A stretch of DNA of 64,000 nt, from assembly GCF_026684035.1 (NCBI RefSeq), contig NZ_CP113361.1:496001-560000 (forward strand), in the 5' to 3' direction. Below are positions 1-64,000 of this stretch, one piece after another. Both the position numbers and the translations under genes were made by a program. The stretch is from Methanogenium organophilum. Lineage in GTDB: Archaea; Halobacteriota; Methanomicrobia; Methanomicrobiales; Methanomicrobiaceae. The notes under the pieces are model-generated. The model ran no database searches. It saw only the letters and a list, made by a program, of their open reading frames with translations, and was not told where the DNA came from. Position 1 is the stretch's first letter; every line of letters starts with the position of its first letter.

Positions 1-29
1 AGAAGTTCAAGGAGGAAAAACTGAAATAA
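1..29 (+). CDS. possible C-terminal tail of an upstream gene (partial)
   Basis: The first bases can be read as the last eight codons of a plus-strand gene, Lys- and Glu-rich (KFKEEKLK) and closed by TAA at 27-29. It would converge on the ABC permease gene. A charged tail of this kind is common, but eight codons cannot prove coding; the neighbouring frames are also short. The product cannot be named. Confidence 0.3.
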
Positions 30-77
30 CGGGAAGGTATGCCGTCAGTGAGACAGAAAAAATGGCATGGGGTGTTT

Positions 78-1298
78 TCACTCCGCCCGGAGTGCCTCAA
101 TCGGATCGAGTTTCGATGCCCGCCATGCCGGGTACACACCCGAGATGATACAGATGACGGCGCCTATGATCATGCCTTCCGGGACGTTTACGAGACTGCC
201 CCAGGCAAAGAAGTACTCGGTTGTTCCGACCATCCCGAAGACCACCACATAGCCGATCACAAGGGACAGAACCGCCCCGATACCTGCCCCGACAATGCCG
301 ATGATCCCCGCTTCATAAACAAACATCCGCAGAATCTCACCTTTCTGCGTTCCGATACTGCGGAGGATGCCTATTTCGCGTATCCGCTCGGTCACAGACA
401 TCATCATCACATTGAAGATGGAGACCGCCGCCACGAGAAGCGAGATGCCTGCGATAGCAAGGGCAAAGGTGGTAATTGTCCCCAGTGTCGAGGAGATGGT
501 CTCAAGCATCCGGCTGGAGTCCTGCACCCGGACTTCATCATCCTTCTTGTTCAGGGTCTCATCGATGCTTTCCGAGACCGCATCAATTTCATCAATGTCA
601 TCGACAATGACATTCACCTGGGCATATTCATCCTCCCCGCCGTAGCGGCCGGTGAAGAACTTCTCTGTCGTGATGATCGCATTGTCCGAGCTGATGTCCA
701 TCGACATGCCGCGTTCTTCGAGGATGCCCGTTACCCGGACGGTTGTCTCACCTTCGTCGTCGTCCTCATCGCCGATGGTGATCTTGCTTCCGACTTCGAT
801 ACCATAGCGTTCGACCATGTCCGGCCCGATGACGACCTGTGATGTGGTTGAGGGGAAACTGCCCTCGGTAAGGGTGAGAACCTCCTTCATCGCCTCGTCA
901 TCCATCGCATATATCGTGGTCCGGCCACTGCTGTCGCCGGTCTCAATACGATCGCTTTCCGAGTAGAGGTAATAGACATACGAGGAGCCCGCGGCCTTGC
1001 GGATGTCGTCGAACTGGTCGTCTGAGATGTAGTCATCTTCATCATCGTCGTCACTGCTGCTGCCGCCGCCCGGCCCGAACATGCCGCCGCCTCCGCCGCT
1101 GTCAGGGCTGACGACAAGAACATTGGCCGTTGCCGAGAGCTCTTCAGTGACCGAGAGGGTCATGTTAGCCGAGATCATGCCGATGGATGCAATCGCAACG
1201 ACGCCGATAACGATGCCAAGCGCCGCAAGCACGGATCGCAGGAGGTTCAGACGTACACTCCGCATCGAGAGCTGAAAGATAATATCGGGTTTTTTCAT
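78..1298 (-). CDS. MacB/FtsX-type ABC transporter permease
   Basis: This is a 406-residue permease of the MacB/LolC type that would move a substrate or signal across or out of the membrane. One membrane helix near residues 17-39 is followed by a large extracytoplasmic domain (about 40-275), then three helices in the last 130 residues. The MacB-like core ends with the usual YPAWRASKLDPIEALR motif. An odd feature is a Gly-rich then strongly acidic loop near residues 68-92 (GGGGGMFGPGG followed by a run of Asp). Its start overlaps the stop of the ATPase gene by four bases, so the two are translationally coupled. The substrate is unknown; the kinase and CARDB genes upstream suggest cell-envelope work. 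Confidence 0.93.
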   Translation of the reverse strand: MKKPDIIFQLSMRSVRLNLLRSVLAALGIVIGVVAIASIGMISANMTLSVTEELSATANVLVVSPDSGGGGGMFGPGGGSSSDDDDEDDYISDDQFDDIRKAAGSSYVYYLYSESDRIETGDSSGRTTIYAMDDEAMKEVLTLTEGSFPSTTSQVVIGPDMVERYGIEVGSKITIGDEDDDEGETTVRVTGILEERGMSMDISSDNAIITTEKFFTGRYGGEDEYAQVNVIVDDIDEIDAVSESIDETLNKKDDEVRVQDSSRMLETISSTLGTITTFALAIAGISLLVAAVSIFNVMMMSVTERIREIGILRSIGTQKGEILRMFVYEAGIIGIVGAGIGAVLSLVIGYVVVFGMVGTTEYFFAWGSLVNVPEGMIIGAVICIISGVYPAWRASKLDPIEALRAE

Positions 1299-1969
1299 GC
1301 AATCCTCCCGTCCTGTATCCGGATCGTGCGGTCGGCGTACTCTGCCGTCGACTCGTCGTGCGTGACCATGATGACTGTTCGCCCCTCACGGTTGAGGTCT
1401 GCGAGCATCTCCATGATCTGGGTGCTTGTCTTCGAGTCAAGGTTTCCCGTCGGCTCATCGCAGAGCAGGATGGCCGGTTCATTGATCAGTGCCCGTGCGA
1501 TGGCCACCCGCTGCTGCTGACCGCCGGAGAGTTCTGACGGCCGGTGTGCAGCAAGCGCCGCATTGATTCCCACCCGGTCCAGAAGGGTCTGCACCCGCCC
1601 GGTATCGTCATATTTCCGGTACCTGAGGAGCATGGGATATTCGACATTCTCATAGGCCGTCAGCAGGGGAATGAGATTGAATTTCTGGAAGATGTATCCT
1701 ATCGAGTCTCTCCGGAGTGCTGTTAAGTCATAGTCACTGAGAGTACCGATATCCTGCCCTTCGATACTGACAGTCCCTGTCGTCGGAACGTCCAGACAGC
1801 CGATCTGGTTCATGAGAGTCGATTTGCCGGAACCTGAGGGGCCCATGATTGCGACGAACTCTCCTTTCGTAATCTCAAGAGAGACCCCGTCGAGTGCATG
1901 GACGTCCCCGGAAAGGAGGGGGTATATTTTACGCACATCATTGAGCGCAATAACCGGTGTGGAGCCCAT
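1295..1969 (-). CDS. ABC transporter ATP-binding protein (LolD/MacB family)
   Basis: This 224-residue cytoplasmic ATPase should drive the permease encoded just downstream. It has Walker A (GPSGSGKST), a Q-loop region, the ABC signature (LSGGQQQRVAIARAL), Walker B with the catalytic Glu (ILLCDEPTGNLD) and the switch His (VTHD). The DEPTGNLD form and the length are typical of the LolD/MacB/FtsE group. The gene starts 12 bases after the CARDB-like gene and ends inside the permease start. Whether the unit exports, or acts as a mechanical transmitter, cannot be told from sequence. Confidence 0.95.
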   Translation of the reverse strand: MGSTPVIALNDVRKIYPLLSGDVHALDGVSLEITKGEFVAIMGPSGSGKSTLMNQIGCLDVPTTGTVSIEGQDIGTLSDYDLTALRRDSIGYIFQKFNLIPLLTAYENVEYPMLLRYRKYDDTGRVQTLLDRVGINAALAAHRPSELSGGQQQRVAIARALINEPAILLCDEPTGNLDSKTSTQIMEMLADLNREGRTVIMVTHDESTAEYADRTIRIQDGRIA

Positions 1970-1981
1970 TTCAGGTTTCCC

Positions 1982-3244
1982 TCACTTCTCTTTGTGCAGG
2001 CGGGCACGGATCGTATCACGTGCCTGTGCAAGGTGGCCGGTTCTCCAGGCGATCAGGCCGCCTCCAATGATGAGGAGCACGAAGATGATTGGGATGACGG
2101 GAATCTGTGCAAACCCGCTCCCCATGGAGCCAAGTGGATTCCGGTCACCGCCCGGACCGCCTGCGGCGAAGTCCGGTGCGGTGGAGGTTCCATCGCCATC
2201 CGTTGTCGCCGTACCGCTGCTGCCGGTGACGTAGAACTCTTCTTCATAGATGTTGCCGTCCTCGTCCTTGTAGGTGACAAGCACCGGCACCTGTCCTGCG
2301 CCCTGCATCGTATAGGTCACTTCAAATCCGGAGAAGTCGTCCGGTTCAAGGGCGCCAAGAACCGCAACCGGATTGGGGTTTGCCGGAGTTGCGGGGTCGC
2401 CCACGGTTACCATGACGGAGTATGCATCCTCAAGACCGGCATTGGTGACATCACCGGAGACCGTGGCGGTTGAACCGGACGAACTCACGGAGACCTCGTT
2501 TACCACGAGAACCGCGCTGGTCTTGTCTGTCCCGAAGGTCATCGGAGTAGAGACAGTGGTGGTGTGTTCGTTCACGCCGTTTCTATAGCTCACCTCAAAG
2601 GAGAGGTCACCTTCCTCTTCCGGGGTGATCGCAAAGGTGACCTCTGCGGATTCATCCTGTTCAAGGTTGCCAACGAAGTAGCTGGTCTGATCACTCTTAA
2701 TCCCGTCTGTGACCGGCGTAATCGTGATGGCGCTCAGTTTGCCCTCACGGGGATTGCCTACGAGGACCGTGATATCCACGGTCTTTCCCTCGGTGAAGGT
2801 CTCCGGGACTCCCAGAAGAGAGACCTGCGGCGTGGTATCCTCCACAATCACCGGGATGGACGAGCGCAGGGACCCGGAGGAGCCGAAGTCAATGTAGAAA
2901 GCCGGGTAGAAAATTCCCTCAGCGGGCCCTGCTTCCACCATGAAGGAAAATTCCATTGAATTTCCCGCACCGATGTCGCCGACAACGTCGTAGGCATTGT
3001 CATTGACGACGGTCAGGTCATTGGTGTAGAGTTTGACCCGGTCAATGGAAGCGCTCTCATCGCCGGAATTTGTAATCGTAACGGTGATAAATCCCTGGTC
3101 GCCCGGCATCAGTGTTTCAGGTGATTTGGTGATTCCTGTCACCGATATCTGGGACGAAGCATCCGATACGCTATCAGTCGCCGCGGCTGCAATGCCGCAG
3201 AGCGCCGCAAGGACCAGCAGTGCAATACATATTCTGTGGTTCAT
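1982..3244 (-). CDS. secreted, membrane-anchored CARDB/NEW3-like repeat protein
   Basis: The product (about 420 residues) starts at an internal ATG that puts a clean signal peptide at the N-terminus (MNHRICIALLVLAALCGIAAA). The body consists of beta-rich Ig-like repeats with the CARDB/NEW3 style (GDQGFITVTITNSGDESAS, NAGLEDAYSVMVTV). A Gly- and Asp-rich linker leads to a C-terminal membrane helix (IPVIPIIFVLLIIGGGLIAW) and a basic tail. It would sit on the outside of the membrane. It lies directly upstream of the ABC genes, the usual place for an accessory periplasmic adaptor of MacB-like transporters, so such a role is inferred. A longer reading frame upstream has no signal-like start. Confidence 0.82.
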   Translation of the reverse strand: MNHRICIALLVLAALCGIAAAATDSVSDASSQISVTGITKSPETLMPGDQGFITVTITNSGDESASIDRVKLYTNDLTVVNDNAYDVVGDIGAGNSMEFSFMVEAGPAEGIFYPAFYIDFGSSGSLRSSIPVIVEDTTPQVSLLGVPETFTEGKTVDITVLVGNPREGKLSAITITPVTDGIKSDQTSYFVGNLEQDESAEVTFAITPEEEGDLSFEVSYRNGVNEHTTTVSTPMTFGTDKTSAVLVVNEVSVSSSGSTATVSGDVTNAGLEDAYSVMVTVGDPATPANPNPVAVLGALEPDDFSGFEVTYTMQGAGQVPVLVTYKDEDGNIYEEEFYVTGSSGTATTDGDGTSTAPDFAAGGPGGDRNPLGSMGSGFAQIPVIPIIFVLLIIGGGLIAWRTGHLAQARDTIRARLHKEK

Positions 3245-3338
3245 ATCTGTGCCTCTAATAAGTATACAGAGAACCATCTCCCGTGAACAGGTATATATGA
3301 AGAAAATAAGGGGGGTGACACCATGTAACCGTAAGGTT

Positions 3339-5690
3339 TCACGGATGGTTCAAAACCCTGTGCATCGCCTCTGCAAACGCTTCGGCAGACGGGTAGCGGT
3401 CCCCCTTCTCCTTTGCAATGCAGCGCATCACAACGTCATCCCACGGTGCCGCCTCCGGGACACGGGATGAGGGGGGAGCGGGGGTTTCACTGAGGATGGC
3501 ATCCGTCATCTCCCCGAGGCCCCCGTCGTCAAACGGCCGGCGACCGGTTAAAAGCTCGTAGAAGACAATGCCTGTCTGGTAGATATCGGTCCGGGTATCA
3601 GCGTCCCCGAAACGGCGGGGAGCGATCTGTTCGGGAGCTGCATACTGGATGGAGAAACCCACGATGGAGGACTCGTGCCCGTCACCCATCACGGCCCCCA
3701 GACCCCAGTCCGTTATTTTGGCCGAATTGTCCTCGGTAAGCAGGATGTTGTGCGGCTTGATATCGCGGTGGATGATGCCGTGTTCGTGGGCATACATAAG
3801 GCCGTGGACGATATCCAGCACAATCGCCGCCGCCCCGGCGGGCGGAAGCGGCACCGTGACCCCGGCAAGCGACCGGGACACATACTCCATCTCCACATAG
3901 GGCACCGGCAGGATATTGACTGAGCAGATGCGGACGATGTTCGGGTGGACGAGCCCTTCCCAGAGTTTCATCTCTTTGAGGAAGATGCGGCCGGTCGTCT
4001 CGTCAAAGCTGATAGGGACCTTGACGGCGACGACCGCTCCGTCTTTCCGCCGGACCGCCCGGAATACCCGTGCGAGTCCGCCCTTGCCGATGAACGACAC
4101 GTCACGGTAGCGGTCCGCAAGCGTTGCGGGGAAATACACATCCCTGAGCTGTGTGTCCATGATACGGGTCTCATCGAAGGGATCGCCCTCATGGACGATG
4201 CGGGTCCGTTCGTCTGTATCTCCCGACACCTGCGGGGTGGTGAACCGGGAACGGTGATAGAGCCCGAGACAGACGGCCGCAACACCAAGCACGGCAGGAA
4301 CAGAACCGCCCGGCCCTCCCTGACTGTACAGTACCAAAGCAGCGGAGATGATCGCGACAATGCCTGCCACGATGAGATAGGCGCCGAGCAGATAGCGGGG
4401 CGACCGTTCCGTCGGGGTGGTCGCAGCAAGGATGACGCCCGCCACCGAGAGAAATGACAGCCCGATCAGGACCGGGTTGACGCTCGGCAGCGTCCCGAGG
4501 AGGATGAGAGACTGGAATCCGGTCAGAAACATCGCCGAACTGCACAGGACCGCGAGAATGGTGTACCCGGCAGTCAGGAGAGGCACGATGTGCCCGCTCC
4601 GGTCCAGCACAGTGCGGTGCCGGGTGCGGCGGTCAGCAACCGTGAGCAGACCTGCCGCAAGCAGGGAACCCAGAAACGCGAATGCCGGCCAGGTCATCCC
4701 TTCCTGGTCACGGGGAAACTCAAAGGGGCCGGTTCCGTTCGGCGGCGGGCCCGGCTCCTGGGTATCCTCTATCACAAGCGGGACGGTGACCGTATATGCA
4801 TCAATGCCGGAGATCAGGGGGGCGGTGTCCTCCACCGTTACAACCCCGGTGAGCTCGTTCATCAGGTCGAGAGTATGGCGTTCAAAGGGCCCCCGGCCCT
4901 CCTCTTCATCCCATACTTCGAACTTGTCCGGAGAGGGGGCCAAAACAAGATACGGCTCGTCCCCGATTCCATCGCCCCCGGCATCAGTCCCTACATACCC
5001 GCTCCAGTTGTTCCCCACTTCCCCCTCGAATGTGGTGCCCTCATATACGTAGGTCACCACCGGTGAGGTCCATGATGTCTCCGGGGATGACGAAATCGCC
5101 CCGGTGACACAGTCAATTTCGTTGAAATATACTGCAGTCCCATCCGATTCACTGACCTGAATACCGATACGCTGCCCTTCGATGAAGTTCTCCGTCACCA
5201 GCGTCTGGTCTGCGTCATAGACACAGATACCGACACTCGTGCCGGGAACGGCCGTGATAATCGTGTTCCCGGTGATCCTGGTATTGTCCGCATGGACGAA
5301 GATGCCGCAGGGAACCGTCCCGCTGATGACCAGCTGTTCTATGGTGACATACCCCGCCTCCACAAAAAGAGCGGCCTCACCGTCTGTCACCATGATGACC
5401 GGCAGCCCTCCGCCGGTGTCCACACCCGTGATCGTCACCGGGATGGTGATATTCAGGTGTTCATAATAGGTGCCGCTCTCAACGAGGATCTCATCCCCCG
5501 GCACGGCTGCGGCAAGTGCTCCGGATACACTGCCATACCAGTCTGCCCCGACGGTCAGGGTGGCGGCGCTGCCGATACCGCAGAGCAGGCCTGCGAAAAG
5601 AAGGAAGGTGAGGAGCATCCGTACAAAGCCGCTGCTCCTGTCGGTTCGGGTTCCCGTCTGGTGTTCGTTCCTTCGCATATTCATACGCAC
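3339..5690 (-). CDS. membrane Ser/Thr protein kinase with NosD-like beta-helix sensor
   Basis: This 783-residue protein joins an outer sensor to a cytoplasmic Hanks-type kinase. After a signal helix (LLTFLLFAGLLCGIGSAATL) comes a NosD-like right-handed beta-helix domain to about residue 230, then several membrane helices at roughly 330-480. The kinase fills the last 260 residues: Gly loop GKGGLARVF near 533, VAVKV for the ATP Lys, HRDIKPHN near 640, and APEQ near 683. The metal-binding DFG is DWG (TDWGLG). All catalytic residues are present, so it should be active. It follows the FHA gene by nine bases and the PP2C gene, forming a kinase, reader and phosphatase set. Confidence 0.94.
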   Translation of the reverse strand: MRMNMRRNEHQTGTRTDRSSGFVRMLLTFLLFAGLLCGIGSAATLTVGADWYGSVSGALAAAVPGDEILVESGTYYEHLNITIPVTITGVDTGGGLPVIMVTDGEAALFVEAGYVTIEQLVISGTVPCGIFVHADNTRITGNTIITAVPGTSVGICVYDADQTLVTENFIEGQRIGIQVSESDGTAVYFNEIDCVTGAISSSPETSWTSPVVTYVYEGTTFEGEVGNNWSGYVGTDAGGDGIGDEPYLVLAPSPDKFEVWDEEEGRGPFERHTLDLMNELTGVVTVEDTAPLISGIDAYTVTVPLVIEDTQEPGPPPNGTGPFEFPRDQEGMTWPAFAFLGSLLAAGLLTVADRRTRHRTVLDRSGHIVPLLTAGYTILAVLCSSAMFLTGFQSLILLGTLPSVNPVLIGLSFLSVAGVILAATTPTERSPRYLLGAYLIVAGIVAIISAALVLYSQGGPGGSVPAVLGVAAVCLGLYHRSRFTTPQVSGDTDERTRIVHEGDPFDETRIMDTQLRDVYFPATLADRYRDVSFIGKGGLARVFRAVRRKDGAVVAVKVPISFDETTGRIFLKEMKLWEGLVHPNIVRICSVNILPVPYVEMEYVSRSLAGVTVPLPPAGAAAIVLDIVHGLMYAHEHGIIHRDIKPHNILLTEDNSAKITDWGLGAVMGDGHESSIVGFSIQYAAPEQIAPRRFGDADTRTDIYQTGIVFYELLTGRRPFDDGGLGEMTDAILSETPAPPSSRVPEAAPWDDVVMRCIAKEKGDRYPSAEAFAEAMHRVLNHP

Positions 5691-5699
5691 CGGTATTCG

Positions 5700-6560
5700 T
5701 TATTCGTCTGCTGCATCATCCTGAACTTCTGCAACGGTGAAGAGGAATCTGACCCCGCGGGGGCCACGGGCAAGGTCGATGATATCACCTGCCATCAGCC
5801 GCACCTCGTGGTTCGCTTCGCACGGATTGTCATTTACATAGGTCCCGCCGGTGCTTCCCCGGTCGGTAAGGTACCAGCCGCTCTCCTTCCGTTGGATCTC
5901 CGCGTGCGGCCGTGATATGCGGGTGACAAGGTCAAAATCCCGGTGGACGACGATCGCAGCGTCACCCGTGAGGGTGCCCGGCGGTGCGTAGCGGATGGCG
6001 GAGGGGCCGTGTTCATCAATGAGCGGCCCGAGGCGTTTCTCCTCCCTTCCGATACGGGTCACTTCTTCAGAGAGGGGGAAGGTCTGTCCGTCGGCAGGCC
6101 CGCCTAAAACAAAGATAACCGGGGTCTCCCCGGCATATTCACGGGAGACCATCCGCCGGGCCTCATCAACCTTCTCTGCCAGCTCGCTTCCCTTGATATG
6201 GACATCTAAGTTCGAGAATAATCCCAGGTTGCGAATGATCTCCTCGATGCCGCCGGGACGGGTGGTATATTTCCATACCGGAAGCGACCCGCGTGAGGTG
6301 GCCCGGCCGAATCCCGCCTCCTTTGTGATGATGCCTGCGCCAAGCATCTTCTCAAGATGTTTTTTGGTATTCACATAGGATGTGCCGATATCGGCCGCGA
6401 TTTCACTGGCCTCTTTCGGCGTGTGCTCTATTATTTTTAGGATATGCAGGCGGACCGGATTGGAGAGGACATTAAGGTACCGGGAAAGATCTTCATAGTA
6501 GTCCATATCCTCAGTCATCATCACGGTCTTTGCATTGGCATATTCTTCTGGATCAGTCAT
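5700..6560 (-). CDS. ArsR-like HTH plus FHA domain protein
   Basis: This 286-residue protein would link phospho-threonine signals to transcription. The N-terminal third is an ArsR-like winged helix (LSNPVRLHILKIIEHTPKEAS, then a recognition helix ending KKHLEKMLGAGI). The last 100 residues form an FHA domain with SRPHAEIQ, GSTGGTYVND and the GEV-type end. The start is placed at an ATG that overlaps the PP2C stop by eight bases; a longer frame upstream lies inside the PP2C gene. Its position between phosphatase and kinase makes it the probable substrate or effector of that pair. DNA targets are unknown. Confidence 0.92.
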   Translation of the reverse strand: MTDPEEYANAKTVMMTEDMDYYEDLSRYLNVLSNPVRLHILKIIEHTPKEASEIAADIGTSYVNTKKHLEKMLGAGIITKEAGFGRATSRGSLPVWKYTTRPGGIEEIIRNLGLFSNLDVHIKGSELAEKVDEARRMVSREYAGETPVIFVLGGPADGQTFPLSEEVTRIGREEKRLGPLIDEHGPSAIRYAPPGTLTGDAAIVVHRDFDLVTRISRPHAEIQRKESGWYLTDRGSTGGTYVNDNPCEANHEVRLMAGDIIDLARGPRGVRFLFTVAEVQDDAADE

Positions 6561-7332
6561 GGAAATCACATTCCTCCGGGTGGATGGTGCCGCCCGGTAC
6601 CCTGACCACAATCAGGGTGATGTTATCGGTTGATGTTTCGGCCGCTTCTTCGAGGAGGAGTGCAGCTGCTTCCTCTGCTGTCCCGACGGTGCCTGCCGCA
6701 ATCATCGTCTCCCGTGAGACATAGTCGTGCAGGCCGTCGGAGGAGAGCACCAGCGTATCATTGGGACAGAGGACGTGGGTGGTGCAGTCGGCGATGAAAT
6801 CCCCTCCCAGCGAATGCGTGATGATATTTTTCATCGGATGCGAGGCAGCCTCCTCAGGTGAGAGCACATCCCGGTCCACCAGATCCTGCACGAGAGAGTG
6901 ATCCTTTGTCAGTGAACAGACGCTGTCGGCACGGATGAGGGTACAGCGGGAATCTCCCGAATTACAGAGGGAGACCGTTTCACCCGTAAACCAGGCGGAG
7001 ACAAGCGTCGTGCCCATCCCCGAGCGTTTGCCGGTCGCCTCTGCAAGGATAGCAGCGTGGGCATAGGTATGGGCCCGTCTGAGGGTCTCCCCCTCCGGTT
7101 CCCGCTCCCCTGCAGTGGCCGCTCTTTCCTGTACGGTTTCGCTAAATATGCGGATCGCCAGAGCGGAAGCGACGTCTCCTGCTTCATGGCCGCCGATACC
7201 GTCCGCGACAGCACATACCAGTTCGTCACCAAACCGTGTGGCGCACCATGCGTCCTCATTTACGGACCGTACGCCGGCAACGGAGCGGGCGCTGTACGCA
7301 AATTGTGTATGGATTCCTGTATCTGGTCTCAT
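6553..7332 (-). CDS. PP2C-family Ser/Thr protein phosphatase
   Basis: This is a 259-residue metal-dependent phosphatase that should reverse the kinase encoded downstream. It carries the PP2C motifs in order: RSVNEDAW near residue 22, VADGIGGHEAGDVAS, GMGTTLV, NSGDSRCTLI, LTKDHSLV, THSLGG, LSSDGLHDYV and DNITLIVV. All Asp residues that hold the two metals are present. There is no signal peptide, so it is cytoplasmic. It is the first gene of the signalling run; its start was chosen at the ATG that precedes the conserved QFAYSARSVAGVRS block. Upstream in-frame codons are rich in His and Pro and look non-coding. Confidence 0.94.
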   Translation of the reverse strand: MRPDTGIHTQFAYSARSVAGVRSVNEDAWCATRFGDELVCAVADGIGGHEAGDVASALAIRIFSETVQERAATAGEREPEGETLRRAHTYAHAAILAEATGKRSGMGTTLVSAWFTGETVSLCNSGDSRCTLIRADSVCSLTKDHSLVQDLVDRDVLSPEEAASHPMKNIITHSLGGDFIADCTTHVLCPNDTLVLSSDGLHDYVSRETMIAAGTVGTAEEAAALLLEEAAETSTDNITLIVVRVPGGTIHPEECDFHD

Positions 7333-7811
7333 CTCTCCGACTCGTATTGGAAAGTGTATTGTCGCGAGGGGTAATAAATGTGGGAAATGGTTGTGGTTGC
7401 ATGGTGGCAGAATTTTTGCGGCCGTTCGACCCTTCATCCGCAATCATCCGGCGTGCGGGAGAGGGCTCCTGCATGAGGTATATCCCGGCCATATCCAGAC
7501 GGTCCGACAGCTCTTCAGGGGTATGAATCATGAAGAGGAGACACGCGAAAATTCCGGTAACCGGCATGCGGGTAATGTCTGTCTCCGGCAGGGATCTCAT
7601 CCCTCCTGCCGGGGTCAGGAACGAGCCTTCCGCGACCCCCACGTCCGTTGGAATCATTGCAGAATCATCCCTGACACCCGGAAAAAATGAGTGAATCGTA
7701 TCGTCCGGCAATCATGACCGTTGCAGGACGCCGTTTATGGTTCTGTCCGGTTGCGTTCCCCTAAAGGACCACACGAACTGCCAAAACAAAGGTTTGGTTT
7801 TCCCGGAGAAC
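7333..7811. other. long gap between PP2C and amt
   Basis: This stretch separates two minus-strand genes. It must hold the promoter of the signalling operon. A minus-strand frame starting at 7657 reads like protein for about 70 codons (MIPTDVGVAEGSFLTPAGG and on) but then runs into the PP2C gene in another frame, so it may be a small gene or a relic. I do not call it. No RNA gene or repeat is evident. Confidence 0.4.
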
Positions 7812-9008
7812 TCAGCTCATTGTCTCGCCATGCTGCGAGATATCAAGGCCGACATATTCCTCATCCTTCGTCACACGAAGACCAAATACCATATCAACCG
7901 CTTTTGCAAGGATAAACGTCCCGCAAAACGCGAATGCAATGGCAGCAACCACACCGATTAGCTGAAGAACAATCTGGGAATACCCGCCGGCGATGAGGCC
8001 GCTGATTCCGCCGATGGCAGGGATAGCAAATAACCCGAGGGAGAGCGAACCCCATACGCCGCCAACACCGTGGATCGCCCATGCATCCAGCGATTCATCC
8101 CAGTTGTGTTCAAGTCTGAACAGAAGCGCCCCGTAACACAGGATTCCGGAAATGGTGCCGATGCATACCGCCGCAACCGGTCCCACAAATCCTGCGGCAG
8201 GAGTGATCGCACCCAGTCCTGCGATGGCCCCGGAGATCATACTCAGCGAACTGGGTTTTCCATGCACCCAGGCGGCAAACATCCAGGAAAGGGCACCTGC
8301 TGCTGCGGAGATATTCGTTACCACAAATGCATTTATTGCAACTTCATTTACTGCAAGAGCGCTCCCTGCGTTAAATCCGAACCAGCCGAACCAGAGCAGC
8401 GCACCTCCCAGCAGTGTCAGCGGAATATTGTGAGGTTCCAGATTGTGTTCCCCAAACCCAAGTCTCGCGCCGATGACGAGCGCAAGGGCAAGAGCGGCAA
8501 ATCCGGCACCGATGTGAACCACGATTCCACCGGCAAAATCAAGAACCCCCAGAGTCTGAGCCCAGCCGCCGCCCCATACCCAGTGGGCCAGCGGGTCGTA
8601 GATGAATGTTGTCCACAGCAGGCCGAAGATGATAAAAGAGCTCAACTTTATTCTCTCGGCAACAGCGGAAGTGATAATTGCAAGTGTTATTGCCGCAAAT
8701 GACAACTGAAACATCATAAAAAGCATATCCGGCACCGGATCGCCGGACATCTCCACACCCTGGAGCATGCAGTAGTCAAGGTTACCAATGATACCGCCAA
8801 TATCAGGCCCGAAAGCGAGACTGTACCCACACACCACCCACTGTATGGATACCAGGGCAACTGACACAAAAGACAGTGTCAGCATCGATATCAGATTCTT
8901 TTTCCTTACAAGACCTCCATAAAAAAACCCCACTCCCAGTGCCATCAGCATAACCAATGCAGTACAAATGAGTATGAATGCCGAGTTAATCATAATGTCC
9001 GTTTCCAT
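7812..9008 (-). CDS. amt: ammonium transporter
   Basis: This 398-residue Amt/MEP/Rh channel takes up ammonium. It shows eleven hydrophobic segments starting right at the N-terminus. The twin pore His residues are in [11 protein letters not shown] and [10 protein letters not shown], and the conserved HWVWGGGW and [13 protein letters not shown] blocks are present. The length is normal for archaeal Amt. The glnK gene lies upstream in the same direction, 232 bases away, which is the classic pair in which GlnK blocks the channel under nitrogen excess. The gap is wide enough for a separate promoter. Confidence 0.97.
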
Positions 9009-9093
9009 ATATTTGCATCCTCAATTCGTGGTTCAGGAAGGAAGGTATATTCGATCACAATAAAATCCTAACTCTAAATGGAAGAATGGAGCC

Positions 9094-9131
9094 CTATAGT
9101 CAATATAGAGTGAGATATATCGCTATAGTCA
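9094..9131. promoter_or_regulatory. repeated CTATAGTCA motif upstream of amt
   Basis: CTATAGTCA occurs at 9094-9102 and again at 9123-9131. The first copy is also the left arm of an inverted repeat, CTATA-N5-TATAG (9094-9108). The motifs sit 86-123 bases before the amt start, where a nitrogen regulator could bind. They do not match the GGAA-N6-TTCC site described for NrpR. The function is inferred from place only. Confidence 0.35.
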
Positions 9132-9240
9132 CGAACGGATGCGGGGTACCGGACCATTCGTCCGAATACCATTCAGACAGAGAATATAGAGAAAAATAGA
9201 AAATATGTTCTGAGAGGTTTCACCGCACAATCGCGGGATA

Positions 9241-9558
9241 TTACTCAGCCCTGATCTGTATGGACTTATCAATATCATAGACAAATATTCTGCCGTCACC
9301 GTTCTCACCGGTGTATGCCTTATCCTTAATGATTGCAACGACCTCTTCAGCGTCAGCCGCATCGACAACAATCTCGACTTTGATCTTCGGGATGAGATCG
9401 ACCATAACTTCCTTTCCCCTGAACTGAAGACGGATCCCGCGCTGTTCTCCCCTGCCATGCACATCAGAGACGGTCATTGCATAATGGCCCTTTTCATTCA
9501 GGGCGTCGGACACCCGGTCCAGCTTTTCAGGACGAATTATTGCATCAATTTTCTTCAT
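9241..9558 (-). CDS. glnK: nitrogen regulatory PII protein GlnK
   Basis: This 105-residue PII trimer subunit senses 2-oxoglutarate and ATP/ADP and controls the Amt channel. The fold is recognisable from end to end: KKIDAIIRPEKLD, the T-loop GRGEQRG with PKIKVEIVV after it, and the B-loop TGENGDGRIFVY. In the T-loop the positions of Tyr46 and the uridylylated Tyr51 of E. coli GlnK are Phe and Val (LQFRGKEVMV), so modification at that Tyr is impossible and control must be by ligand alone. It lies upstream of amt, as usual. Confidence 0.96.
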   Translation of the reverse strand: MKKIDAIIRPEKLDRVSDALNEKGHYAMTVSDVHGRGEQRGIRLQFRGKEVMVDLIPKIKVEIVVDAADAEEVVAIIKDKAYTGENGDGRIFVYDIDKSIQIRAE

Positions 9559-9657
9559 CTGTTAAACACCTCAGATATTGGTGGATGCACACTCCTGTGC
9601 GGCATCCGGTCAGGGGTATCATCACCGCCATCCATCGGCGGGTTCAGAACTCCGACG

Positions 9658-9666
9658 ATATATAAT
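9658..9666 (-). promoter_or_regulatory. probable TATA box of glnK
   Basis: Read on the minus strand, ATTATATAT lies about 100 bases before the glnK start, in an otherwise GC-rich gap. A start of transcription some 25 bases downstream would leave a leader of about 75 bases. The rest of the 9559-9942 gap shows no gene. Confidence 0.4.
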
Positions 9667-9942
9667 GTATATGGTAGAATATAGGGATAAACATTGTTGT
9701 GAATCCGTCGGTTACCAAATCAGAGAATATTCAGACGTTCCCGCAGGATTTCCGGCCACGATGACCACACCCGTACAGAGACAGACACCCTGATACGCCC
9801 TCTACCAAAAAACACTGTACAGTTCCGCTGCCTCTATGCGGACAAAACAGACGGGATATAGCCGGTTCCCGTATCGTGGGAATGTCGGGATTCAGGGATT
9901 TGGGGGCAGAATCAAACCCGACAGGAAAAGAGGGATGAGATT

Positions 9943-10650
9943 TCAGCAATCCGAACCTTCAAACACGCTCTCGCCATACTGGCCCAGGCTGTAGTTCAAA
10001 TCGTTGTACAGCAGGGTCATCGGATTTCGCAGGAACCGGTATGGGGTGCAGTGTTCTGCTGCCTGCGAGTCGGTGATGTCACCATCCGAGTCGCCGTAAT
10101 AGACCGAGACATTCTCTGCGTTGATGGCGGGCGTCTTTGATGTGCCGTTGGTGAAGATCACTTTGGGATTCTCGATGTCAAAGATTGCACCGATGTAATC
10201 TGAGATCCTCTCGTCCGGCGAACTGCGCTTCTTAGTGATGAATACCACCGTGTCACCCCGTTCCCGGTGCATTTCAACAATATCCATTGCCGCATATTTG
10301 GGGATATAAAAGCCCACAAACTCGTTATTAACAGCGCTTATGAACGCAGGGTTGTTTTCGGCATCATCTCCGAATATATTCGTGCCGTTCGGGCCGTCGA
10401 TATTCATCCTTCCATAGTAATAGACCGAATCGGTGTAGAAGGTCGTGCTGTCCAGGTCCAGTCCGGCGGTGATGGGGCCGTCATCTGCCAGACTCTCTGC
10501 AATTTCACTTACACTGATGGTTGTATAGGGTTCCACCGGCGTTGCATCCACGGCGGCAGTATCGGTAGTAGTCGTGCACCCGGCACACAGGATCATACAA
10601 ACGGCCATCCCCAGAATAAGGGAGGCTGTCCGGACACGTATTTTGGACAT
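9943..10650 (-). CDS. lipoprotein of the HAD class B acid phosphatase type
   Basis: The 235-residue product has a lipobox (MILCAGC, Cys25) and would be anchored outside the membrane. The rest follows AphA-type class B phosphatases: the nucleophile motif DLDST (Asp65, Asp67), the PKYAAMDIVEMHRERGDTVV helix, a Thr in VFITKK and the acidic YYGDSDGDITDS loop that holds the metal. It probably removes phosphate from small organic phosphates. The start was set at the ATG that opens the signal peptide; the frame upstream adds eight residues without support. It stands alone, flanked by long gaps. Confidence 0.83.
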   Translation of the reverse strand: MSKIRVRTASLILGMAVCMILCAGCTTTTDTAAVDATPVEPYTTISVSEIAESLADDGPITAGLDLDSTTFYTDSVYYYGRMNIDGPNGTNIFGDDAENNPAFISAVNNEFVGFYIPKYAAMDIVEMHRERGDTVVFITKKRSSPDERISDYIGAIFDIENPKVIFTNGTSKTPAINAENVSVYYGDSDGDITDSQAAEHCTPYRFLRNPMTLLYNDLNYSLGQYGESVFEGSDC

Positions 10651-11066
10651 ACTGATACATTCGGCAGGATACAAATTATGGTTTTGATTTCATTCGTCTG
10701 GGTATTGCATTGCTGATGATGCTGCAGGACGAAGATTGTTACGGTATATTCCCCCGACAAAAATGCAGATTCAGAATGGGTATGGCCCGGCAAAACGGCA
10801 GGCACAGTGCGCATAAACAGATAAATATATCATTCGACATATGAATTATTTGGATGCCTGCATACTTCCCATGTACAATCCACCTTCCACAAATTCACCA
10901 GATCACGAATGCATCACTGAATTTAATGCATCATCAGGTGTTTAATCAAACACTACTCCGTCTTTCAGAACTTTTCTTCACCATCGGGCGGGTGAAATGA
11001 TTCACTCCCGGATACCGGGAGGCTTGAATGCATAAGTACTGTGTGCACAGGTATCAGGGACATCAT
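10651..11066. other. divergent intergenic region
   Basis: This gap lies between two divergent lipoprotein genes and should hold both promoters. An AT-rich patch near 10817-10850 (ATAAATATATCATTCG) can serve as a TATA element for the plus-strand gene or its neighbour. I see no RNA gene, repeat or reading frame with coding character. Confidence 0.4.
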
Positions 11067-11597
11067 ATGAGTGTGCAAACGAAGTTAAGGTGTGAAGTGT
11101 CACAGAAGAGATGGACTTCGAAAATCGGGATCGCCTGCGTCATCCTGATGGTTGCGTTGGAAGTTTCGTGCGGTTGTCTGGACTCTTCAGGGAGCCCGAA
11201 ATATAATCTGACAGAAGAGGATCGTGCATTCCTGAATGCGACAGACAGTCTGCCAAAAGGAAACTGGGCTGCGTCATCCATGGCAGAATTCGGCTCAGAC
11301 TATCAGAACATGTACACGATTGAAGAGGAGGAGATGAAACTGTACGATACCAGAATACAGGTGCTCTCCTCGATGCCGGTGTCTGAAGAATTTCAGGAGA
11401 TAAAGGAGGAGATAATTATGTCAGATGAGTACGGCCGTACGGTCTGTGAATATGAGATGAAGAGAACAATGGCGCTTATCGAGGATAATCTGACCGCAGA
11501 AGAGGAATTGTGGCAAATTGAAAATAATGCAATGGATGATTCACTGGCTCATATGTTCGAGGCGGACAGATTGCTGAAAGAAAAGTATGGGATATAG
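11067..11597 (+). CDS. putative lipoprotein of unknown function
   Basis: The 176-residue product has a basic start, a hydrophobic stretch (IACVILMVALEVSCGC) with a lipobox-like Cys, and then a hydrophilic, Glu-rich helical body without family motifs. It is probably an anchored extracellular protein. The start was chosen at the second in-frame ATG (MSVQTKLRC), since the preceding 13 codons are unlike a signal peptide. No neighbour suggests a role. I do not recognise the family. Confidence 0.65.
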   Translation: MSVQTKLRCEVSQKRWTSKIGIACVILMVALEVSCGCLDSSGSPKYNLTEEDRAFLNATDSLPKGNWAASSMAEFGSDYQNMYTIEEEEMKLYDTRIQVLSSMPVSEEFQEIKEEIIMSDEYGRTVCEYEMKRTMALIEDNLTAEEELWQIENNAMDDSLAHMFEADRLLKEKYGI

Positions 11598-11624
11598 GAT
11601 TTTTATATAAACCGTTCCAGCCGC

Positions 11625-11656
11625 AATTATTCCTCCTTTAATAAGAGGGAATAATT
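11625..11656. repeat. inverted repeat, hairpin or operator
   Basis: AATTATTCC at the left pairs with GGAATAATT at the right around an A- and T-rich loop; TC/GA extend the stem with one unpaired base. It lies 28 bases after a stop codon and 108 bases before the Imm5-like gene, so it could end the first transcript or control the second. A TATA-like TTTTATATAA sits just before it at about 11600. Confidence 0.5.
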
Positions 11657-11764
11657 ATGCATGCCACACACGAATCACCACGGAAATCCGGAAGAGAAGG
11701 GTGTCCGGGTTGGGGTAGGGGGGAGGTTTATTTTGGAAAAATCCCCTTATAGAGGAAAGATGAT

Positions 11765-12274
11765 ATGAATAAAAAATCCGGATTTACCCTTGCCCGCAAG
11801 GATGAGGAAATGACAGACCTTGTGAAGGAAACGGATCACAAAACATTAGCCATCTGGGCAATCGACTGTGTCGAGCGTGTCCTGCCATACTTTGAGATCC
11901 AGTGTCCACAGGACAAACGCCCCGGCAACGCTATCGAAGCACTCCAGACATGGATACGGACGGGGGAATTTCATATGGCGGATATACGCAAAGCATCCCT
12001 TGATGCTCATGCGGCTGCCCGCGAGGTGGGGAGAGATAATGCTGCCCGCTCTGCTGCCCGTGCCGCAGGGCAGGCAGTTGCAACGGCACATGTCGCCACA
12101 CATTCTCTTGCTGCGGCAAAGTATGCCTTACAGGCGATTTACCGGGCCGCAAACCCCTTTGATACCGAAGACCCGATAACCCGTGAACGGGACTGGCAAT
12201 ACCAGCATCTTCGTGAACTGAGGGACAGGCAGGAGAGGGCAAACCGTGCTGCAGAGAAGGGGGAGGTATCCTGA
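11765..12274 (+). CDS. Imm5-like putative immunity protein
   Basis: This 169-residue, Ala-rich helical protein matches the Imm5-like immunity family as I remember it: HKTLAIWAIDCVERVLPYFE near residue 24, RPGNAIEALQTWIRTGE, then a long helix rich in Ala, Arg and His (AAREVGRDNAARSAARAAGQ and HVATHSLAAAKYAL). Members are predicted to neutralise secreted polymorphic toxins. No toxin gene is recognisable next to it, so it looks like an orphan. There is no signal peptide; it acts in the cytoplasm. A GGA-containing Shine-Dalgarno site lies just before the ATG. The family call rests on memory, the immunity role on inference. Confidence 0.72.
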   Translation: MNKKSGFTLARKDEEMTDLVKETDHKTLAIWAIDCVERVLPYFEIQCPQDKRPGNAIEALQTWIRTGEFHMADIRKASLDAHAAAREVGRDNAARSAARAAGQAVATAHVATHSLAAAKYALQAIYRAANPFDTEDPITRERDWQYQHLRELRDRQERANRAAEKGEVS

Positions 12275-12370
12275 GAACGGGTGAGGTCGCCGACGGTTCA
12301 AAATCACGGTGAAATAGTACGGGGAATATTGCGGGCCATCCTAAAAGGAGCCGGATTAAGCCCGGATGAA

Positions 12371-13192
12371 TTAGGAACCAAACCTTATCCTGTCTTTATC
12401 TGTGGGAATACCATTAACCACTTGTTGCCACTCGCCATCCCGGAATACTTCATACTGTTCAAAAGCACAAGGCAATCCGTTTGCAGTAGCTATGTCGATG
12501 CTGTCCATTAGCTGAAAATGCAGATGCGGACCAAGGGAATTGCCTGAATTACCCACTCTGCCAATAACTTCACCTTTTTTTACACTCTGACCAACGGTAA
12601 CCCGAATAGACCCTGTCTGAAGATGGACGAGCGCAGCGTATGCATTGTCGCCGCATTCCATTATGATGTAATTGCCGGCAACTGATTGTACGTCGTCTTT
12701 CCTCGGATCGAAATAGTGAGCATTTTTATAGGTGTTAGACAAATCGGAAAGCAAATTCGTTCGTTCTCGTTCTTCATAACCATCCTCTGCCTGGACAATG
12801 ATCCCGTCGCACGGTGCATGTATTTCCTGGCCCCAGCAATAATATTCATTTACGGGAACCCCAAAAAGAAGATATTGCGGCAAGCTAACGCGATAAGCGG
12901 GCCAGCCCTTTTTTTCCCAATCCACTTGGATAAAGTCATACGCATATCTTGTTCCTAACTGATCTGTACCGTGGCTCGGAATTTTTGTTCCCGGAGTGTT
13001 GGGAGAGAGCCATTCTCCCCTCAAAGGAAACTCCACAATTATCGGTTCACGCGCTTCAATCATCTCATTACTCCTATCCGTCCATTCTTCACCTGCATTA
13101 TTGAAAATTGCAAGTGCTCCAAGGGCAAGTACCAGTACGATACTGATACGTGCAGGCATGTGATTTTTCCCATTCCACACTGCAACTCGCAT
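12371..13192 (-). CDS. M23-family (LytM-like) metallopeptidase domain protein
   Basis: The protein (about 273 residues) has an N-terminal hydrophobic segment (ISIVLVLALGALAIF) and a C-terminal M23 domain. The zinc motifs are visible: HAPCDG (H-x3-D), VHLQTG and the final HLHFQL (H-x-H). M23 enzymes cut glycine-containing peptides; in an archaeon without murein the target is unknown, perhaps pseudomurein-like or competitor walls. The start is uncertain: ATGs at 13210, 13192 and 13159 are all possible, and 13159 would put the hydrophobic segment right at the N-terminus. Confidence 0.85.
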   Translation of the reverse strand: MRVAVWNGKNHMPARISIVLVLALGALAIFNNAGEEWTDRSNEMIEAREPIIVEFPLRGEWLSPNTPGTKIPSHGTDQLGTRYAYDFIQVDWEKKGWPAYRVSLPQYLLFGVPVNEYYCWGQEIHAPCDGIIVQAEDGYEERERTNLLSDLSNTYKNAHYFDPRKDDVQSVAGNYIIMECGDNAYAALVHLQTGSIRVTVGQSVKKGEVIGRVGNSGNSLGPHLHFQLMDSIDIATANGLPCAFEQYEVFRDGEWQQVVNGIPTDKDRIRFGS

Positions 13193-13319
13193 CTCAAACC
13201 CCTTATCCATTGCCTGACGTATGAAACCATTTTCCGAGTTTGTCAAAGACCAGACAGATATTCTCCCCGCTGCCAACCTCCTTTTGGTAGGTGCCGGGCA
13301 CCGCTGTCACACTACGGGG

Positions 13320-13338
13320 ATGGGTGATACTCACCCAT
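13320..13338. repeat. perfect inverted repeat ATGGGTGA-TAC-TCACCCAT
   Basis: An eight-base stem with a three-base loop lies between the M23 gene and a decayed kinase tail. A second, imperfect palindrome (TGCATG-N8-CATGCA) follows at 13385-13404. It may be an operator or a hairpin. A similar GGGTGA-N5-TCACCC element occurs at 60780-60796. Confidence 0.45.
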
Positions 13339-13442
13339 AACAGTATGGCTGATATGATTATAGCCGTGCGAAGACGGGCATTTCTGCATGATTACAGCCA
13401 TGCAAAAATACGGTAGCTGTACGGCTGCAGGGCAATTCGGAT

Positions 13443-13670
13443 GTGGCACCGCTGTCCGTTGAAACGGGTTTAAAGCATGTATACATCCACGATGCCCTGA
13501 AGGAGAAGATATTCCGGCGGGAATATTTCAAGCACACGGGCCTTGGCCGCTTCCTTTCCCGTGAAATTCTCTCGATTACCGGTCTCTCGATTCAGGAGAT
13601 GGGAGTGGCAGGGCAGGGGGCCCGGTTCGTCATTCATATCCCGAAGGGACTGTTCCGGTTTGCGGAGTAG
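13443..13670 (+). pseudogene. C-terminal relic of a sensor histidine kinase (HATPase end)
   Basis: The 75 codons read as the last part of a histidine kinase ATPase domain of the type common in Methanomicrobiales: KEKIFRREYFKHTGLGRFLSREIL corresponds to the F-box and G2 region (normally GLGLFL), followed by ITGLSIQEMGVAGQGARFVI and a final IPKG. The G1 box, H box and all sensor domains are missing, and the third Gly-Leu pair has become GR. With only this tail it cannot bind ATP or signal. It is a deletion relic of a larger gene. Nothing upstream back to the M23 gene resembles the lost part. Confidence 0.8.
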
Positions 13671-13789
13671 GGAGTGATTGTGGTCGGGTTTCGCGGTGTG
13701 AGATAGCTTCCTGGTATACCGACATGCGGTTTTTTCCCTGATGAGCGGTCTCTGATACATGCCGTCTCTTTCCAATTGCAACAGATTTT

Positions 13790-14770
13790 ATGGTGTGCTA
13801 TCGGATAATCTACCACATGGGCAATACCGGTACCAATACGATACAGCCAAAGCTGCTGCTGCGTATCGAAGAAAAAAGGGAGCTCTCTTTTTCTATGCCT
13901 CCTCTTCCGGCAGATGAGAGCCAAAAACTGCATGAAGAGCAAAAGCTGTTGCATACGTATTATTCCAATGCGATAGCGGGAAATACCCTCACGCTTGCAG
14001 AGACGCGTGCCGTTGTAACCGAAGGCGAGACGATCGAAGAAAAATCCCTTCAGGAGCATCGTGACGCGATGAATACGGCAACCGCCTTTGAACGGATGGA
14101 GACACTCGCAAACGAGGGGGCAGCGATAGACCATGCCACAGTTCAGGCGATTCATGCGGTTGTTACCGGCGCAGAACCGGATGATGCCGGGAAATACCGG
14201 AGGACGAATATCAGGGCCGCCTCCGCCGCAAAGGCCCATCCCAACTGGACGGAGGTAATGAAGCTCATGAACCAGCTCCTGGTAACGGTGCGAAACAGCC
14301 GCCTGCACCCGATAGAAACTGCGGCCTATTTCTATCACGGGTTTGGTGATATTCATCCGTTCACCGAGGGGAATGGCAGGGTCGGACGCCTCTGTACCTG
14401 CCTGTATTTAATGGAACGAACGTATCCCCCGGTCGTACTAAAAAAAGAGAGCCGGAAACGCTATACCCAGCTCATAAAAGCAGCGGATGCCGGAGACATC
14501 GGCCCGTTCTCCGATTACCTCGCAAAAGCTGTGGATGAAAGCCTGACCCTCTCGCTTGCGGCATATGGCGGGGAGGATGAGCTGATGCCGGTAGAGGATA
14601 TCGCGGAGAATCTTGGAGAGGATTCACCATATTCAGCGTATTCACCGGAATATTTGCGTCACCGGGCAGAACAGGGGGTGCTTGATGCGGTTCAGATGGA
14701 ACATACATGGTATACCTCACGCCGGGCGCTGGACAGATACCTCGCAGGATATGAAAACGACGAGCGGTGA
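13790..14770 (+). CDS. Fic-family protein (probable AMP-transferase)
   Basis: This 326-residue protein carries the complete Fic motif HPFTEGNGRVGR near residue 189, including the catalytic His and the anion-binding GNGR. Such enzymes attach AMP or related groups to target proteins. The N-terminal inhibitory helix normally reads S-x-x-x-E-G/N; here it reads SNAIAGN, with Ala (GCG at 13976-13978) in place of the autoinhibitory Glu. A C-terminal winged-helix-like segment (near 270-320) resembles the DNA-binding end of some Fic proteins. There is no cognate antitoxin gene beside it. The ATG at 13817 is another possible start. Confidence 0.92.
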   Translation: MVCYRIIYHMGNTGTNTIQPKLLLRIEEKRELSFSMPPLPADESQKLHEEQKLLHTYYSNAIAGNTLTLAETRAVVTEGETIEEKSLQEHRDAMNTATAFERMETLANEGAAIDHATVQAIHAVVTGAEPDDAGKYRRTNIRAASAAKAHPNWTEVMKLMNQLLVTVRNSRLHPIETAAYFYHGFGDIHPFTEGNGRVGRLCTCLYLMERTYPPVVLKKESRKRYTQLIKAADAGDIGPFSDYLAKAVDESLTLSLAAYGGEDELMPVEDIAENLGEDSPYSAYSPEYLRHRAEQGVLDAVQMEHTWYTSRRALDRYLAGYENDER

Positions 14771-15129
14771 GTGGGTGATCAGAGCGGCGGGTATGGAGAC
14801 GGGGGGATGGGGTTCTGATACCAATTGGGGACGTTCCTGCCGTCCGGCGGTTGAGGCAGGGGATACCAGAATCCTCCACAAAATCATGAATGGTAAATAT
14901 GGCCGGAAAAAGAGAGCATCAATCACCTGAACCGAATATTTCGATTGCAGCATTTCAGGAATGTATCTATGATACCTGAATACAATGCAAAAATTTTCTT
15001 TGCGGTTCCGGCATTCTCATTTGCCTGGCATGCTGCCTCCCGAAGGAAAAAATCAATCCAGCCATCCCGGACAAATAGTTCAATCAATATTATCTCTATG
15101 AAGGAAGATGATATGATATTGGTGATATC
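14771..15129. other. gap before hicBA
   Basis: No gene is supported here. Short frames on both strands are open by chance. The last 60 bases are AT-rich and contain several GATAT repeats (GATGATATGATATTGGTGATATC) right before the hicB start; these overlap the place where a HicB operator would be expected. Confidence 0.35.
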
Positions 15130-15342
15130 ATGAAGACATTCACAGCGGTACTCTACGCGGAAGATGATATGTACATCGCAGAATGCCCGGAGGTGGGTAC
15201 CGTCAGCCAGGGAGATACTGTGGAAGAGGCCGTAGCAAACCTCAGGGAAGCCACTGAGTTGTACCTTGCTGAATTCCCACTTGCAGAACAAAGACGCCCC
15301 ATCATAACAACATTCGAGGTTAATGAGTGTGTCAGGGCGTAA
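15130..15342 (+). CDS. hicB: HicB-family antitoxin
   Basis: The 70-residue protein has the HicB fold: an N-terminal strand pair (FTAVLYAEDDMYIAECPEVG), the TVEEAVANLREATELYL helix and a short C-terminal part. It should bind and silence the HicA ribonuclease encoded next, and probably represses the pair's promoter. It overlaps hicA by 20 bases. Of three hicAB modules in the window, this is the only one in which both genes are open. Confidence 0.9.
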   Translation: MKTFTAVLYAEDDMYIAECPEVGTVSQGDTVEEAVANLREATELYLAEFPLAEQRRPIITTFEVNECVRA

Positions 15343-15559
15343 ACCTGTCTCAGGCGAGACAGTGATAAAAATACTCTCAAAAAAATACGGTTTCGCAGTA
15401 AGCGGTCAATCGGGTAGCCATGTGCGCCTCTCAAAACAGACACCCGAAGGAAAGGTCGGGACAGTTGTCCCACTGCACAAAGAGATCAAGGTAGGCACCC
15501 TTCGTGGAATCCTGAAACTGGCAAAAATCGATCCGGACGATTTCATCCGACATATCTGA
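15323..15559 (+). CDS. hicA: HicA-family mRNA interferase toxin
   Basis: This 78-residue toxin has the dsRBD-like HicA fold: KPVSGETVIKILSKKYGF, then GSHVRL with the catalytic His, VPLHKEIKVGTLRGILK and a C-terminal helix. It would cut mRNA when HicB is lost. The order is antitoxin first, toxin second. Its 3' half is overlapped on the other strand by the disrupted tail of a HepT-like frame, which is clearly a shadow there. Confidence 0.9.
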   Translation: MSVSGRKPVSGETVIKILSKKYGFAVSGQSGSHVRLSKQTPEGKVGTVVPLHKEIKVGTLRGILKLAKIDPDDFIRHI

Positions 15560-15921
15560 TTGTCTGTTCCTGATAGTAACACATGGGAAAAAATTCTGCC
15601 GCCAATCCCCCTAGCAGCCTGAATGCCTGTCATTTTTCTTTTTATTCTGAGGGGGATCTCAGTATGCACTCCAAAATATGCATGGATGAGAATATCCCGC
15701 AGTCCTGCAATCTTTCTCCATGATATATCCGGATGCTCTTCTTTTCGGGACACCGGAATGAGTTTGACGGCCTCCCCGATGACCATGAGGTTTCGTATCA
15801 CTGCATCCTGCACAAGGTCATTCTCACTGAAATCTTCAAAGGACATCCCGTGTGTATACCGCTGTATTCTTTCTGCAGCCTCCGGAATATCCTGGAGATA
15901 GAGATTATAATCCCGGGGCAT
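15406..15921 (-). CDS. hepT: HepT-like (DUF86/HEPN) toxin with disrupted C-terminus
   Basis: The first 90 or so residues are a good HEPN domain: YNLYLQDIPEAAERIQRYTHG, RNLMVIGEAVKLIP and the nuclease motif LRDILIHAYFG (R-x4-H-x-Y). After GVHTEI the frame leaves the family and runs antisense through hicA, so the last 80 residues are not real. In another frame the coding sense continues briefly and stops at 15611. A frameshift or small deletion near 15640 is therefore likely. It overlaps the nucleotidyltransferase gene upstream by 17 bases, giving an MntA-HepT pair whose toxin lacks its last helix. Confidence 0.7.
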   Translation of the reverse strand: MPRDYNLYLQDIPEAAERIQRYTHGMSFEDFSENDLVQDAVIRNLMVIGEAVKLIPVSRKEEHPDISWRKIAGLRDILIHAYFGVHTEIPLRIKRKMTGIQAARGIGGRIFSHVLLSGTDNQICRMKSSGSIFASFRIPRRVPTLISLCSGTTVPTFPSGVCFERRTWLPD

Positions 15922-16207
15922 ATCTGACGCTCCGGAGGATATATGGTCTGAGTGCGGGTTTTATCGTATCACGGTCGACAAGGTCTACTTTTCTTCTGAA
16001 GAGATCTTCAAGGAAGAATTTAAGGTCCATATATGTGTCAAAAGAACGCCCTCCTTCAACAAACTCGACCAGAATATCAATATCGCTCTCTTCACGCGCT
16101 TCATCACGAACAAAGGAGCCAAACAGCCCCAAACGCCTGACCCCAAGGTCTCTGATCCGCTTCTCGTTTCCCGCGAGTTCTCCAAGGATATCCTCTGCTG
16201 TGAGCAT
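15905..16207 (-). CDS. mntA: MNT-type nucleotidyltransferase antitoxin
   Basis: This 100-residue minimal nucleotidyltransferase has GLFGSFVRDEAREESDIDILVEF, the GS-x10-DxD motif, and a third Asp near VDLVD. Members of the MntA family inactivate HepT ribonucleases by adding AMP to a Tyr near the active site. The HepT-like gene follows with a 17-base overlap. The length is normal and no residue is missing, so the antitoxin is probably functional although its partner is damaged. Confidence 0.9.
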   Translation of the reverse strand: MLTAEDILGELAGNEKRIRDLGVRRLGLFGSFVRDEAREESDIDILVEFVEGGRSFDTYMDLKFFLEDLFRRKVDLVDRDTIKPALRPYILRSVRYAPGL

Positions 16208-16561
16208 TGACTATTCATACTCATCTTATTCCCCATTTCGGATAACGCTTTTCCCGGTTGTGGTTTGACGTTGGGTGTCGATTCTATCCCGGTTCGGATA
16301 CCTCTGCCCACTATGGATGAAAACCCATGGTGTTTCTGCTTATCCCCGTGGCGTCTTTGCGTCCTTCACGACTAATATGTAATTCTCATTGGAAAACCGA
16401 TCAATGCCGGAAATCTGTGTATATTATGGAAAAACACCCTTCCGGTGTATATCCGGAACCTCAACAGATTTCAGGGGAGAATCAGGTGAGGGAATGTACC
16501 ACTCTCCCCAATCTCTTATCAGGTAAAACAACCATGATCTCCATATCTAGTGGCGATACAC
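16208..16561. other. gap without a clear gene
   Basis: The 354 bases between the mntA-like gene and the broken nuclease-like gene contain only short random frames. AT content is slightly raised near 16370-16440. I see no repeat, RNA or promoter that can be defended. Confidence 0.3.
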
Positions 16562-17125
16562 ATGAAAAACCGCCTCAATCCCGCCCATCCTATCGCAGGA
16601 CTTGAGAATCACACGGTCAGTGATTACTGGTCGTGAGCGTATTCCAATATCCTGACAAACACCAACCGATCTGTCTTCGCTGAGTATCTGGTCGGTGCTG
16701 CCCTCGGTGTGCTTGATACCCCCCGGATAGAATGGGACCGCTGTGATCTCTTCTACCATGGGGCTGGAATCGAGGTGAAGTCCTCTGCCTACGTTCAGAG
16801 CTGGTATCAGGAACGGCCCTCAAAGATTCAGTTCGATATTGCGAAAAAACTCCGGTGGGACTCTACAACCAATACCTATGTCCCGGACGATCCCTGCCGG
16901 TGTGCTGACTGCTATGTGTTCTGTCTTTTTACGGGAGAGGAGGAACGCCATGAAGATGTCCTCGATACATCGCTCTGGAAATTCTATGTGCTTGCGACAG
17001 ATGTCATCGAGGAACAATTCGGGGAGCAGAAATCGGTGGCGCTTTCGAGGATTGAAGAGGTTTGTGAGGCGGTTTCGTATGGGGATTTGAAACATATGGT
17101 AGATTCTGTGTTTGGGGTTGAATGA
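16562..17125 (+). pseudogene. nuclease-like gene interrupted by an in-frame TGA
   Basis: One frame runs for 188 codons from ATG at 16562 and is broken only by TGA at 16634-16636 (codon 25). Around it the sequence reads NHTVSDYWS-stop-AYSNILTNTNRSVFAEYLVG, so TGA stands where Trp is expected (SWAYS). Downstream, GAGIEVKSSAYVQSWYQE has the E-x-K of PD-(D/E)xK nucleases, and a Cys pair (CRCADC) follows. An ATG at 16709 could give a shorter product of 138 residues that keeps the E-x-K. It may be a restriction-like enzyme, but I do not know the family. Confidence 0.7.
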
Positions 17126-17242
17126 ATGGTGAGATACCGGCTGAATACTATTACCGGGTCCATTTGCCACTGGGGGATTTGTGTCCTGCGCTGGTATTAT
17201 ATGCCCGGTTCACCCATCCCTATTCATCAGGTGAGTGAACCA

Positions 17243-17503
17243 ATGTCAGATATAACGATCATGGTACCTTCCGATATTGTCCAGGCGCTCCGTCTGCCTC
17301 CTGATACCGTGCAGGCGGAACTTCAGCAGGAACTCGCCCTGGCACTTTACCAGCGTGGCATCCTATCATCCGGGAAAGCGTGTGATCTTGCAGGGCTGCC
17401 CCGGTGGGAATGGGAGGCATTGTTGGGCGATCGGAAGATTCGCCGGCATTATGAAGAGGATGAACTCGAACAGGATATTCTCTATGCCACGAGCAGTCAG
17501 TAA
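17243..17503 (+). CDS. UPF0175-family antitoxin
   Basis: The 86-residue protein fits UPF0175: SDITIMVPSDIVQALRLPPD, then LQQELALALYQRGILSSGKACDLAGL, a helix-turn-helix that binds the operator, and a short tail. These proteins pair with DUF3368 PIN toxins, and such a gene follows with a 20-base overlap. The start is the ATG in front of SDITIMVP; the open frame upstream has no family similarity. Confidence 0.88.
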   Translation: MSDITIMVPSDIVQALRLPPDTVQAELQQELALALYQRGILSSGKACDLAGLPRWEWEALLGDRKIRRHYEEDELEQDILYATSSQ

Positions 17504-17984
17504 CTCCTCGCCTCTCATCCATCTTTCATGGATTGACCGTTTTTCTCTCCTCAGGCGGTTTTCATCGGTTGCTATTCCTCCTGCAGTATGGCGTGAAGTC
17601 GTTGAAGAAGGAGGTTCACGTCCGGGTGTGTCAACAATCAGACATGCCCGTGAATCCGGATGGCTTACCGTAATAGAACCGAATAACCGTGATTTAGTGA
17701 ATCTTCTTAAACAGGAATTGCACGCGGGTGAGGCAGAGAGTATTGTCCTTGCCATTGAAACAAAGCCGGACATATTGATACTCGATGAATCGGATGCCCG
17801 CCGTATCGCAGGACTTTACGATCTTCCAATCACCGGAATAATTGGTCTTCTGATGCAGGGGAAAAAAGAAGGGCAGATTGATTCTCTCAGGGATGAGATG
17901 GACAGACTTAGAAACCAGGGTGGGTTCTGGATTCACGACAAATTGTATGAACGTATTCTCGATTGGGAGCAGTCACTGGATTGA
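17484..17984 (+). CDS. DUF3368 PIN-domain toxin
   Basis: This 166-residue PIN-like protein begins AVSNSSPLIHLSWIDRF, the usual DUF3368 opening, and continues with PPAVWREVVEEG, the acidic LHAGEAESIVLAIE helix and LILDESDARRIAG, which supply the metal-binding acids. It is predicted to cut RNA and to be held by the UPF0175 partner. Both genes look intact. The pair is a common archaeal TA module. Confidence 0.9.
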   Translation: MPRAVSNSSPLIHLSWIDRFSLLRRFSSVAIPPAVWREVVEEGGSRPGVSTIRHARESGWLTVIEPNNRDLVNLLKQELHAGEAESIVLAIETKPDILILDESDARRIAGLYDLPITGIIGLLMQGKKEGQIDSLRDEMDRLRNQGGFWIHDKLYERILDWEQSLD

Positions 17985-18374
17985 GATAGGTACTGGTCAG
18001 GTTCACACCAGGCAGGAAAAGTATCTCTCCTCACCTGATATTATGGGAAAAAGGCCCAAATTGACGTTCTTTCAGACAGTATTGAAATCCATCAGAAATA
18101 ACTCCATATTGCGCGTTATTTTAACTATTAACTAATTTACAAGGAATATTATGGGAGTGCAAATCACTGCATTTTTGGGAGGATGTATGGGATGTCTGAG
18201 GGCAAGATCTGCCCTCTCCGGGCGTCTATGTAGGTGTGTTTTCCCGACCACGAGAGGCGATTTTTGAGCAATTTATGCGCAATTTATGCGACTATTTGCC
18301 AAAGCACGGATTTCCCCAAAAATGAAAAGAAGAAAATCGGAATCCGCATATGCAGAACCTTTGCGAGGAATTCA
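17985..18374. other. gap between TA pair and nitrilase-like gene
   Basis: The 390 bases hold no gene I can defend. The stretch 18100-18160 is AT-rich. A direct repeat GCAATTTATGCG-A/C occurs twice side by side at about 18269-18291 (AGCAATTTATGCGCAATTTATGCG). The right end contains only the tail of the convergent gene. Confidence 0.35.
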
Positions 18375-19367
18375 CTACTCCCCGTCAAAGACCCTCACTG
18401 TGATCAGTCCCTCATCCGTCATCATACCAAAGGAATCGGCAGGAGCAATCGGATTTTCATCATACCGCCACCTTGCAGTGCTCTTCTCACCACAGGTCCA
18501 CGCGACTCCCGTTGGCCACCGTGGCGGCATCCTTCTTCCATAGAAGATTGCCGTCCCGAATACCGGGCACCCCCACCGCTTTGCAGCCCCGGCAAACCCG
18601 TGTTTGGCGAAATATGTCTCCCCGGACGGCCCCTGTCCCTTTGGGTAGAAACAATGGACACAGTTCAGAACGGCGTCCACACCGGGATTCGGCCCGGCGC
18701 CATGGCTGATGCCGTAGCTGTCATAGCAGACCGCCGGGAAGTAGGTCTTCCCCCGGTGGGTGAAGGTCCGGGGATACCCTGCTTCCCCGTTCCTGAAATC
18801 CTCGCAGAGAGTGACATGCCCTTCTTCCTGCGGTGAGGGAGCGAATTTCCGGGCGACTGCACAGAGGCCATCCCCGTCACGGACAGCAAGGGCCAGCTGG
18901 TCACGGGCAAAACCGTCTGCGTCAGCCCCGCCGTCGATGCCGAAACAGATGGTGTGGCCCGTTCCCCGCAGGGCGGGCATGAGGGAATCCGCTGCCCATT
19001 TGCAGTATGCTGTATCGGGAATACCATCCCCGGCGTCGAGCCAGCCGCCCGGAAAGAGAATGACCCCGCTGGATGGGTAGCCTTCCGTTGCAAGGCCACG
19101 GATCACCTGAGAGACGGTGGCGAGGCGGGTTTTGGGTGAGTAGATTCCTTCACGGGCATTGTCGAGGGTGATGGTGGCAAGCCAGGGAGAGGACGGGTCT
19201 TCTGCTGCAGGGTTTTGGGTCTCCTGAGCGACGGGAATCTGGAATGGTTTGGGCGGATGAGGGTTGTTCCGGGTGTCATCAGGGGTGACGGCGGTACGTG
19301 AGGGAGGAGAGGGACCTCCAGGGGGTTTGGTATTCTGCCGGGGTTTTCTCATTGATGAGGGATTCAA
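18375..19367 (-). CDS. carbon-nitrogen hydrolase-like protein (tentative)
   Basis: After a Pro-rich N-terminal 55 residues that may not be translated, the protein resembles the nitrilase superfamily: SGVILFPGGWLDAG (family FPE motif, here FPG), AVARKFAPSPQEE (a Lys), and PAVCYDSYGI (a Cys followed by Tyr-Asp). If these align with the Glu-Lys-Cys triad, the Glu is replaced, and activity is doubtful. A second region of Cys and Arg (NCVHCFYPKG, WTCGEK) is unexplained. The true start may lie downstream of 19367. It heads toward a cluster of DNA-processing genes but faces the same way with a 93-base gap. Confidence 0.55.
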   Translation of the reverse strand: MNPSSMRKPRQNTKPPGGPSPPSRTAVTPDDTRNNPHPPKPFQIPVAQETQNPAAEDPSSPWLATITLDNAREGIYSPKTRLATVSQVIRGLATEGYPSSGVILFPGGWLDAGDGIPDTAYCKWAADSLMPALRGTGHTICFGIDGGADADGFARDQLALAVRDGDGLCAVARKFAPSPQEEGHVTLCEDFRNGEAGYPRTFTHRGKTYFPAVCYDSYGISHGAGPNPGVDAVLNCVHCFYPKGQGPSGETYFAKHGFAGAAKRWGCPVFGTAIFYGRRMPPRWPTGVAWTCGEKSTARWRYDENPIAPADSFGMMTDEGLITVRVFDGE

Positions 19368-19460
19368 TGGGATGGGTAATAGGGTTTTTGGGTGTTGGTC
19401 GGAATGGAGAATTCAGAGGGGATAGTGATACCAAATCCGGGATTTTCTTCCCCAAACAAT

Positions 19461-20192
19461 TCATGCCTTATCTTTCAGCTCTTTCACCACCTGTGATGCA
19501 TAGCTGAACAGAGCCGTTTCCACGTCTGCCGGGAGCCATTGTCCCTCTTCACGTAGCCCGGATTGCAGATATTGTGGTGGATGGGGACAGAGTATGCTGT
19601 CGCTGTTCAGAGTTCTCGCGATATGATTAAGAATCTGAATCCATGTCCCATATTCTCCGGGCCAGACCTTCTGATCCCGGGGAATCTGCCAACGGTTTCC
19701 CGATAGAGCAACAGATAAATCAAGGAGTTGATAGCGGCCCCCACAATCGGCATCTCCGGTGCCAAAGACCCTGACGAGGCGTGTATCAATGGCCCCGAAT
19801 ACCTGAGGAACGGCAAAGTGGAGGATCTTACTGCAATAGGTGGGTCCGAATCCACTGACCTGGCATCCAAGGATACATACCGCGTTCTCGGGCTCTTTCT
19901 CCAGCCAGAAGGCCGGCTTGCCATCGATATAGAGGGTTATCCGTACCGGGTCCGGGCATGAGATCGTTTTGGTATTGGGAAGGCTCCCCCATTTCGCGAT
20001 CTCCATCACGTGATTCTCATTGAGCGAGTATGCCTCCGCTGCCTGCGAACACAGTACTTCCAGTCGAAAGAGATCCGGGAATCCTTTTTCCCAGGTATCT
20101 CCTTTCCAGGTATATGACCGATAGAGATCAGGCATGTCCTGTTCCTGAAGGAATCTGTTGATGATATCGATGTGATTATGTGAAAGGGTCAT
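19461..20192 (-). CDS. HhH-GPD-like protein of unknown function
   Basis: The 243-residue protein has a helix-hairpin-helix-like centre: QVSGFGPTYCSKILHFAVP followed by FGAIDTRLVRVFG, which recalls the GxG hairpin and the catalytic Asp of HhH-GPD DNA glycosylases. The rest is unfamiliar. The start was set at the ATG with AGGAAATCC just before it. It is followed by a restriction-like and a uracil-glycosylase-like gene upstream on the same strand, so a role in DNA damage or defence is inferred. A DNA-binding protein without glycosylase activity is the alternative. Confidence 0.6.
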   Translation of the reverse strand: MTLSHNHIDIINRFLQEQDMPDLYRSYTWKGDTWEKGFPDLFRLEVLCSQAAEAYSLNENHVMEIAKWGSLPNTKTISCPDPVRITLYIDGKPAFWLEKEPENAVCILGCQVSGFGPTYCSKILHFAVPQVFGAIDTRLVRVFGTGDADCGGRYQLLDLSVALSGNRWQIPRDQKVWPGEYGTWIQILNHIARTLNSDSILCPHPPQYLQSGLREEGQWLPADVETALFSYASQVVKELKDKA

Positions 20193-20225
20193 GGATTTCC
20201 TAAACAAAAAATGGGTAGAAAACTT

Positions 20226-21152
20226 TTATGCATCGATATTTATTCTGACAATCCTTCGAACTTTATTTTGAGAATATACTGGCAAATCAATGTAGAACTC
20301 TTTTGGATTTAATCCGGACTGATTCATTTGTGAATTTAGATTATCAAGAATATAACTTGGAATGCTAAATACTACTTCATCATTTACAAGCATTAAATGA
20401 AATGTTGAATTATCAATGAAAGAAGGGGTTTTTTTCTCGGCATTATATATTAAATCACCGATATCTTGTATATTTAGCCTTTTATCCCAACCGCACCTAC
20501 CAGCAAGAATTACCGGATATGCATTATTTAAAATTCCAATATTCAAACTCACTTCTTCTATGAGGCTTCGTAATTTTTTTTGCCCAGGATAATATTCTTC
20601 ATATGAATTATCTTCGCTCCATTCTTCGAATAGCATGCATTCTGCATATGTAACCAAATCATTTTTCGAAATATTCGAAAGACTGGGATAATAACATTTA
20701 ACAAAAGAATCAATTTCTGCTGCGATATTTTCAATCCATGGCACCTTATTGAATGATATCAGGAAAATATTATGTGCCCATGCATAAGTCTGTGCATCTA
20801 AAGTGAATTCAGTTGCACTAAAAAAGCATCCAGCATCATTATACCTATTTAAGGAGTTTACCCCTAAACCTGGATTGACGAAATAGTTTTCTGAAATATC
20901 CTTTAATACACCTACAAAATTGCGAATATGGTTTAATTTGACTTTATTTTTTCTATAACACTTTACTTCAGATATAATCCTTATCGGATGGACAAATGGA
21001 ACTGGATATGAAAATATACCATACGCATCAATTTGATGTTTTGCTCCACGTCCTCTTATTTCTCCATTGATAACATTAAAATAATCCGATCGTTCCAACA
21101 ATCTTTGAATAATTACCTCAAACACATAACCTCGTGCTTGTGCTTTTTCCAT
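20226..21152 (-). CDS. restriction-endonuclease-like protein (PD-(D/E)xK)
   Basis: This 308-residue product is coded by DNA that is visibly more AT-rich than its flanks. The N-terminal 90 residues look like an Mrr-type nuclease: GYVFEVIIQRLLERSDYF, then GRGAKHQIDAYG and RIISEVKCYRKNKV, giving the D...E-x-K core. The C-terminal two-thirds are unknown and helical. It likely cuts foreign DNA, though no methyltransferase sits next to it, so it may recognise modified DNA. The HhH-like gene follows 33 bases after its stop, suggesting co-transcription. Confidence 0.7.
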   Translation of the reverse strand: MEKAQARGYVFEVIIQRLLERSDYFNVINGEIRGRGAKHQIDAYGIFSYPVPFVHPIRIISEVKCYRKNKVKLNHIRNFVGVLKDISENYFVNPGLGVNSLNRYNDAGCFFSATEFTLDAQTYAWAHNIFLISFNKVPWIENIAAEIDSFVKCYYPSLSNISKNDLVTYAECMLFEEWSEDNSYEEYYPGQKKLRSLIEEVSLNIGILNNAYPVILAGRCGWDKRLNIQDIGDLIYNAEKKTPSFIDNSTFHLMLVNDEVVFSIPSYILDNLNSQMNQSGLNPKEFYIDLPVYSQNKVRRIVRINIDA

Positions 21153-21469
21153 AATTCCCTCTTGAAATACAGTAATAAAATGTTAATGGTAGGAAATCAT
21201 CAACGATTTGCTCTTCAATAGTGGTAAATATGACAATTCAACAAGCTTTAGACAATTACTCTTTTTTGGGTTGTTGTCCCCATTACATTCTGTTTTAGCA
21301 TACAAAACATGCATAAATGGTTCATCCACCCATTTAAATATGTTAATTTTTTACATTTTATATTATTATGCCGCCCTTACTTCATTACCTCAATTGACTC
21401 ATCAATTACATATCAATCTGGCTAAATATAGTAATTCTACTGAAATTGTGGGTTATTAAAATCCCATAT
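21153..21469. other. AT-rich gap
   Basis: These 317 bases are strongly AT-rich and contain many short runs of T and A. They lie between the nuclease-like gene and the glycosylase-like gene on the same strand and probably carry the promoter of the former. No frame, repeat or RNA stands out. Confidence 0.35.
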
Positions 21470-22171
21470 CTATTCAAAAATATCCTGACAACGCAACACA
21501 AGCTCCTTAATCCTCTCCCCCAGTGCCAGCTGCACCTCCACATCCTTCGGGTTCCAGGATCCCATATTGGCACGGGAGGGATGAGGAAGATGATACACCC
21601 GAATGCCTTGCCCCACAGGAAGGTCATCCCCCTTCTTCTCAAACCACCTTTTAACATCCTTTCCGAGAGCGATAATAAACCGGACATCTTCACGGCCAGC
21701 GAGTTCAATCTCGGATTTCAGCCACCGGTCTGCACAGCAGAAGGCATTTTTCCATTTGAACTTTAATGAATCCTCTCCTCGTTTATCCGTGCAACATTTG
21801 TGAAGATGCGTCCAGTAGACAGAATGACAGAGTGTCTTTCTGAATGTTTCCAGCTCACCTTCAGATAGTGCACCATCCATATATTTCCTGTTGAACTCAC
21901 TAATTCGCTGAAAAGTCCACTGGGGGATGGCATTCGTGGCGAACAGGTGTTCCCGCCATAAAGAGAGATCCTTTGATTGTGCTTCGGTATAATAGGGAAT
22001 AAATGCGGTGGTCGGGTCCCGTGATATGATGATTCCTGCGAACGGGTGCTTTTGTGGGGGAGGAACCCATACCGTGGGAATATCAATGAGCTCTTTGCAT
22101 TCACATGTATCCGGGCATGCATCCGATTTGGTTAATTTCGTGAATGCATGAAAATGCTCATCAAACACCAT
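21470..22171 (-). CDS. uracil-DNA glycosylase superfamily-like protein
   Basis: The 233-residue protein has features of family 4/5-like uracil-DNA glycosylases: a Cys cluster near residue 19 (CPDTCECKEL), HPFAGIIISRDPTTAF in place of the first motif, YWTHLHKCCTD, a mid-protein helix ending ADRWLKSEIELAGREDVRFIIALG, and HLPHPSR, the typical HPS motif. Whether it excises uracil or another base, or has been recruited for defence, is open. It is transcribed in the same direction as the nuclease-like gene 317 bases further on. Confidence 0.65.
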   Translation of the reverse strand: MVFDEHFHAFTKLTKSDACPDTCECKELIDIPTVWVPPPQKHPFAGIIISRDPTTAFIPYYTEAQSKDLSLWREHLFATNAIPQWTFQRISEFNRKYMDGALSEGELETFRKTLCHSVYWTHLHKCCTDKRGEDSLKFKWKNAFCCADRWLKSEIELAGREDVRFIIALGKDVKRWFEKKGDDLPVGQGIRVYHLPHPSRANMGSWNPKDVEVQLALGERIKELVLRCQDIFE

Positions 22172-22229
22172 TGCATCAGAGATTGGTATTGGTGAGCATG
22201 TACTTTTCCGTCACTCCTATTCCACAATC

Positions 22230-22390
22230 CTCTGATTCAATCTGATCCCCCCAAAAACCTCTCTCACCCTTCACTTTCATACCAAACGAAAGTAAACCAC
22301 ACATAAAATACCCACAAAAAGCCACCCAATTCCAAATCAAATCCCAAAAATCCAATCTCCCCAACAAAACAAAAAATCCCCTTTCACCAC
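22230..22390. repeat. A/C-rich, G-poor low-complexity tract
   Basis: For about 150 bases the plus strand is nearly free of G (CCCAAAAACC, CCCACAAAAAG, CCCCAACAAAAC and the like). It lies in front of a three-gene element. Such strand asymmetry is not expected by chance and is seen in unstructured leaders and near replication or transfer origins. No reading frame explains it. Confidence 0.55.
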
Positions 22391-22473
22391 ACGTGGTTCT
22401 TCTTCATATACTCCTTCGCCAACCCTGTATATGTGCACAGGAAAAACTCGTGCACACGAAAGGTGGTAACACC

Positions 22474-22959
22474 ATGAGAAAAACCGAACAGAACAACAAC
22501 CAGGAAGGCAGCCCCACCACACAACCCTGCGCCAACAGTGAAATGTCGGGAACTGCCAAAAAACAATCAGCGGCAGGAAATATAAACACCACGGACAATG
22601 CGGGAAAGTCCATCAAGGCAGGCCCCGTCCCCCTCTACCTCGTCCCGCAGACCATCTCCTCGGAGATCCACACACACGGCGGAGAGATCTCTGCGATCAC
22701 CGTCCGCCGGACCGGCCAGCACGTCTACGCGATCACCCTCACAAAGGCGGCAAAAAAGACGCAGAAACGAAACCAAAAACAAGACCCGAAACAGAACCCG
22801 AAACAGAACCCGAAACAGGATAAAAAGCAGGGAACTGTGCAGGAACCTGTGCGGGGAACAAGGCAGACTAAAACCACCTCTCCGCAACCGGGCCGGAACG
22901 CAGGCGATGCAGGTGCTGAAGGGAATGCACGTGACGCAGGTGAACCCCATGCAGCCTGA
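22474..22959 (+). CDS. unknown protein with Lys/Gln/Pro repeat linker
   Basis: The 161-residue product begins at an ATG preceded by AAAGGTGGTAACACC, a good Shine-Dalgarno site. The N-terminal 45 residues are polar and disordered. A small beta domain follows (KAGPVPLYLVPQTISSEIHT to HVYAITLTKAAKK), then a repeat of about KQNP (KQDPKQNPKQNPKQDKKQ) and a charged tail. I do not recognise it. The next gene overlaps it by 11 bases, so the two are coupled. The repeat is encoded by tandem GAAACAGAACCC units. Confidence 0.6.
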   Translation: MRKTEQNNNQEGSPTTQPCANSEMSGTAKKQSAAGNINTTDNAGKSIKAGPVPLYLVPQTISSEIHTHGGEISAITVRRTGQHVYAITLTKAAKKTQKRNQKQDPKQNPKQNPKQDKKQGTVQEPVRGTRQTKTTSPQPGRNAGDAGAEGNARDAGEPHAA

Positions 22960-23308
22960 ACCCGGCACGCTCGCACTGGCAGGAGGCGGGACACTCTCCC
23001 TCTCTCTTGCAGAAGAGACCTATTCCCTCACGCGGGACGACATCCACACCCTCCTCTTCTACGGCCAGAGTGTCCCTCTCACCCGGACAAATGAGACGGA
23101 CACAGGCACTTCCTGCGGAGCTGTCGTCCCTGAAACCGTCATCGACGGCCACATCACCGTCCACGCCTCGGGCCGGGCCGTCCTCGCGACCACACGGGCG
23201 GGCCACTTCGCAATACCCTTCGCGAGCTTCCAGCAGGTCGCCCGCGGGGAGGCCGTCTCCGCACCCCTCTTCCCCGCCGTGCCAAACACTGCCGGGGGGT
23301 TCCTGTGA
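22949..23308 (+). CDS. unknown small protein
   Basis: This 119-residue protein starts at ATG 22949, seven bases after AGGTGA, a better ribosome site than those before the ATGs at 22907 and 22925. It is beta-rich (GTLSLSLAEETYSLTRDDIHTL, GHITVHASGRAVLATTRAGH). No family motif is recognised. Its stop overlaps the GTG start of the next frame (GTGA), so three genes are translationally linked. The set resembles an accessory element rather than core DNA. Confidence 0.6.
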   Translation: MQPEPGTLALAGGGTLSLSLAEETYSLTRDDIHTLLFYGQSVPLTRTNETDTGTSCGAVVPETVIDGHITVHASGRAVLATTRAGHFAIPFASFQQVARGEAVSAPLFPAVPNTAGGFL

Positions 23309-24012
23309 CGCCGGACAGCCAGGCAGGGAATCGGGCGGCCCGGACACAGGACATCCGGGACGCCCTCTTCTCAGACGACATCGTCCACTGCGACACCCCG
23401 AACTTCAACGCCGGGCGCATTGACGATGCGGATGACAGTGCAGATGATGACGGGCATGCGGGAGATGACAGTGACACGAAGAGTTCCACTCTTCCACCTC
23501 ACTTCCACCCGAAAACGGCAAAAAGTGGAACTCAAAAAAATGCGCATATTGACGATCATTCAGGTAAATAGGATAATAATAGAGAGATATGTACAGATAC
23601 TACAGGAGTCTTCCACTCAATTCGGGTATCATTCAGCAATCAGGGTTCGGGTAGGAAGGGGGACGGGGGTATCTATGATCCGGCGGAAAGTGGAACTCAA
23701 ACTCTTTCCACGCCAGTTCGTCCACGAAATTCAGTTTAATCATCAGAAACGGCACAGAACGAGTGGAAGACAAAGTGGAACACCGGGGAAACGTGTGGAA
23801 GACAAGAACCAAAAACCGGGGGCCGCACCCTCCTCCTCCCCGGCATCCCTGACCACCGGGACTTTAAGCGTTCATCCGTCTCCCTCGGGCACTGCACGGT
23901 CTGTGGTGACGGGCCGGCCGTGTACCAGTCAAAAGCACAGCGGGCAGCGATCTGTGAGACGTGCTATGCCCGGCTTGTCCGGGAATGGAACCCGGGAGTG
24001 GGGGTGCGGTGA
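23305..24012 (+). pseudogene. broken gene ending in a small zinc-finger domain
   Basis: One frame from GTG 23305 to TGA 24010-24012 is interrupted only by TAG (23569-23571) and TAA (23737-23739). The first part is acidic (DDADDSADDDGHAGDDSD). The last part has the Cys motif HCTVCGDGPAVYQSKAQRAA followed by CETCYARLVREWN, a two-CxxC zinc site that cannot be chance. No start codon lies between the TAA and this part. I read this as a decayed gene of about 235 codons. Alternatively, two pieces were joined by a repeat-rich insertion. Confidence 0.6.
23484..23800. repeat. ten GTGGAA/TTCCAC motifs in 317 bases
   Basis: GTGGAA or its complement occurs at 23484, 23492, 23503, 23525, 23611, 23690, 23706, 23763, 23775 and 23795 (first base of each). 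Some copies extend to AAAGTGGAACTCAAA (around 23523 and 23688) or GTGGAAGAC. One copy on either strand would be generous for random DNA of this length. They could be iterons bound by a replication or partition protein of the element. Confidence 0.6.
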
Positions 24013-24089
24013 TACGAAAAATGGGATTTCATACGGAGGAAACCGGCCCCCGTTTTCATCTTTCGCACCGTTCAGGTATCCTCCCTGCG

Positions 24090-26966
24090 TCATCTCCGGC
24101 GGAAGAGGCCACCGGCAACCGCGAGCACCGCAACCATGAGAAGCATACCCACAACCGGGAAATCCATTCCTGACTGCGTGGCTGTCGGCACCGCCGTGGT
24201 CGGCAGAGGGGGGACCGGGGTGACAGGAGACTCGGTTGGCGTGGCCACCGGCGTAGTGGTGGCAGGGACAGTGGGGCCGGTATCCGGCGCCACCTGCTGC
24301 ATCAGCGCAAAGATACTGAAGTGGGTCACCTGGGCCGTTACCGTCCGTTTCGCAGCGTCGACCGTAGTCACGACATTCTCATAGGACCCGCTCTCCTCAT
24401 TATAGTACATCACCACCAGCGGCTGGCCGGTTGCCATGAGGGCGGCCCATTCCCCTTCGGTAAAGGTGAAGATTAGATCAATGGCAGGCGAGAACGTCGC
24501 ACCATCGGGTTCGCACGCATAGGCGTATCCGGCGAGAGAGTAGCTGGTCCTCCTTCCGGGGGATGGCGCAGCGACTGCGGTGATGCCCACTTCACTGAGG
24601 CGCTCCCCGTCTTCGTCGAGTGCCACCACACCTCGCGGGACCGTCAGTTTGCCGATGGCATCGTCGGCCTCAACATCAACCGGTGCAACGACATACCCCT
24701 TTGCGGTGGTCATAAGGGCGCCGACATCATCGTATGACCTTGCCCCCAACCCACTGTCGTCCCCGTCATCGGCGGATGGTATCACCGTGATCAGGTCTGC
24801 ACGGATCAGCTCGTTATAGCCGGTGGGGCCCGTTACGTTCAGGGTTACCGAATAGCGGCCCGCCGTTTCATAGATATGCTCCGGGTTCTGCAGAACGGAG
24901 GTCAGCCCGTCCCCGAAGGACCAGGACCAGTTCGTGATGTTCCCGGTCGACGTGTCAGTGAACCCGACACGCAGAGGAGCAGTCCCGGTGACGGGTTCGG
25001 CAGTGAAATTGGCCACCGGGTCGGGGCTGACATAATAGGTGAGCGGAAGGAAATCCGTGTTGTATGTGTCAATGACACGCGACGCGTTGCAGAACCCGTC
25101 GCCGCGGTCCGGAGTGATTTGCGACCAGCCGGTGCCGTCCGGTTTCGCCCAGTAATTGCCGCCGATGAAGGGGCCGTTTACAATATTCGGGCCGGGAGTC
25201 TTGGATACATTCCAGAATGAACCGGTGACCAGGCCCTGGGTGAGGTCGACATTCATCTCGTTGAAGAAGTAGTTGTTCCAGAATGTTGCGTTGGTGGTAT
25301 CGTACATTCCGATTCCGACATCCCCGTTCCCCCGGACAGAGCACCCGGTGACTGTAAAAGAATTGCCCCCGAGGATCAGTCCGACGACGCCGTTGTCATC
25401 CGCCGTCACATTGACCAGCTGTACCAGACTGCTCTCTTCCACATCGATACCGGCAAAATTGTTCCTGCTGGCGTTCACCGCCTGAAGTGACAGGTCCCAG
25501 CAGTCTTCAGCGGCGATTCCCGTCCCGGCACCCTCCGGCCCCCTGTTCAGGAGAGCGTCCGTTCCGACAATCCGCACCCTGTCTGAGTCTTCAATCAGGA
25601 TTCCGTTTTGGGTGTTATCGCTGGCAGCCGAGGTTTCAATACGAACGTCGTCACTCCCCAGAAGAACAAATCCGTTGGTGTTCTGCTCTGCAATCACGTT
25701 CTGGATGGACGCCCCGTCGGACGAGAGCAGGAATATCCCGTTCTCATTTTTCTCCAGGGAAAGGTCCCGGATGACGAGATCCGTTGCGTTTATCCCATAG
25801 ACCGTTCCCGCATTAATGGCGCTGTCGACAACCGCACCGGACACATTGACGAGGTAGGAGACTGGCTTGCCGTCAACGGTATTGGAGGTGTCGACCTGAT
25901 GCAGATAATTCTCGTACTGGTTCCCGTCGACGCAGAAATTCAGATCGTTGTCATGCATCACGTTGCCTGTCAGTGTTGCATTTTGGCTGGTATCGATCAG
26001 GATGCCATAGCCGCAGGTGCTCACGGTGTTGTCTGCAACGTAGTAGTCGTTTCTCATGATCCATATGCCCCATTCACTCCCGGATATGGTATTCGCCGTG
26101 ATACTGCCGTTCATCGCCGGGTGAAGCACCGAGCCCGTCATGAAGACTCCTCCGTTGCCCTCGTTATTGTGGATCTGGTTGCCCTGCACCTGCGAATCGT
26201 TCGAATTCTCGTTCCACAGGCCGGTGTTCACGTTCCCGTTCATCGTGCAGCCGGAGACGATGAGCCCGCTGTTGCCATGCGAAAGAATGCCGGTCCCGCC
26301 GACAGAGGGGAGTTCTTCGCCCCATCCGTTATGGCTGACATTCGTGTTCAGGACCTGTGTGTTCGGGGAGTTCGTGACGGTAATGCCGTTGCCGCCGAAG
26401 AAGACCCCTCCGTCTGCCAGCGGGACATTATCGGTCACGGTGCAGTCCCGAATCGTGGCATTCGGGGAGTCGGCGATGCCAAAGCCGCCCTGATTGCCAA
26501 GGGCCCGCACCTCCCACAGCGCCGCACCCTCCACATCGGTTATCCAGATGCCGGCCCCCCAGCCGCTCACCGAGAGATTGGTGATGGTGATATTACTGAG
26601 TCCCGTGGTACGGTTCTGCGCCAGGATACCGGTTGTGTTCTGAGTCAATACCCCATCGAGAATGTGCCCCCCGCCGTCAAGGAAGACATCAGAGGACTGT
26701 ATCCATAGGCCGGTATCCACACTGGCGTTGGTGAGGTTGTTCGTGAGCAGATACTGTCCGGGGCTGTCGATTATGCCGGGGGCAGTGAACGGGATCGCGT
26801 CCCCGGCGGAAGGTATCTGGAGAGAGCCGGCAGCGGAGATCATGCCGAGATTCACCTGTGCCGGAGGAGATGATTGCATGGTGTCTCCTGCTACGCATCC
26901 CACCAGAAGGAGCGTACAATATGCGATCATCAGCACAGTGGCGACGACCTTCGTCGGTTTAATCAT
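24090..26966 (-). CDS. secreted NosD beta-helix and PKD surface protein
   Basis: This 958-residue protein has a signal peptide with lipobox-like end (LMIAYCTLLLVGC), a long right-handed beta-helix of NosD/PbH1 type (about 50-640; many N-x-T sites and motifs such as NATIRDCTVTDN), a PKD domain (NWSWSFGDGLTSVLQNPEHIYETAG), and a C-terminal domain with FTFTEGEWAALMATGQPLVV. It ends with Thr/Pro-rich linker, FPVVG, a membrane helix and RRR, a sorting tail of the CTERM kind. It is an extracellular adhesin or S-layer-associated protein. The last 300 residues are shared with two proteins at 33-40 kb. The start is the ATG before the signal. Confidence 0.9.
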   Translation of the reverse strand: MIKPTKVVATVLMIAYCTLLLVGCVAGDTMQSSPPAQVNLGMISAAGSLQIPSAGDAIPFTAPGIIDSPGQYLLTNNLTNASVDTGLWIQSSDVFLDGGGHILDGVLTQNTTGILAQNRTTGLSNITITNLSVSGWGAGIWITDVEGAALWEVRALGNQGGFGIADSPNATIRDCTVTDNVPLADGGVFFGGNGITVTNSPNTQVLNTNVSHNGWGEELPSVGGTGILSHGNSGLIVSGCTMNGNVNTGLWNENSNDSQVQGNQIHNNEGNGGVFMTGSVLHPAMNGSITANTISGSEWGIWIMRNDYYVADNTVSTCGYGILIDTSQNATLTGNVMHDNDLNFCVDGNQYENYLHQVDTSNTVDGKPVSYLVNVSGAVVDSAINAGTVYGINATDLVIRDLSLEKNENGIFLLSSDGASIQNVIAEQNTNGFVLLGSDDVRIETSAASDNTQNGILIEDSDRVRIVGTDALLNRGPEGAGTGIAAEDCWDLSLQAVNASRNNFAGIDVEESSLVQLVNVTADDNGVVGLILGGNSFTVTGCSVRGNGDVGIGMYDTTNATFWNNYFFNEMNVDLTQGLVTGSFWNVSKTPGPNIVNGPFIGGNYWAKPDGTGWSQITPDRGDGFCNASRVIDTYNTDFLPLTYYVSPDPVANFTAEPVTGTAPLRVGFTDTSTGNITNWSWSFGDGLTSVLQNPEHIYETAGRYSVTLNVTGPTGYNELIRADLITVIPSADDGDDSGLGARSYDDVGALMTTAKGYVVAPVDVEADDAIGKLTVPRGVVALDEDGERLSEVGITAVAAPSPGRRTSYSLAGYAYACEPDGATFSPAIDLIFTFTEGEWAALMATGQPLVVMYYNEESGSYENVVTTVDAAKRTVTAQVTHFSIFALMQQVAPDTGPTVPATTTPVATPTESPVTPVPPLPTTAVPTATQSGMDFPVVGMLLMVAVLAVAGGLFRRR

Positions 26967-27299
26967 GCTGAGGTCATTTCGTCCTATCGCATAAAAATGT
27001 TGCTTCAAAAAGGGGATGGCATTCAATCCCAAAATGGCAGGCATTTCGTTCAAAAAGGCTTTAAAATATAGATAACAGGAAACTGAAATGAACATGCCCA
27101 TCCGGAACATGTACCGGACCACCACCACCCGGTCCATCACGGTGAGGGATGGCGGTGCGGGTATTTCGCACAACCGCTGTGGCGAACCCGGCGGGGATGC
27201 AGACAAAGAGGGATATATTCCTGCAGCGGGCACATCGGTAACCCGTGCCCCGGTTCATCCGGAAAGGGGAACAGGGGAGATGCGAAGCGATCTCGTTTG

Positions 27300-28433
27300 T
27301 TACCGGGCACTGCACACGTCCCTGACCCTCCCGCTGCCGTACTGCAGCACAATCCTGCGGGTATTTCCCCGCTTCGGGGGCCGGTATGTCTTAATGAGCC
27401 CCAGGTTGCGGAACTTCTCCAGCCGTTCAAAGAAGAGGGTATAGCACATCGGTACCTGCGGTTGCAGTGCCCGGTAGAGGTCGCCTGAGATCATCTCCTC
27501 CCCTGTCTGCTGGTATAGCGTGCCAATGGCGCCCAGCATGTTCCGTTCGTCCTCCCTGAGTGTCCGGACAATGGATTTGAGGTGCTGGTTCTCTGCCTCC
27601 TGAACGGATGCGACGACATCAGCCGCACTGACCGAACGGCGTCCGGCGGATTCAGCCCGCAATACCGAGCGGTTCGCAAGAGCGATGCCCATCCGCAGGT
27701 CGCTGCACCGCATCGTTTCCGTAACGATACTGTCCAGGATCTCCGGGGACACCACATCCGGGTAGAGGCCCGCCCGGACCCGGTCACGGAGGATGGCCCG
27801 CACCTCCCCCTCCCCATAGGGCGGGAAGTATATTTCGTTCGGCTGGAAGACCGAGACCACCGATGGACTGAGGAGACCGGCAACAGGGATGTCGATATTG
27901 CTCACGGTCACGATGATGCCTGTCCGGATGCCGGGATACTCCTCATAGAGCCGAAGCAGGGTGCCAAGCACCTTCTCGAGCAGGTTGTCATGGAAGATGA
28001 AGTTCGCATCGTCCAGGCAGATGAGGAGGACGGCGCCTCTCGCAGAGAGTTCCCCGCAGAGGGTTTCCGTGAGACTCTGGACACAGACACCGGATACCGG
28101 GGGTTTCTGGTGGAATACCGCCTCGTATATCCTGCGAAAGACCCGGTATTCGGTCTGGTTCCTCCGGCAGTTGACAAGCACCGGGATTATTTTCCGGGTT
28201 GTCCCCTCAATCTCTCCAAAAACCTGTTTCACAGACGTGGTCTTCCCCGTACCCGGCGGTCCCCTGAGGATCATATTGAGGGGGCGGGCTCCGTGGAAGG
28301 CGGGCCGGATATTTTCTGCAATCCGGGAGAGCTGGGTGTCGCGGAACCGGAACTGTTCCGGTGTGTGTTCACCGTCAAAGATGCTGCAGTCCCTGAAGAG
28401 CGTTTCATCGGACATCAAAATATTCTGTTGCAT
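27300..28433 (-). CDS. Orc1/Cdc6-family replication initiator
   Basis: The 377-residue protein is an AAA+ ATPase of the archaeal Orc1/Cdc6 type: Walker A GPPGTGKTTS (residues 58-67), Walker B LLICLDDANF near 137, sensor 1 VTVSN, sensor 2 around DLRMGIALANRS, and a C-terminal winged helix that reads origin boxes. Its Walker B has DD rather than the usual DE. It may be the initiator of an integrated element or a second chromosomal paralogue. No clear origin recognition box is seen in the 177 bases upstream. Start could also be the ATG at 28415. Confidence 0.9.
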   Translation of the reverse strand: MQQNILMSDETLFRDCSIFDGEHTPEQFRFRDTQLSRIAENIRPAFHGARPLNMILRGPPGTGKTTSVKQVFGEIEGTTRKIIPVLVNCRRNQTEYRVFRRIYEAVFHQKPPVSGVCVQSLTETLCGELSARGAVLLICLDDANFIFHDNLLEKVLGTLLRLYEEYPGIRTGIIVTVSNIDIPVAGLLSPSVVSVFQPNEIYFPPYGEGEVRAILRDRVRAGLYPDVVSPEILDSIVTETMRCSDLRMGIALANRSVLRAESAGRRSVSAADVVASVQEAENQHLKSIVRTLREDERNMLGAIGTLYQQTGEEMISGDLYRALQPQVPMCYTLFFERLEKFRNLGLIKTYRPPKRGNTRRIVLQYGSGRVRDVCSAR

Positions 28434-28610
28434 ATAGGAAAGATGAGAGAGGGTGCATTTTAAGGAAGGCTGGGGGGAGGGCGAAAGTATTTTTTAACGG
28501 GCGGCGTATTTCCTGAAAAATTCCCGTATTGCTGTAATGGGTTTGAATAGTGTTTTTTTCATGGACATACGGGCAGCATTTTCAGTTATATAGCGAAATT
28601 GGTCAATTAT

Positions 28611-28844
28611 TTATCCGATCCACTGGAACATCCACGCCACCGCTCCGCCGACGACCCCGCTGAGTCCGGCACAGACACCGCCCATCCGCCGCTCTGCCCC
28701 GGCTTTTTCGGCCCGCCACCCTTCGAGGTCACGGAGGCGGCCCTCGAAGTCGGCATCGGTCTCTTTCATCTCTTCGAGCGTCCGGCAGATCCATCTGACA
28801 TCGCGGTGCGTCTCGATGATTGTTGCAGTCAGATCATCCTTCAT
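28611..28844 (-). CDS. small coiled-coil protein with C-terminal membrane helix
   Basis: This 77-residue protein has a heptad-like N-terminal helix (DLTATIIETHRDVRWICRTL and the LRDLEGWRAEK stretch) and ends in a hydrophobic helix (VCAGLSGVVGGAVAWMFQWIG). The layout resembles XhlA/holin-accessory proteins of phages, but size and layout alone are weak evidence. A TATTAC-N5-GTAATA palindrome lies 56 bases upstream. An ATG ten codons earlier (28874) is also possible. Confidence 0.55.
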   Translation of the reverse strand: MKDDLTATIIETHRDVRWICRTLEEMKETDADFEGRLRDLEGWRAEKAGAERRMGGVCAGLSGVVGGAVAWMFQWIG

Positions 28845-28899
28845 GTTCTTTTTGTCTCCGTATGTTCTGTGCATAGAATCGGTGAGGACGGGGGATAAG

Positions 28900-28916
28900 T
28901 ATTACTTATGGTAATA
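28900..28916. promoter_or_regulatory. TATTAC-N5-GTAATA palindrome, copy 1
   Basis: TATTAC and GTAATA are separated by TTATG. The site lies upstream of the small coiled-coil gene. The same ATTAC-N5-GTAAT core recurs at 29846 and 39968, each time shortly before a gene of unknown function, so it may be an operator for one regulator. The region 28917-29197 holds no gene that I can support. Confidence 0.55.
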
Positions 28917-29197
28917 TTGATCTATGGCATTTGCACTGCTGGAAGGGACTGGCAGAAGTGTGGAGTTTGTCCCAATCTTTTATAGCGATGGAGAAACCAG
29001 GCAGACTGAATCAGCATAATGCAGTTTTCTTATCCCTTCATCACATGCTCCATCCTTATCAAATGAATCACCGTACAGGAGCAAATTAATATGTACGTGC
29101 CTTCATAGTACCATCTAAAGAGTGATTCTCTATGATGCTACCCAAAGCATCACGATTTCCCGTCATTCGATCATCACGAAATGGAGTAACAGAAAAA

Positions 29198-29395
29198 ATG
29201 AAAGTGAGGGACTGCATTAAGATGATCGAGGCAGACGGATGATATCTTGTGGTTACCAGGGGTAGTCACCAGCAGTATAAACACCCGGCAAAGCCTGGCA
29301 GAATCACCATTGCCGGACACCCGGCAGATGTTCTTGCACCGGGAACATTGAACAGTATACTAAAACAGGCAGGTCTTAAAGGAGAGAATGGATAA
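29198..29395 (+). pseudogene. hicA: hicA toxin gene interrupted by TGA
   Basis: A 65-codon frame reads as HicA throughout: KVRDCIKMIEADG, then TGA at 29240-29242, then YLVVTRGSHQQYKHPAKPGR and a tail with GTLNSILKQAGLKGE. The TGA replaces the Trp of the common DGWY motif, one G-to-A change. The catalytic His (GSH) is downstream of the stop, so no active toxin is made. The hicB start (29395) overlaps the hicA stop. Order here is toxin first, unlike the pair at 15.1 kb. Confidence 0.85.
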
Positions 29396-29607
29396 TGAAT
29401 CGATTTCTGGTTATTGTTGAAAAGACTGACGGCAACTATTCTGCATACTCCCCTGATCTTCCAGGATGTGTGGCTACCGGAGCGACCCGCGAGGAGGCAG
29501 AAGAGCGAATGCACGAAGCCATTGAACTCCATATCGAAGGTCTGAGAGAGGATGGATTTCCGGTACCCATGTCACGATCTTCAGCCATTTATATAGCGGT
29601 CCGCTAG
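29395..29607 (+). CDS. hicB: HicB-family antitoxin (partner broken)
   Basis: The 70-residue protein has the HicB pattern: FLVIVEKTDGNYSAYSPDLP, GCVATGATREEAEERMHEAI and a C-terminal SRSSAIYIAV strand that would bind HicA. The frame is intact. Its toxin gene directly upstream is stopped at codon 15, so this antitoxin has no partner of its own but might still bind related HicA proteins encoded elsewhere. Confidence 0.88.
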   Translation: MNRFLVIVEKTDGNYSAYSPDLPGCVATGATREEAEERMHEAIELHIEGLREDGFPVPMSRSSAIYIAVR

Positions 29608-29845
29608 GCAGGACAGATTCCTTCTGCTCTTCATATTGTTCCCGGATGCACATTTCCCGGAACCAGAGACCGAATGTTCGTCTATTTTTTCGGAATTGAT
29701 TCACCCCGGTGCGGCGATGATAATGGTGCAGTGAACCGATGGATTCCGCCGGTGCGCCGGGATCATTTTTACGCCCGTATAATTCTTCTTTTACTTTCAC
29801 ACCGCCGCATTTTCTTTGAATTCCATCCAATGTTAAGTCACGTTA

Positions 29846-29864
29846 ATATTACCCAAAGTAATAT
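29846..29864. promoter_or_regulatory. ATATTAC-N5-GTAATAT palindrome, copy 2
   Basis: A seven-base inverted repeat around CCAAA lies just before the unknown gene at 29.9 kb; TATTAC-N5-GTAATA is identical to the copy at 28900. The site is 51 bases before the preferred start of that gene. Confidence 0.55.
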
Positions 29865-29915
29865 GTTAGTATGTCAGTCGCATCCCGGGACCTCGGCTGG
29901 CAGGAGTGCCAGAAA

Positions 29916-30419
29916 ATGGCTGACTTTATCCAGACAACCAACACCAAGAGTGCGGTGCGGGACCTCTCCGTCCCCATCGCCGATATCACCACCTTCGATG
30001 TCCTCGTGCAGGACATCATCGACACGAACCCCTTCGGCTGCACCTCATACGAGGAGCAGGGAGTGACCATTGACCCCGTCGTCCGCTCCCAGGAGCGCTA
30101 CACGGCAAAGGTCATCTACGAGAACCTCGAGGCCGATACCATCGGAGAGGTATCCGTCCGGTCGCCGACCGTCACCGCCTTCGGGACCGCTGCCTCCCAT
30201 GTGATGGCCGACGACGACCTTGCGACCGCAATCGGCGGAACGCAGTCCCGCGACACCGCAAAGGACACCTTCTCCTGCAAGCTGAAGTGCCACGACCCGA
30301 ACGGGGAGGTCTACTACGTGACCCTCTCCCGCTCAAAGGTCCGCATCTCATCCTACGCGGATGATGCCATCCGGGCCACCGTTGAGACATGGGCCGACGG
30401 GAAGCCGGAACTTTCCTGA
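29916..30419 (+). CDS. unknown protein, intact member of a three-copy family
   Basis: This 167-residue protein begins at ATG 29916, preceded by AGGAG at a good distance; ATG 29871 is the alternative. It has no signal peptide or membrane helix and reads as a compact alpha/beta protein (DLSVPIADITTFDVLVQDII, NPFGCTSYEEQG, GEVYYVTLSRSKVRISSYAD). I do not recognise a function. Decayed copies lie at 31496-31675 and 40860-41703. A strong terminator follows, and an ATTAC palindrome precedes it, so it is a single-gene unit. Confidence 0.75.
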   Translation: MADFIQTTNTKSAVRDLSVPIADITTFDVLVQDIIDTNPFGCTSYEEQGVTIDPVVRSQERYTAKVIYENLEADTIGEVSVRSPTVTAFGTAASHVMADDDLATAIGGTQSRDTAKDTFSCKLKCHDPNGEVYYVTLSRSKVRISSYADDAIRATVETWADGKPELS

Positions 30420-30444
30420 AACGGCCTGTGCCGGCTTTGTGAGG

Positions 30445-30466
30445 CAGGGGGTTACCCCCTGTTTTT
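30445..30466 (+). terminator. hairpin terminator after the unknown gene
   Basis: CAGGGGG pairs with CCCCCTG around TTA and is followed by TTTTT. It lies 26 bases after the stop codon. A GC-rich stem with a T-run is unusual for archaea, where T-runs alone are the rule, but it would end this transcript. The following 180 bases show no gene. Confidence 0.7.
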
Positions 30467-30650
30467 CTAAATCTATGAATTTCTTTATCGTATCAGGAGT
30501 GCGAAATCAGAAATTCTCAGGGGTTGAGGCTCTGAAAAAACCGGCCAAAACTGACTTTCGCTGTTTACTATTCTCATGGCGAAACAGTCTCTGATACCCT
30601 TTAAAGCCGCTGATAATATTTTTTAAATCAGAATGGTTGCCGGAAAACAT

Positions 30651-30878
30651 CACTCAAATTCAGTCCTTTGAATTCCGGACTGTCTTATGATTGATTGCAG
30701 TGTACCACTACGAATTTCATTATGGTTTGGAACAGGAACGGTAATTGTTGAACCAGGAATGCTTTTCTGCATTATTATATGGCTCCCTTTCTGTCTTACT
30801 TAGAGAGTTACCATGTTTTGAGAGAATATTGCAGACTTCCTTTCCCGATAATACATGAAGTTTAGCCAATAGCCACAT
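30651..30878 (-). pseudogene. hicA: hicA toxin gene with frameshift
   Basis: From ATG 30878 the frame reads KLHVLSGKEVCNILSKHGNS and then loses the family. In the next frame it resumes at about 30799 with RQKGSHIIMQKSIPGSTITV, followed by a GTLQSIIRQSGI end and TGA at 30651. Together these make a complete HicA with the GSH motif, so one base was lost near 30798-30805. It overlaps the hicB stop by 17 bases, in the order hicB-hicA. The toxin is dead unless the ribosome shifts frame. Confidence 0.85.
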
Positions 30879-31083
30879 CCATCCGTGTGATATAAATCTC
30901 TCCGTGGAACCGTGACTGTATCTCCTGCGGGGATGCGGTTTCAAAAAAGAGCTGTAAAGCTTCATGAAGGTTTTTACGGGCTTCTTCTACTGTACTGCCC
31001 TGGCTTGCAATGTCGTATTCAGGGCAGAATGAAACATAGCCATCGTCTTCCTTTTCAATAATAGCCGTCAGCTGTTTTTGCAT
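30862..31083 (-). CDS. hicB: HicB-family antitoxin (partner frameshifted)
   Basis: The 73-residue product starts at the ATG of MQKQLTAIIEKEDDGYVSFC and continues EYDIASQGSTVEEARKNLHE, a clear HicB. The frame upstream of this ATG is AT-rich and not conserved-looking. It is intact while the hicA gene that follows carries a frameshift. Confidence 0.88.
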   Translation of the reverse strand: MQKQLTAIIEKEDDGYVSFCPEYDIASQGSTVEEARKNLHEALQLFFETASPQEIQSRFHGEIYITRMDVAIG

Positions 31084-31180
31084 AATTTTTCTCCCGTTCT
31101 TTGTAATAATATCATTCAGCATACCATAAAATTTCTTAGTAATTAGAAGAATTTTTTAGCCTGTTCAATCATTACCTTGC

Positions 31181-31384
31181 TCAGGCCTTCTTTTTCAGGG
31201 TTGTATAGTATTCACGGGCTTCTGAAACCGAGAGGGGTTCATCATCATCTGCCTCGTCCATGAACCTGTCGAGACCATAATCTTCGATGATTGCTTCTAT
31301 CTTATGAAATGTCTGAATATCAAGGATAACACTCACCGGCTCATTATCATCCGAAACAATGAACTGAGGTTTTATATCAAACAT
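31181..31384 (-). CDS. Phd/RelB-like antitoxin
   Basis: The 67-residue protein has the short RelB/Phd layout: an N-terminal strand with FIVSDDNEPVSVILDIQTF, a helix IEAIIEDYGLDRFM and an acidic C-terminal part ending EAREYYTTLKKKA that would wrap a RelE toxin. No toxin gene follows in the 100 bases downstream. The same 3' end (AAAAAGAAGGCCTGAGCA) recurs at 33.1 kb in front of a broken relE, so the modules are related. Confidence 0.75.
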   Translation of the reverse strand: MFDIKPQFIVSDDNEPVSVILDIQTFHKIEAIIEDYGLDRFMDEADDDEPLSVSEAREYYTTLKKKA

Positions 31385-31495
31385 GTTCGTCTGCCTTCCT
31401 TTGTGGTTAATGTAAGACACAGTGGATGTAAAATGTTGTCTCCGGGGGAATCGTTACGGGAGAAGAATTCATGCGATACTATCCATAGTCCCCTT

Positions 31496-31675
31496 CGCGG
31501 CACCCTGTCCCGCGATACGAGGGTTGGACACCACCTCGCGTAAGCTGAAGTGCCACGACGCAAACGGCGAGACGTACTATGTCACGCTCAGCCGCGACAA
31601 GGTGCGGATCTCATCCTACGCGGATGACGCCATCCGGGCCACCGTTGAGGCATGGGCCGACGAGAAGCCGGAGCA
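31496..31675 (+). pseudogene. decayed copy 2 of the 29.9-kb unknown gene
   Basis: The DNA reads LKCHDANGETYYVTLSRDKV, RISSYADDAIRATVEAWADE and so on in one frame, nearly identical to the last third of the intact gene, but the front is missing and the join GGTTGGACACCACCTCGCG replaces GGACACCTTCTCCTGCA. No start codon remains. The same altered join is found in the copy at 40.9 kb. Confidence 0.8.
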
Positions 31676-31687
31676 TCATCCGGCACT

Positions 31688-31762
31688 ATCATTCGAACAT
31701 CACGAAATGGAGACAGGAAAGAGAAGAACTGTATCAGGATGATCGAGGCAGACAGATGATGC
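31688..31762 (+). pseudogene. short relic of a hicA start region
   Basis: ATCATTCGAACATCACGAAA to GATGATCGAGGCAGACAGAT matches, with changes and a small gap, the leader and first codons of the hicA gene at 29.2 kb (29162-29245). The rest of that gene is missing. It is a recombination scar. Confidence 0.6.
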
Positions 31763-31867
31763 CGGACGAAAGACACGGATGTTTTGCCAGGCATCGGTGA
31801 TGGAGAAAAAACCGGCGCTGCTTTTATATGTATTCCACCTAATCCCTACATACCAGGTGTAATCACG

Positions 31868-32329
31868 ATGTCTTTTGGAGATTCCCGGATCGGGGAAATA
31901 AAACAGGATCTGACCGATTCGGATAAAGAACGGATCATCAGTCAGATCACGACATATCTCTCCGGCGTAGATGATCTGTTGCTTGGATATCTCTACGGTT
32001 CGTTCCCTGTTCGGAATGATTTTCATGACATTGACATCGGATTGCTTGTCTCCGGAGAGAGGGAACCCTATGAATCCTTCCGGTATGCCATGGACATCGC
32101 ATCCGGCCTTGAGCAATCCATTACACCGAGATTCGAGGTCGATTGCCGGATACTCAATGGTGCACCTGTTCTGTTTCAGTATGAAGTGGTGAAAACAGGC
32201 ATGGCGGTTTTTGTCCGTGACGAGAACATCCGGATTGACTTTGAAGCTGGCGTGATGTCAGGATACCTTGATCAAAAACCCCTCTTTGACAGGATGGACA
32301 AAATGCTTCTCGCACCGGTGAGAGAATGA
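31868..32329 (+). CDS. nucleotidyltransferase-domain antitoxin
   Basis: This 153-residue protein has a nucleotidyltransferase core, YLYGSFPVRNDFHDIDIGLL (GS and DxD) near residue 40 and FEVDCRIL with the third Asp. It is larger than minimal MNT proteins and has an extra C-terminal 50 residues. The HEPN partner starts inside its stop codon (ATGA), so the two are coupled. The start was set at ATG 31868; the open frame before it overlaps relic DNA. Confidence 0.87.
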   Translation: MSFGDSRIGEIKQDLTDSDKERIISQITTYLSGVDDLLLGYLYGSFPVRNDFHDIDIGLLVSGEREPYESFRYAMDIASGLEQSITPRFEVDCRILNGAPVLFQYEVVKTGMAVFVRDENIRIDFEAGVMSGYLDQKPLFDRMDKMLLAPVRE

Positions 32330-32730
32330 GAGTTCTTCATCATATGCAGGAGTTGCAGGATGCAGCGAATGACTGGAAGCGGTATCAATCCATCCCACGG
32401 GAAGACTTTTTTTCCAGTCGCGATACCCGAAATATGGTCTTTCATGCAATGATGGTTGCAATTCAGTCGGCAATTGATGTGGCAACCGACATTATTGCAG
32501 AGGAGCGGCTTCAAAAGCCTGCAACATACCGGGAGACGTTTGAGATCCTTGGCAAAAACGGGATTCTCCCCGACCCCCTCGCAAGAGAATTATCAGCTTT
32601 GGCCGGGTTTCGCAATGTTCTGGTCCATATATACTGGGATTTGGATTTAGAACAGATTTATGCGATTCTGCAGCGGGATCTGGTTTTCGTTGAAGATTTT
32701 GCTGAAGTAATACGGAAGCACCTCTCGTAG
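32326..32730 (+). CDS. hepT: HepT-like HEPN ribonuclease toxin
   Basis: The 134-residue all-helical protein ends with AGFRNVLVHIYWDLDLEQIY, the R-x4-H-x-Y motif of HEPN nucleases, preceded by FHAMMVAIQSAIDVATDIIAE. It is predicted to cut RNA and to be silenced by the nucleotidyltransferase upstream. This is one of two complete nucleotidyltransferase-HepT pairs in the window; the other is at 48.7-49.6 kb. Confidence 0.9.
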   Translation: MRVLHHMQELQDAANDWKRYQSIPREDFFSSRDTRNMVFHAMMVAIQSAIDVATDIIAEERLQKPATYRETFEILGKNGILPDPLARELSALAGFRNVLVHIYWDLDLEQIYAILQRDLVFVEDFAEVIRKHLS

Positions 32731-32853
32731 TGGCGATTTCATTGCCGCATGCCTGTCGGATTGCATACTATTTCCTCCCAATTGCTCTTCATTTTCCGTT
32801 CTTGTGTTGCATCCGTGGAAAAACTGCAAAAACGGGAGACGTATTATCAGGGA
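32731..32853. other. gap after the hepT gene
   Basis: No gene or repeat is supported in this short stretch between a TA pair and a convergent relE relic. Confidence 0.3.
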
Positions 32854-33125
32854 TTATGGAACAAGAGAATAGATTTCTTCACGGCTTTTCACACGGCAAA
32901 AGACAACACTTCCATCAGAACGCAGGGCGCATCCAATCCGGCAGCGACCGATGCGGATACGATACCGGCTCCGTGTTCCTTTGATTTTGCGGATATCTGT
33001 GAGACTGAACAGTGATTTACATTCTGGTATTTCCTGAAATACGAGTTCTTCTATTGTTTCCCGGTATGATACCGGAATATGGGACAGGTTTTTAAAAATG
33101 TCATTATATAGACACAGGTGACCAT
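32854..33125 (-). pseudogene. RelE/ParE-type toxin gene with frameshift
   Basis: From ATG 33125 the frame begins MVTCVYIM and leaves the family; two bases out of frame, YNDIFKNLSHIPVSYRETIE follows, then a central IRKIKG and YRIRIGRCRIG, and the end CRVKSREEIYSLVP. This is a typical archaeal RelE. The break is near 33103-33110 (TATATAATG). The tail of a RelB gene (reading EYDCARKKKA-stop) lies just before it. Both members of the module are thus lost. Confidence 0.75.
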
Positions 33126-33130
33126 GCTCA

Positions 33131-33167
33131 GGCCTTCTTTTTCCGGGCACAATCGTATTCGAACAGG
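33131..33167. repeat. 37-base repeat, copy A (antitoxin-gene tail)
   Basis: GGCCTTCTTTTTCCGGGCAC and the following bases to AACAGG recur almost exactly at 36480-36517. On the minus strand the sequence codes EYDCARKKKA-stop, the end of a RelB-like antitoxin. Both copies lie about 100 bases before a NosD/PKD gene, so they were duplicated together with those genes. Confidence 0.75.
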
Positions 33168-33220
33168 CCTGAATTGACGATTGTGAATTTCTATATCTGT
33201 TCTAAAAACAGGAAGATACC

Positions 33221-33229
33221 TATTTAAGT
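33221..33229 (+). promoter_or_regulatory. probable TATA box of the first NosD/PKD gene
   Basis: TATTTAAGT lies 37 bases before the ATG at 33266, the distance expected for a transcript with a short leader. A good ribosome site, AGGTGATG, follows. Confidence 0.5.
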
Positions 33230-33265
33230 CCAAAACGCCACACGGACGTATTTAGGTGATGAATC

Positions 33266-36200
33266 ATGACAAACAGGCATCCGCACAGCAGGGGCGCCCT
33301 GCTTACTCTCCCGGGAATTATCCTTATTCTCTGCATCTGTACTCCGGCGATGGCCGCGACGATCACCGTCGGTCCGGACGGTGATTATACGGGCATTCAG
33401 GCGGCAATCGACAACGCCACCGCAGGTGACACCATCCTCGTCACTGCCGGTACGTATGCCGAGGCAATCGACGTGAATAAGACCCTCACGATACGGGGGG
33501 TGAACGGGACCCCTGCGGTAGGAAAGGCGGATGCATATGCATCGGTCCGGATAACGGCGGATGACATCATTCTTGAGAACTTCCGGATAACCACCGGTAA
33601 ACGGTGGGATGTGTGGGTCGGCGGGAACAACCTCTCCCTGTACACCCTGAATATGACCGGCCATGACCCGGCGTACACGGGCGACCCGGTCATCCTCGCC
33701 GGGGATGTTGCCGGGCTCCTCGTTGACGGGTGCACCCTTGAAACGAGTGGTGCGATGGGGATCCTGACGAACGATGTCCCTGAATGTGTCCTCCGTGACT
33801 CAGCTGTCATCGTGCGAAACGATGAAGAAAGAGAAGCCGGAATTGGATTTTGGGCCAAGTATAACGAGACCTCTTCTTTCGGGCCTCAGATTACCAATAC
33901 CACATTCATTGGCGGGTCGATCAGGATTTTATGTATGGGGTCATATGTTCACGGCATTACGGTTGCGGACAATACGGTCCGGAATAGCGAGTGTGAAGGG
34001 ATTCTCGTGATCGGTCACGTAAAAGACGAACTGCCCTATCCGACAACGAACGTGACCATTGTGGGGAACCATGTGAGCGGCTCAGAATCTCTCAATGCCA
34101 ATATCATGATCGAATACTGTGCAGACGGGCGTTTCGAGGATAATCTGGTTGAAGACTCGTATGAGGGTGCCGATGGGATATATCTGCAGTATCTGGACAA
34201 TTTCCTGATACAGGGGAACACAGTGCAGAACGCCACGGTTGATGCAACGAAAGGGATGTGTGCAGTGAACCTGGAGGTGGTCACAAACTCCGTTATCTCC
34301 GGCAACACTGTCACAAATGTGGACCCGTATGGCTTCTGGTATGCGCCGGGACCAAATTTCCTCCCGAACCTGACCTTCGACACCACCAATACCGCTGACG
34401 GCCGGCCGGTGCGGTATTATGAAGCAGCGAACGGTGTCTCCCTGAATGGTGAGGAGATTGCGATGCTCCTCGCGCTCAGTTCATCGGATATCCAGGTCAC
34501 GGACTGCACCATCGCAAATGCCGGACTCGGGGCCGGTATCTATGGGTGCAGTGACCTCACCATCACGGGCAATACCTTCCGGGAGACGAACAACGGCATG
34601 ATGCTCATCGACTCGTCTGATTCGGTCATCCGGGAGAATACCTTCAACGAGTCGTTCTTTGCGATGGGGGTCGGTGACAACGATAACACGCTCATCACCC
34701 AGAACACCTTCTCCGGCTATATGGACAGCGGCATGGTGATTCATTGCGGGGACCCGGATGGGGTCACGATCTCTGAGAACCTCTTTGAAGGCTCCATGAT
34801 TGGGAGCGATCAGGGTGTGGCGGGAATGGACGCGACCGCGTATGGCATTGATCTCGTGAATAATACCTTTACGGGCAACAGCCGGGGGATTCTTCTCGGC
34901 CTCTCCAGCGGACTGACGTTCCGGGACAACTGCATCCTGGATAACAGGGTGGGGGTGAATCTGCTGGGCGCCTGCAATAACGTCTTCCTGAATAATACGA
35001 TCATCAATACGGAGGATAATTTTGTCGGCATTATCCTGAACAATGCCGAGGCGCCCGGCAGTGGCCCCTGCTCGGACAATCTCTTCTCGAACAACTACAT
35101 TGAAAGCGATGTGCCCCTGTATGCCTTCTACCTCACGGGATCGCAGGCAGAGGAGCCCTATGAATTCGGGCCGCTCTGGGGGCCGGAGATTGTTCCTCCT
35201 GCCCTTGCAGAACCGGAGGCCAAATTCCATAACGACTGGAACGTGACCAAAACGGCCGGGACGAATATCGTCGGCGGCCCGTTCCTGGGCGGCAACTACT
35301 GGGCGACACCAAACGGGACCGGCTGGTCACAGGTGACGCCCGACCGGGGCGACGGGTTCTGCACCGAACCGTTTGCGTATAATGAAAACAACACCGATTA
35401 TCTGCCGCTGCACCTCTATGTTGATCCGACACCGGTGGCGAATTTCACCTTCTCCCCTGCGACGGGAGATCTCCCCCTGACGGTCACGTTTACCGATACC
35501 TCGACCGGGAATATCACGAACTGGTCCTGGTCATTCGGGGACGGGGCGACCTCTGAGCTGCAGCACCCGGAGCATATCTATGAAACGGCGGGCCTCTATT
35601 CGGTGACGCTGAATGTGACAGGCCCTGCGGGAGAGAGTGAGCTGACGCGTCCGGATGCGATCTCTGTCCATCCGTATGGGGACGGGGACGATGACAGCAG
35701 GTCTGCCCCGGCGGTGGCGACCGGTACCGGTTCGCTGTATACGAACAGCCGGGGGCTGGTGTTGCAGGAGCTCATGGTCTTTGCAGGGGACAGTACGGGT
35801 GAGCTGACGGTCCCGTCCGGGTCTGTCGCGCTCGATGGTGAGGGAGACCCGCTTACGGGTGTGACGATTGCACCCTCCGAACTTCCGTCTGACGGTGCGG
35901 GCGGCCAGTTTGCGTTTGCGGGGTATGCCTATACCTGCAGCCCGGACGGGGCGACCTTCTCGCCTGCAGCTGATCTGGTCTTTACCTTCACGGAGGCCCA
36001 GTGGGCGGATCTGATGGCAGACGGCCGGCCCCTCGTGGTGACGTACTATAATGAAGAGACCGGTGTGTATGAGGCGCTCCTGACGACGGTCGATGCGGCG
36101 ACCCGCACGGTGACGGCAGAGGTGACGCATTTCAGTTCCTTTATCCTGATGTACCGGTCAGCGGTAGTTGAGGATACGCCGGTTGCGACGTCTGCACCGA

Positions 36201-36376
36201 CGGCGGTCTCCCCGACCACAGTTTCCCCGACCGCGACCGTTCAGGAGACACCGGAGACACCGGCAACATCAGAAATGACCCCCACTCCCGGCGAGGCCAC
36301 GCCCTTCCCGGTGACGGGGGCTCTTGGTGCACTGCTGGTCTTTGCGGTATGTGCCTGTGCCGGCAGACGGCGGTAA
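33266..36376 (+). CDS. NosD beta-helix and PKD surface protein, tandem copy 1
   Basis: The 1036-residue protein has a signal peptide (LTLPGIILILCICTPAMAA), then TITVGPDGDYTGIQAAIDNA that opens a right-handed beta-helix (to about residue 700, many PbH1 turns and N-x-S/T sites), a PKD domain (NWSWSFGDGATSELQHPEHI), a shared C-terminal domain, a Pro/Thr linker and a FPVTG-helix-RRR sorting tail. It is exported and probably kept at the surface by an archaeosortase-like system. The start has AGGTGATG in front. The next gene is a close paralogue, 242 bases on. Confidence 0.92.
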   Translation: MTNRHPHSRGALLTLPGIILILCICTPAMAATITVGPDGDYTGIQAAIDNATAGDTILVTAGTYAEAIDVNKTLTIRGVNGTPAVGKADAYASVRITADDIILENFRITTGKRWDVWVGGNNLSLYTLNMTGHDPAYTGDPVILAGDVAGLLVDGCTLETSGAMGILTNDVPECVLRDSAVIVRNDEEREAGIGFWAKYNETSSFGPQITNTTFIGGSIRILCMGSYVHGITVADNTVRNSECEGILVIGHVKDELPYPTTNVTIVGNHVSGSESLNANIMIEYCADGRFEDNLVEDSYEGADGIYLQYLDNFLIQGNTVQNATVDATKGMCAVNLEVVTNSVISGNTVTNVDPYGFWYAPGPNFLPNLTFDTTNTADGRPVRYYEAANGVSLNGEEIAMLLALSSSDIQVTDCTIANAGLGAGIYGCSDLTITGNTFRETNNGMMLIDSSDSVIRENTFNESFFAMGVGDNDNTLITQNTFSGYMDSGMVIHCGDPDGVTISENLFEGSMIGSDQGVAGMDATAYGIDLVNNTFTGNSRGILLGLSSGLTFRDNCILDNRVGVNLLGACNNVFLNNTIINTEDNFVGIILNNAEAPGSGPCSDNLFSNNYIESDVPLYAFYLTGSQAEEPYEFGPLWGPEIVPPALAEPEAKFHNDWNVTKTAGTNIVGGPFLGGNYWATPNGTGWSQVTPDRGDGFCTEPFAYNENNTDYLPLHLYVDPTPVANFTFSPATGDLPLTVTFTDTSTGNITNWSWSFGDGATSELQHPEHIYETAGLYSVTLNVTGPAGESELTRPDAISVHPYGDGDDDSRSAPAVATGTGSLYTNSRGLVLQELMVFAGDSTGELTVPSGSVALDGEGDPLTGVTIAPSELPSDGAGGQFAFAGYAYTCSPDGATFSPAADLVFTFTEAQWADLMADGRPLVVTYYNEETGVYEALLTTVDAATRTVTAEVTHFSSFILMYRSAVVEDTPVATSAPTAVSPTTVSPTATVQETPETPATSEMTPTPGEATPFPVTGALGALLVFAVCACAGRRR

Positions 36377-36479
36377 TTTCCCATTTCGTTCCTCTTTTTT
36401 CCAATTGTGTGCTCAGACTGACCGGTTCTCTCACATGACAGGTATATAACATTTTTTTTAAAACAGGGGGCTATACCCG

Positions 36480-36517
36480 GGCCTTCTTTTTCCGGGCACA
36501 ATCGTATTCGGAACAGG
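36480..36517. repeat. 37-base repeat, copy B
   Basis: This copy differs from 33131-33167 by one extra G and lacks the antitoxin stop (GCCTGA has become GCCCGG). The similarity to the other upstream region continues weakly for some 60 bases (ATATCTGTTC). Confidence 0.75.
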
Positions 36518-36571
36518 TCTCTATGGACGGTTTAAAATTTCCATATCTGTTCCAAAATTGCAGTTGAATAC

Positions 36572-36580
36572 TTATATATT
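36572..36580 (+). promoter_or_regulatory. probable TATA box of the second NosD/PKD gene
   Basis: TTATATATT lies 47 bases before the ATG of the second tandem gene. It is a better match to the archaeal box than that of the first copy. Confidence 0.5.
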
Positions 36581-36618
36581 GCCTAAATGTTTATTAGAGT
36601 ATATATAGGCGATAAATC

Positions 36619-39600
36619 ATGACAAACAGATATCTGCACAGCAGGGGAGCCCTGCTCTCCTTCTTGGGAATTATCCTTATTCTCTGTATTTTCACTCCGG
36701 CGACGGCCGCGACGATCACGGTCGGTCCGGACGGTGACTATACGGGTATCCAGGAGGCAATCGACAACGCCACCGCAGGTGACACCATCCTGGTCACCGC
36801 GGCCACCTACGACGAGGCATTAGACGTCACCAAGTCCCTCACGATCTGCGGGGTGAACGGGACCCCTGCCGTCGGCAGGGCGGATGCAGATGCATCGGTC
36901 CTGATATCGGCGAATGACGTCATTCTTGAGAACGTACGGATCACCACCGGTGCACGGTGGGATATCTTTGCGGGGGGAGATAATCTCTCCCTTCGTGATC
37001 TGAATATGACCGGCCATGACCCGGCAGACTCGCACGACCCGGTCATCATCGCGTATAGTGTTGCCGGTCTCTCGATTGATGGGTGCATCCTCGATACGAG
37101 TGGTGCCTTTGGTATCCAGACGACCAATGTCGGTGACGTTGTTCTGTGTGACTCGCAGATCCGGACACAGAACATTGCAGGAGAGACGGCCGGTGTTGGA
37201 TGTAATGCAGCGTTTAATCTGGACTACCTCTCCTTTTTTGGGCCTGTGATTACCAATACCACATTCGTTGGCGGGTCGATCGATGTTGCCTGTCAGGCGG
37301 AAGTTCACGGCGTCACCATACTGGGGAACACGGTCTCGGACATTGAAGCTGACGGGATCGTGGTTAGCGGTGACATGAAGAATGGCTCTCCCTCTAAGCT
37401 GACGAACGTGACCGTCGAGGGGAACTGCGTGAGAAACTCAGAGGCGAACCGCTTCACGAATTTCGTCGTAGAGCACTGCACAAACGGGCGTATCGAGGAT
37501 AATCTGGTTGAAAACTCGTATGGAGGTAACCCGGGTATTTGTCTAAGCACGCTGGACAATTTCCTGATACAGGGAAATGCGGTGCGCAACGCAACCTTTA
37601 ATGAAAAGGAGGGGACGACTGCGATGTACCTGGAGGTGGTCACGAATTCCATCGTTTCCGGCAACACCCTCACAAATGTGGACCCGTATGGCTTCCGGTA
37701 TGCACCAGGACCAAATTTACTCCCGAACCTGACCTTTGATGCCACGAATACCTGTGACGGCAGGCCGGTGCGGTATTATGAAGCAGTGGACGGTATCTCC
37801 CTCGATGGCGAGGAGATTGCGATGCTCGTCGCGCTTAGTTCATCAGGTATAGAGGTAACAGACTGCACCATTGCAAACGCCGGACTCGGGGCCGGTATCT
37901 ATGGGTGCAACGGTCTCTCCTTTTCGGGCAATACCTTCCGGAAGACAAACTACGGGATGATGCTCATCTCCTCGTCTGATACGGTCATCCGGGACAATAC
38001 CTTCAACGGATCGTTCTGGGGGATGGGGTTCGGTGACAACATGGACACGCTTATCACCGGCAACACCTTCACCGGCTATATGGACACCGGGTTACTCTTC
38101 CATTGTCAGTCCTCGGATAGTGTCACGATCTCTGAGAACCGCTTTGAAGGCTCCCTGAGCGGGGAGCAGGCTGTGGCGGGAAGTCAGGCGTCCGGACATG
38201 GCCTCGAAATCGTGAACAACACCATAACGGGCAATACCCGGGGTATCTTTCTCTCAGACGTGGAAAAAATGACGTTCCGGAATAACCACATCACGGATTA
38301 CGGGGTGGGGCTGAATCTGATGGGCGCGAGCGAAAACGTCTTCCTGAATAATACCATCATCAGCGACGAGGAGTATTCTGTTGGTATTATTATCAACAAT
38401 GCCCTGCAGATCGGCGGGGGTCCCTGTTGGGACAACCTGTTCTCGAATAATTATATCGAAAGCGATGAACCCCTGAATGTCACCTACATCGTTAAGCCAA
38501 GTGTGGATTCCTATGAATTCGGGCCGATCTGGGGTGCGGAGATTGTTCCCGACCCTGGGGATTCGGAGGACAGTTGTCACAACGACTGGAACGTGACCAA
38601 AACGACCGGCACGAATATCGTCGGCGGCCCATCCCTGGGCGGCAACTACTGGGCCACACCGGACGGAACCGGGTGGTCGCAGGTGACGCCTGATCGTGGC
38701 GACGGGTTCTGCACCGAACCGTTTGCGTGTGACGTGAACAACACCGACTATCTGCCACTGCACCTCTATGTCGACCCGACACCGGTGGCGAATTTCACGC
38801 TCTCTCCCGCGACGGGCTACGCCCCCCTGAGCGTGGTATTCAATGATACGTCAACCGGGAATATCACGAACTGGTCCTGGTCGTTCGGGGACGGGACGAC
38901 CTCTGAGCTGCAGCACCCGGTGCATGTCTACCAAACGGCGGGCCTCTATTCGGTGACGCTAAATGTGACAGGCCCTGCGGGACAGAGTGAGCTGACGCGT
39001 CCGGATGCGATCTCCGTCCATCCGTACGGGGACGGGGACGATGACAGCAGGTCTGCCCCGGCGGTGGCGACCGGCACCGGTTCGCTGTATACGAACAACC
39101 GGGGACTGGTGTTACAGGAGCTCATGGTCTTTGCGGGAGACAGTACGGGTGAACTGACGATCCCGTCCGGGTCTGTGGCGCTGGACGGTGAGGGAGATGC
39201 GCTCGCTGATGTGACGATTGAACCCTCAGCTCTGCCATCTGCAGATGGCGGGAGCGGCTTCTCGTTTGCCGGGTATGCTTATACCTGCGGCCCGGACGGG
39301 GCGACCTTCTCGCCTGCAGCTGATCTGGTCTTCCGTTTCACCGAGGCGGAGTGGGCAGAACTGATGGCAGACGGACGGCCCCTTGTGGTGACGTACTATA
39401 ATGAAGAGACCGGTGTGTATGAGCCGCTCCTGACGACGGTCGATGCGGTAACACGCACGGTGACGGCCTCTGTTACGCACTTCAGTTCCTTTGCCCTGAT
39501 GTACCGGTCAGCGGCGGTTGAGGATACGCCGGTTGCGACGTCTGCACCGGTGCCACCATCTGTGACGCCGACAGCGACTTCAGCGGCGACGGATGTGCAG

Positions 39601-39717
39601 AGCACTGTCACTCCGGCAGGGGCTGCAACACCTGAGGCCACACCCTTCCCGGTCGCGGGCTGTCTCTGTGCGGTGCTGGTCTTTGCGGTATGTGCCTGTG
39701 CCCTCCGGCGGCGGTAG
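36619..39717 (+). CDS. NosD beta-helix and PKD surface protein, tandem copy 2
   Basis: This 1032-residue paralogue has the same plan: signal peptide, beta-helix, PKD domain (NWSWSFGDGTTSELQHPVHV), the FRFTEAEWAELMADGRPLVV domain, linker and FPVAG-helix-RRR tail. It begins MTNRYLHSRGALL against MTNRHPHSRGALL in copy 1. The ends are nearly identical, while the middle of the helix has diverged (about 34.0-34.3 versus 37.2-37.6 kb), suggesting diversifying change in the exposed part. A T-rich terminator follows the stop. Confidence 0.92.
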   Translation: MTNRYLHSRGALLSFLGIILILCIFTPATAATITVGPDGDYTGIQEAIDNATAGDTILVTAATYDEALDVTKSLTICGVNGTPAVGRADADASVLISANDVILENVRITTGARWDIFAGGDNLSLRDLNMTGHDPADSHDPVIIAYSVAGLSIDGCILDTSGAFGIQTTNVGDVVLCDSQIRTQNIAGETAGVGCNAAFNLDYLSFFGPVITNTTFVGGSIDVACQAEVHGVTILGNTVSDIEADGIVVSGDMKNGSPSKLTNVTVEGNCVRNSEANRFTNFVVEHCTNGRIEDNLVENSYGGNPGICLSTLDNFLIQGNAVRNATFNEKEGTTAMYLEVVTNSIVSGNTLTNVDPYGFRYAPGPNLLPNLTFDATNTCDGRPVRYYEAVDGISLDGEEIAMLVALSSSGIEVTDCTIANAGLGAGIYGCNGLSFSGNTFRKTNYGMMLISSSDTVIRDNTFNGSFWGMGFGDNMDTLITGNTFTGYMDTGLLFHCQSSDSVTISENRFEGSLSGEQAVAGSQASGHGLEIVNNTITGNTRGIFLSDVEKMTFRNNHITDYGVGLNLMGASENVFLNNTIISDEEYSVGIIINNALQIGGGPCWDNLFSNNYIESDEPLNVTYIVKPSVDSYEFGPIWGAEIVPDPGDSEDSCHNDWNVTKTTGTNIVGGPSLGGNYWATPDGTGWSQVTPDRGDGFCTEPFACDVNNTDYLPLHLYVDPTPVANFTLSPATGYAPLSVVFNDTSTGNITNWSWSFGDGTTSELQHPVHVYQTAGLYSVTLNVTGPAGQSELTRPDAISVHPYGDGDDDSRSAPAVATGTGSLYTNNRGLVLQELMVFAGDSTGELTIPSGSVALDGEGDALADVTIEPSALPSADGGSGFSFAGYAYTCGPDGATFSPAADLVFRFTEAEWAELMADGRPLVVTYYNEETGVYEPLLTTVDAVTRTVTASVTHFSSFALMYRSAAVEDTPVATSAPVPPSVTPTATSAATDVQSTVTPAGAATPEATPFPVAGCLCAVLVFAVCACALRRR

Positions 39718-39725
39718 GTCCCGGA

Positions 39726-39779
39726 TTTTATCTCTTTGTTCTCTCTTTTTTTCTCTCTCTTTTTTTCTCTCTCTTTTTT
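39726..39779 (+). terminator. pyrimidine tract with repeated T-runs
   Basis: Directly after the stop of the second NosD/PKD gene come three or four units of roughly CTCTCTTTTTTT. Runs of T of this kind end transcription in archaea, and several in a row make a strong stop. Confidence 0.7.
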
Positions 39780-39967
39780 CCGGGCGGAATGGTCCGGGCC
39801 GGATGGATTTGATACATTTGATACATCACCTTCCGGGTACGGCATGCATCTGTTACTTACCGGGTGGTATCTGTCGGTCGCATTTCGGTACTGTGGTCTC
39901 CCAAAATGGCAAAGCCGCTCTTTTCGGGGATACTGATGAAGACAGGTTCGGAAAAAGAGGAATGAAA

Positions 39968-39982
39968 ATTACCATTAGTAAT
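39968..39982. promoter_or_regulatory. ATTAC-N5-GTAAT palindrome, copy 3
   Basis: ATTAC-CATTA-GTAAT has the same core and spacing as the sites at 28900 and 29846. It lies 65 bases before the next unknown gene. Confidence 0.5.
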
Positions 39983-40046
39983 TTATCAATGGCAAATATA
40001 TCATTCATAGTAATTCATAAATACTCCTGCACACTATTAGGGGATA

Positions 40047-40526
40047 ATGAGTGCAATGTCCCCGTCCGAAAAAAACGAACCAAAATCTTCACCGTATCGG
40101 GTGATACTGCATGGAAGGTTATCCGACCCGACCCAAAAAATCAGGGAATGCTCCGCTATCCTTGATCACTGGGACGTGTTTACCGAAAACCGTGAAGACC
40201 GGATTTTAGATGAACACCTGTCAACGGCCATGATTGGGAGTGCCTACACCCAGTCCAGCCCACCGCTGACCGTTCGGCAGCTGTTTGGCCTCTGGCGCAA
40301 CGGTCATGGAATCCATACCCGTTTCTATGATGAAACTGGCGAACCAGTGCCCGGACCGCTCTATATGGTGGGCATGGGCGGCAGCGTCCTGTCGGGCGCC
40401 TTTGTGTTCTGGGGCGTAGTGCCGTCACAGGAGCTGATTGTCGTCTCCAATATCTCTCCCGAACCGGGGAGATGCAAGGTGCCGTCGAACAGTATCCTCT
40501 ATGCAAAAGCGGCGAAGGGGGAGTAG
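40047..40526 (+). CDS. unknown soluble protein
   Basis: The 159-residue product has a polar N-terminus and a core with YRVILHGRLSDPTQKIRECS, LFGLWRNGHGIHTRFYDETG and a Gly-rich hydrophobic part (VGMGGSVLSGAFVFWG). No signal peptide is seen. GGGGATA stands directly before the ATG; the ATG at 40056 is also possible. I do not recognise the family. The palindrome upstream suggests shared control with the genes at 28.8 and 29.9 kb. Confidence 0.6.
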   Translation: MSAMSPSEKNEPKSSPYRVILHGRLSDPTQKIRECSAILDHWDVFTENREDRILDEHLSTAMIGSAYTQSSPPLTVRQLFGLWRNGHGIHTRFYDETGEPVPGPLYMVGMGGSVLSGAFVFWGVVPSQELIVVSNISPEPGRCKVPSNSILYAKAAKGE

Positions 40527-40757
40527 GCGGGGATATACTGCACTGAACGACTGACCGGTCGGGCATGAATGCCGGCTGAAGCGTCCGGGGATAAATGGGC
40601 CGATTCAGTTAGGAAGTCCAGATTTCCCGCACTGGCGAATCCCTTCAATAATCACCGGTTTACGATCCCCACTATCTTTCCATTTGAGGAGAGGGTCGTA
40701 CATGAGCCGTTTTATAAAATGGCATTTGCCCTTTTACGTATATATTGTGTGCGTCAA

Positions 40758-40800
40758 GTACACATTTTTACAACTTATTTTTGGGTAAATGTACACATTT
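40758..40800. repeat. direct repeat GTACACATTT
   Basis: GTACACATTT occurs at 40758-40767 and 40791-40800 in an AT-rich stretch; the second copy is preceded by AAAT, giving a short dyad. It sits before a decayed gene copy and may be its old promoter or operator. Confidence 0.4.
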
Positions 40801-40859
40801 CTCTAACTTAAGATTGAAAGGGTGTTTGTTCATGAGAGTTCCTGCCCTCGTGTAGGGTA

Positions 40860-41118
40860 TCATGGACACGAGCCCTTCGGCTGCACCTCATACGTGGAGC
40901 AGGGATTGACGAAGGGCCCCGTCGTCCGTTCCCAGGAGCACTACACGGCAAAGGTCCTCTACAAGAACCCTGATGCGGACACAGCGGGCCGGATACGGGC
41001 AGGAGATTCTTGCAACACTGTTGCAAACATTGAGCAGGCCACATTTCCGTGAACTCTTTCCTCGCAACGGCAATCGGCGGCACCCGGTCCCGTAGGGGGT
41101 TGGACACCACCTCGCGTA
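40860..41118 (+). pseudogene. decayed copy 3 of the 29.9-kb unknown gene, left part
   Basis: Bases from TATCATGGACACGAGCCCTT onward read PFGCTSYVEQGLTKGPVVRS and EHYTAKVLYKNPDADTAGRI, like the middle of the intact gene, then lose sense through deletions. The end carries GGTTGGACACCACCTCGCG, the same altered join as copy 2. At 41119 the similarity stops where a TA module begins. Confidence 0.8.
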
Positions 41119-41235
41119 ATTTCAGCATTTCATCTGAAGAATATTCGCTGAATGTTTCCCGGATACAAACCGCATTATGCGACTTACGGATGCGTCAATG
41201 TCATAAAGATATTTCACCGGGTCATGCTGAGGCAT
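41119..41235 (-). pseudogene. truncated hepT toxin gene
   Basis: From ATG 41235 the frame reads MPQHDPVKYLYDIDASVSRI, the usual start of a HepT protein, and stops after 37 codons. In another frame FSEYSSDEMLKLRE continues the family for a short way. The gene then ends at the border with the decayed copy 3. The HEPN nuclease motif is absent, so no toxin is made. It overlaps the nucleotidyltransferase stop by 14 bases. Confidence 0.75.
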
Positions 41236-41575
41236 ATACCAGAACTCCGGTTGTTTCAATGGTCTTCTTCAGGTATGGATTGTCTATGGCCTGTTCTTCC
41301 AACAGGTCCACACTCCGGCCGAATATCGTTTCAAGTTCTTCCAGGAGATCGAAATAGGCGTCTGCATGTAGAGCAGGACTCATTTGTTCGAACGAAACCT
41401 GAATGTCGATGTCGCTTGTGCGAACATCAAAGTCAGACCGGACAGCAGATCCAAAGATCACCATACGGCGGACATGATATTTTTTGCAGAGGGCTGCAAA
41501 CGGTATTCCGTGCACGGGCCCGGTGAGGGGGCGGCCATCAGGGTTTTCGAACATTGATATGGTTACTATATTCAT
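41222..41575 (-). CDS. mntA: MNT-type nucleotidyltransferase antitoxin
   Basis: The 117-residue product has IFGSAVRSDFDVRTSDIDIQ (GS-x9-DxD) and a third Asp in SVDLLEE. The start is set at ATG 41575; the frame upstream runs into relic DNA. It is intact while its HepT partner is cut short. The whole module sits between the left and right parts of a decayed gene, as if inserted there. Confidence 0.85.
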   Translation of the reverse strand: MNIVTISMFENPDGRPLTGPVHGIPFAALCKKYHVRRMVIFGSAVRSDFDVRTSDIDIQVSFEQMSPALHADAYFDLLEELETIFGRSVDLLEEQAIDNPYLKKTIETTGVLVYASA

Positions 41576-41611
41576 CTCTGATAGTATTCTTTTCCGGGAT
41601 TTACGATTCGT

Positions 41612-41703
41612 CACCTTCTCCCGCACCAGGGTCCGCATCTCATCCTGTGCGGATGATGTCATCCGGACTGCGGTTGGGGCGTGGGCCGACGGGAAGCCAT
41701 AAC
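41612..41703 (+). pseudogene. decayed copy 3 of the 29.9-kb unknown gene, right part
   Basis: CGTCACCTTCTCCCGCACCA to GACGGGAAGCC matches the last 30 codons of the intact gene (VTLSRSKVRISSYADDAIRA) with substitutions. Between it and the left part lie a nucleotidyltransferase gene and a truncated hepT, and about 40 bases of the gene are missing. Confidence 0.8.
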
Positions 41704-41967
41704 AGGGATGCTGTCATCCTATTTTTGGATGATAGAGCCCATGCCATCCGTTTTAACACAGAAATTGGCTACAGAAAATAGCCCCATTTTGTTCATTATT
41801 TGACGTTTTAATCAACTATTTAACTGTAAAATTAAATTTCAATTCTTTTGGAGATTTTGGTGCACCTCGATAAATCCAATCAACAAAATATCATATATTT
41901 TACCTACTTTTGTAAAATATACTACAATAATAAAATATATATGATTTTAAAGTACTTTTTTATCATA

Positions 41968-42171
41968 ATGGTAAAAATTTTGAAATCGGGAAAACAATAT
42001 CGAATAAATATCCCAAAAGACATCCTTTCCATGACAGGATGGAATGAAGATACTGAACTTATTATTACACCACTTTTGAAAGATCCAACAGAACCAATTA
42101 ATCAAAATACACCAATAATTATTAAAAAAGTTAATTTTATTTCGAGCGATGATTCAGCCACTAAAAATTAA
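41968..42171 (+). CDS. AbrB/SpoVT-type DNA-binding protein
   Basis: The 67-residue product starts at ATG 41968: VKILKSGKQYRINIPKDILS then MTGWNEDTELIITPLLKD, a swapped-hairpin AbrB fold with the R-x-x-IPK signature. It is the first gene of a compact AT-rich unit; the methyltransferase starts 12 bases after its stop. It may act as the unit's repressor, like control proteins of restriction systems, or as an antitoxin of the PIN-like protein at the far end. Confidence 0.78.
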   Translation: MVKILKSGKQYRINIPKDILSMTGWNEDTELIITPLLKDPTEPINQNTPIIIKKVNFISSDDSATKN

Positions 42172-42183
42172 GACGGGGATATT

Positions 42184-43095
42184 ATGTCGGAATGCATAAA
42201 GTATAATGAAAAATCCATAGTAAGAGATACAGCTGATCCATCAAATATTCAAATATTCGATAAAACAGGCCCACAATTCCAAATAATCCAAGGAGATGCA
42301 CTTACATCACTAAAAAATATTCAAAGCAACATATTTCAATGTTGTATTACAAGCCCCCCTTATTGGGGCCTCAGAGACTATGGAATAAATGGCCAAATTG
42401 GAGCAGAACCAACCCTAGATGAATACATAACCAATATTGTGGAAATATTCAGGGAAGTCAGAAGAGTATTGACAGATGATGGAACCTTATGGATAAATAT
42501 TGGGGACACCTACACAAGCGGAAACAGGAAATGGAGAGATTATGATAGAAAAAACTCAAATCGAGGGATGAATTACAGATTCCCAACTCCAGAAGGATTA
42601 AAGCAAAAAGATTTGATTGGACTTCCTTGGAGAATTGCTTTTGAATTGCAAAAAGATGGGTGGTTTTTACGCTCAGATATTATTTGGCATAAAACAAATT
42701 GTCAACCAGAATCAGTTAAAGATAGGCCAACCAAATCTCATGAATATTTGTTTTTACTTACAAAATCTCCAAATTATTATTATGATTATGAATCCATCAG
42801 AGAACCTACAAAAAATGGAAAAGGATTGAGGAATAAAAGAACTGTCTGGTCGATCCCCACAGAATCAAATAAATTTGCTCATGTAGCAATGTTCAACAAG
42901 GCATTAGTGGAGCCATGTATAAAGGCAGGTTCCAAAGAAGGCGATCTATTATTAGATCCATTTTTTGGCTCAGGGACAATGGGAATTGTAGCACTAGAAT
43001 TAAATAGAAATGTTGTTGGTATTGAGTTAAACCCAGATTATGTAAATATTGCAGCCAATAGACTTTGTGATAGTGTAAAAAGAATGATGAAATAG
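42184..43095 (+). CDS. DNA methyltransferase, SPPY type (N4-cytosine, beta class)
   Basis: This 303-residue enzyme has the catalytic TSPPYWGLRDYG at residues 56-67 and, near the C-terminus, the AdoMet-binding DPFFGSGTMGIVALELNR. Motif IV before motif I gives the beta order; Ser in place of Asp in the first position is typical of N4-cytosine enzymes. No separate specificity subunit is seen, so it should know its own target. It is followed, 29 bases on, by an unknown protein, then an ATPase and a nuclease-like gene. It probably marks self DNA for that system. Confidence 0.92.
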   Translation: MSECIKYNEKSIVRDTADPSNIQIFDKTGPQFQIIQGDALTSLKNIQSNIFQCCITSPPYWGLRDYGINGQIGAEPTLDEYITNIVEIFREVRRVLTDDGTLWINIGDTYTSGNRKWRDYDRKNSNRGMNYRFPTPEGLKQKDLIGLPWRIAFELQKDGWFLRSDIIWHKTNCQPESVKDRPTKSHEYLFLLTKSPNYYYDYESIREPTKNGKGLRNKRTVWSIPTESNKFAHVAMFNKALVEPCIKAGSKEGDLLLDPFFGSGTMGIVALELNRNVVGIELNPDYVNIAANRLCDSVKRMMK

Positions 43096-43124
43096 GAAAA
43101 TATCAAGATAATAATCACAGAATT

Positions 43125-44111
43125 ATGGAAGAGAACAAATCACTTTGGATTCGGAACATTGATTTCGACAACCTCAAGGATCTTCTCCATATTGTAAGTG
43201 CAAATGATGGGAAACTCAGAGCCTTAGAATTAGAGAAAATTGCAGTTGAAGAGGGTATTTTAATTAAAAATAATGGCAAACCCCTTGCCCGTTCTCCAAA
43301 ATACTTTTACCGGAAGGCTCTGGAAAACATCGATATAGCCTATGTTAAAAAATACAGATATTATGTTTCAGATAACATCTGGGCGAAAAAATTGCTTCAA
43401 AACTCCATATATAAATCAAGTCTATCATACGAACAAAAAGAACCACTAAGGGAGCTTTTAATTCAAAATAAAGATTGCAGACATCATTTTTTTGATTTAT
43501 TTATGGGACAAAAAAAATATGATTTGAATTTATTTAGATCTTCAGGGACAGAGGTTGTTGTTATAACAAAAAGTATGAATAATTCCATAAATCACAACAA
43601 AAGAAATAAGAATATTATTTATGAAGGAGTTAGTGGAAATTCGATAGAACTTAATAGCCAAGATTTGGTTTTTGCGATTCATGAAGGAATACGCAAATGG
43701 GCCTTAAATCTTGATTTAGTTGACGAATACATACTAAAATTTGAAGATGGGAGAATAATCTATCCGATTTGCCCAAATATAGATAACAGTAAAATTTCCG
43801 AATTGTTTTTCGATGCTGTAAAAAATGTCAATACTGATTCAGAGTGGTCAATCATCCACATTCCTAAATTAATTAGTGATATTGCTCTACAAACACGGTT
43901 TCCAATTGAGGCCATTAAAAATCAAATATCCAATCTTTATAAAAATAATCCCCAGTATATTATGTTCATAAAGTCATCAACTGCATTTATTGACATTTCA
44001 ACCCCTTTTGAAAAACAGGATAATGCATTTAGAAAGTTATATCTAAATTTACACAAAGAGGGCTATATATCTCACATACGTGTCAACAAACAGATGTTAG
44101 CGGAGAAATAA
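43125..44111 (+). CDS. unknown protein of the methyltransferase island
   Basis: The 328-residue product is rich in Lys, Asn and Ile, as is usual for its AT-rich DNA. The N-terminal 90 residues look like a winged-helix region (LRALELEKIAVEEGILIK, SPKYFYRKALENIDIAYVKK). The centre and C-terminal part are mixed alpha/beta without known motifs; no membrane helix or signal peptide. Its stop is one base before the ATPase start, which argues for a protein complex with that ATPase. It could serve as the target-recognition part. Confidence 0.7.
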   Translation: MEENKSLWIRNIDFDNLKDLLHIVSANDGKLRALELEKIAVEEGILIKNNGKPLARSPKYFYRKALENIDIAYVKKYRYYVSDNIWAKKLLQNSIYKSSLSYEQKEPLRELLIQNKDCRHHFFDLFMGQKKYDLNLFRSSGTEVVVITKSMNNSINHNKRNKNIIYEGVSGNSIELNSQDLVFAIHEGIRKWALNLDLVDEYILKFEDGRIIYPICPNIDNSKISELFFDAVKNVNTDSEWSIIHIPKLISDIALQTRFPIEAIKNQISNLYKNNPQYIMFIKSSTAFIDISTPFEKQDNAFRKLYLNLHKEGYISHIRVNKQMLAEK

Positions 44112-44112
44112 C

Positions 44113-45303
44113 ATGTCATCATTCCTTGAAGAAAATTATTATCTGAAAAAAAATCCATTTCCTCCAGCAGCTTCCAGTATTGAAGAAAAAAATGTTTTCA
44201 TTTTAGATAGTTGGAACGAGAAGGTTTCATCATTTTATACAACTCTTTCAAATGGAGAAGGTGTAAAAGCTTTTCCAATAATTGGAGAGTATGGAACTGG
44301 AAAAACTGCATTTCTTAAAGGATACCTTAACAGATATTTCAAGGATCAAAATTTACTTCCATTTTATTTTGAGAACCCGGGAACACAGTTTTATGACCTT
44401 GCAAATGAACTATTTCGAAATATTGGAAGATATGAATTTACTAAGGCGATTTGGGAGTTGACAAAAAGTTATCTCCCACAAGAGAGCCAAAGAACTCTCT
44501 TTGAAGATGATTATCCTAAATTTTTAGAGAAATTGAAATCAAAATCTGACAGAGAAGCAAAAGCTCATGAAATCCAACAAGCCCTTAGGAACGGCATTGA
44601 CATCGTAGATGATGAAGAAATCGCCTACAGAATTGCTACAATGATTGTCGAGACCAAAAATAAACCATATTTCGAATATAAAGATTTTATTGCCGGAAAA
44701 AAAGATTCAGTTGTTGCAGAAAGAGGGGAGCATAAATTCTTTTCAGCAATAATTCAGCTAATAATGAAAATATACGATGTTGAAGGAATTGTATTTTTAA
44801 TTGATGAATTCGAAGATGTTGCCCTAACCAAGAGAATGACACGGAGTAAATCATACGAATACTTAGCAACACTAAGAAATCTGGTAGATATTTCTGATGA
44901 GTACAATCTTTGGATCGTTATAGCCATGACACCGCAGGCAGCAGAATTAACACAAGAAATGAATCCTGCACTATGGGAACGATTCACTCATGATGAGTCA
45001 ACAACCATTACATTGGAACCGTTATCGCTTGATGATTCTAAGGGATTATTTGAAAAGTGGTTAGCGAAATATAGAATCCAGAGTTCCAATAACAATATTA
45101 ACTCGATTTATCCTTTCACTGAGGATTATCTCGATGCACTAAACAATTATGCAGATCTAAGGATTGCAAGGAAATTAGTTAAAATTGGATTTTTCTCACT
45201 TTCATTTGCAGAAACTAATGAAATTCCAGCACCATTAGGTCCAGATGTGCTTGAGGCTGTACTTAAAGAATATAATCTCGGATCTTCTGGAATGAATATC
45301 TAA
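44113..45303 (+). CDS. AAA-type ATPase of the methyltransferase island
   Basis: This 396-residue P-loop ATPase has Walker A GEYGTGKT (residues 58-65), Walker B FLIDEFED near 228, and a polar sensor-like stretch IVIAMTPQAAEL. A lid-like helical domain follows. It recalls the ATPases of BREX systems (DUF2791 group) and ORC/STAND-like loaders, without clear membership. The N-terminal motif NYYLKKNPFPP is also seen in such ATPases. It probably uses ATP to move along or load onto DNA, and should be the engine of the system. Confidence 0.82.
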   Translation: MSSFLEENYYLKKNPFPPAASSIEEKNVFILDSWNEKVSSFYTTLSNGEGVKAFPIIGEYGTGKTAFLKGYLNRYFKDQNLLPFYFENPGTQFYDLANELFRNIGRYEFTKAIWELTKSYLPQESQRTLFEDDYPKFLEKLKSKSDREAKAHEIQQALRNGIDIVDDEEIAYRIATMIVETKNKPYFEYKDFIAGKKDSVVAERGEHKFFSAIIQLIMKIYDVEGIVFLIDEFEDVALTKRMTRSKSYEYLATLRNLVDISDEYNLWIVIAMTPQAAELTQEMNPALWERFTHDESTTITLEPLSLDDSKGLFEKWLAKYRIQSSNNNINSIYPFTEDYLDALNNYADLRIARKLVKIGFFSLSFAETNEIPAPLGPDVLEAVLKEYNLGSSGMNI

Positions 45304-45315
45304 TATGGGATTTGC

Positions 45316-46107
45316 ATGACAAGCCAATTTGAACTACCCAAGGATGTTATGCTTGATACAAATGCCATGGTGTATTTGTATTTATACGTAGATACTTGCG
45401 ATGAAATAGGGATTGACTTAGATCAAAATTCATTTGTTGATTTTACAAATATCCTTGATGAACGCCTCAAAAAACCAGCAAATCAAAAGGTACTACAAAT
45501 TAGAATGTTGAAAAAAGGGTATAATGTTTACAAGAGCCTAAATAAACTAAAAAATTCTGATAGCACGTTTTACTTCTCTAAACTTGCTAAACTAGAATTA
45601 AACCACGTATGCCTCGAAAATAAATATCATCAAGAATTGTCTGAATGTAATATCCCTTATAGAATACGACAAAAAGACCCATTTAAATATGATATCCCCC
45701 CAGCATATCTCACTGAAATATATACTACCGGAGTAATAAATCACGTAAAAAGGATGGAAGAATTATTGTCAGATAAGGGGGTTGAATTTAATTTAGTTGA
45801 TGAAGATCCAACTGTAATGGGACAAACAATTGATATAATTACTACAATATTCAATCAGTACATTCACCTACAATCAAATGATTTGTACATCTATTGTTTG
45901 GCAGTGCAAACAATGTCCACTTACTTTTTGCTATTTGACGGAGAGCTTAAAAACGTTGCAGAGAAACTCAGAACTGATGATTACTATAGAGAATACCGTG
46001 AAAAAATTATTGATGATTTATGCAGGTGTAGGAGGTTAGATAAATTCAATTTTGATGAAGAAGGAAAACATAATGTTATTTTTCCCGAAGCGGTTAACAC
46101 AATATAA
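45316..46107 (+). CDS. PIN-like nuclease of the methyltransferase island
   Basis: The 263-residue protein begins with VMLDTNAMVYLYLY, the first-Asp motif of PIN domains, and has further acids in KLELNH, SNDLYIYCLAVQ and LLFDGELK, in the order expected for a PIN active site. A helical insertion of about 100 residues lies in the middle, making it larger than TA toxins. It is the last gene of the unit, 12 bases after the ATPase stop. It is likely the nuclease that acts when the system is triggered. Confidence 0.75.
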   Translation: MTSQFELPKDVMLDTNAMVYLYLYVDTCDEIGIDLDQNSFVDFTNILDERLKKPANQKVLQIRMLKKGYNVYKSLNKLKNSDSTFYFSKLAKLELNHVCLENKYHQELSECNIPYRIRQKDPFKYDIPPAYLTEIYTTGVINHVKRMEELLSDKGVEFNLVDEDPTVMGQTIDIITTIFNQYIHLQSNDLYIYCLAVQTMSTYFLLFDGELKNVAEKLRTDDYYREYREKIIDDLCRCRRLDKFNFDEEGKHNVIFPEAVNTI

Positions 46108-46383
46108 TTAATCACATTCAATAGGTCAATTAATTTACCAATTACTTTCAATATTTCACCTAAGTTGTTATTTTGCCTTCGGAAGTACCACGTACCCCTA
46201 AACACACAAGATATTCTAAAGAATCACATGCACAACCAATGAAAATTAGACATCATACATGGTTTAATTAGGCATCTCCCCTTTAATCTCACTGGGCAGG
46301 AAGGTTGTTTGGATTTTGATGTCAATGGCAACGTAATTTTCCTCAACAGTGGCAAAATAAAATTTTCATGGTTGGGAACGGTT

Positions 46384-47049
46384 TCACGCCTTTTGGTTGT
46401 GAATAAAGGAATTAGTCCACCCATCCCCCACAGCATCCCACCACATCTCCACCTCAGTCCAATTCGGTTTGAAATAGTATAGGGAGCAGAGATCGGGCGG
46501 ATACCTCCCCGTCCGGTATCCTTCCAGCAGGAAGAGCGCTTCATTTCCCACTGTGGAGGTCTGGTTATACGGCCAGTACGAACTCAAAGGTGATACAACC
46601 GGGGCTGCCGGCTCCCCGGAATCGATCTCCTGCATCAGTTGCCCTGCGTCCTCGGGTGTTATCCAGCCCTCCGGCACATCCATCACCACGACCGGTTCAT
46701 CAGGGTGCGTGCGCAGGTCATCGAGAAATTCAATCGGCGTGTGCGTCTCAAAATAGCACGCATCCCCCGTGGAGAGGTGCGTATCAGTTCTCCCGGTCAG
46801 GTGCTCAAAGGAACAGGTATCCGCAGACAGAGACGGCCCCTTGCCTGAAGGGGGTGGAGTCAGAGGGGGTTCAGTACCTGAAGGGAAGTCGGTCGAAGAA
46901 GGTGTGGCTGAAGGAAGCGGAGACGGAGTGAGTTCCGTCTCATTACCGACACCGGGTTCGGGGGAAGATGGCCCGCTGCACCCGGCACTCAGGACCATTG
47001 CAAGCACTGCAGCCAGTACGAGAACAACCGGAAGGAACTGAATCTTCAT
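46384..47049 (-). CDS. putative lipoprotein with Pro/Ser/Thr-rich linker
   Basis: The 221-residue product has a signal peptide with lipobox (VLAMVLSAGC, Cys24), a linker rich in Pro, Ser and Thr (about 30-75) and a globular C-terminal domain with four Cys that may form disulphides (DTCSFEHL, DACYFETH, DLCSLYYF). It is anchored outside the membrane. The function is unknown. It stands alone at the right edge of the AT-rich island. Confidence 0.78.
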   Translation of the reverse strand: MKIQFLPVVLVLAAVLAMVLSAGCSGPSSPEPGVGNETELTPSPLPSATPSSTDFPSGTEPPLTPPPSGKGPSLSADTCSFEHLTGRTDTHLSTGDACYFETHTPIEFLDDLRTHPDEPVVVMDVPEGWITPEDAGQLMQEIDSGEPAAPVVSPLSSYWPYNQTSTVGNEALFLLEGYRTGRYPPDLCSLYYFKPNWTEVEMWWDAVGDGWTNSFIHNQKA

Positions 47050-47101
47050 TCAATAGGATCCTTGTTTCATTTCGGATATACCTGTTGACACGAAAATGAT
47101 T

Positions 47102-47228
47102 CATCTCCGGAGCCACATCAGCCGGATGCCCGCCCTGCCTGAAAGAGCTTCTGGCAGACAATCCCCCTGCAAACCGTTCATGCAGGAGAGATGCCATCTA
47201 TGACCACGGAGGACGGAAATGAAACCAG
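47102..47228. repeat. duplicated leader, copy A, with relic start
   Basis: This stretch matches 48630-48747 at most positions (CCGGATGCCCGCC, ATCCCCCTGCAAA, TATGACCACGGAGGAC). In copy B it leads directly into a nucleotidyltransferase gene; here the corresponding ATGAAACCA (47219) is followed by unrelated codons. It is thus the remains of a lost TA gene. Confidence 0.75.
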
Positions 47229-47372
47229 GAACCATCCATGGATGTACCAAAAGAGTCCGGCCCGGTTGTGCAGCACAAACGCACCATTAACAGAAATCAC
47301 ACGTAACACAGCACAAACAAACTCCCTCCTCAACCACAACAGCTAAATCTAATCGTACAATATATTAGACAT

Positions 47373-47957
47373 ATGTCTAAAAATTTAGACATAAATGAAA
47401 ACAGTCTCATGGTACTCTCCGTCTTTTCCAACGGATATGACAATGAATACTACATCCGGGAGATGTGTCGCCATCTGCCAATCAGTCACGGGACTGCCCA
47501 GACCATTCTTGTCCGGTTAGAAGAGAAACGTGTGCTTACATCGTCCCAACGCGGAAAGATCAGGCTCTTCCGCATAAAACCCGGCGAAATTGCCACCCAG
47601 TATTTCACGATTACCGAGATCTATAAAAAAATCCGGTTTATGGAAAACGAACCCTACATATCAGAAATCCTGACCAAAATATCTGCAGTATCAGAAGGAA
47701 TTGTTCTGCTCTTTGGCAGTTATGCAAACGGCACCGCTACCGAGGATTCCGATATTGATATCTTCATTGCAGGAACCACTGACAAACAGGCGATAAAAAA
47801 CCTTGAAACACTGTACCATGTTGAGATAAATGTCATTGTATATCCCATACCGGCATTTACGTCACAGGAAGAATTCGATCCACTCATAACCGAAGTGAAA
47901 AAAAACCATATCATCTGGAAAAACGCCGAATCGTTTGTCCGGGATGTGCTGAAATGA
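47373..47957 (+). CDS. winged-helix plus nucleotidyltransferase protein
   Basis: The 194-residue product joins an N-terminal winged helix (NENSLMVLSVFSNGYDNEYY to a recognition helix with ISHGTAQTILVRLEEKRVL) to an MNT-type domain (LLFGSYANGTATEDSDIDIF, then VEINVIVY with the third acid). The DNA-binding part suggests that it represses its own operon, while the catalytic part may modify the HEPN protein that follows 16 bases later. An ATG-rich, AT-rich promoter (ACAATATATTAGACATATG) precedes it. Confidence 0.88.
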   Translation: MSKNLDINENSLMVLSVFSNGYDNEYYIREMCRHLPISHGTAQTILVRLEEKRVLTSSQRGKIRLFRIKPGEIATQYFTITEIYKKIRFMENEPYISEILTKISAVSEGIVLLFGSYANGTATEDSDIDIFIAGTTDKQAIKNLETLYHVEINVIVYPIPAFTSQEEFDPLITEVKKNHIIWKNAESFVRDVLK

Positions 47958-47973
47958 GAGATCGGGGATTACC

Positions 47974-48456
47974 ATGAAGGATAAACTGGCCTGGTGTGCC
48001 GGAATCAAAAACGGCATCATACTCATCGATCCGAACGACAATCTTGCATCTGCATACCAAAGAAAAGCCGAAGAGGCAATGGAAGCCATGCATTCCGTAT
48101 CATCATTTGACTGGAAGATCTCAACCGGATACTATTCCCTCTATTTTTCCCTGTATTCGGTGCTCATGAAAATCGGGATCAAATCTGAAAACCATAGCTG
48201 CACGATTGAAATTATGCAGCATCTTCTCACTGAGTACTTCACTCCGGAAGACTGTGATCTGGTCGAGACAGCACGACGGGCACGTGTGGAAACACAATAT
48301 TATGTTACAAATACCGTCTCCCGCGAGTTTTCCGGTACGCTTTCAAAACGTGTACCCCGGTTTTTTGTAACATGCAAATCAGTTGTCGATGGCCTTGATG
48401 AAAAACAGGTGCATGAATTGCGAAAGAACCTCATGAATCTTATTGATGAAAGCTAA
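47974..48456 (+). CDS. HEPN-domain protein
   Basis: This 160-residue helical protein fits the HEPN group: an N-terminal acidic part, LASAYQRKAEEAMEAMHSVS, TGYYSLYFSLYSVLMKIGIK, and a C-terminal helix. A clear R-x4-H motif is absent; RARVETQYYVTN stands in the usual place. It may therefore act as a non-nuclease HEPN or substrate-binding partner of the nucleotidyltransferase before it. The two form a unit. Confidence 0.75.
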   Translation: MKDKLAWCAGIKNGIILIDPNDNLASAYQRKAEEAMEAMHSVSSFDWKISTGYYSLYFSLYSVLMKIGIKSENHSCTIEIMQHLLTEYFTPEDCDLVETARRARVETQYYVTNTVSREFSGTLSKRVPRFFVTCKSVVDGLDEKQVHELRKNLMNLIDES

Positions 48457-48629
48457 ATTCACTAGCCGGAAACAGGAATATACATTCATGACGCGAATTA
48501 TGCCATGGCATTGCGTCATCCTTCGTCAGGAGACACGTTTTCTTCAGACATACACAATCCCTCATGAACCTATTCCCATCCCGTGACATACCTCTTCCAT
48601 CTAAAACCTGACACAGAACCCTGATAGGA

Positions 48630-48747
48630 TCGTCTCCAAAGCCGCATCGCCCGGATGCCCGCCCCACTTCGACCAGATAATCCCCCTGCAAAAACGTTAA
48701 TGCAGTAGAGATGCCACCTATGACCACGGAGGACAGGAATGAAACCA
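48630..48747. repeat. duplicated leader, copy B
   Basis: This is the partner of 47102-47228. It carries the ribosome site (GGAGGACAGGA) and start of the nucleotidyltransferase gene at 48739. The rest of the 282-base gap shows no gene. Confidence 0.75.
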
Positions 48748-49134
48748 AAAGAGGAGGATATCCGGCATGCACTTCGTGAGCTTAGAACACTTGCGGGATT
48801 TGAAAACGTACGGTTTATCATCCTCTTTGGCTCGGTCGCAGAAGGGCGGGCGACGGAAACCTCTGATATTGACCTCTGTATCTATTACGCCGGAACGCCT
48901 GAAGAAGGACAGCAGTTCCGGTTTGCGGCCCAGACTCTGTTATGTGACGACCGGTATGACGTCCAGATATTTGCGAACCTTCCGCTCTATGTCCAAAAAG
49001 AGGTGCTGCGGGGCCGGGTGCTCTACTGTCCGGATGAGCGGTTTCTCTATGATATTGCGCTCGAAACAATCCGGGAGTATGACGACTTCAGGCACCGACT
49101 GGATGACTATCTCGGGGTACGGGCGATCGGATGA
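48739..49134 (+). CDS. mntA: MNT-type nucleotidyltransferase antitoxin
   Basis: The 131-residue protein has FIILFGSVAEGRATETSDID with the GS and first two Asp, and YDVQIFANLP with the third. The C-terminal 40 residues are helical. A strong ribosome site precedes the ATG. Its stop overlaps the start of the hepT-like gene by four bases (ATGA). This pair looks intact and lies 200 bases from tRNA-Leu. Confidence 0.9.
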   Translation: MKPKEEDIRHALRELRTLAGFENVRFIILFGSVAEGRATETSDIDLCIYYAGTPEEGQQFRFAAQTLLCDDRYDVQIFANLPLYVQKEVLRGRVLYCPDERFLYDIALETIREYDDFRHRLDDYLGVRAIG

Positions 49135-49568
49135 AAACCGACGTCCGGACTACGGTCATCCGTGTTAAGCTCAGTGAGATGGCAGAGAGTGTTGCACTCG
49201 TTCGTGAGAACCTGCCTGATTCTGTTGATTCCTTCGCCGGAATGGGTCTTCTCAAGGATGGCATCTATAAACGAATGGAGTATGCCATCGAAAACGTCTA
49301 TGATATCTGTGCAATTCTGAATGCTGACCTTCACCTGGGTGTTCCCGGAGGGGATGCGGAGATTCTGGAGAATCTGATGCAGCACGGTGTGATATCATCT
49401 GATATGGGTGATAGTCTCAGGAAGATGAAAGGATTCCGAAACATTGTGGTTCACCGGTACGGTCGAATCGACGATGCCATTGCATTTACTATTCTGCAGG
49501 CGCATCTGGATGATTTTGCCGCATTCCGGGAGGAGATTGAGCAATTTTTAGGGTCAGCCGGAGCATAA
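49131..49568 (+). CDS. hepT: HepT-like HEPN ribonuclease toxin
   Basis: This 145-residue protein contains YAIENVYDICAILNADLHLG and the nuclease motif GFRNIVVHRYGRIDD (R-x4-H-x-Y). It is a full-length DUF86/HepT protein, predicted to cut RNA unless modified by the nucleotidyltransferase. Translational coupling fits a TA pair. Confidence 0.92.
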   Translation: MKTDVRTTVIRVKLSEMAESVALVRENLPDSVDSFAGMGLLKDGIYKRMEYAIENVYDICAILNADLHLGVPGGDAEILENLMQHGVISSDMGDSLRKMKGFRNIVVHRYGRIDDAIAFTILQAHLDDFAAFREEIEQFLGSAGA

Positions 49569-49767
49569 GAGGGTTGTTGATTCCCATTCTGCCGGGTAGA
49601 GGAGTTCACCCGGTTGGATGTCATCTAATTCTCTTTTAGAGAATGAATGGTAACGGTTGGGGATGGAGGGTGAAGGTACAGCGCTCCTGTAGGAATAGTG
49701 ATTTACACCATACCGGTTTCAAACATTTTTAAAATAACCGGATAAACTATCGTGATTCGTCATAAAA

Positions 49768-49851
49768 TGCGAGCGGCAGGATTCGAACCTGCGGACTCCT
49801 ACGAGATCGGATCTTAAGTCCGACTCCTTTGGCCAACTCGGAAACGCTCGC
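49768..49851 (-). tRNA. tRNA-Leu (anticodon TAA)
   Basis: On the minus strand GCGAGCG pairs with CGCTCGC at the ends and A is the discriminator. The anticodon stem TCGGA/TCCGA encloses CTTAAGA, giving UAA. The T-arm GCAGGTTCGAATCCTGC is canonical and a long variable arm is present, as required for tRNA-Leu. CCA is not encoded. The 3' end faces the TA-rich DNA at lower coordinates, a common arrangement for integrated elements. Confidence 0.95.
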
Positions 49852-50482
49852 ACAGAAAACCGGAACCGGGACCAAAGCCGGACACCAGCAAACCGGACCA
49901 CAGACAAAGCCCCTGTGTTTCCGACGGAAACACTGGTCACCTGCCACAAATCGTCCGGAGAATTAACTTCGATGCGTCCCATGCCGAAGCATTGGGTTAG
50001 TATACATTGTTTTACATGGCTAAAAATGTGGTGGAGTGAAGCGGATGAAGAAAGGGAATATGACGATTAAATACCAGTCTGATGACAGTCAATTGAAGGT
50101 ATGACGAAGCTCGGCGGTCTGAGAACAGAGAGAACGTATGAAGGGGTGATGACAGGAATCTAACAGAAATGCAGGATAATTATGTGAGAGAGACTGGTGG
50201 AAACAGGGGATAAAAAGAAGACAGGATGCAAAGAGAGGCGGGTGAGAGCAGACAGGAGAGGTGAATCAATTAAAAAATGCCTCTCTCACGCACACGCTCA
50301 CGCATCCCATCAGGACATATCAAAGCGTTCATTCAGTGGTCATTCAAACTGTTTTCAACTGTTCTTCATTCATTCGTCGTTCAGGCGGTTGGTTCGTGCG
50401 TTGTGTTCCGTATCATCACACAGAAAATCGCCACCACATTCGATCATAATCTCATTCAATCGCAACCAACGCACGCACAGTC
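49852..50482. other. long gap around tRNA-Leu and Hsp20
   Basis: The 631 bases contain the upstream region of the tRNA and of nothing else recognisable. Part of it (50280-50480) is rich in CAxxCA and TCA repeats and gives open frames by chance. I see no conserved RNA fold or gene. Confidence 0.35.
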
Positions 50483-50992
50483 TCACTCAATCGCAATCCG
50501 CCGCTGCGTCTCAAGGGCACTCACCGGCAGCCGGACTTCAAGGATGCCATTCCTGAAGGACGCCTTCGCCCCTTCGGGATTCACCGACTTCGGCAGCGGG
50601 ATCACACGGGACATCGAGCCATACTTCCGCTCGTGGAGATAATATCTCCCCGTTTCACCTTCCTCACCCTTCCGCTCTTCGCGTTCCTCCCTGCGCTCAC
50701 AGGTGATCTCAAGCGCCTTCGGGGAGACCAGCTCCATCGAGATGTTCTCCTTTTCGATCCCCGGCATCATATCTGCTGTTACGATCACCTCATTCTCATC
50801 CTCCGTCACATCCACCTGGAATCCCCCGGACCACCCTTCCCGGAAGATGGGCACAACCTCTGCCCGCTCGCCCCCCTCGGGCAGGGCGAGAGCGGGGGAC
50901 GTGGACGACGCCCATTTCATGAGCTGATCCATCTGCCGCCGCATATCCTCAAATTCGTCATAGACTGACCATCGGTACGGTCTTCTTATCAT
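50483..50992 (-). CDS. Hsp20/alpha-crystallin small heat-shock protein
   Basis: The 169-residue chaperone binds unfolding proteins in the cytoplasm. The alpha-crystallin domain covers the second half: FQVDVTEDENEVIVTADMMP, LEITCERREEREERKGEEGE with its charged loop, and the GILEVRLP motif. The N-terminal part (RRPYRWSVYDEFEDMRRQMD) is typical for archaeal Hsp20. A TATA box lies about 120 bases upstream. It is a single gene. Confidence 0.95.
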   Translation of the reverse strand: MIRRPYRWSVYDEFEDMRRQMDQLMKWASSTSPALALPEGGERAEVVPIFREGWSGGFQVDVTEDENEVIVTADMMPGIEKENISMELVSPKALEITCERREEREERKGEEGETGRYYLHERKYGSMSRVIPLPKSVNPEGAKASFRNGILEVRLPVSALETQRRIAIE

Positions 50993-51107
50993 GGTTCATT
51001 CACCCCCTGCAGATCCGGCACATTCCCGGAACAGACAGCACACTCTCGTATACTGTCCCCCGGTCACTGCCGGATAACTGCACGGATACCCCGATCATAC
51101 GTCACAA

Positions 51108-51118
51108 GATATATAAAG
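51108..51118 (-). promoter_or_regulatory. probable TATA box of hsp20
   Basis: CTTTATATATC on the minus strand is a near-consensus archaeal box. Transcription from about 51085 would leave a leader of some 90 bases. The box is nearly symmetric, so it could also serve the plus-strand gene at 51366, though that would need a 225-base leader. Confidence 0.5.
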
Positions 51119-51365
51119 ACTGTGATCAATCCACCGAACGAACGACATAACACCCGTATTTTCTGCAAATATCGAATATACGCTCTATTTACCCATCAGA
51201 AAAAAACATGCGCAATCATTCACGCCCACAGAAAAATGACCCGAAAATTGCTGCTCTTCGCCCGCAGGCCAGCCAGACAGGAACCCTCCCTACCTGACCA
51301 ATACCATTATCCTGCGTCATGAAAGAGAACACTGAAGGTGCAAACAGAGACCCGGAGCGGATGAC

Positions 51366-52037
51366 ATGAACAAAACCAGACACTCAATCCCCGGATACCA
51401 GAAAGTGATCATACTCTGTCTGGCAATTGCCCTCTCCGGAACCGTCTCCGGATACCAGATGAGCGAGCGGTCCTATCAGGCAGTCTCAGCCTGCTACACC
51501 GACTATTTCATACAAGGATACGGGAATGTGCCGGTATACAGTCCGGACGGGACCGTCACACAGGCAGGCGTCATCGAAAGCCTTCCCGATGAAAAGGCCT
51601 TGTGGGACTGGCGGTACGAGATGGAGCAGATCACAAACAGTACCCGGACCGGGATGCAGGAGTATTATTTCCCGAACGGCCCGGTCATTTCCTATGGATA
51701 TGACCTGTTGGGAACGATATGCGTCGGCATATGGGAAGAGGCCGACATCACCAGAAGAACACGCGACGACATCTATGCAGTCATTGACGCGGAAGCCAAA
51801 ACCAGAGGCATTGAGGGTGTCCCCGTTATTTTCATATCCGAATCCATAATCGACACCAGACCGCTCCGCATCCCTGATCCAAACGAAACCGCATTTCTGA
51901 GACCACTGTATGAGGTCGCAAACGGATACCCACCTGTACATATATACAACCAGGAGAAGCAGTTCCCGTCCGGCTTCCCCCACTCCTCCGTCTCCTTCCT
52001 CATTGAGACGATCACACCGGGGTACTGGTACGGGTAA
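51366..52037 (+). CDS. secreted protein of unknown function
   Basis: The 223-residue product has a signal peptide (VIILCLAIALSGTVSG) and a globular domain with IESLPDEKALWDWRYEMEQI and PVIFISESIIDTRPLRIP. No family is recognised. The ATG at 51366 is preceded by CGGATG only; a weak GGA lies further up. A relic with PNETPTLPPLHEIANGYPG-like coding at 55.8 kb is similar to residues 178-192 here, so a paralogue once lay there. Confidence 0.68.
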   Translation: MNKTRHSIPGYQKVIILCLAIALSGTVSGYQMSERSYQAVSACYTDYFIQGYGNVPVYSPDGTVTQAGVIESLPDEKALWDWRYEMEQITNSTRTGMQEYYFPNGPVISYGYDLLGTICVGIWEEADITRRTRDDIYAVIDAEAKTRGIEGVPVIFISESIIDTRPLRIPDPNETAFLRPLYEVANGYPPVHIYNQEKQFPSGFPHSSVSFLIETITPGYWYG

Positions 52038-52084
52038 AAAAGAACGATCAGGTAATTTCAGGGATATCCGGACCCACAAAAAAG

Positions 52085-55000
52085 TTATTCAATCAACCCA
52101 AACAACGCGTCCCGCAGCCCCACATTAAACTGGGCAATAAACATCGCATCACCGATATCGATGACCCCATTCTGGTGCACATCCGTCTGTGCAAATACAG
52201 CCGTATTCGTTGCCGGAAGCGGCGTCATCCCGACCACCTCTTTTAAAACACGCAGGGTATCCGCCTGGTTCACCGCCCCGTCCCCATTCGCATCACCGGG
52301 GAGAAGCGAGGCAACCGTGATGTAATCGACTTTTATGCAGGCTTCCTCACATCCATTCACCGCGAGGGTTACCGTATACGTCCCGTCTTCCGTATAGACA
52401 TGCCTCGGATTTTGCTCAGAAGAAGACGTGCCGTCACCAAAGGTCCAGCTCCAGAACGTTGAACTGCCCGTGGACATATCCGTAAAATTCACCGCCAATG
52501 GCGCTTTCCCATGGGTCATATCAGCAGTGAAATTCGCAACGGGCACCGTTGGCCGCAGGACAACTGAGAGCATACTCATCCCGCTGACAACAGTATCGCC
52601 CCCGCTGTCCGATAGCACCCCGGTTATTGTATACGTGCCGACCGGTTCATCCGCGGGAACACCCAGCCGGTATGTCACCGCATCCGGCGATGTCACGTTC
52701 CATATCCACTGTCCTGAAGCGCCGGATACCGACATATCATCTGCGGTGGAAGACACAGGCGTTATCGTCCACCCGGCCGGGACCTCCTCGGTCAGGACAA
52801 CAGGTGAGGCAAACTCCCCGGAGAACGTCACCGTAACCTCGGTTTCACCGCCGGGAGGAACCGATACCGCTGATATGCTGCGTTCGGCGCTCAGGACACG
52901 TGGCGGATCGTCACTCATCCCCTGCATGCAGAAACGCTCCCATCCATCCACCAGCGGATACAGGTCCTGCTCACTTGCGGCAACCACATACGATGTATCC
53001 CCGATGCCATTTCCATCTGCATCAACACCGCCGTAGTCACTCCAGTAGTTTCCGAGACGGCTGGTGCGATTGATCCCCCCGAACGGGTAGCAGAATAATT
53101 CAGTGGTGTTCCAGTGATTCTGGTCTGCATTGGTGATTTCTGCATTCCGGCCGTTGCCAATGAAATTGTTCAGATAAATCTGGTTACCGACAGAACCATC
53201 GATTTTCAGCCCGCAATTCACATTCCGGGATATGTTGTTGCAGGAAATGGTGTTGTGATTCTGACCGGCATCGAAGAGGAGACGGACACCACAGTAGCCA
53301 TTCTCACAGAGAGAGTTTCCCGATAGATTGAGATAATCGGCCCGCTCGCCATAAATTCCATAATAATTTGAATCCTGGATGGTATTTTCTGAGATTTCGA
53401 CATTGTCACTGAAATAAAATTCAATCCCGTTTGTTTGTGACTGGCCAATGTAATTATCACGGATGCATACATTACTGCACCCGATAAACCTGATACCCTG
53501 CTTGTTCTGGATGATTTCATTTTCGGATATTTCTGATCCGGAACTCGCCTGGATTCCCACCTGCATCGCGTTCTTTACCGTGAAATGGGTGAAGACAATC
53601 CCATAACTCCTGAGATCCACACCGATATCGCGGCAAAGCGCATCGATCACCGGATACCCCTCACCTGTATCCTGCCCCTGCAGTACCAGCTGCTTGGTCA
53701 CCACGAGATTTTCGTTATAGGTTCCGCTCTCCACGAGGATCACATGGCCGCTGCGGGTGTCGATGTCATCGATTGCCCCCTGGATATTGATGAAATTCTC
53801 GCCGGTGTCGATATTGTGAACCGGATACATGCCATACGGGGAGCTGAGTTTTACAATCCAGGCATCCCAGCGTCCATGGTTGCCGCATACATCACCGTCA
53901 TTTGATCCAAACGTCTCAGCAGCGACAATATATCCGCCATCAGCGGTCGGCTGAACAAAATATCCGATATCGGAGTATGTTCCCCCAAGACATCTCTGCC
54001 ATTCAGGGGAACCGGTGTTATCCAGTTTTATCACCCAGACGTCCCAGTCTCCATGCCAGCCGGTCACATCACCATCCCAGCTTGCAGTGGAACCGGCCAT
54101 GATATATCCCCCATCCGGCGTCTCGCGAACAGAATCTGCCAAATCCAGACCGGAACCCCCGAAACATCGCTGCCATTCAAGTGTGCCCGCACCGTCCAGT
54201 TTCACGATCCACGCATCATCATTGCCATGGTTTCCCGTAACATCGCCATCGGTCGAAAAGGTCGAGCCGGAAACGATATACCCGCCATCAGCAGTCTGCA
54301 TGACAACCGGATTCCAGTCCCGGTCTGTTCCCCCAAGACATTTCTGCCATACCACATCGCCGGTATCATCCAGTTTTGCCACCCAGATATCCTCCGCGTG
54401 GCCACCATGATTTCCGGAAACGTCACCATCGTCGGACTCGGTTTCGCCGGCGATGATGTACCCGCCATCTGTCGTCTGCCGGATGGACGTCCCCCGGTCA
54501 TACCCGGCACCGCCAAGACATCGCTGCCACACAAGGCTGCCTGCACCATCCAGCCTGAGCACCAGAATATCCTGATCTCCGTGGTTCCCGGACACGTCAC
54601 CGTCATCAGAAGTTGTGGAACCGGCAACGATATACCCGCCATCGGGAGTCTGCTGGACATAGCACCCACGATCTGAAGCTTTACCTCCAAAGCAGCGCTG
54701 CCATGTGATGGCGCCGGCGTCATTCAGTTTCACCACCCAGATATCAGTGCCGCCATGATTCCCGCTTACGTCACCGTCGATGGAAGTGGTCCAGCCAACA
54801 ACAATATATCCACCATCTCCCGTTTGTTCAATGAAACCGCTCCAGTCAGCAGATGATCCACCAAGACAGGTCTGCCATGCCACGGTGCCGGCAGCGTCCA
54901 GTTTCACCACCCAGACATCAGTATCGCCATGGTTCCCGCTCACATCCCCATCATTCGAACCGGTGAACCCGGTAACAATGTACCCGCCATCTGCAGTTTG

Positions 55001-55234
55001 CCGGACGATTCGTTCCCATTCTCCTTCATCCCCCGTTCCCCCCAAACACCGTGCCCATTCGATCCCCGGAGCCTCTCCCGCCACCACACTTCCATCCACA
55101 GGCACCGGCTCGGTTTGCACCCCATACGGCAGAGCCTCCGCAACCGGTTCTCCCGCAGATACGGACGACACCAGCCCAATGAATACTATCCCTACAGCAA
55201 TCCCAAAAAGAACCATTCCTTTATCGATCATCAT
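52085..55234 (-). CDS. giant secreted protein: DGGYI repeats, NosD helix, PKD, dockerin
   Basis: The 1049-residue protein starts with a signal peptide (MVLFGIAVGIVFIGLVSSVSA). Residues about 40-470 hold eight repeats of 52-55 residues with the core QTADGGYIVTG and DGDVSGNHG followed by WVVKLD and WQRCLGG, a probable beta-propeller. A NosD-type beta-helix follows (about 490-750), then a domain with PAGWTITPVSS, a PKD domain (FWSWTFGDGTSSSEQNPRHV) and a C-terminal dockerin-like pair (GDANGDGAVNQADTLRVL, VHQNGVIDIGDAMFIAQFNV). Calcium-binding dockerins dock onto cohesins, so it may belong to a surface complex. Start: the tandem ATGs at 55231/55234. Confidence 0.9.
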   Translation of the reverse strand: MMIDKGMVLFGIAVGIVFIGLVSSVSAGEPVAEALPYGVQTEPVPVDGSVVAGEAPGIEWARCLGGTGDEGEWERIVRQTADGGYIVTGFTGSNDGDVSGNHGDTDVWVVKLDAAGTVAWQTCLGGSSADWSGFIEQTGDGGYIVVGWTTSIDGDVSGNHGGTDIWVVKLNDAGAITWQRCFGGKASDRGCYVQQTPDGGYIVAGSTTSDDGDVSGNHGDQDILVLRLDGAGSLVWQRCLGGAGYDRGTSIRQTTDGGYIIAGETESDDGDVSGNHGGHAEDIWVAKLDDTGDVVWQKCLGGTDRDWNPVVMQTADGGYIVSGSTFSTDGDVTGNHGNDDAWIVKLDGAGTLEWQRCFGGSGLDLADSVRETPDGGYIMAGSTASWDGDVTGWHGDWDVWVIKLDNTGSPEWQRCLGGTYSDIGYFVQPTADGGYIVAAETFGSNDGDVCGNHGRWDAWIVKLSSPYGMYPVHNIDTGENFINIQGAIDDIDTRSGHVILVESGTYNENLVVTKQLVLQGQDTGEGYPVIDALCRDIGVDLRSYGIVFTHFTVKNAMQVGIQASSGSEISENEIIQNKQGIRFIGCSNVCIRDNYIGQSQTNGIEFYFSDNVEISENTIQDSNYYGIYGERADYLNLSGNSLCENGYCGVRLLFDAGQNHNTISCNNISRNVNCGLKIDGSVGNQIYLNNFIGNGRNAEITNADQNHWNTTELFCYPFGGINRTSRLGNYWSDYGGVDADGNGIGDTSYVVAASEQDLYPLVDGWERFCMQGMSDDPPRVLSAERSISAVSVPPGGETEVTVTFSGEFASPVVLTEEVPAGWTITPVSSTADDMSVSGASGQWIWNVTSPDAVTYRLGVPADEPVGTYTITGVLSDSGGDTVVSGMSMLSVVLRPTVPVANFTADMTHGKAPLAVNFTDMSTGSSTFWSWTFGDGTSSSEQNPRHVYTEDGTYTVTLAVNGCEEACIKVDYITVASLLPGDANGDGAVNQADTLRVLKEVVGMTPLPATNTAVFAQTDVHQNGVIDIGDAMFIAQFNVGLRDALFGLIE

Positions 55235-55592
55235 CGCATCGCCTCCGGTTCCGGCTCCTGACATGCGTGCTGCAGCGTGTGGAGGGATGATAAATCGAAA
55301 ATTCGGCAGAGAGAAATCCGGTGCAGCACCCGGTGTACCCGGAATATCCCCCCATGAACGCGAACCCCCCCGGAACGTGTTGATTTGACTGAATGATGAA
55401 ATGTCAATTCCGAAACATATCCTGTGCAATCTGTTTGCAGATGAACCCAATGGATGCCTGAATCATTAAATATTTTGCCGCTCTCCGGGTTCAGAGGCAT
55501 GCAGGAAACGGTTGCCAATCAGGCATAAAACACAGGGTGATGAGAAGAGATGACAGACCGGTATCAAAACAGAACATCCGGGCCGGGAAAAA

Positions 55593-55780
55593 CCCTACAA
55601 CAGCACCAGGTACGCCACCACCGAGAGCAGGAACGCAAAACAGGAGAATCGCCAGGCCCAGCGGAGCGATGAAGGTGAGCATCGCATTCACCGTGCTTGC
55701 CAGCCGGGAGATGCAGTTTGACCCGAAGACGGTCACCCCCTCCACCCAGCCGGTGCCGCCCGCCGCTTCTACAGGGGCCG
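55593..55780 (-). pseudogene. duplicated 3' end of the DUF2070 gene
   Basis: About 190 bases repeat 56806-56992, the last 60 codons of the DUF2070 gene (EGVTVFGSNCISRLASTVNA and the final membrane helix). A small frameshift near the end breaks LLFAFLL into LLFCVPALG. It has no start of its own. The duplicated piece is separated from the original by about 1.0 kb holding another gene. Confidence 0.85.
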
Positions 55781-55794
55781 AACCGATATGAAAC

Positions 55795-55870
55795 CCCTCA
55801 TCCGGACAGATCCAAACGAGACACCCACACTACCACCGCTTCACGAGATCGCAAACGGCTATCCGGGTGA
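55795..55870 (+). pseudogene. relic similar to the secreted protein at 51.4 kb
   Basis: Codons here read PLIRTDPNETPTLPPLHEIA then NGYP, close to PLRIPDPNETAFLRPLYEVA, NGYP in the intact gene. No start, signal peptide or further similarity is left. It points to a former second copy of that gene in this stretch. Confidence 0.55.
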
Positions 55871-55986
55871 TGCACCGGAAACCGGACACCGTATAAATGA
55901 GATTGGTCAGGCACTGTTCTGCGTCTTCCCCCTCTCGTTCATCACGCCATAGAGCGGCTCTTTTCTGACCATCACATATATTCACG

Positions 55987-56667
55987 TTAATACCACGAAT
56001 CACTCACCGAATACGTAACCGCTGCCTCTGCAAATCCCACATTCCCGCCGGGCAGCGATGCACGGACGGATGATTCCCAGACCGGAGCCTGAAACGCCAG
56101 TTTCTTCCCCCCACCGCCGATATAGCGGAGATCAAAGTCTGCCGACGTATCGGCGGAGAGCCGCAGGCCGTCGGCATACACAACACTCTGATACTTCCCG
56201 TAATTATTCCGGGCGAACGTTTCCACACTGACATTCCCCGGTATACTCACAACAGGCATCAGCAGACGGGGCCCGGATTCCCGGTCAAATGCCGCAAGAA
56301 TCATATCGATATCAGATACCTCACCTGACACAGACCGAAAGACCAGCATATCCCCGTACGGTGTCGTCTCAACAGAGAGATTCCAGTCGGGATTCAACCG
56401 GTATACCCCGGGTTCAGCCCGGACCCGGGCCAGGTTCGCTTCAGAAAATACCGGCTCTCCGCTGAGATAGACAGGAATAGGCACCATCAGCGTGGCCGCA
56501 CCGTCGGTAACCGTATTATCCATGCCGGTGATCCGGATCACATAATTATTGTTGCCTTCCGCACCTTCGACAAGATACGGGCCGCACAATAGTGCAGCCA
56601 GCCCGACAACCGCTATCGATACGATAACTGCAACCGCAATACCATCGCTCTTCTTCATTCGGCTCAA
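55987..56667 (-). CDS. membrane-anchored extracellular protein of unknown function
   Basis: The 226-residue product has an N-terminal anchor (GIAVAVIVSIAVVGLAALLC) and a beta-rich outer domain (NYVIRITGMDNTVTDGAATL and further strands). Start may be the TTG at 56667, which has GGTGTGATC in front, or the ATG at 56658. I do not recognise the family. It lies between the DUF2070 gene and its duplicated end. The fragment just upstream may be the end of a gene that formed an operon with it. Confidence 0.7.
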   Translation of the reverse strand: MSRMKKSDGIAVAVIVSIAVVGLAALLCGPYLVEGAEGNNNYVIRITGMDNTVTDGAATLMVPIPVYLSGEPVFSEANLARVRAEPGVYRLNPDWNLSVETTPYGDMLVFRSVSGEVSDIDMILAAFDRESGPRLLMPVVSIPGNVSVETFARNNYGKYQSVVYADGLRLSADTSADFDLRYIGGGGKKLAFQAPVWESSVRASLPGGNVGFAEAAVTYSVSDSWY

Positions 56668-56670
56668 AGA

Positions 56671-56805
56671 TCACACCTTTCCCACAATCATCCAGGATTC
56701 GGCGATGAGTCCGGAATCATTAGCAGAGTATGTGTAATACCGGACGAAAAGAGTGTTGCCGGTAAAGACGGGTATCACCCCGGCAGGATACGTATCAGAG
56801 GAATT
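56671..56805 (-). pseudogene. 3' fragment of a lost gene
   Basis: One frame reads GNSSDTYPAGVIPVFTGNTL followed by FVRYYTYSANDSG and ends WMIVGKV-stop, four bases before the next start. This looks like the end of a beta-rich surface protein. Its front half is replaced by the end of DUF2070. A GTG at the VIPVF position could start a very short product. It marks the border of a rearrangement. Confidence 0.5.
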
Positions 56806-56807
56806 CC

Positions 56808-58466
56808 CTACAACAGCACCAGGTACGCCACAACGGAGAGCAGGAACGCAAACAGGAGAATCGCCAGGCCCAGCGGAGCGATGAAGGTGAGCATCGCATT
56901 CACCGTGCTTGCCAGCTGGGAGATCCGGTTCGACCCGAAGACCGTCACCCCTTCCACCCAGCCGGTGCCGCCTGCCGCCTCCGCCGGGGCAAGGTCCGCT
57001 ATTGCCGTACGCACCGCATCTTCCACATAGGGGATGATCTCCTCTGCCGGGATGCGATAGCCCACCGGATTCCTGCCGGAGAGCGTATTCACCACATGCG
57101 AATCGGTGGTCATGATCTCGCACTCATCGACCACAGTCAGCAAATGATCCCGCAGCACCTCACGGACCCCGTGCTCCACATTGTTGCCGTCAAAGAGCAC
57201 ATAGGCCGTCACCTGCCCCTCCACCCGGACTACAAGCGCCATGATCCCGAGATCCCCGAATCCCTCCTCACGGGAGAACGGTACCGCCCGGTGAGCAGCC
57301 CCCACCTCAAAAGACGCACAGGGCAACGTAAGACATCCGTCCGCTGCCACCTGCGCCGCCTTCCAGTATTCATAGGCAGAGAGCGACCCCGCTACCACCG
57401 GTTCGGTCACATCGACCATGCAGTTGTGCCCGTCCACAAACGCCACATGCCGGTAGCGTCTCTGGCACTCCGCCATCACCGCAAGACCGATGGCATACTC
57501 CAGGTCCTCAGTCTTCTCCGGGGAACGGGTGGCAATAAGGAGCAGCGTATCGCCAAATCCCTGTGCACAAATATCCACCGACCCATAGGAATACCTGCGG
57601 GACGGCGTTGCCTTCGGGAAGAAGACCGCATCCCGCCGGGACGCACGCACCGCATCCGCCATCCCCGTCACCTCACTCTCCGAGACAAGGTTGAAGTCAT
57701 GCGTCGCACACCCGTGGGCGACAAACGTGTCCATCCCGATCATATCGTGGAGCAGTTTCGGCAGGTTCGCCCCGCCGATCTCCCCCATTGGGCCGGGATG
57801 CAGGTTCGGCACGGTGAAGGTAATATCCCCCCGCCCTGCACGGGAAAAGAAGAGCGACGCCTGCTGGACATAGACGTCCTCGCCGATCTCCATGAAGAAC
57901 TCATCCAGTGCCTTATCGCCGTCCGTATTGTGGGCGATGAACGCATTGATGAAATGCAGGGCGCTGATACGGAAGTTCTTCCGCAGGGGTCGCTCCACAA
58001 GCCAGAGGAAGAGCAGTACCCCACAGCCGAAGAGCAGGTGCAGCACAATCACGAAATACAGGAAATCCATCCCGAAATAGTATGTTCCCGCAATCGCTGC
58101 TGCGATACTCTGCAGTGACGCCGCAGGCACCATCCGGGCCATCCGGTAATCGGCAATCCCCGCGAGCACAATCAGCCGGACGGAAAAGACCACACCCAGT
58201 GCCACCGCAAAGAGCACCGAATAGAAGTTCGGGTATGGCAGAAATGTCAGGAGGAGACTTACAATGACCTGAAAGACCATGCACGCCATTGCGAGGAGTG
58301 CCGAGCGGTTCCAGGTAATCTTGCCCCCCACACTCTCAACAGAGGGTTTTGTAAGGACAAAAGCGAAAAGTGCGGGAATCACATACCCGGAAAATCCGAA
58401 TACCAGCAGGTAATTGCGCCCGCCGATGTACCCCGCTCCGTCGATCACAATCCCCATGAGGAGCAT
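56808..58466 (-). CDS. DUF2070-family membrane protein
   Basis: The protein (552 residues from the first ATG) has about seven membrane helices in its first 190 residues, a long soluble domain (DGDKALDEFFMEIG, NLHPGPMGEIGGANLP, GHNCMVDVTEP) and two C-terminal helices. It belongs to the DUF2070 family of archaeal proteins; the function is unknown. The similarity seems to extend upstream of the ATG: ALEDLSRYIFAAPAWPRSVA is coded in frame and fits the family N-terminus. No ATG, GTG or TTG lies there; a CTG at 58553 has AGGTG seven bases before it. The true product may be 581 residues. Confidence 0.88.
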   Translation of the reverse strand: MLLMGIVIDGAGYIGGRNYLLVFGFSGYVIPALFAFVLTKPSVESVGGKITWNRSALLAMACMVFQVIVSLLLTFLPYPNFYSVLFAVALGVVFSVRLIVLAGIADYRMARMVPAASLQSIAAAIAGTYYFGMDFLYFVIVLHLLFGCGVLLFLWLVERPLRKNFRISALHFINAFIAHNTDGDKALDEFFMEIGEDVYVQQASLFFSRAGRGDITFTVPNLHPGPMGEIGGANLPKLLHDMIGMDTFVAHGCATHDFNLVSESEVTGMADAVRASRRDAVFFPKATPSRRYSYGSVDICAQGFGDTLLLIATRSPEKTEDLEYAIGLAVMAECQRRYRHVAFVDGHNCMVDVTEPVVAGSLSAYEYWKAAQVAADGCLTLPCASFEVGAAHRAVPFSREEGFGDLGIMALVVRVEGQVTAYVLFDGNNVEHGVREVLRDHLLTVVDECEIMTTDSHVVNTLSGRNPVGYRIPAEEIIPYVEDAVRTAIADLAPAEAAGGTGWVEGVTVFGSNRISQLASTVNAMLTFIAPLGLAILLFAFLLSVVAYLVLL

Positions 58467-58612
58467 AATTGCAACCGAACGCGGCCATGCAGGAGCTGCA
58501 AAAATGTACCGGGAGAGGTCTTCAAGTGCAGAATTTCCGCCTTTATCCGTCAGATTGACACACCTGCTTCACTCAACCTAGGTTTGTTCAGTCTCTATTT
58601 ATGCGATATGAT

Positions 58613-59506
58613 TCAGGGCAGGGAAACCGGTGCAAGGTCGCCGAAATGCTCCCGGTACCGCACTGCCATCCGGTCCCAGTCGGCGAGATTCGTCTGGCAC
58701 CCGGCCTTCTCCACCACGAATGATGCCGTTGTCGTGCCAATCTCCAGTGCCGTCACCGGATCATAGCCCCGCATCTCCGCCGTCAGGAACCCGGCACGAA
58801 ACGCGTCACCGGCGCCGGTCGGGTCGGCAAGCGTCACCGGCACTGCCGGGACATGCACCTCTTCGCCGTCCTGGTACAGGAGACTCCCGTCCCCCGACAT
58901 CGTGATAATGACACGGGGCACCATCGCAATGAGGGCCTCGCGGGAGAACCCGCCGATCGCACAGATCCGTTCTGCCTCATGGCGGTTTACAAAGAGCAGG
59001 TCGGTACGCTTCAGGATCTCACAGATCTGGTCACGGGAGAACCGCACCAGGTCCTGCCCCGGATCAAACGAGACCCAGGAGGCCTTCTCTGCCACCCGGA
59101 CACAGAAATCCGGTTCGGATGGCGCAAGGTGCACGCGGTCCAGAACCGGCGCCTCGGCGTCAGAGAGCGCTGCAGACGCACCCCATTCAAAGTAAGTGAT
59201 CTGGTCATCCGTCCCGTCATTGAAGAGATAACAGGTCGAGGAATGCATCTCCGGTTTCACAATAAACCGGCGCAGAACACCGAGTTTTGTGAGCCAGTGA
59301 TCGTACTCGCTCCCGGCAAAATCGCCCCCTACTGCGGTCACCAGTTCCGATGCACCGCCTAAGACCGCGATGCCAGCCGCAATATTTGCCGCACCGCCCC
59401 CGTAGAAGATCTCGTGCGCGGTGATAAACGTGGAATGGTTCTTTGCAATCAGTTCGGGAACCGTAAAAAGATGGTCGGTGGTGGTATGACCCACAACCGA
59501 GATCAT
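58613..59506 (-). CDS. PfkB-family carbohydrate or nucleoside kinase
   Basis: This 297-residue kinase phosphorylates a sugar or nucleoside with ATP. It shows the PfkB signatures: GGGAANIAAGIAVLGG with the substrate pocket and, near the end, DPTGAGDAFRAGFL with the catalytic Asp. FVNRHEAE is the usual middle motif. Archaeal members act on nucleosides or ribose-5-phosphate-type sugars; the substrate cannot be told here. Start is ATG 59506, one base before the DUF555 stop region, so it is the last gene of a short operon. Confidence 0.92.
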   Translation of the reverse strand: MISVVGHTTTDHLFTVPELIAKNHSTFITAHEIFYGGGAANIAAGIAVLGGASELVTAVGGDFAGSEYDHWLTKLGVLRRFIVKPEMHSSTCYLFNDGTDDQITYFEWGASAALSDAEAPVLDRVHLAPSEPDFCVRVAEKASWVSFDPGQDLVRFSRDQICEILKRTDLLFVNRHEAERICAIGGFSREALIAMVPRVIITMSGDGSLLYQDGEEVHVPAVPVTLADPTGAGDAFRAGFLTAEMRGYDPVTALEIGTTTASFVVEKAGCQTNLADWDRMAVRYREHFGDLAPVSLP

Positions 59507-59507
59507 A

Positions 59508-59858
59508 TCAGTTCGACCCCGACAGCTCTTCGACCTCAAGAACCTTCAGCGGAATGTCACGCAGCGACTGTCCGATGACAGACTTTGCGATCCGTTCGGC
59601 GTGTGCCTCAGATTCCGCCTTGAAGACCTTCATCTCAAGCGTCAGCCCGACAAGGGCGATGTTTGACACAATCAGGGCATTATTCAGTTCCTGTTCACAG
59701 AACGGGCATATTGCCTGTCCGATCTCGATCTCTACAAACTTGGCTTTCGGGTTCAGCCGTTTTCCTGCTTCAGATATGGCGATGCCAATCGCATCGTCAA
59801 GGGTATCCACATCGCGGACAACCCATCCGGACTCCAGTATAACGCGGTAGTCACTCAT
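59508..59858 (-). CDS. DUF555/UPF0212 family protein
   Basis: The 116-residue archaeal protein has [40 protein letters not shown] and a CPFC motif, as in UPF0212 proteins, which usually bear Cys for metal binding. The function is unknown. Start is ATG 59858; the longer frame overlaps the nitroreductase gene. It sits between nitroreductase and PfkB kinase on the same strand. Confidence 0.88.
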
Positions 59859-59871
59859 TTTCTCATGCCTC

Positions 59872-60399
59872 TTACCAGATATTTTCGTGTACGTGTTCAC
59901 CGATGGGCATCCTTCCGGCATAGGACGGGGGCAGATGCCCCTTTCCTGCCGCAAGGAGGACCAGCGGACGGATATGCTCCGGGAGCGCGAGGATCTCACT
60001 CACGGTCTCCTCGTCAAAAGCGCCTGTCCAGCAGGTCTGCAGACCCGCTGCATGCGCTCCGAGCATCATATAAGTCGCGGCAATCGTTGCGTCCTGCACC
60101 GCATAGAGAATGCCCCGTTCCCCGTACTGCGACATCGACCGCACGTAATTCGCGCAGACCACAAAGACACAGGGTGCCTCCATCAGGTGCTGCTGCTGGA
60201 ACGCCGCATCGGAGAGATCTTCACGGATGCCCTCATCTGTTGCGATCACCACATCCCACGCCTCACGGTTGCCCGCTGACGGGGCACGCTCCGCGGCGCG
60301 AATGACTGCTTCAATCTCTGCAGACGTTAGTTCAACATCGCTAAATTCACGGACAGACGAGCGTGTCCGTAAAAATCCCAGGAATTCAGAGGAATCCAT
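59872..60399 (-). CDS. nitroreductase-family FMN protein
   Basis: This 175-residue flavoprotein starts [16 protein letters not shown], the FMN-binding R-x-S-x-R motif, and continues with [20 protein letters not shown] and the end [13 protein letters not shown]. It probably reduces nitro- or quinone-like compounds with NAD(P)H. Start is ATG 60399, which overlaps the end of the gene upstream by 14 bases. The length is normal for the family. Confidence 0.93.
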
Positions 60400-60742
60400 G
60401 TTCAGACAGAAACTCCCATGCTTCCTGTGCAGGAGTCGTAGCAAGGCTCACTGCATCTCCGATCTTCTGGGTTGCTTCCGCAAACTCGTCAGACTCAAGA
60501 CGCGAGATGGCTTCACTCACGCGGTCTGCGGCCTGCTGGAAATTCCGGTTCTTCGTCGCATTGAATCCAAGCATCAGATTGGACCGGAACAGCTCCAGGA
60601 AGTTCGTCGTTACGCGCTTTGCAGCGGTACGCTCCGCGCCTTTGTAATCGTATAATGTTGCAAGAATCTGGGAGGCGGCGATAAGTTCAGACTTTGACCG
60701 CTCAGAAAACTGATATGCTGCAACTGCTTCTTTTGCATTCAT
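60386..60742 (-). CDS. conserved small protein of unknown function
   Basis: The 118-residue, helical protein reads MNAKEAVAAYQFSERSKSEL and on to FAEATQKIGDAVSLATTPAQ without known motifs. The codon pattern and the 14-base overlap with the nitroreductase gene support it. I do not recognise a named family. It is soluble. Confidence 0.72.
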   Translation of the reverse strand: MNAKEAVAAYQFSERSKSELIAASQILATLYDYKGAERTAAKRVTTNFLELFRSNLMLGFNATKNRNFQQAADRVSEAISRLESDEFAEATQKIGDAVSLATTPAQEAWEFLSEHGFL

Positions 60743-60779
60743 CACAAAACCTACCGATTGTCTCATATAAAAACGGGAT

Positions 60780-60796
60780 GGGTGATAATCTCACCC
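60780..60796. repeat. inverted repeat GGGTGA-N5-TCACCC
   Basis: The element lies 38 bases upstream of the small conserved gene and could be its operator, or the end hairpin of the DUF5350 transcript. It resembles the GGGTGA-TAC-TCACCC element at 13.3 kb in its arms but not in its loop. Confidence 0.4.
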
Positions 60797-60813
60797 GGGT
60801 ATCAATATTGTGT

Positions 60814-61098
60814 CTATTTGGATCCTTTGATGGAAGCAGGTGAACGGCGGATTCTCCTGCGGAACCGTGGATCATTCTCAGGACCTCTGCCGCGTCCGCG
60901 TGCTCCGCCGCGTCCGCCTCTGCCGCCCCTCCGGCCATCATCCTGTGATGCCTTCAGTGCCTTTTTCAGCTGATTACCGGTTTTAAACCGCTGGTTTGGA
61001 CCGGGTTTCTTATATGTTCCTTCCTTTGCCGGGACAAGTCTGACCTGACCCTTTACGCTTTTAATCTGCGTCCATGTTGTGGTACCAGTTTTTCCCAT
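60814..61098 (-). CDS. DUF5350-family small basic protein
   Basis: The 94-residue protein begins GKTGTTTWTQIKSVKGQVRL and continues KPGPNQRFKTGNQLKKALKA, the DUF5350 pattern as I recall it. An Arg-Gly repeat (RRGGRGGRGGARGRGRG) follows and could bind RNA. The family is restricted to methanogens and its role is unknown. It is preceded by an AT-rich gap with AGGAG (AAGGAGTTG) before the ATG. Confidence 0.82.
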   Translation of the reverse strand: MGKTGTTTWTQIKSVKGQVRLVPAKEGTYKKPGPNQRFKTGNQLKKALKASQDDGRRGGRGGRGGARGRGRGPENDPRFRRRIRRSPASIKGSK

Positions 61099-61160
61099 AG
61101 AACAACTCCTTACTAATTAACACAGGAAAACGGATAAATGTAACCGAGAGGAAGACCCTC

Positions 61161-62996
61161 TCAGACAATCTTACCCAGTTCCTCCTTCAGCAGTTCGGAT
61201 ATGACCTTACCGTCCGCCCGACCGCGAAGTTCTTTCATCACGACCCCCATCAGGGGCCCCATCGCCCGCATGCCCTGTTCGCGGACAAACGCGTCCCGCT
61301 CGGCAATCGTCGCACAGATGACTGCGCGTACTTCTTCACGGCTTACCGACGGTGCTACCGTGTTGATTGCGACATCAATATCCTGACCCTCTGCAAGGGC
61401 ACGGATGACCGGCGGAATCGCCTCCTTTGCAACCGCACCCGTCTCCACGCGCACGAGGAGGTCGATAAGCGCCTCGCCCGGCACAGCCGCGACGTTCGCA
61501 CCGTCACGGGAGAGCTCCTTGAGGGTCCCGAGAAGCGTGTTTGCCGCAAGGGCGGACTTCACACCCCGGCTGACCGCCTCTTCAAAGAGCCCGCACCGCC
61601 GCGAGTAGACCATCTGCCGGGCGAGGGAGGCGGCGAGCCCCATCTCGCGTTCATAGCGCTCTGCCTTCGCGGAGAGCAGTTCCGGCAGGACAAGCGCGTC
61701 ATAATACGCGCCCGTCACCGGCACCGGCAGGACATCCGTCTCCGGGTACATCCGTGCCGCTCCGGGCAGGGGGCGCATATATGCCGAGCTGCCTTCCTCA
61801 AGCATCTTGCGCGTCTCTTCCGGCACACCCTCAAGTGCCATCTCCGCACGCCGCCGGATCTGTCCGATGGCACAGGTGACCTTCTTTTTGGTGTCCGCGA
61901 CGAGCACCACACAATCATTTTCCCCGGCGCCCACGGCTTCCTTCAGGGCGGTGACCTCTTCCGCCGTCACCCCGTAGGCAGGCAGTTCATCGGTGTGGAA
62001 GAGTCCGCCCACACCGCATTTCTTGGCGTAGTCGGACATCTCGCTCCCGAGACGCCTGCCGGGCTGGATCTCGCGACCGACAAGACCGTCATAGCCACGG
62101 AGACAGACCGCGTGAATCGCTTTCGCCCGTTTCAGAATGGCAGACCCGGTATCGCTGAAGAGCGCGGTCACATCATGGGACTCCTCGTCCACCGAGGCGC
62201 CCCTTGAGAGGAGTTCGTCACGAATTTCAACGAGACTCACCTGTCGCTGCACCTCGCGACGGACCACTTCCTCGATGAGCCGGAGTTCCTGCACACCCTT
62301 GATCTCGACACGGGCGCCCGCGGCGATGGAGATGTTCACGTCCTGCCGGATGGTCCCGATACCCCGTTTCACCTTCATCGTGGAACGAAGCAGCATCCCG
62401 ATGTAGGCAGCGACATCGTGCACCGCTTTTGGCGTGTGCATGTCGGGGGCGGTCGTGATCTCAGCGAGGGGGATTCCCAGACGGTCGAGGGAGAAGGTAT
62501 CCCCTTCTACCCGCTGGGCAGCCTCCTCTTCGAGACAGATGGACTCGATCCGCTCCCCAGTGGGGAGGGAGCCGTTCAGGGAGACGAGGGCAGTCCGCTG
62601 GAACCCGCTCGTGTTGGAACCGTCGATGACCAGTTTGCGCATCACATGCACCTGTTCGACCGGTGTCATACCCATCATCTTTGCGATGGTGAGCGCGAGT
62701 TCCAGTGCCTCCGGGTTCAGGGGTGCAGGCGGTTCTTCATCGTTTTCGACGAGGCAGGTGGTGTCATACGCATAGTAGGAGAACGGGCGCATGACCATCA
62801 TCTCCTCGCGGGCCGCCCGGTCGATCTCACCCATCTCCGAGACTGTCGCCCGGAGATAACGGAAGAACTCGCCGGTATGCTCCTCCACGTCCCGCAGGAC
62901 GGTCGGGCAGTGGCAGAAGAGTTTCTCTGCCGTGTCGAGCTGCTGGTGAATCTCGATACCGGCCTTCAGGCCCAGTTTCGCATACTCAAAATCCAT
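61161..62996 (-). CDS. gatE: glutamyl-tRNA(Gln) amidotransferase subunit E
   Basis: This 611-residue enzyme, with GatD, turns Glu-tRNA(Gln) into Gln-tRNA(Gln) in archaea. It starts DFEYAKLGLKAGIEIHQQLD, has LFCHCPTVLRD, the kinase-like core YYAYDTTCLVEND, GTIRQDVNISIAAGARVEIK, an inserted AspRS-type domain and a C-terminal YqeY-like tail that binds the tRNA (LIDLLVRVETGAVAKEAIPP). Length and motifs are normal. The start overlaps the gatD stop by 11 bases. Confidence 0.97.
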   Translation of the reverse strand: MDFEYAKLGLKAGIEIHQQLDTAEKLFCHCPTVLRDVEEHTGEFFRYLRATVSEMGEIDRAAREEMMVMRPFSYYAYDTTCLVENDEEPPAPLNPEALELALTIAKMMGMTPVEQVHVMRKLVIDGSNTSGFQRTALVSLNGSLPTGERIESICLEEEAAQRVEGDTFSLDRLGIPLAEITTAPDMHTPKAVHDVAAYIGMLLRSTMKVKRGIGTIRQDVNISIAAGARVEIKGVQELRLIEEVVRREVQRQVSLVEIRDELLSRGASVDEESHDVTALFSDTGSAILKRAKAIHAVCLRGYDGLVGREIQPGRRLGSEMSDYAKKCGVGGLFHTDELPAYGVTAEEVTALKEAVGAGENDCVVLVADTKKKVTCAIGQIRRRAEMALEGVPEETRKMLEEGSSAYMRPLPGAARMYPETDVLPVPVTGAYYDALVLPELLSAKAERYEREMGLAASLARQMVYSRRCGLFEEAVSRGVKSALAANTLLGTLKELSRDGANVAAVPGEALIDLLVRVETGAVAKEAIPPVIRALAEGQDIDVAINTVAPSVSREEVRAVICATIAERDAFVREQGMRAMGPLMGVVMKELRGRADGKVISELLKEELGKIV

Positions 62997-64000
62997 TGTA
63001 TGAACACCTCCCGAACTCGCCCCGCAAGGGCGTCGCCATCAGGCGGGCCGCCTCTTCGGTGTCGGTTGTCTGCCCGAGCACCCACATCAGTTTGACGTAG
63101 GCCACCTCAGGCAGCATCTCCTCACCTTCGACCACGCCTGCGGCGAGGAGGTCACGGCCGGTGTCGTAGACACGGTCACAGACACGGCCGTTGAGGCACT
63201 GGGAGGTCATGACCACGACCGTCCCTGCATCGATGAGCGCCTTTAAGGACGCGATCACGGGTGCCGAGGTGTGGCCCAGACCGGTACCGCAGACCACCAG
63301 CCCGCGGTATCCCGCAAACGCATCAACAACGTCCGGGCTCATGCCGGGATAGAAGGTGGTCATCCCGACCTTCTCCTCAAGGGTTGCGGCGAGCACCGGT
63401 TCGGTGTCCGGCCGCCTGCGCACCGCATCCCCGGACAGTGTCACGTCCAGTGACGGGTAGGCAACCGTTCCGATGGGCTCCATCCCGAAGCTTTGGAAGG
63501 CGTCCCGCCGGGAGGTGTGCATCTTGCGCACCCGTGTGCCCCGGTGGATGGCACAGGCGTCGTCATTCGTGCTCCCGTGCATCACAACCGCCACCTCGCC
63601 AAGGTCTGATATGGCCGCCGCCGCACTCGCAAGGCCATTCATCACATTGTCACTGGACGGACGGTCCGCGGACCGCTGTGAACCGACAAAGATGACCGGC
63701 GCCGGGGTGTCGAGCATAAACGAGACTGCCGCCGCCGAGTATGCGAGCGTGTCGGTGCCGTGCGTCACCATGACGCCCTCGGCACCGTTTTTGATCTCTG
63801 CACAGATGCTTTCGGCAAGGGTCTGCCAGATGGCAGGGGTCATATTCTCCGAGAGAATCGTTGCGAGCACCTCTGCACGGAACTGTGCTATATCGGCAAG
63901 CCCCGGAATGGCACGGAGGATATCGTCAGCGGTAAACTGGCTGGTGACGGCCCCCGTCCGGTAGTCCACGCGGCTTGCGATCGTGCCGCCGGTGGAGATG
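62986..64000 (-). CDS. gatD: glutamyl-tRNA(Gln) amidotransferase subunit D (partial)
   Basis: The gene runs off the window; the frame stays open to the edge, where ISTGGTIASRVDYRTGAVTS carries the first catalytic Thr. The rest is an asparaginase-type domain with VTHGTDTLAYSAAAVSFMLD (second catalytic Thr and Asp) and the conserved GSQRSADRPSSDNV. It releases ammonia from glutamine or asparagine for the GatE step. The N-terminal AnsA-like part lies beyond the window. The GTG inside this frame at 63969 is not the real start. Confidence 0.97.
   Translation of the reverse strand, partial: ISTGGTIASRVDYRTGAVTSQFTADDILRAIPGLADIAQFRAEVLATILSENMTPAIWQTLAESICAEIKNGAEGVMVTHGTDTLAYSAAAVSFMLDTPAPVIFVGSQRSADRPSSDNVMNGLASAAAAISDLGEVAVVMHGSTNDDACAIHRGTRVRKMHTSRRDAFQSFGMEPIGTVAYPSLDVTLSGDAVRRRPDTEPVLAATLEEKVGMTTFYPGMSPDVVDAFAGYRGLVVCGTGLGHTSAPVIASLKALIDAGTVVVMTSQCLNGRVCDRVYDTGRDLLAAGVVEGEEMLPEVAYVKLMWVLGQTTDTEEAARLMATPLRGEFGRCSYNGF

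Follow-up and report, generated by a model that had tools for sequence, protein, structure and literature searches.

In Fic proteins, an inhibitory glutamate competes with the γ-phosphate of ATP for the second arginine of the catalytic motif, and Glu-to-Gly mutants representing classes I-III are activated (PMC3667792). The same residue is needed for deAMPylation by EfFIC (PMC6408439) and FICD (PMC6826200), and it is taken both to define how class I-III Fic proteins are controlled and to mark enzymes that deAMPylate as well as AMPylate. Its removal relieved activity in vitro in the engineered proteins SoFic E73G, NmFic E186G and VbhT/VbhA E24G (PMC3667792). Published work also covers class I proteins without the motif, a Campylobacter Fic2 with a degenerate core and, as discussed in PMC10628234, the motif-insensitive class II protein CdFic of Clostridium difficile, which auto-AMPylates outside the usual inhibitory-helix control.

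Some class II Fic proteins are also fused to DNA-binding domains. CccR of Yersinia pseudotuberculosis, a Fic domain followed by a helix-turn-helix (HTH), acts as an autorepressor via inverted repeats set far apart, AGATAATCAT-N26-ATGATAATCT (PMC9755527). For CbFic2 of Coxiella burnetii, which carries a C-terminal HTH, PMC10628234 describes a DNA-induced dimer and indicates that DNA binding can switch the enzyme. Our literature search, incomplete in its coverage, returned no report of a natural class II lineage in which the glutamate is fixed as alanine, and none of an operator, or of AMP transfer tied to autoregulation, for an archaeal Fic.

Here we describe a fic gene found in a 64,000-nucleotide stretch of DNA (the window) whose product, among solved structures, most closely matches human FICD (HYPE), the class II bifunctional AMPylase/deAMPylase, in both sequence and fold. 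Unlike FICD, the window Fic lacks a TPR domain, has an extra C-terminal winged helix and naturally carries alanine at the Glu234 position, resembling engineered E234G. It shares the order of Fic domain and HTH with CccR, and the element at its promoter is likewise a widely spaced inverted repeat, but CccR keeps the inhibitory Glu and differs in HTH type and operator sequence, and the archaeal element, whose operator role is predicted from sequence, overlaps the start codon. CbFic2 also resembles it in class and C-terminal HTH and is a structural match (8cil); in contrast, CbFic2 retains Glu66 and has a DeoR-type HTH, no operator being described for it in the accessible part of PMC10628234. CdFic likewise keeps its glutamate, E35, which is replaced in S31A/E35A mutant structures. 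Finally, the SoFic, NmFic and VbhA mutants were made in the laboratory, whereas the loss in the window clade is natural and common to several species. In its mode of action, the window Fic would come closest to an E234G form of FICD joined to an autoregulator of the CccR kind.

The fic gene and its inhibitory motif

The host of the window is a Methanogenium whose genome forms one contig of 2.65 Mb, with M. marinum and Methanogenium sp. MK-MG as its nearest named relatives. The product of the long open reading frame matched the Pfam Fic family PF02661 (8.6e-18, 65.4 bits, cut-off 24). An internal ATG is probably the real start, because the nine preceding codons cover a conserved DNA element and several homologues have stops there; as judged from the alignments, conservation upstream of this ATG is that of DNA and not of protein. 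Residues are numbered from it, so that Ala54 is Ala63 of the long frame. The features of the locus are collected in the table.

Features of the fic locus, in window positions
Feature	Position	Strand	Basis or remark
HAD acid-phosphatase-like lipoprotein gene	9943..10674	-	Syntenic marker by which fic orthologues are recognized in five Methanogenium genomes
fic open reading frame	13790..14770	+	326 aa as long ORF
Operator-like element TATCGG-N22-CCGGTA across the start codon	13799..13832	.	One mismatch to consensus TATCGG-N22-CCGATA
fic gene from the likely start, ATG 13817	13817..14770	+	317 aa; homologues have stops upstream of the aligned Met
Inhibitory helix, predicted residues 32-53, stopping just ahead of Ala54	13910..13975	+	AlphaFold2 model, FICD alignment
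Ala54 codon GCG, replacing the inhibitory Glu (FICD Glu234)	13976..13978	+	Alignment to family and FICD
E74-E75-K76, loop ahead of the FICD Lys256/Leu258 "dimer relay"	14036..14044	+	Gly-Gly in most of the family
Probable flap (target-docking) region, residues 131-143, with changes I134A, G136S, P141H and D143N	14207..14245	+	Flap inferred by alignment
Fic catalytic motif HPFTEGNGRVGR (His180 to Arg191)	14354..14389	+	Sequence, alignment
Glu184 codon GAG; this acidic motif residue binds Mg	14366..14368	+	Alignment
C-terminal excisionase/MerR-type winged helix-turn-helix domain, residues 256-317	14582..14767	+	Foldseek, PF12728

By architecture, the product belongs to class II and resembles FICD. 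Its AlphaFold2 model (mean pLDDT 88.8, pTM 0.88) has the Fic fold, and FICD was the nearest structure (6i7g and others, prob 1.0, rmsd ~2 Å over ~243 columns) as well as the closest solved-structure protein by sequence (7e-33). The sequence alignment, along which FICD residue numbers were counted, is ungapped through the inhibitory motif and places Ala54 on Glu234. The AMP-transferase signature HxFx[D/E]GNGRxxR is present and the catalytic motif is intact, as the first-pass annotation had stated, and its reading of the inhibitory motif as SNAIAGN with a GCG codon was confirmed. Thus, the class II motif [S/T]xxxE[G/N] is broken, the protein reading SNAIAG, and the glutamate used for deAMPylation by FICD-like bifunctional enzymes is alanine. 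The annotation would have been undone by a true inhibitory Glu lying elsewhere; none was found near Ala54 in the window protein, and the ungapped alignment to FICD and to the family rules out such a residue elsewhere in it.

The annotation had also asked whether alanine is fixed among homologues. Of the 33 aligned family members outside the Methanogenium clade, 32 have Glu here and one has Gly, and the more distant Fic proteins of the same order (L012-L034) all have Glu. Alanine is common to three Methanogenium species, encoded by GCG in the window, GCA in M. marinum and GCC in Methanogenium MK-MG; a fourth species, G131, has Asp (GAC). As a codon-pattern control, NAIEGN-type peptides were matched 44 times in 43 of the 393 genomes of the phylum, and NAIAGN was genuine only in the window and in genome G055. 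Two further NAIAGN matches (L088 and L089) were antisense chance matches outside Fic genes. The single Gly-bearing gene (L074, genome G440) is an independent natural case, SNAIGGN, with an intact catalytic motif and an imperfect operator.

The surroundings of fic contain several other genes of interest. Upstream, positions 13401-13667 (+) hold an open stretch that looks like the ATPase portion found at the C-terminus of sensor histidine kinases (GLGRFLSREILSITGLSIQEMG...); it has no Pfam match and is probably a relic. Directly 3' of fic lie overlapping HicB-like and HicA genes (15130-15342 and 15323-15559, +), HicB being absent beside fic in the relatives examined, and these adjoin a HepT-like/nucleotidyltransferase (MNT) pair (15406-15921 and 15905-16207, -) whose HepT-like frame seems to extend C-terminally, antisense through hicA. 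Fic, HicAB and HepT/MNT thus make up three clustered toxin-like modules in the window.

The Methanogenium clade, its selection and its substitutions

The fic genes of the window, M. marinum, MK-MG and G131 form one clade (support 100/98), within which G131 branches (97/94), and all four adjoin the same HAD acid-phosphatase-like lipoprotein gene; they are therefore orthologues. A fifth gene at the HAD-marked locus, in G079, keeps the Glu, has lost the catalytic Arg188 (to Gln) and is truncated at its C-terminus. The G131 gene is frameshifted at a seven-G run in a metagenome-type assembly, which may be an assembly error. Of the five orthologues, G131 and G079 thus have copies that look disabled. 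Elsewhere in Methanogenium there is an intact Glu-type paralogue (L047, on G079 contig C4). None is present in the window genome, where the only other Fic, L001, was considered as a Glu-type partner and set aside because it carries a DeoR HTH and belongs to a distant subfamily. In G055, a Glu-type paralogue (L050/L051, contigs C96 and C34) is broken near residue 205 with unrelated sequence beyond; its C-terminal portion turns up close to a contig end elsewhere in the assembly, which suggests that the gene was split by an inserted element.

Codon comparisons indicate that the clade remains under constraint. The window and M. marinum genes (74% protein identity, dN 0.16, dS 0.57) differ at 0.32 of third and 0.13 of second codon positions, and both frames are intact, whereas neutral drift over half the distance between them would be expected to bring ~7 stops per lineage, with a probability of 0.0014 of no stop. 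Omega within the clade is 0.27-0.40, about twice that of the neighbouring HAD gene (0.08-0.26) and of one Glu-type pair (0.18). Selection on these genes is thus purifying yet relaxed, weaker than on the neighbour, with recent decay visible in single lineages (G131 and G079), and fic is probably not simply dead. His180, Arg188, Arg191 and Ser50 are kept in all four members, as are the remaining signature residues of the Fic motif. These comparisons show that the inhibitory Glu was replaced in this clade while the catalytic residues were kept and purifying selection continued.

The M. marinum gene (L046 7179-8330) has in addition a low-complexity insertion of ~60 residues, Gly/Glu-rich and then Ser-rich, in the linker that leads to the winged helix; all relatives examined lack this insertion. 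Downstream of the gene, the region L046 9840-10300 adjoins a Cas3-like frame, and more than one of its reading frames gives repeats such as VPHRRGDEP/SSPQAWG, as is typical of a CRISPR repeat array.

Replacement of the Glu was accompanied by many other changes. Among positions nearly invariant in Glu-type relatives, 27 of 100 are changed in the window protein, 30 of 100 in M. marinum, 25 of 99 in G131 and 19 of 68 in MK-MG, many of them shared, compared with eight in the Glu-type Methanogenium gene L047. These include changes in the flap, N195C, Y217T and the replacement of Gly74-Gly75 by Glu-Glu before the dimer-relay residues. The relay equivalents K76 and L78 are present in the window protein and partly lost in its relatives (L78P in M. 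marinum, K76T in G131). The family as a whole keeps the equivalents of FICD Lys256, Leu258, Glu263, His363 and Arg374, the Glu263 position being Asp in the window protein.

At residue 184, the metal ligand, the 33 family members outside the clade uniformly have Asp, the three Ala proteins have Glu, and G131, with its Asp54, has Asp; the only pairs seen at residues 54 and 184 are Glu/Asp, Gly/Asp, Asp/Asp and Ala/Glu. Because G131 lies inside the clade, the two residues of the Ala/Glu pair must either have arisen jointly on two occasions or have arisen jointly and later reverted jointly. This covariation, drawn from few sequences, is suggestive, and the equivalents of the two residues form a metal switch in EfFIC (PMC6408439). 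With ~27-30% of family-invariant positions changed, the flap and a metal ligand among them, activity may be altered or weak.

The start-codon element and the C-terminal domain

The C-terminal domain was recognized by fold, Foldseek returning the excisionase RdfS (prob 0.99) and also TraN and BldC. A Pfam scan of whole proteins missed it, PF12728 gave weak matches in 7 of 17 family members (best E 0.0019), and sequence comparison of the domain with solved structures yielded only spurious ankyrin matches.

A 34-bp element, TATCGG-N22-CCGATA, lies at or just before the start codon in all 37 family genes examined; no copy departs from it by more than one mismatch, a match reached by 2 of 6400 shuffled controls; the start regions carrying it (those of the window and L046-L082) span the phylum. 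Its usual form is TATCGG-N16-CCGATACCGATA, and in Methanosarcina relatives the element is often duplicated in tandem, with the second copy spanning the ATG. The 18-base exact form was matched 30 times in 32 whole genomes, 28 of them at fic, where simple arithmetic predicts ~0.003. One of the two exact copies away from fic lies ~240 bp upstream of an ATPase frame and ~11.7 kb from fic (L083 5296-5329, -, in G281), and could mark either a second regulated gene or the relic of a lost fic copy; the other is inside a coding sequence (L084). Since one-mismatch matches are not unusual genome-wide, the case for the window element rests on positional homology and not on rarity. A bacterial σ70 promoter scan of the start region found nothing, the model being unsuited to an archaeon.

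Autorepression by the Fic protein through this element, as described for CccR, is likely across the family. The first-pass annotation had raised the possibility that the Glu-less enzyme is held in check by something else, and the conserved operator-like element over the start codon lends this some support; the element is, on the other side, slightly degraded in exactly the Ala/Asp clade. It is perfect in 29 of 32 Glu-type genes and in one of five Glu-less genes (Fisher p 0.0025, uncorrected for relatedness), with one mismatch in each Ala species. The net charge of the HTH segment, whose median is +3 in the rest of the family, is 0 or -1 in the clade, and Glu replaces Arg285. With these changes, autorepression is possibly weakened in this clade.

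A proposed unbraked Fic and the alternatives

We propose, at a probability of roughly 0.48, that the Fic of this clade is a FICD-like class II AMP-transferase with an excisionase-type DNA-binding domain, which has lost its brake Glu, AMPylates unbraked and has its dose set by autorepression. Without Glu54, nothing would fill the Arg191 site in place of the ATP γ-phosphate, and with Arg191 left free, ATP would bind in the reactive mode. The enzyme would then AMPylate its target free of self-inhibition, and most deAMPylation would be lost. Output would be set mainly by the amount of protein, which the enzyme would limit by docking its C-terminal domain on the operator that spans its start codon. 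The Asp184-to-Glu change that accompanies the loss of Glu54 is probably an adjustment of the metal site. The permanently active enzyme put forward in the first-pass annotation is thus plausible, and its statement that changing this Glu raises activity agrees with the published Glu-to-Gly mutants of classes I-III. A farther-reaching version, in which the lineage dropped the autoinhibitory and deAMPylation Glu, rebuilt the active site around the loss and moved control to transcription via the start-codon operator, seems rather doubtful to us.

The strongest rival to a permanently active enzyme is altered or weakened catalysis, in which target or catalytic power changed first and the Glu brake then became dispensable, leaving a functional protein that is not hyperactive. 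The changes at more than a quarter of family-invariant positions, including I134, G136, P141 and D143 of the flap as well as N195C and Y217T, the joint change of residues 54 and 184 and the raised omega all fit this account, but every residue of the HxFx[D/E]GNGRxxR signature is kept, and Glu at the metal position agrees with that consensus and is what EfFIC uses (E115; PMC6408439); we consider it possible, if somewhat unlikely. Slow decay, with alanine as one of several neutral lesions at a locus losing function in Methanogenium, would account for the lesions in G131 and G079, the imperfect operator of the Ala species and an omega about twice that of the neighbour. It is difficult to reconcile with the unbroken frames of the window and M. 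marinum genes, with a rate of difference at third codon positions over double that at second positions and with a full set of catalytic residues, which makes decay improbable for the clade, while recent loss of function in one lineage is possible.

Inhibition in trans, with the Glu contributed by a separate protein, has precedent in class I systems and in the Fic1-Fic2 pair of Campylobacter fetus (PMC5651007). A scan of the 2 kb flanks of four loci, however, revealed no shared adjacent class I antitoxin or small frame with the [S/T]xxxE[G/N] motif, neighbours past the HAD gene mostly differ between loci and the sole other Fic of the genome is of the distant subfamily, so that such control appears very improbable. 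A sequencing error or misaligned motif might be suspected from GCG being one base from GAG; three genomes with three synonymous alanine codons and ungapped motif and FICD alignments already refute it, leaving a negligible chance.

Under the proposed reading, a selected class II lineage without the Glu, with Glu-bearing paralogues in the same genus, would offer a direct evolutionary test of living with an unbraked Fic. The combination of a family-wide start-codon operator with a fused DNA-binding domain further suggests that, throughout this archaeal group, AMP transfer is linked to regulation of the fic gene itself.
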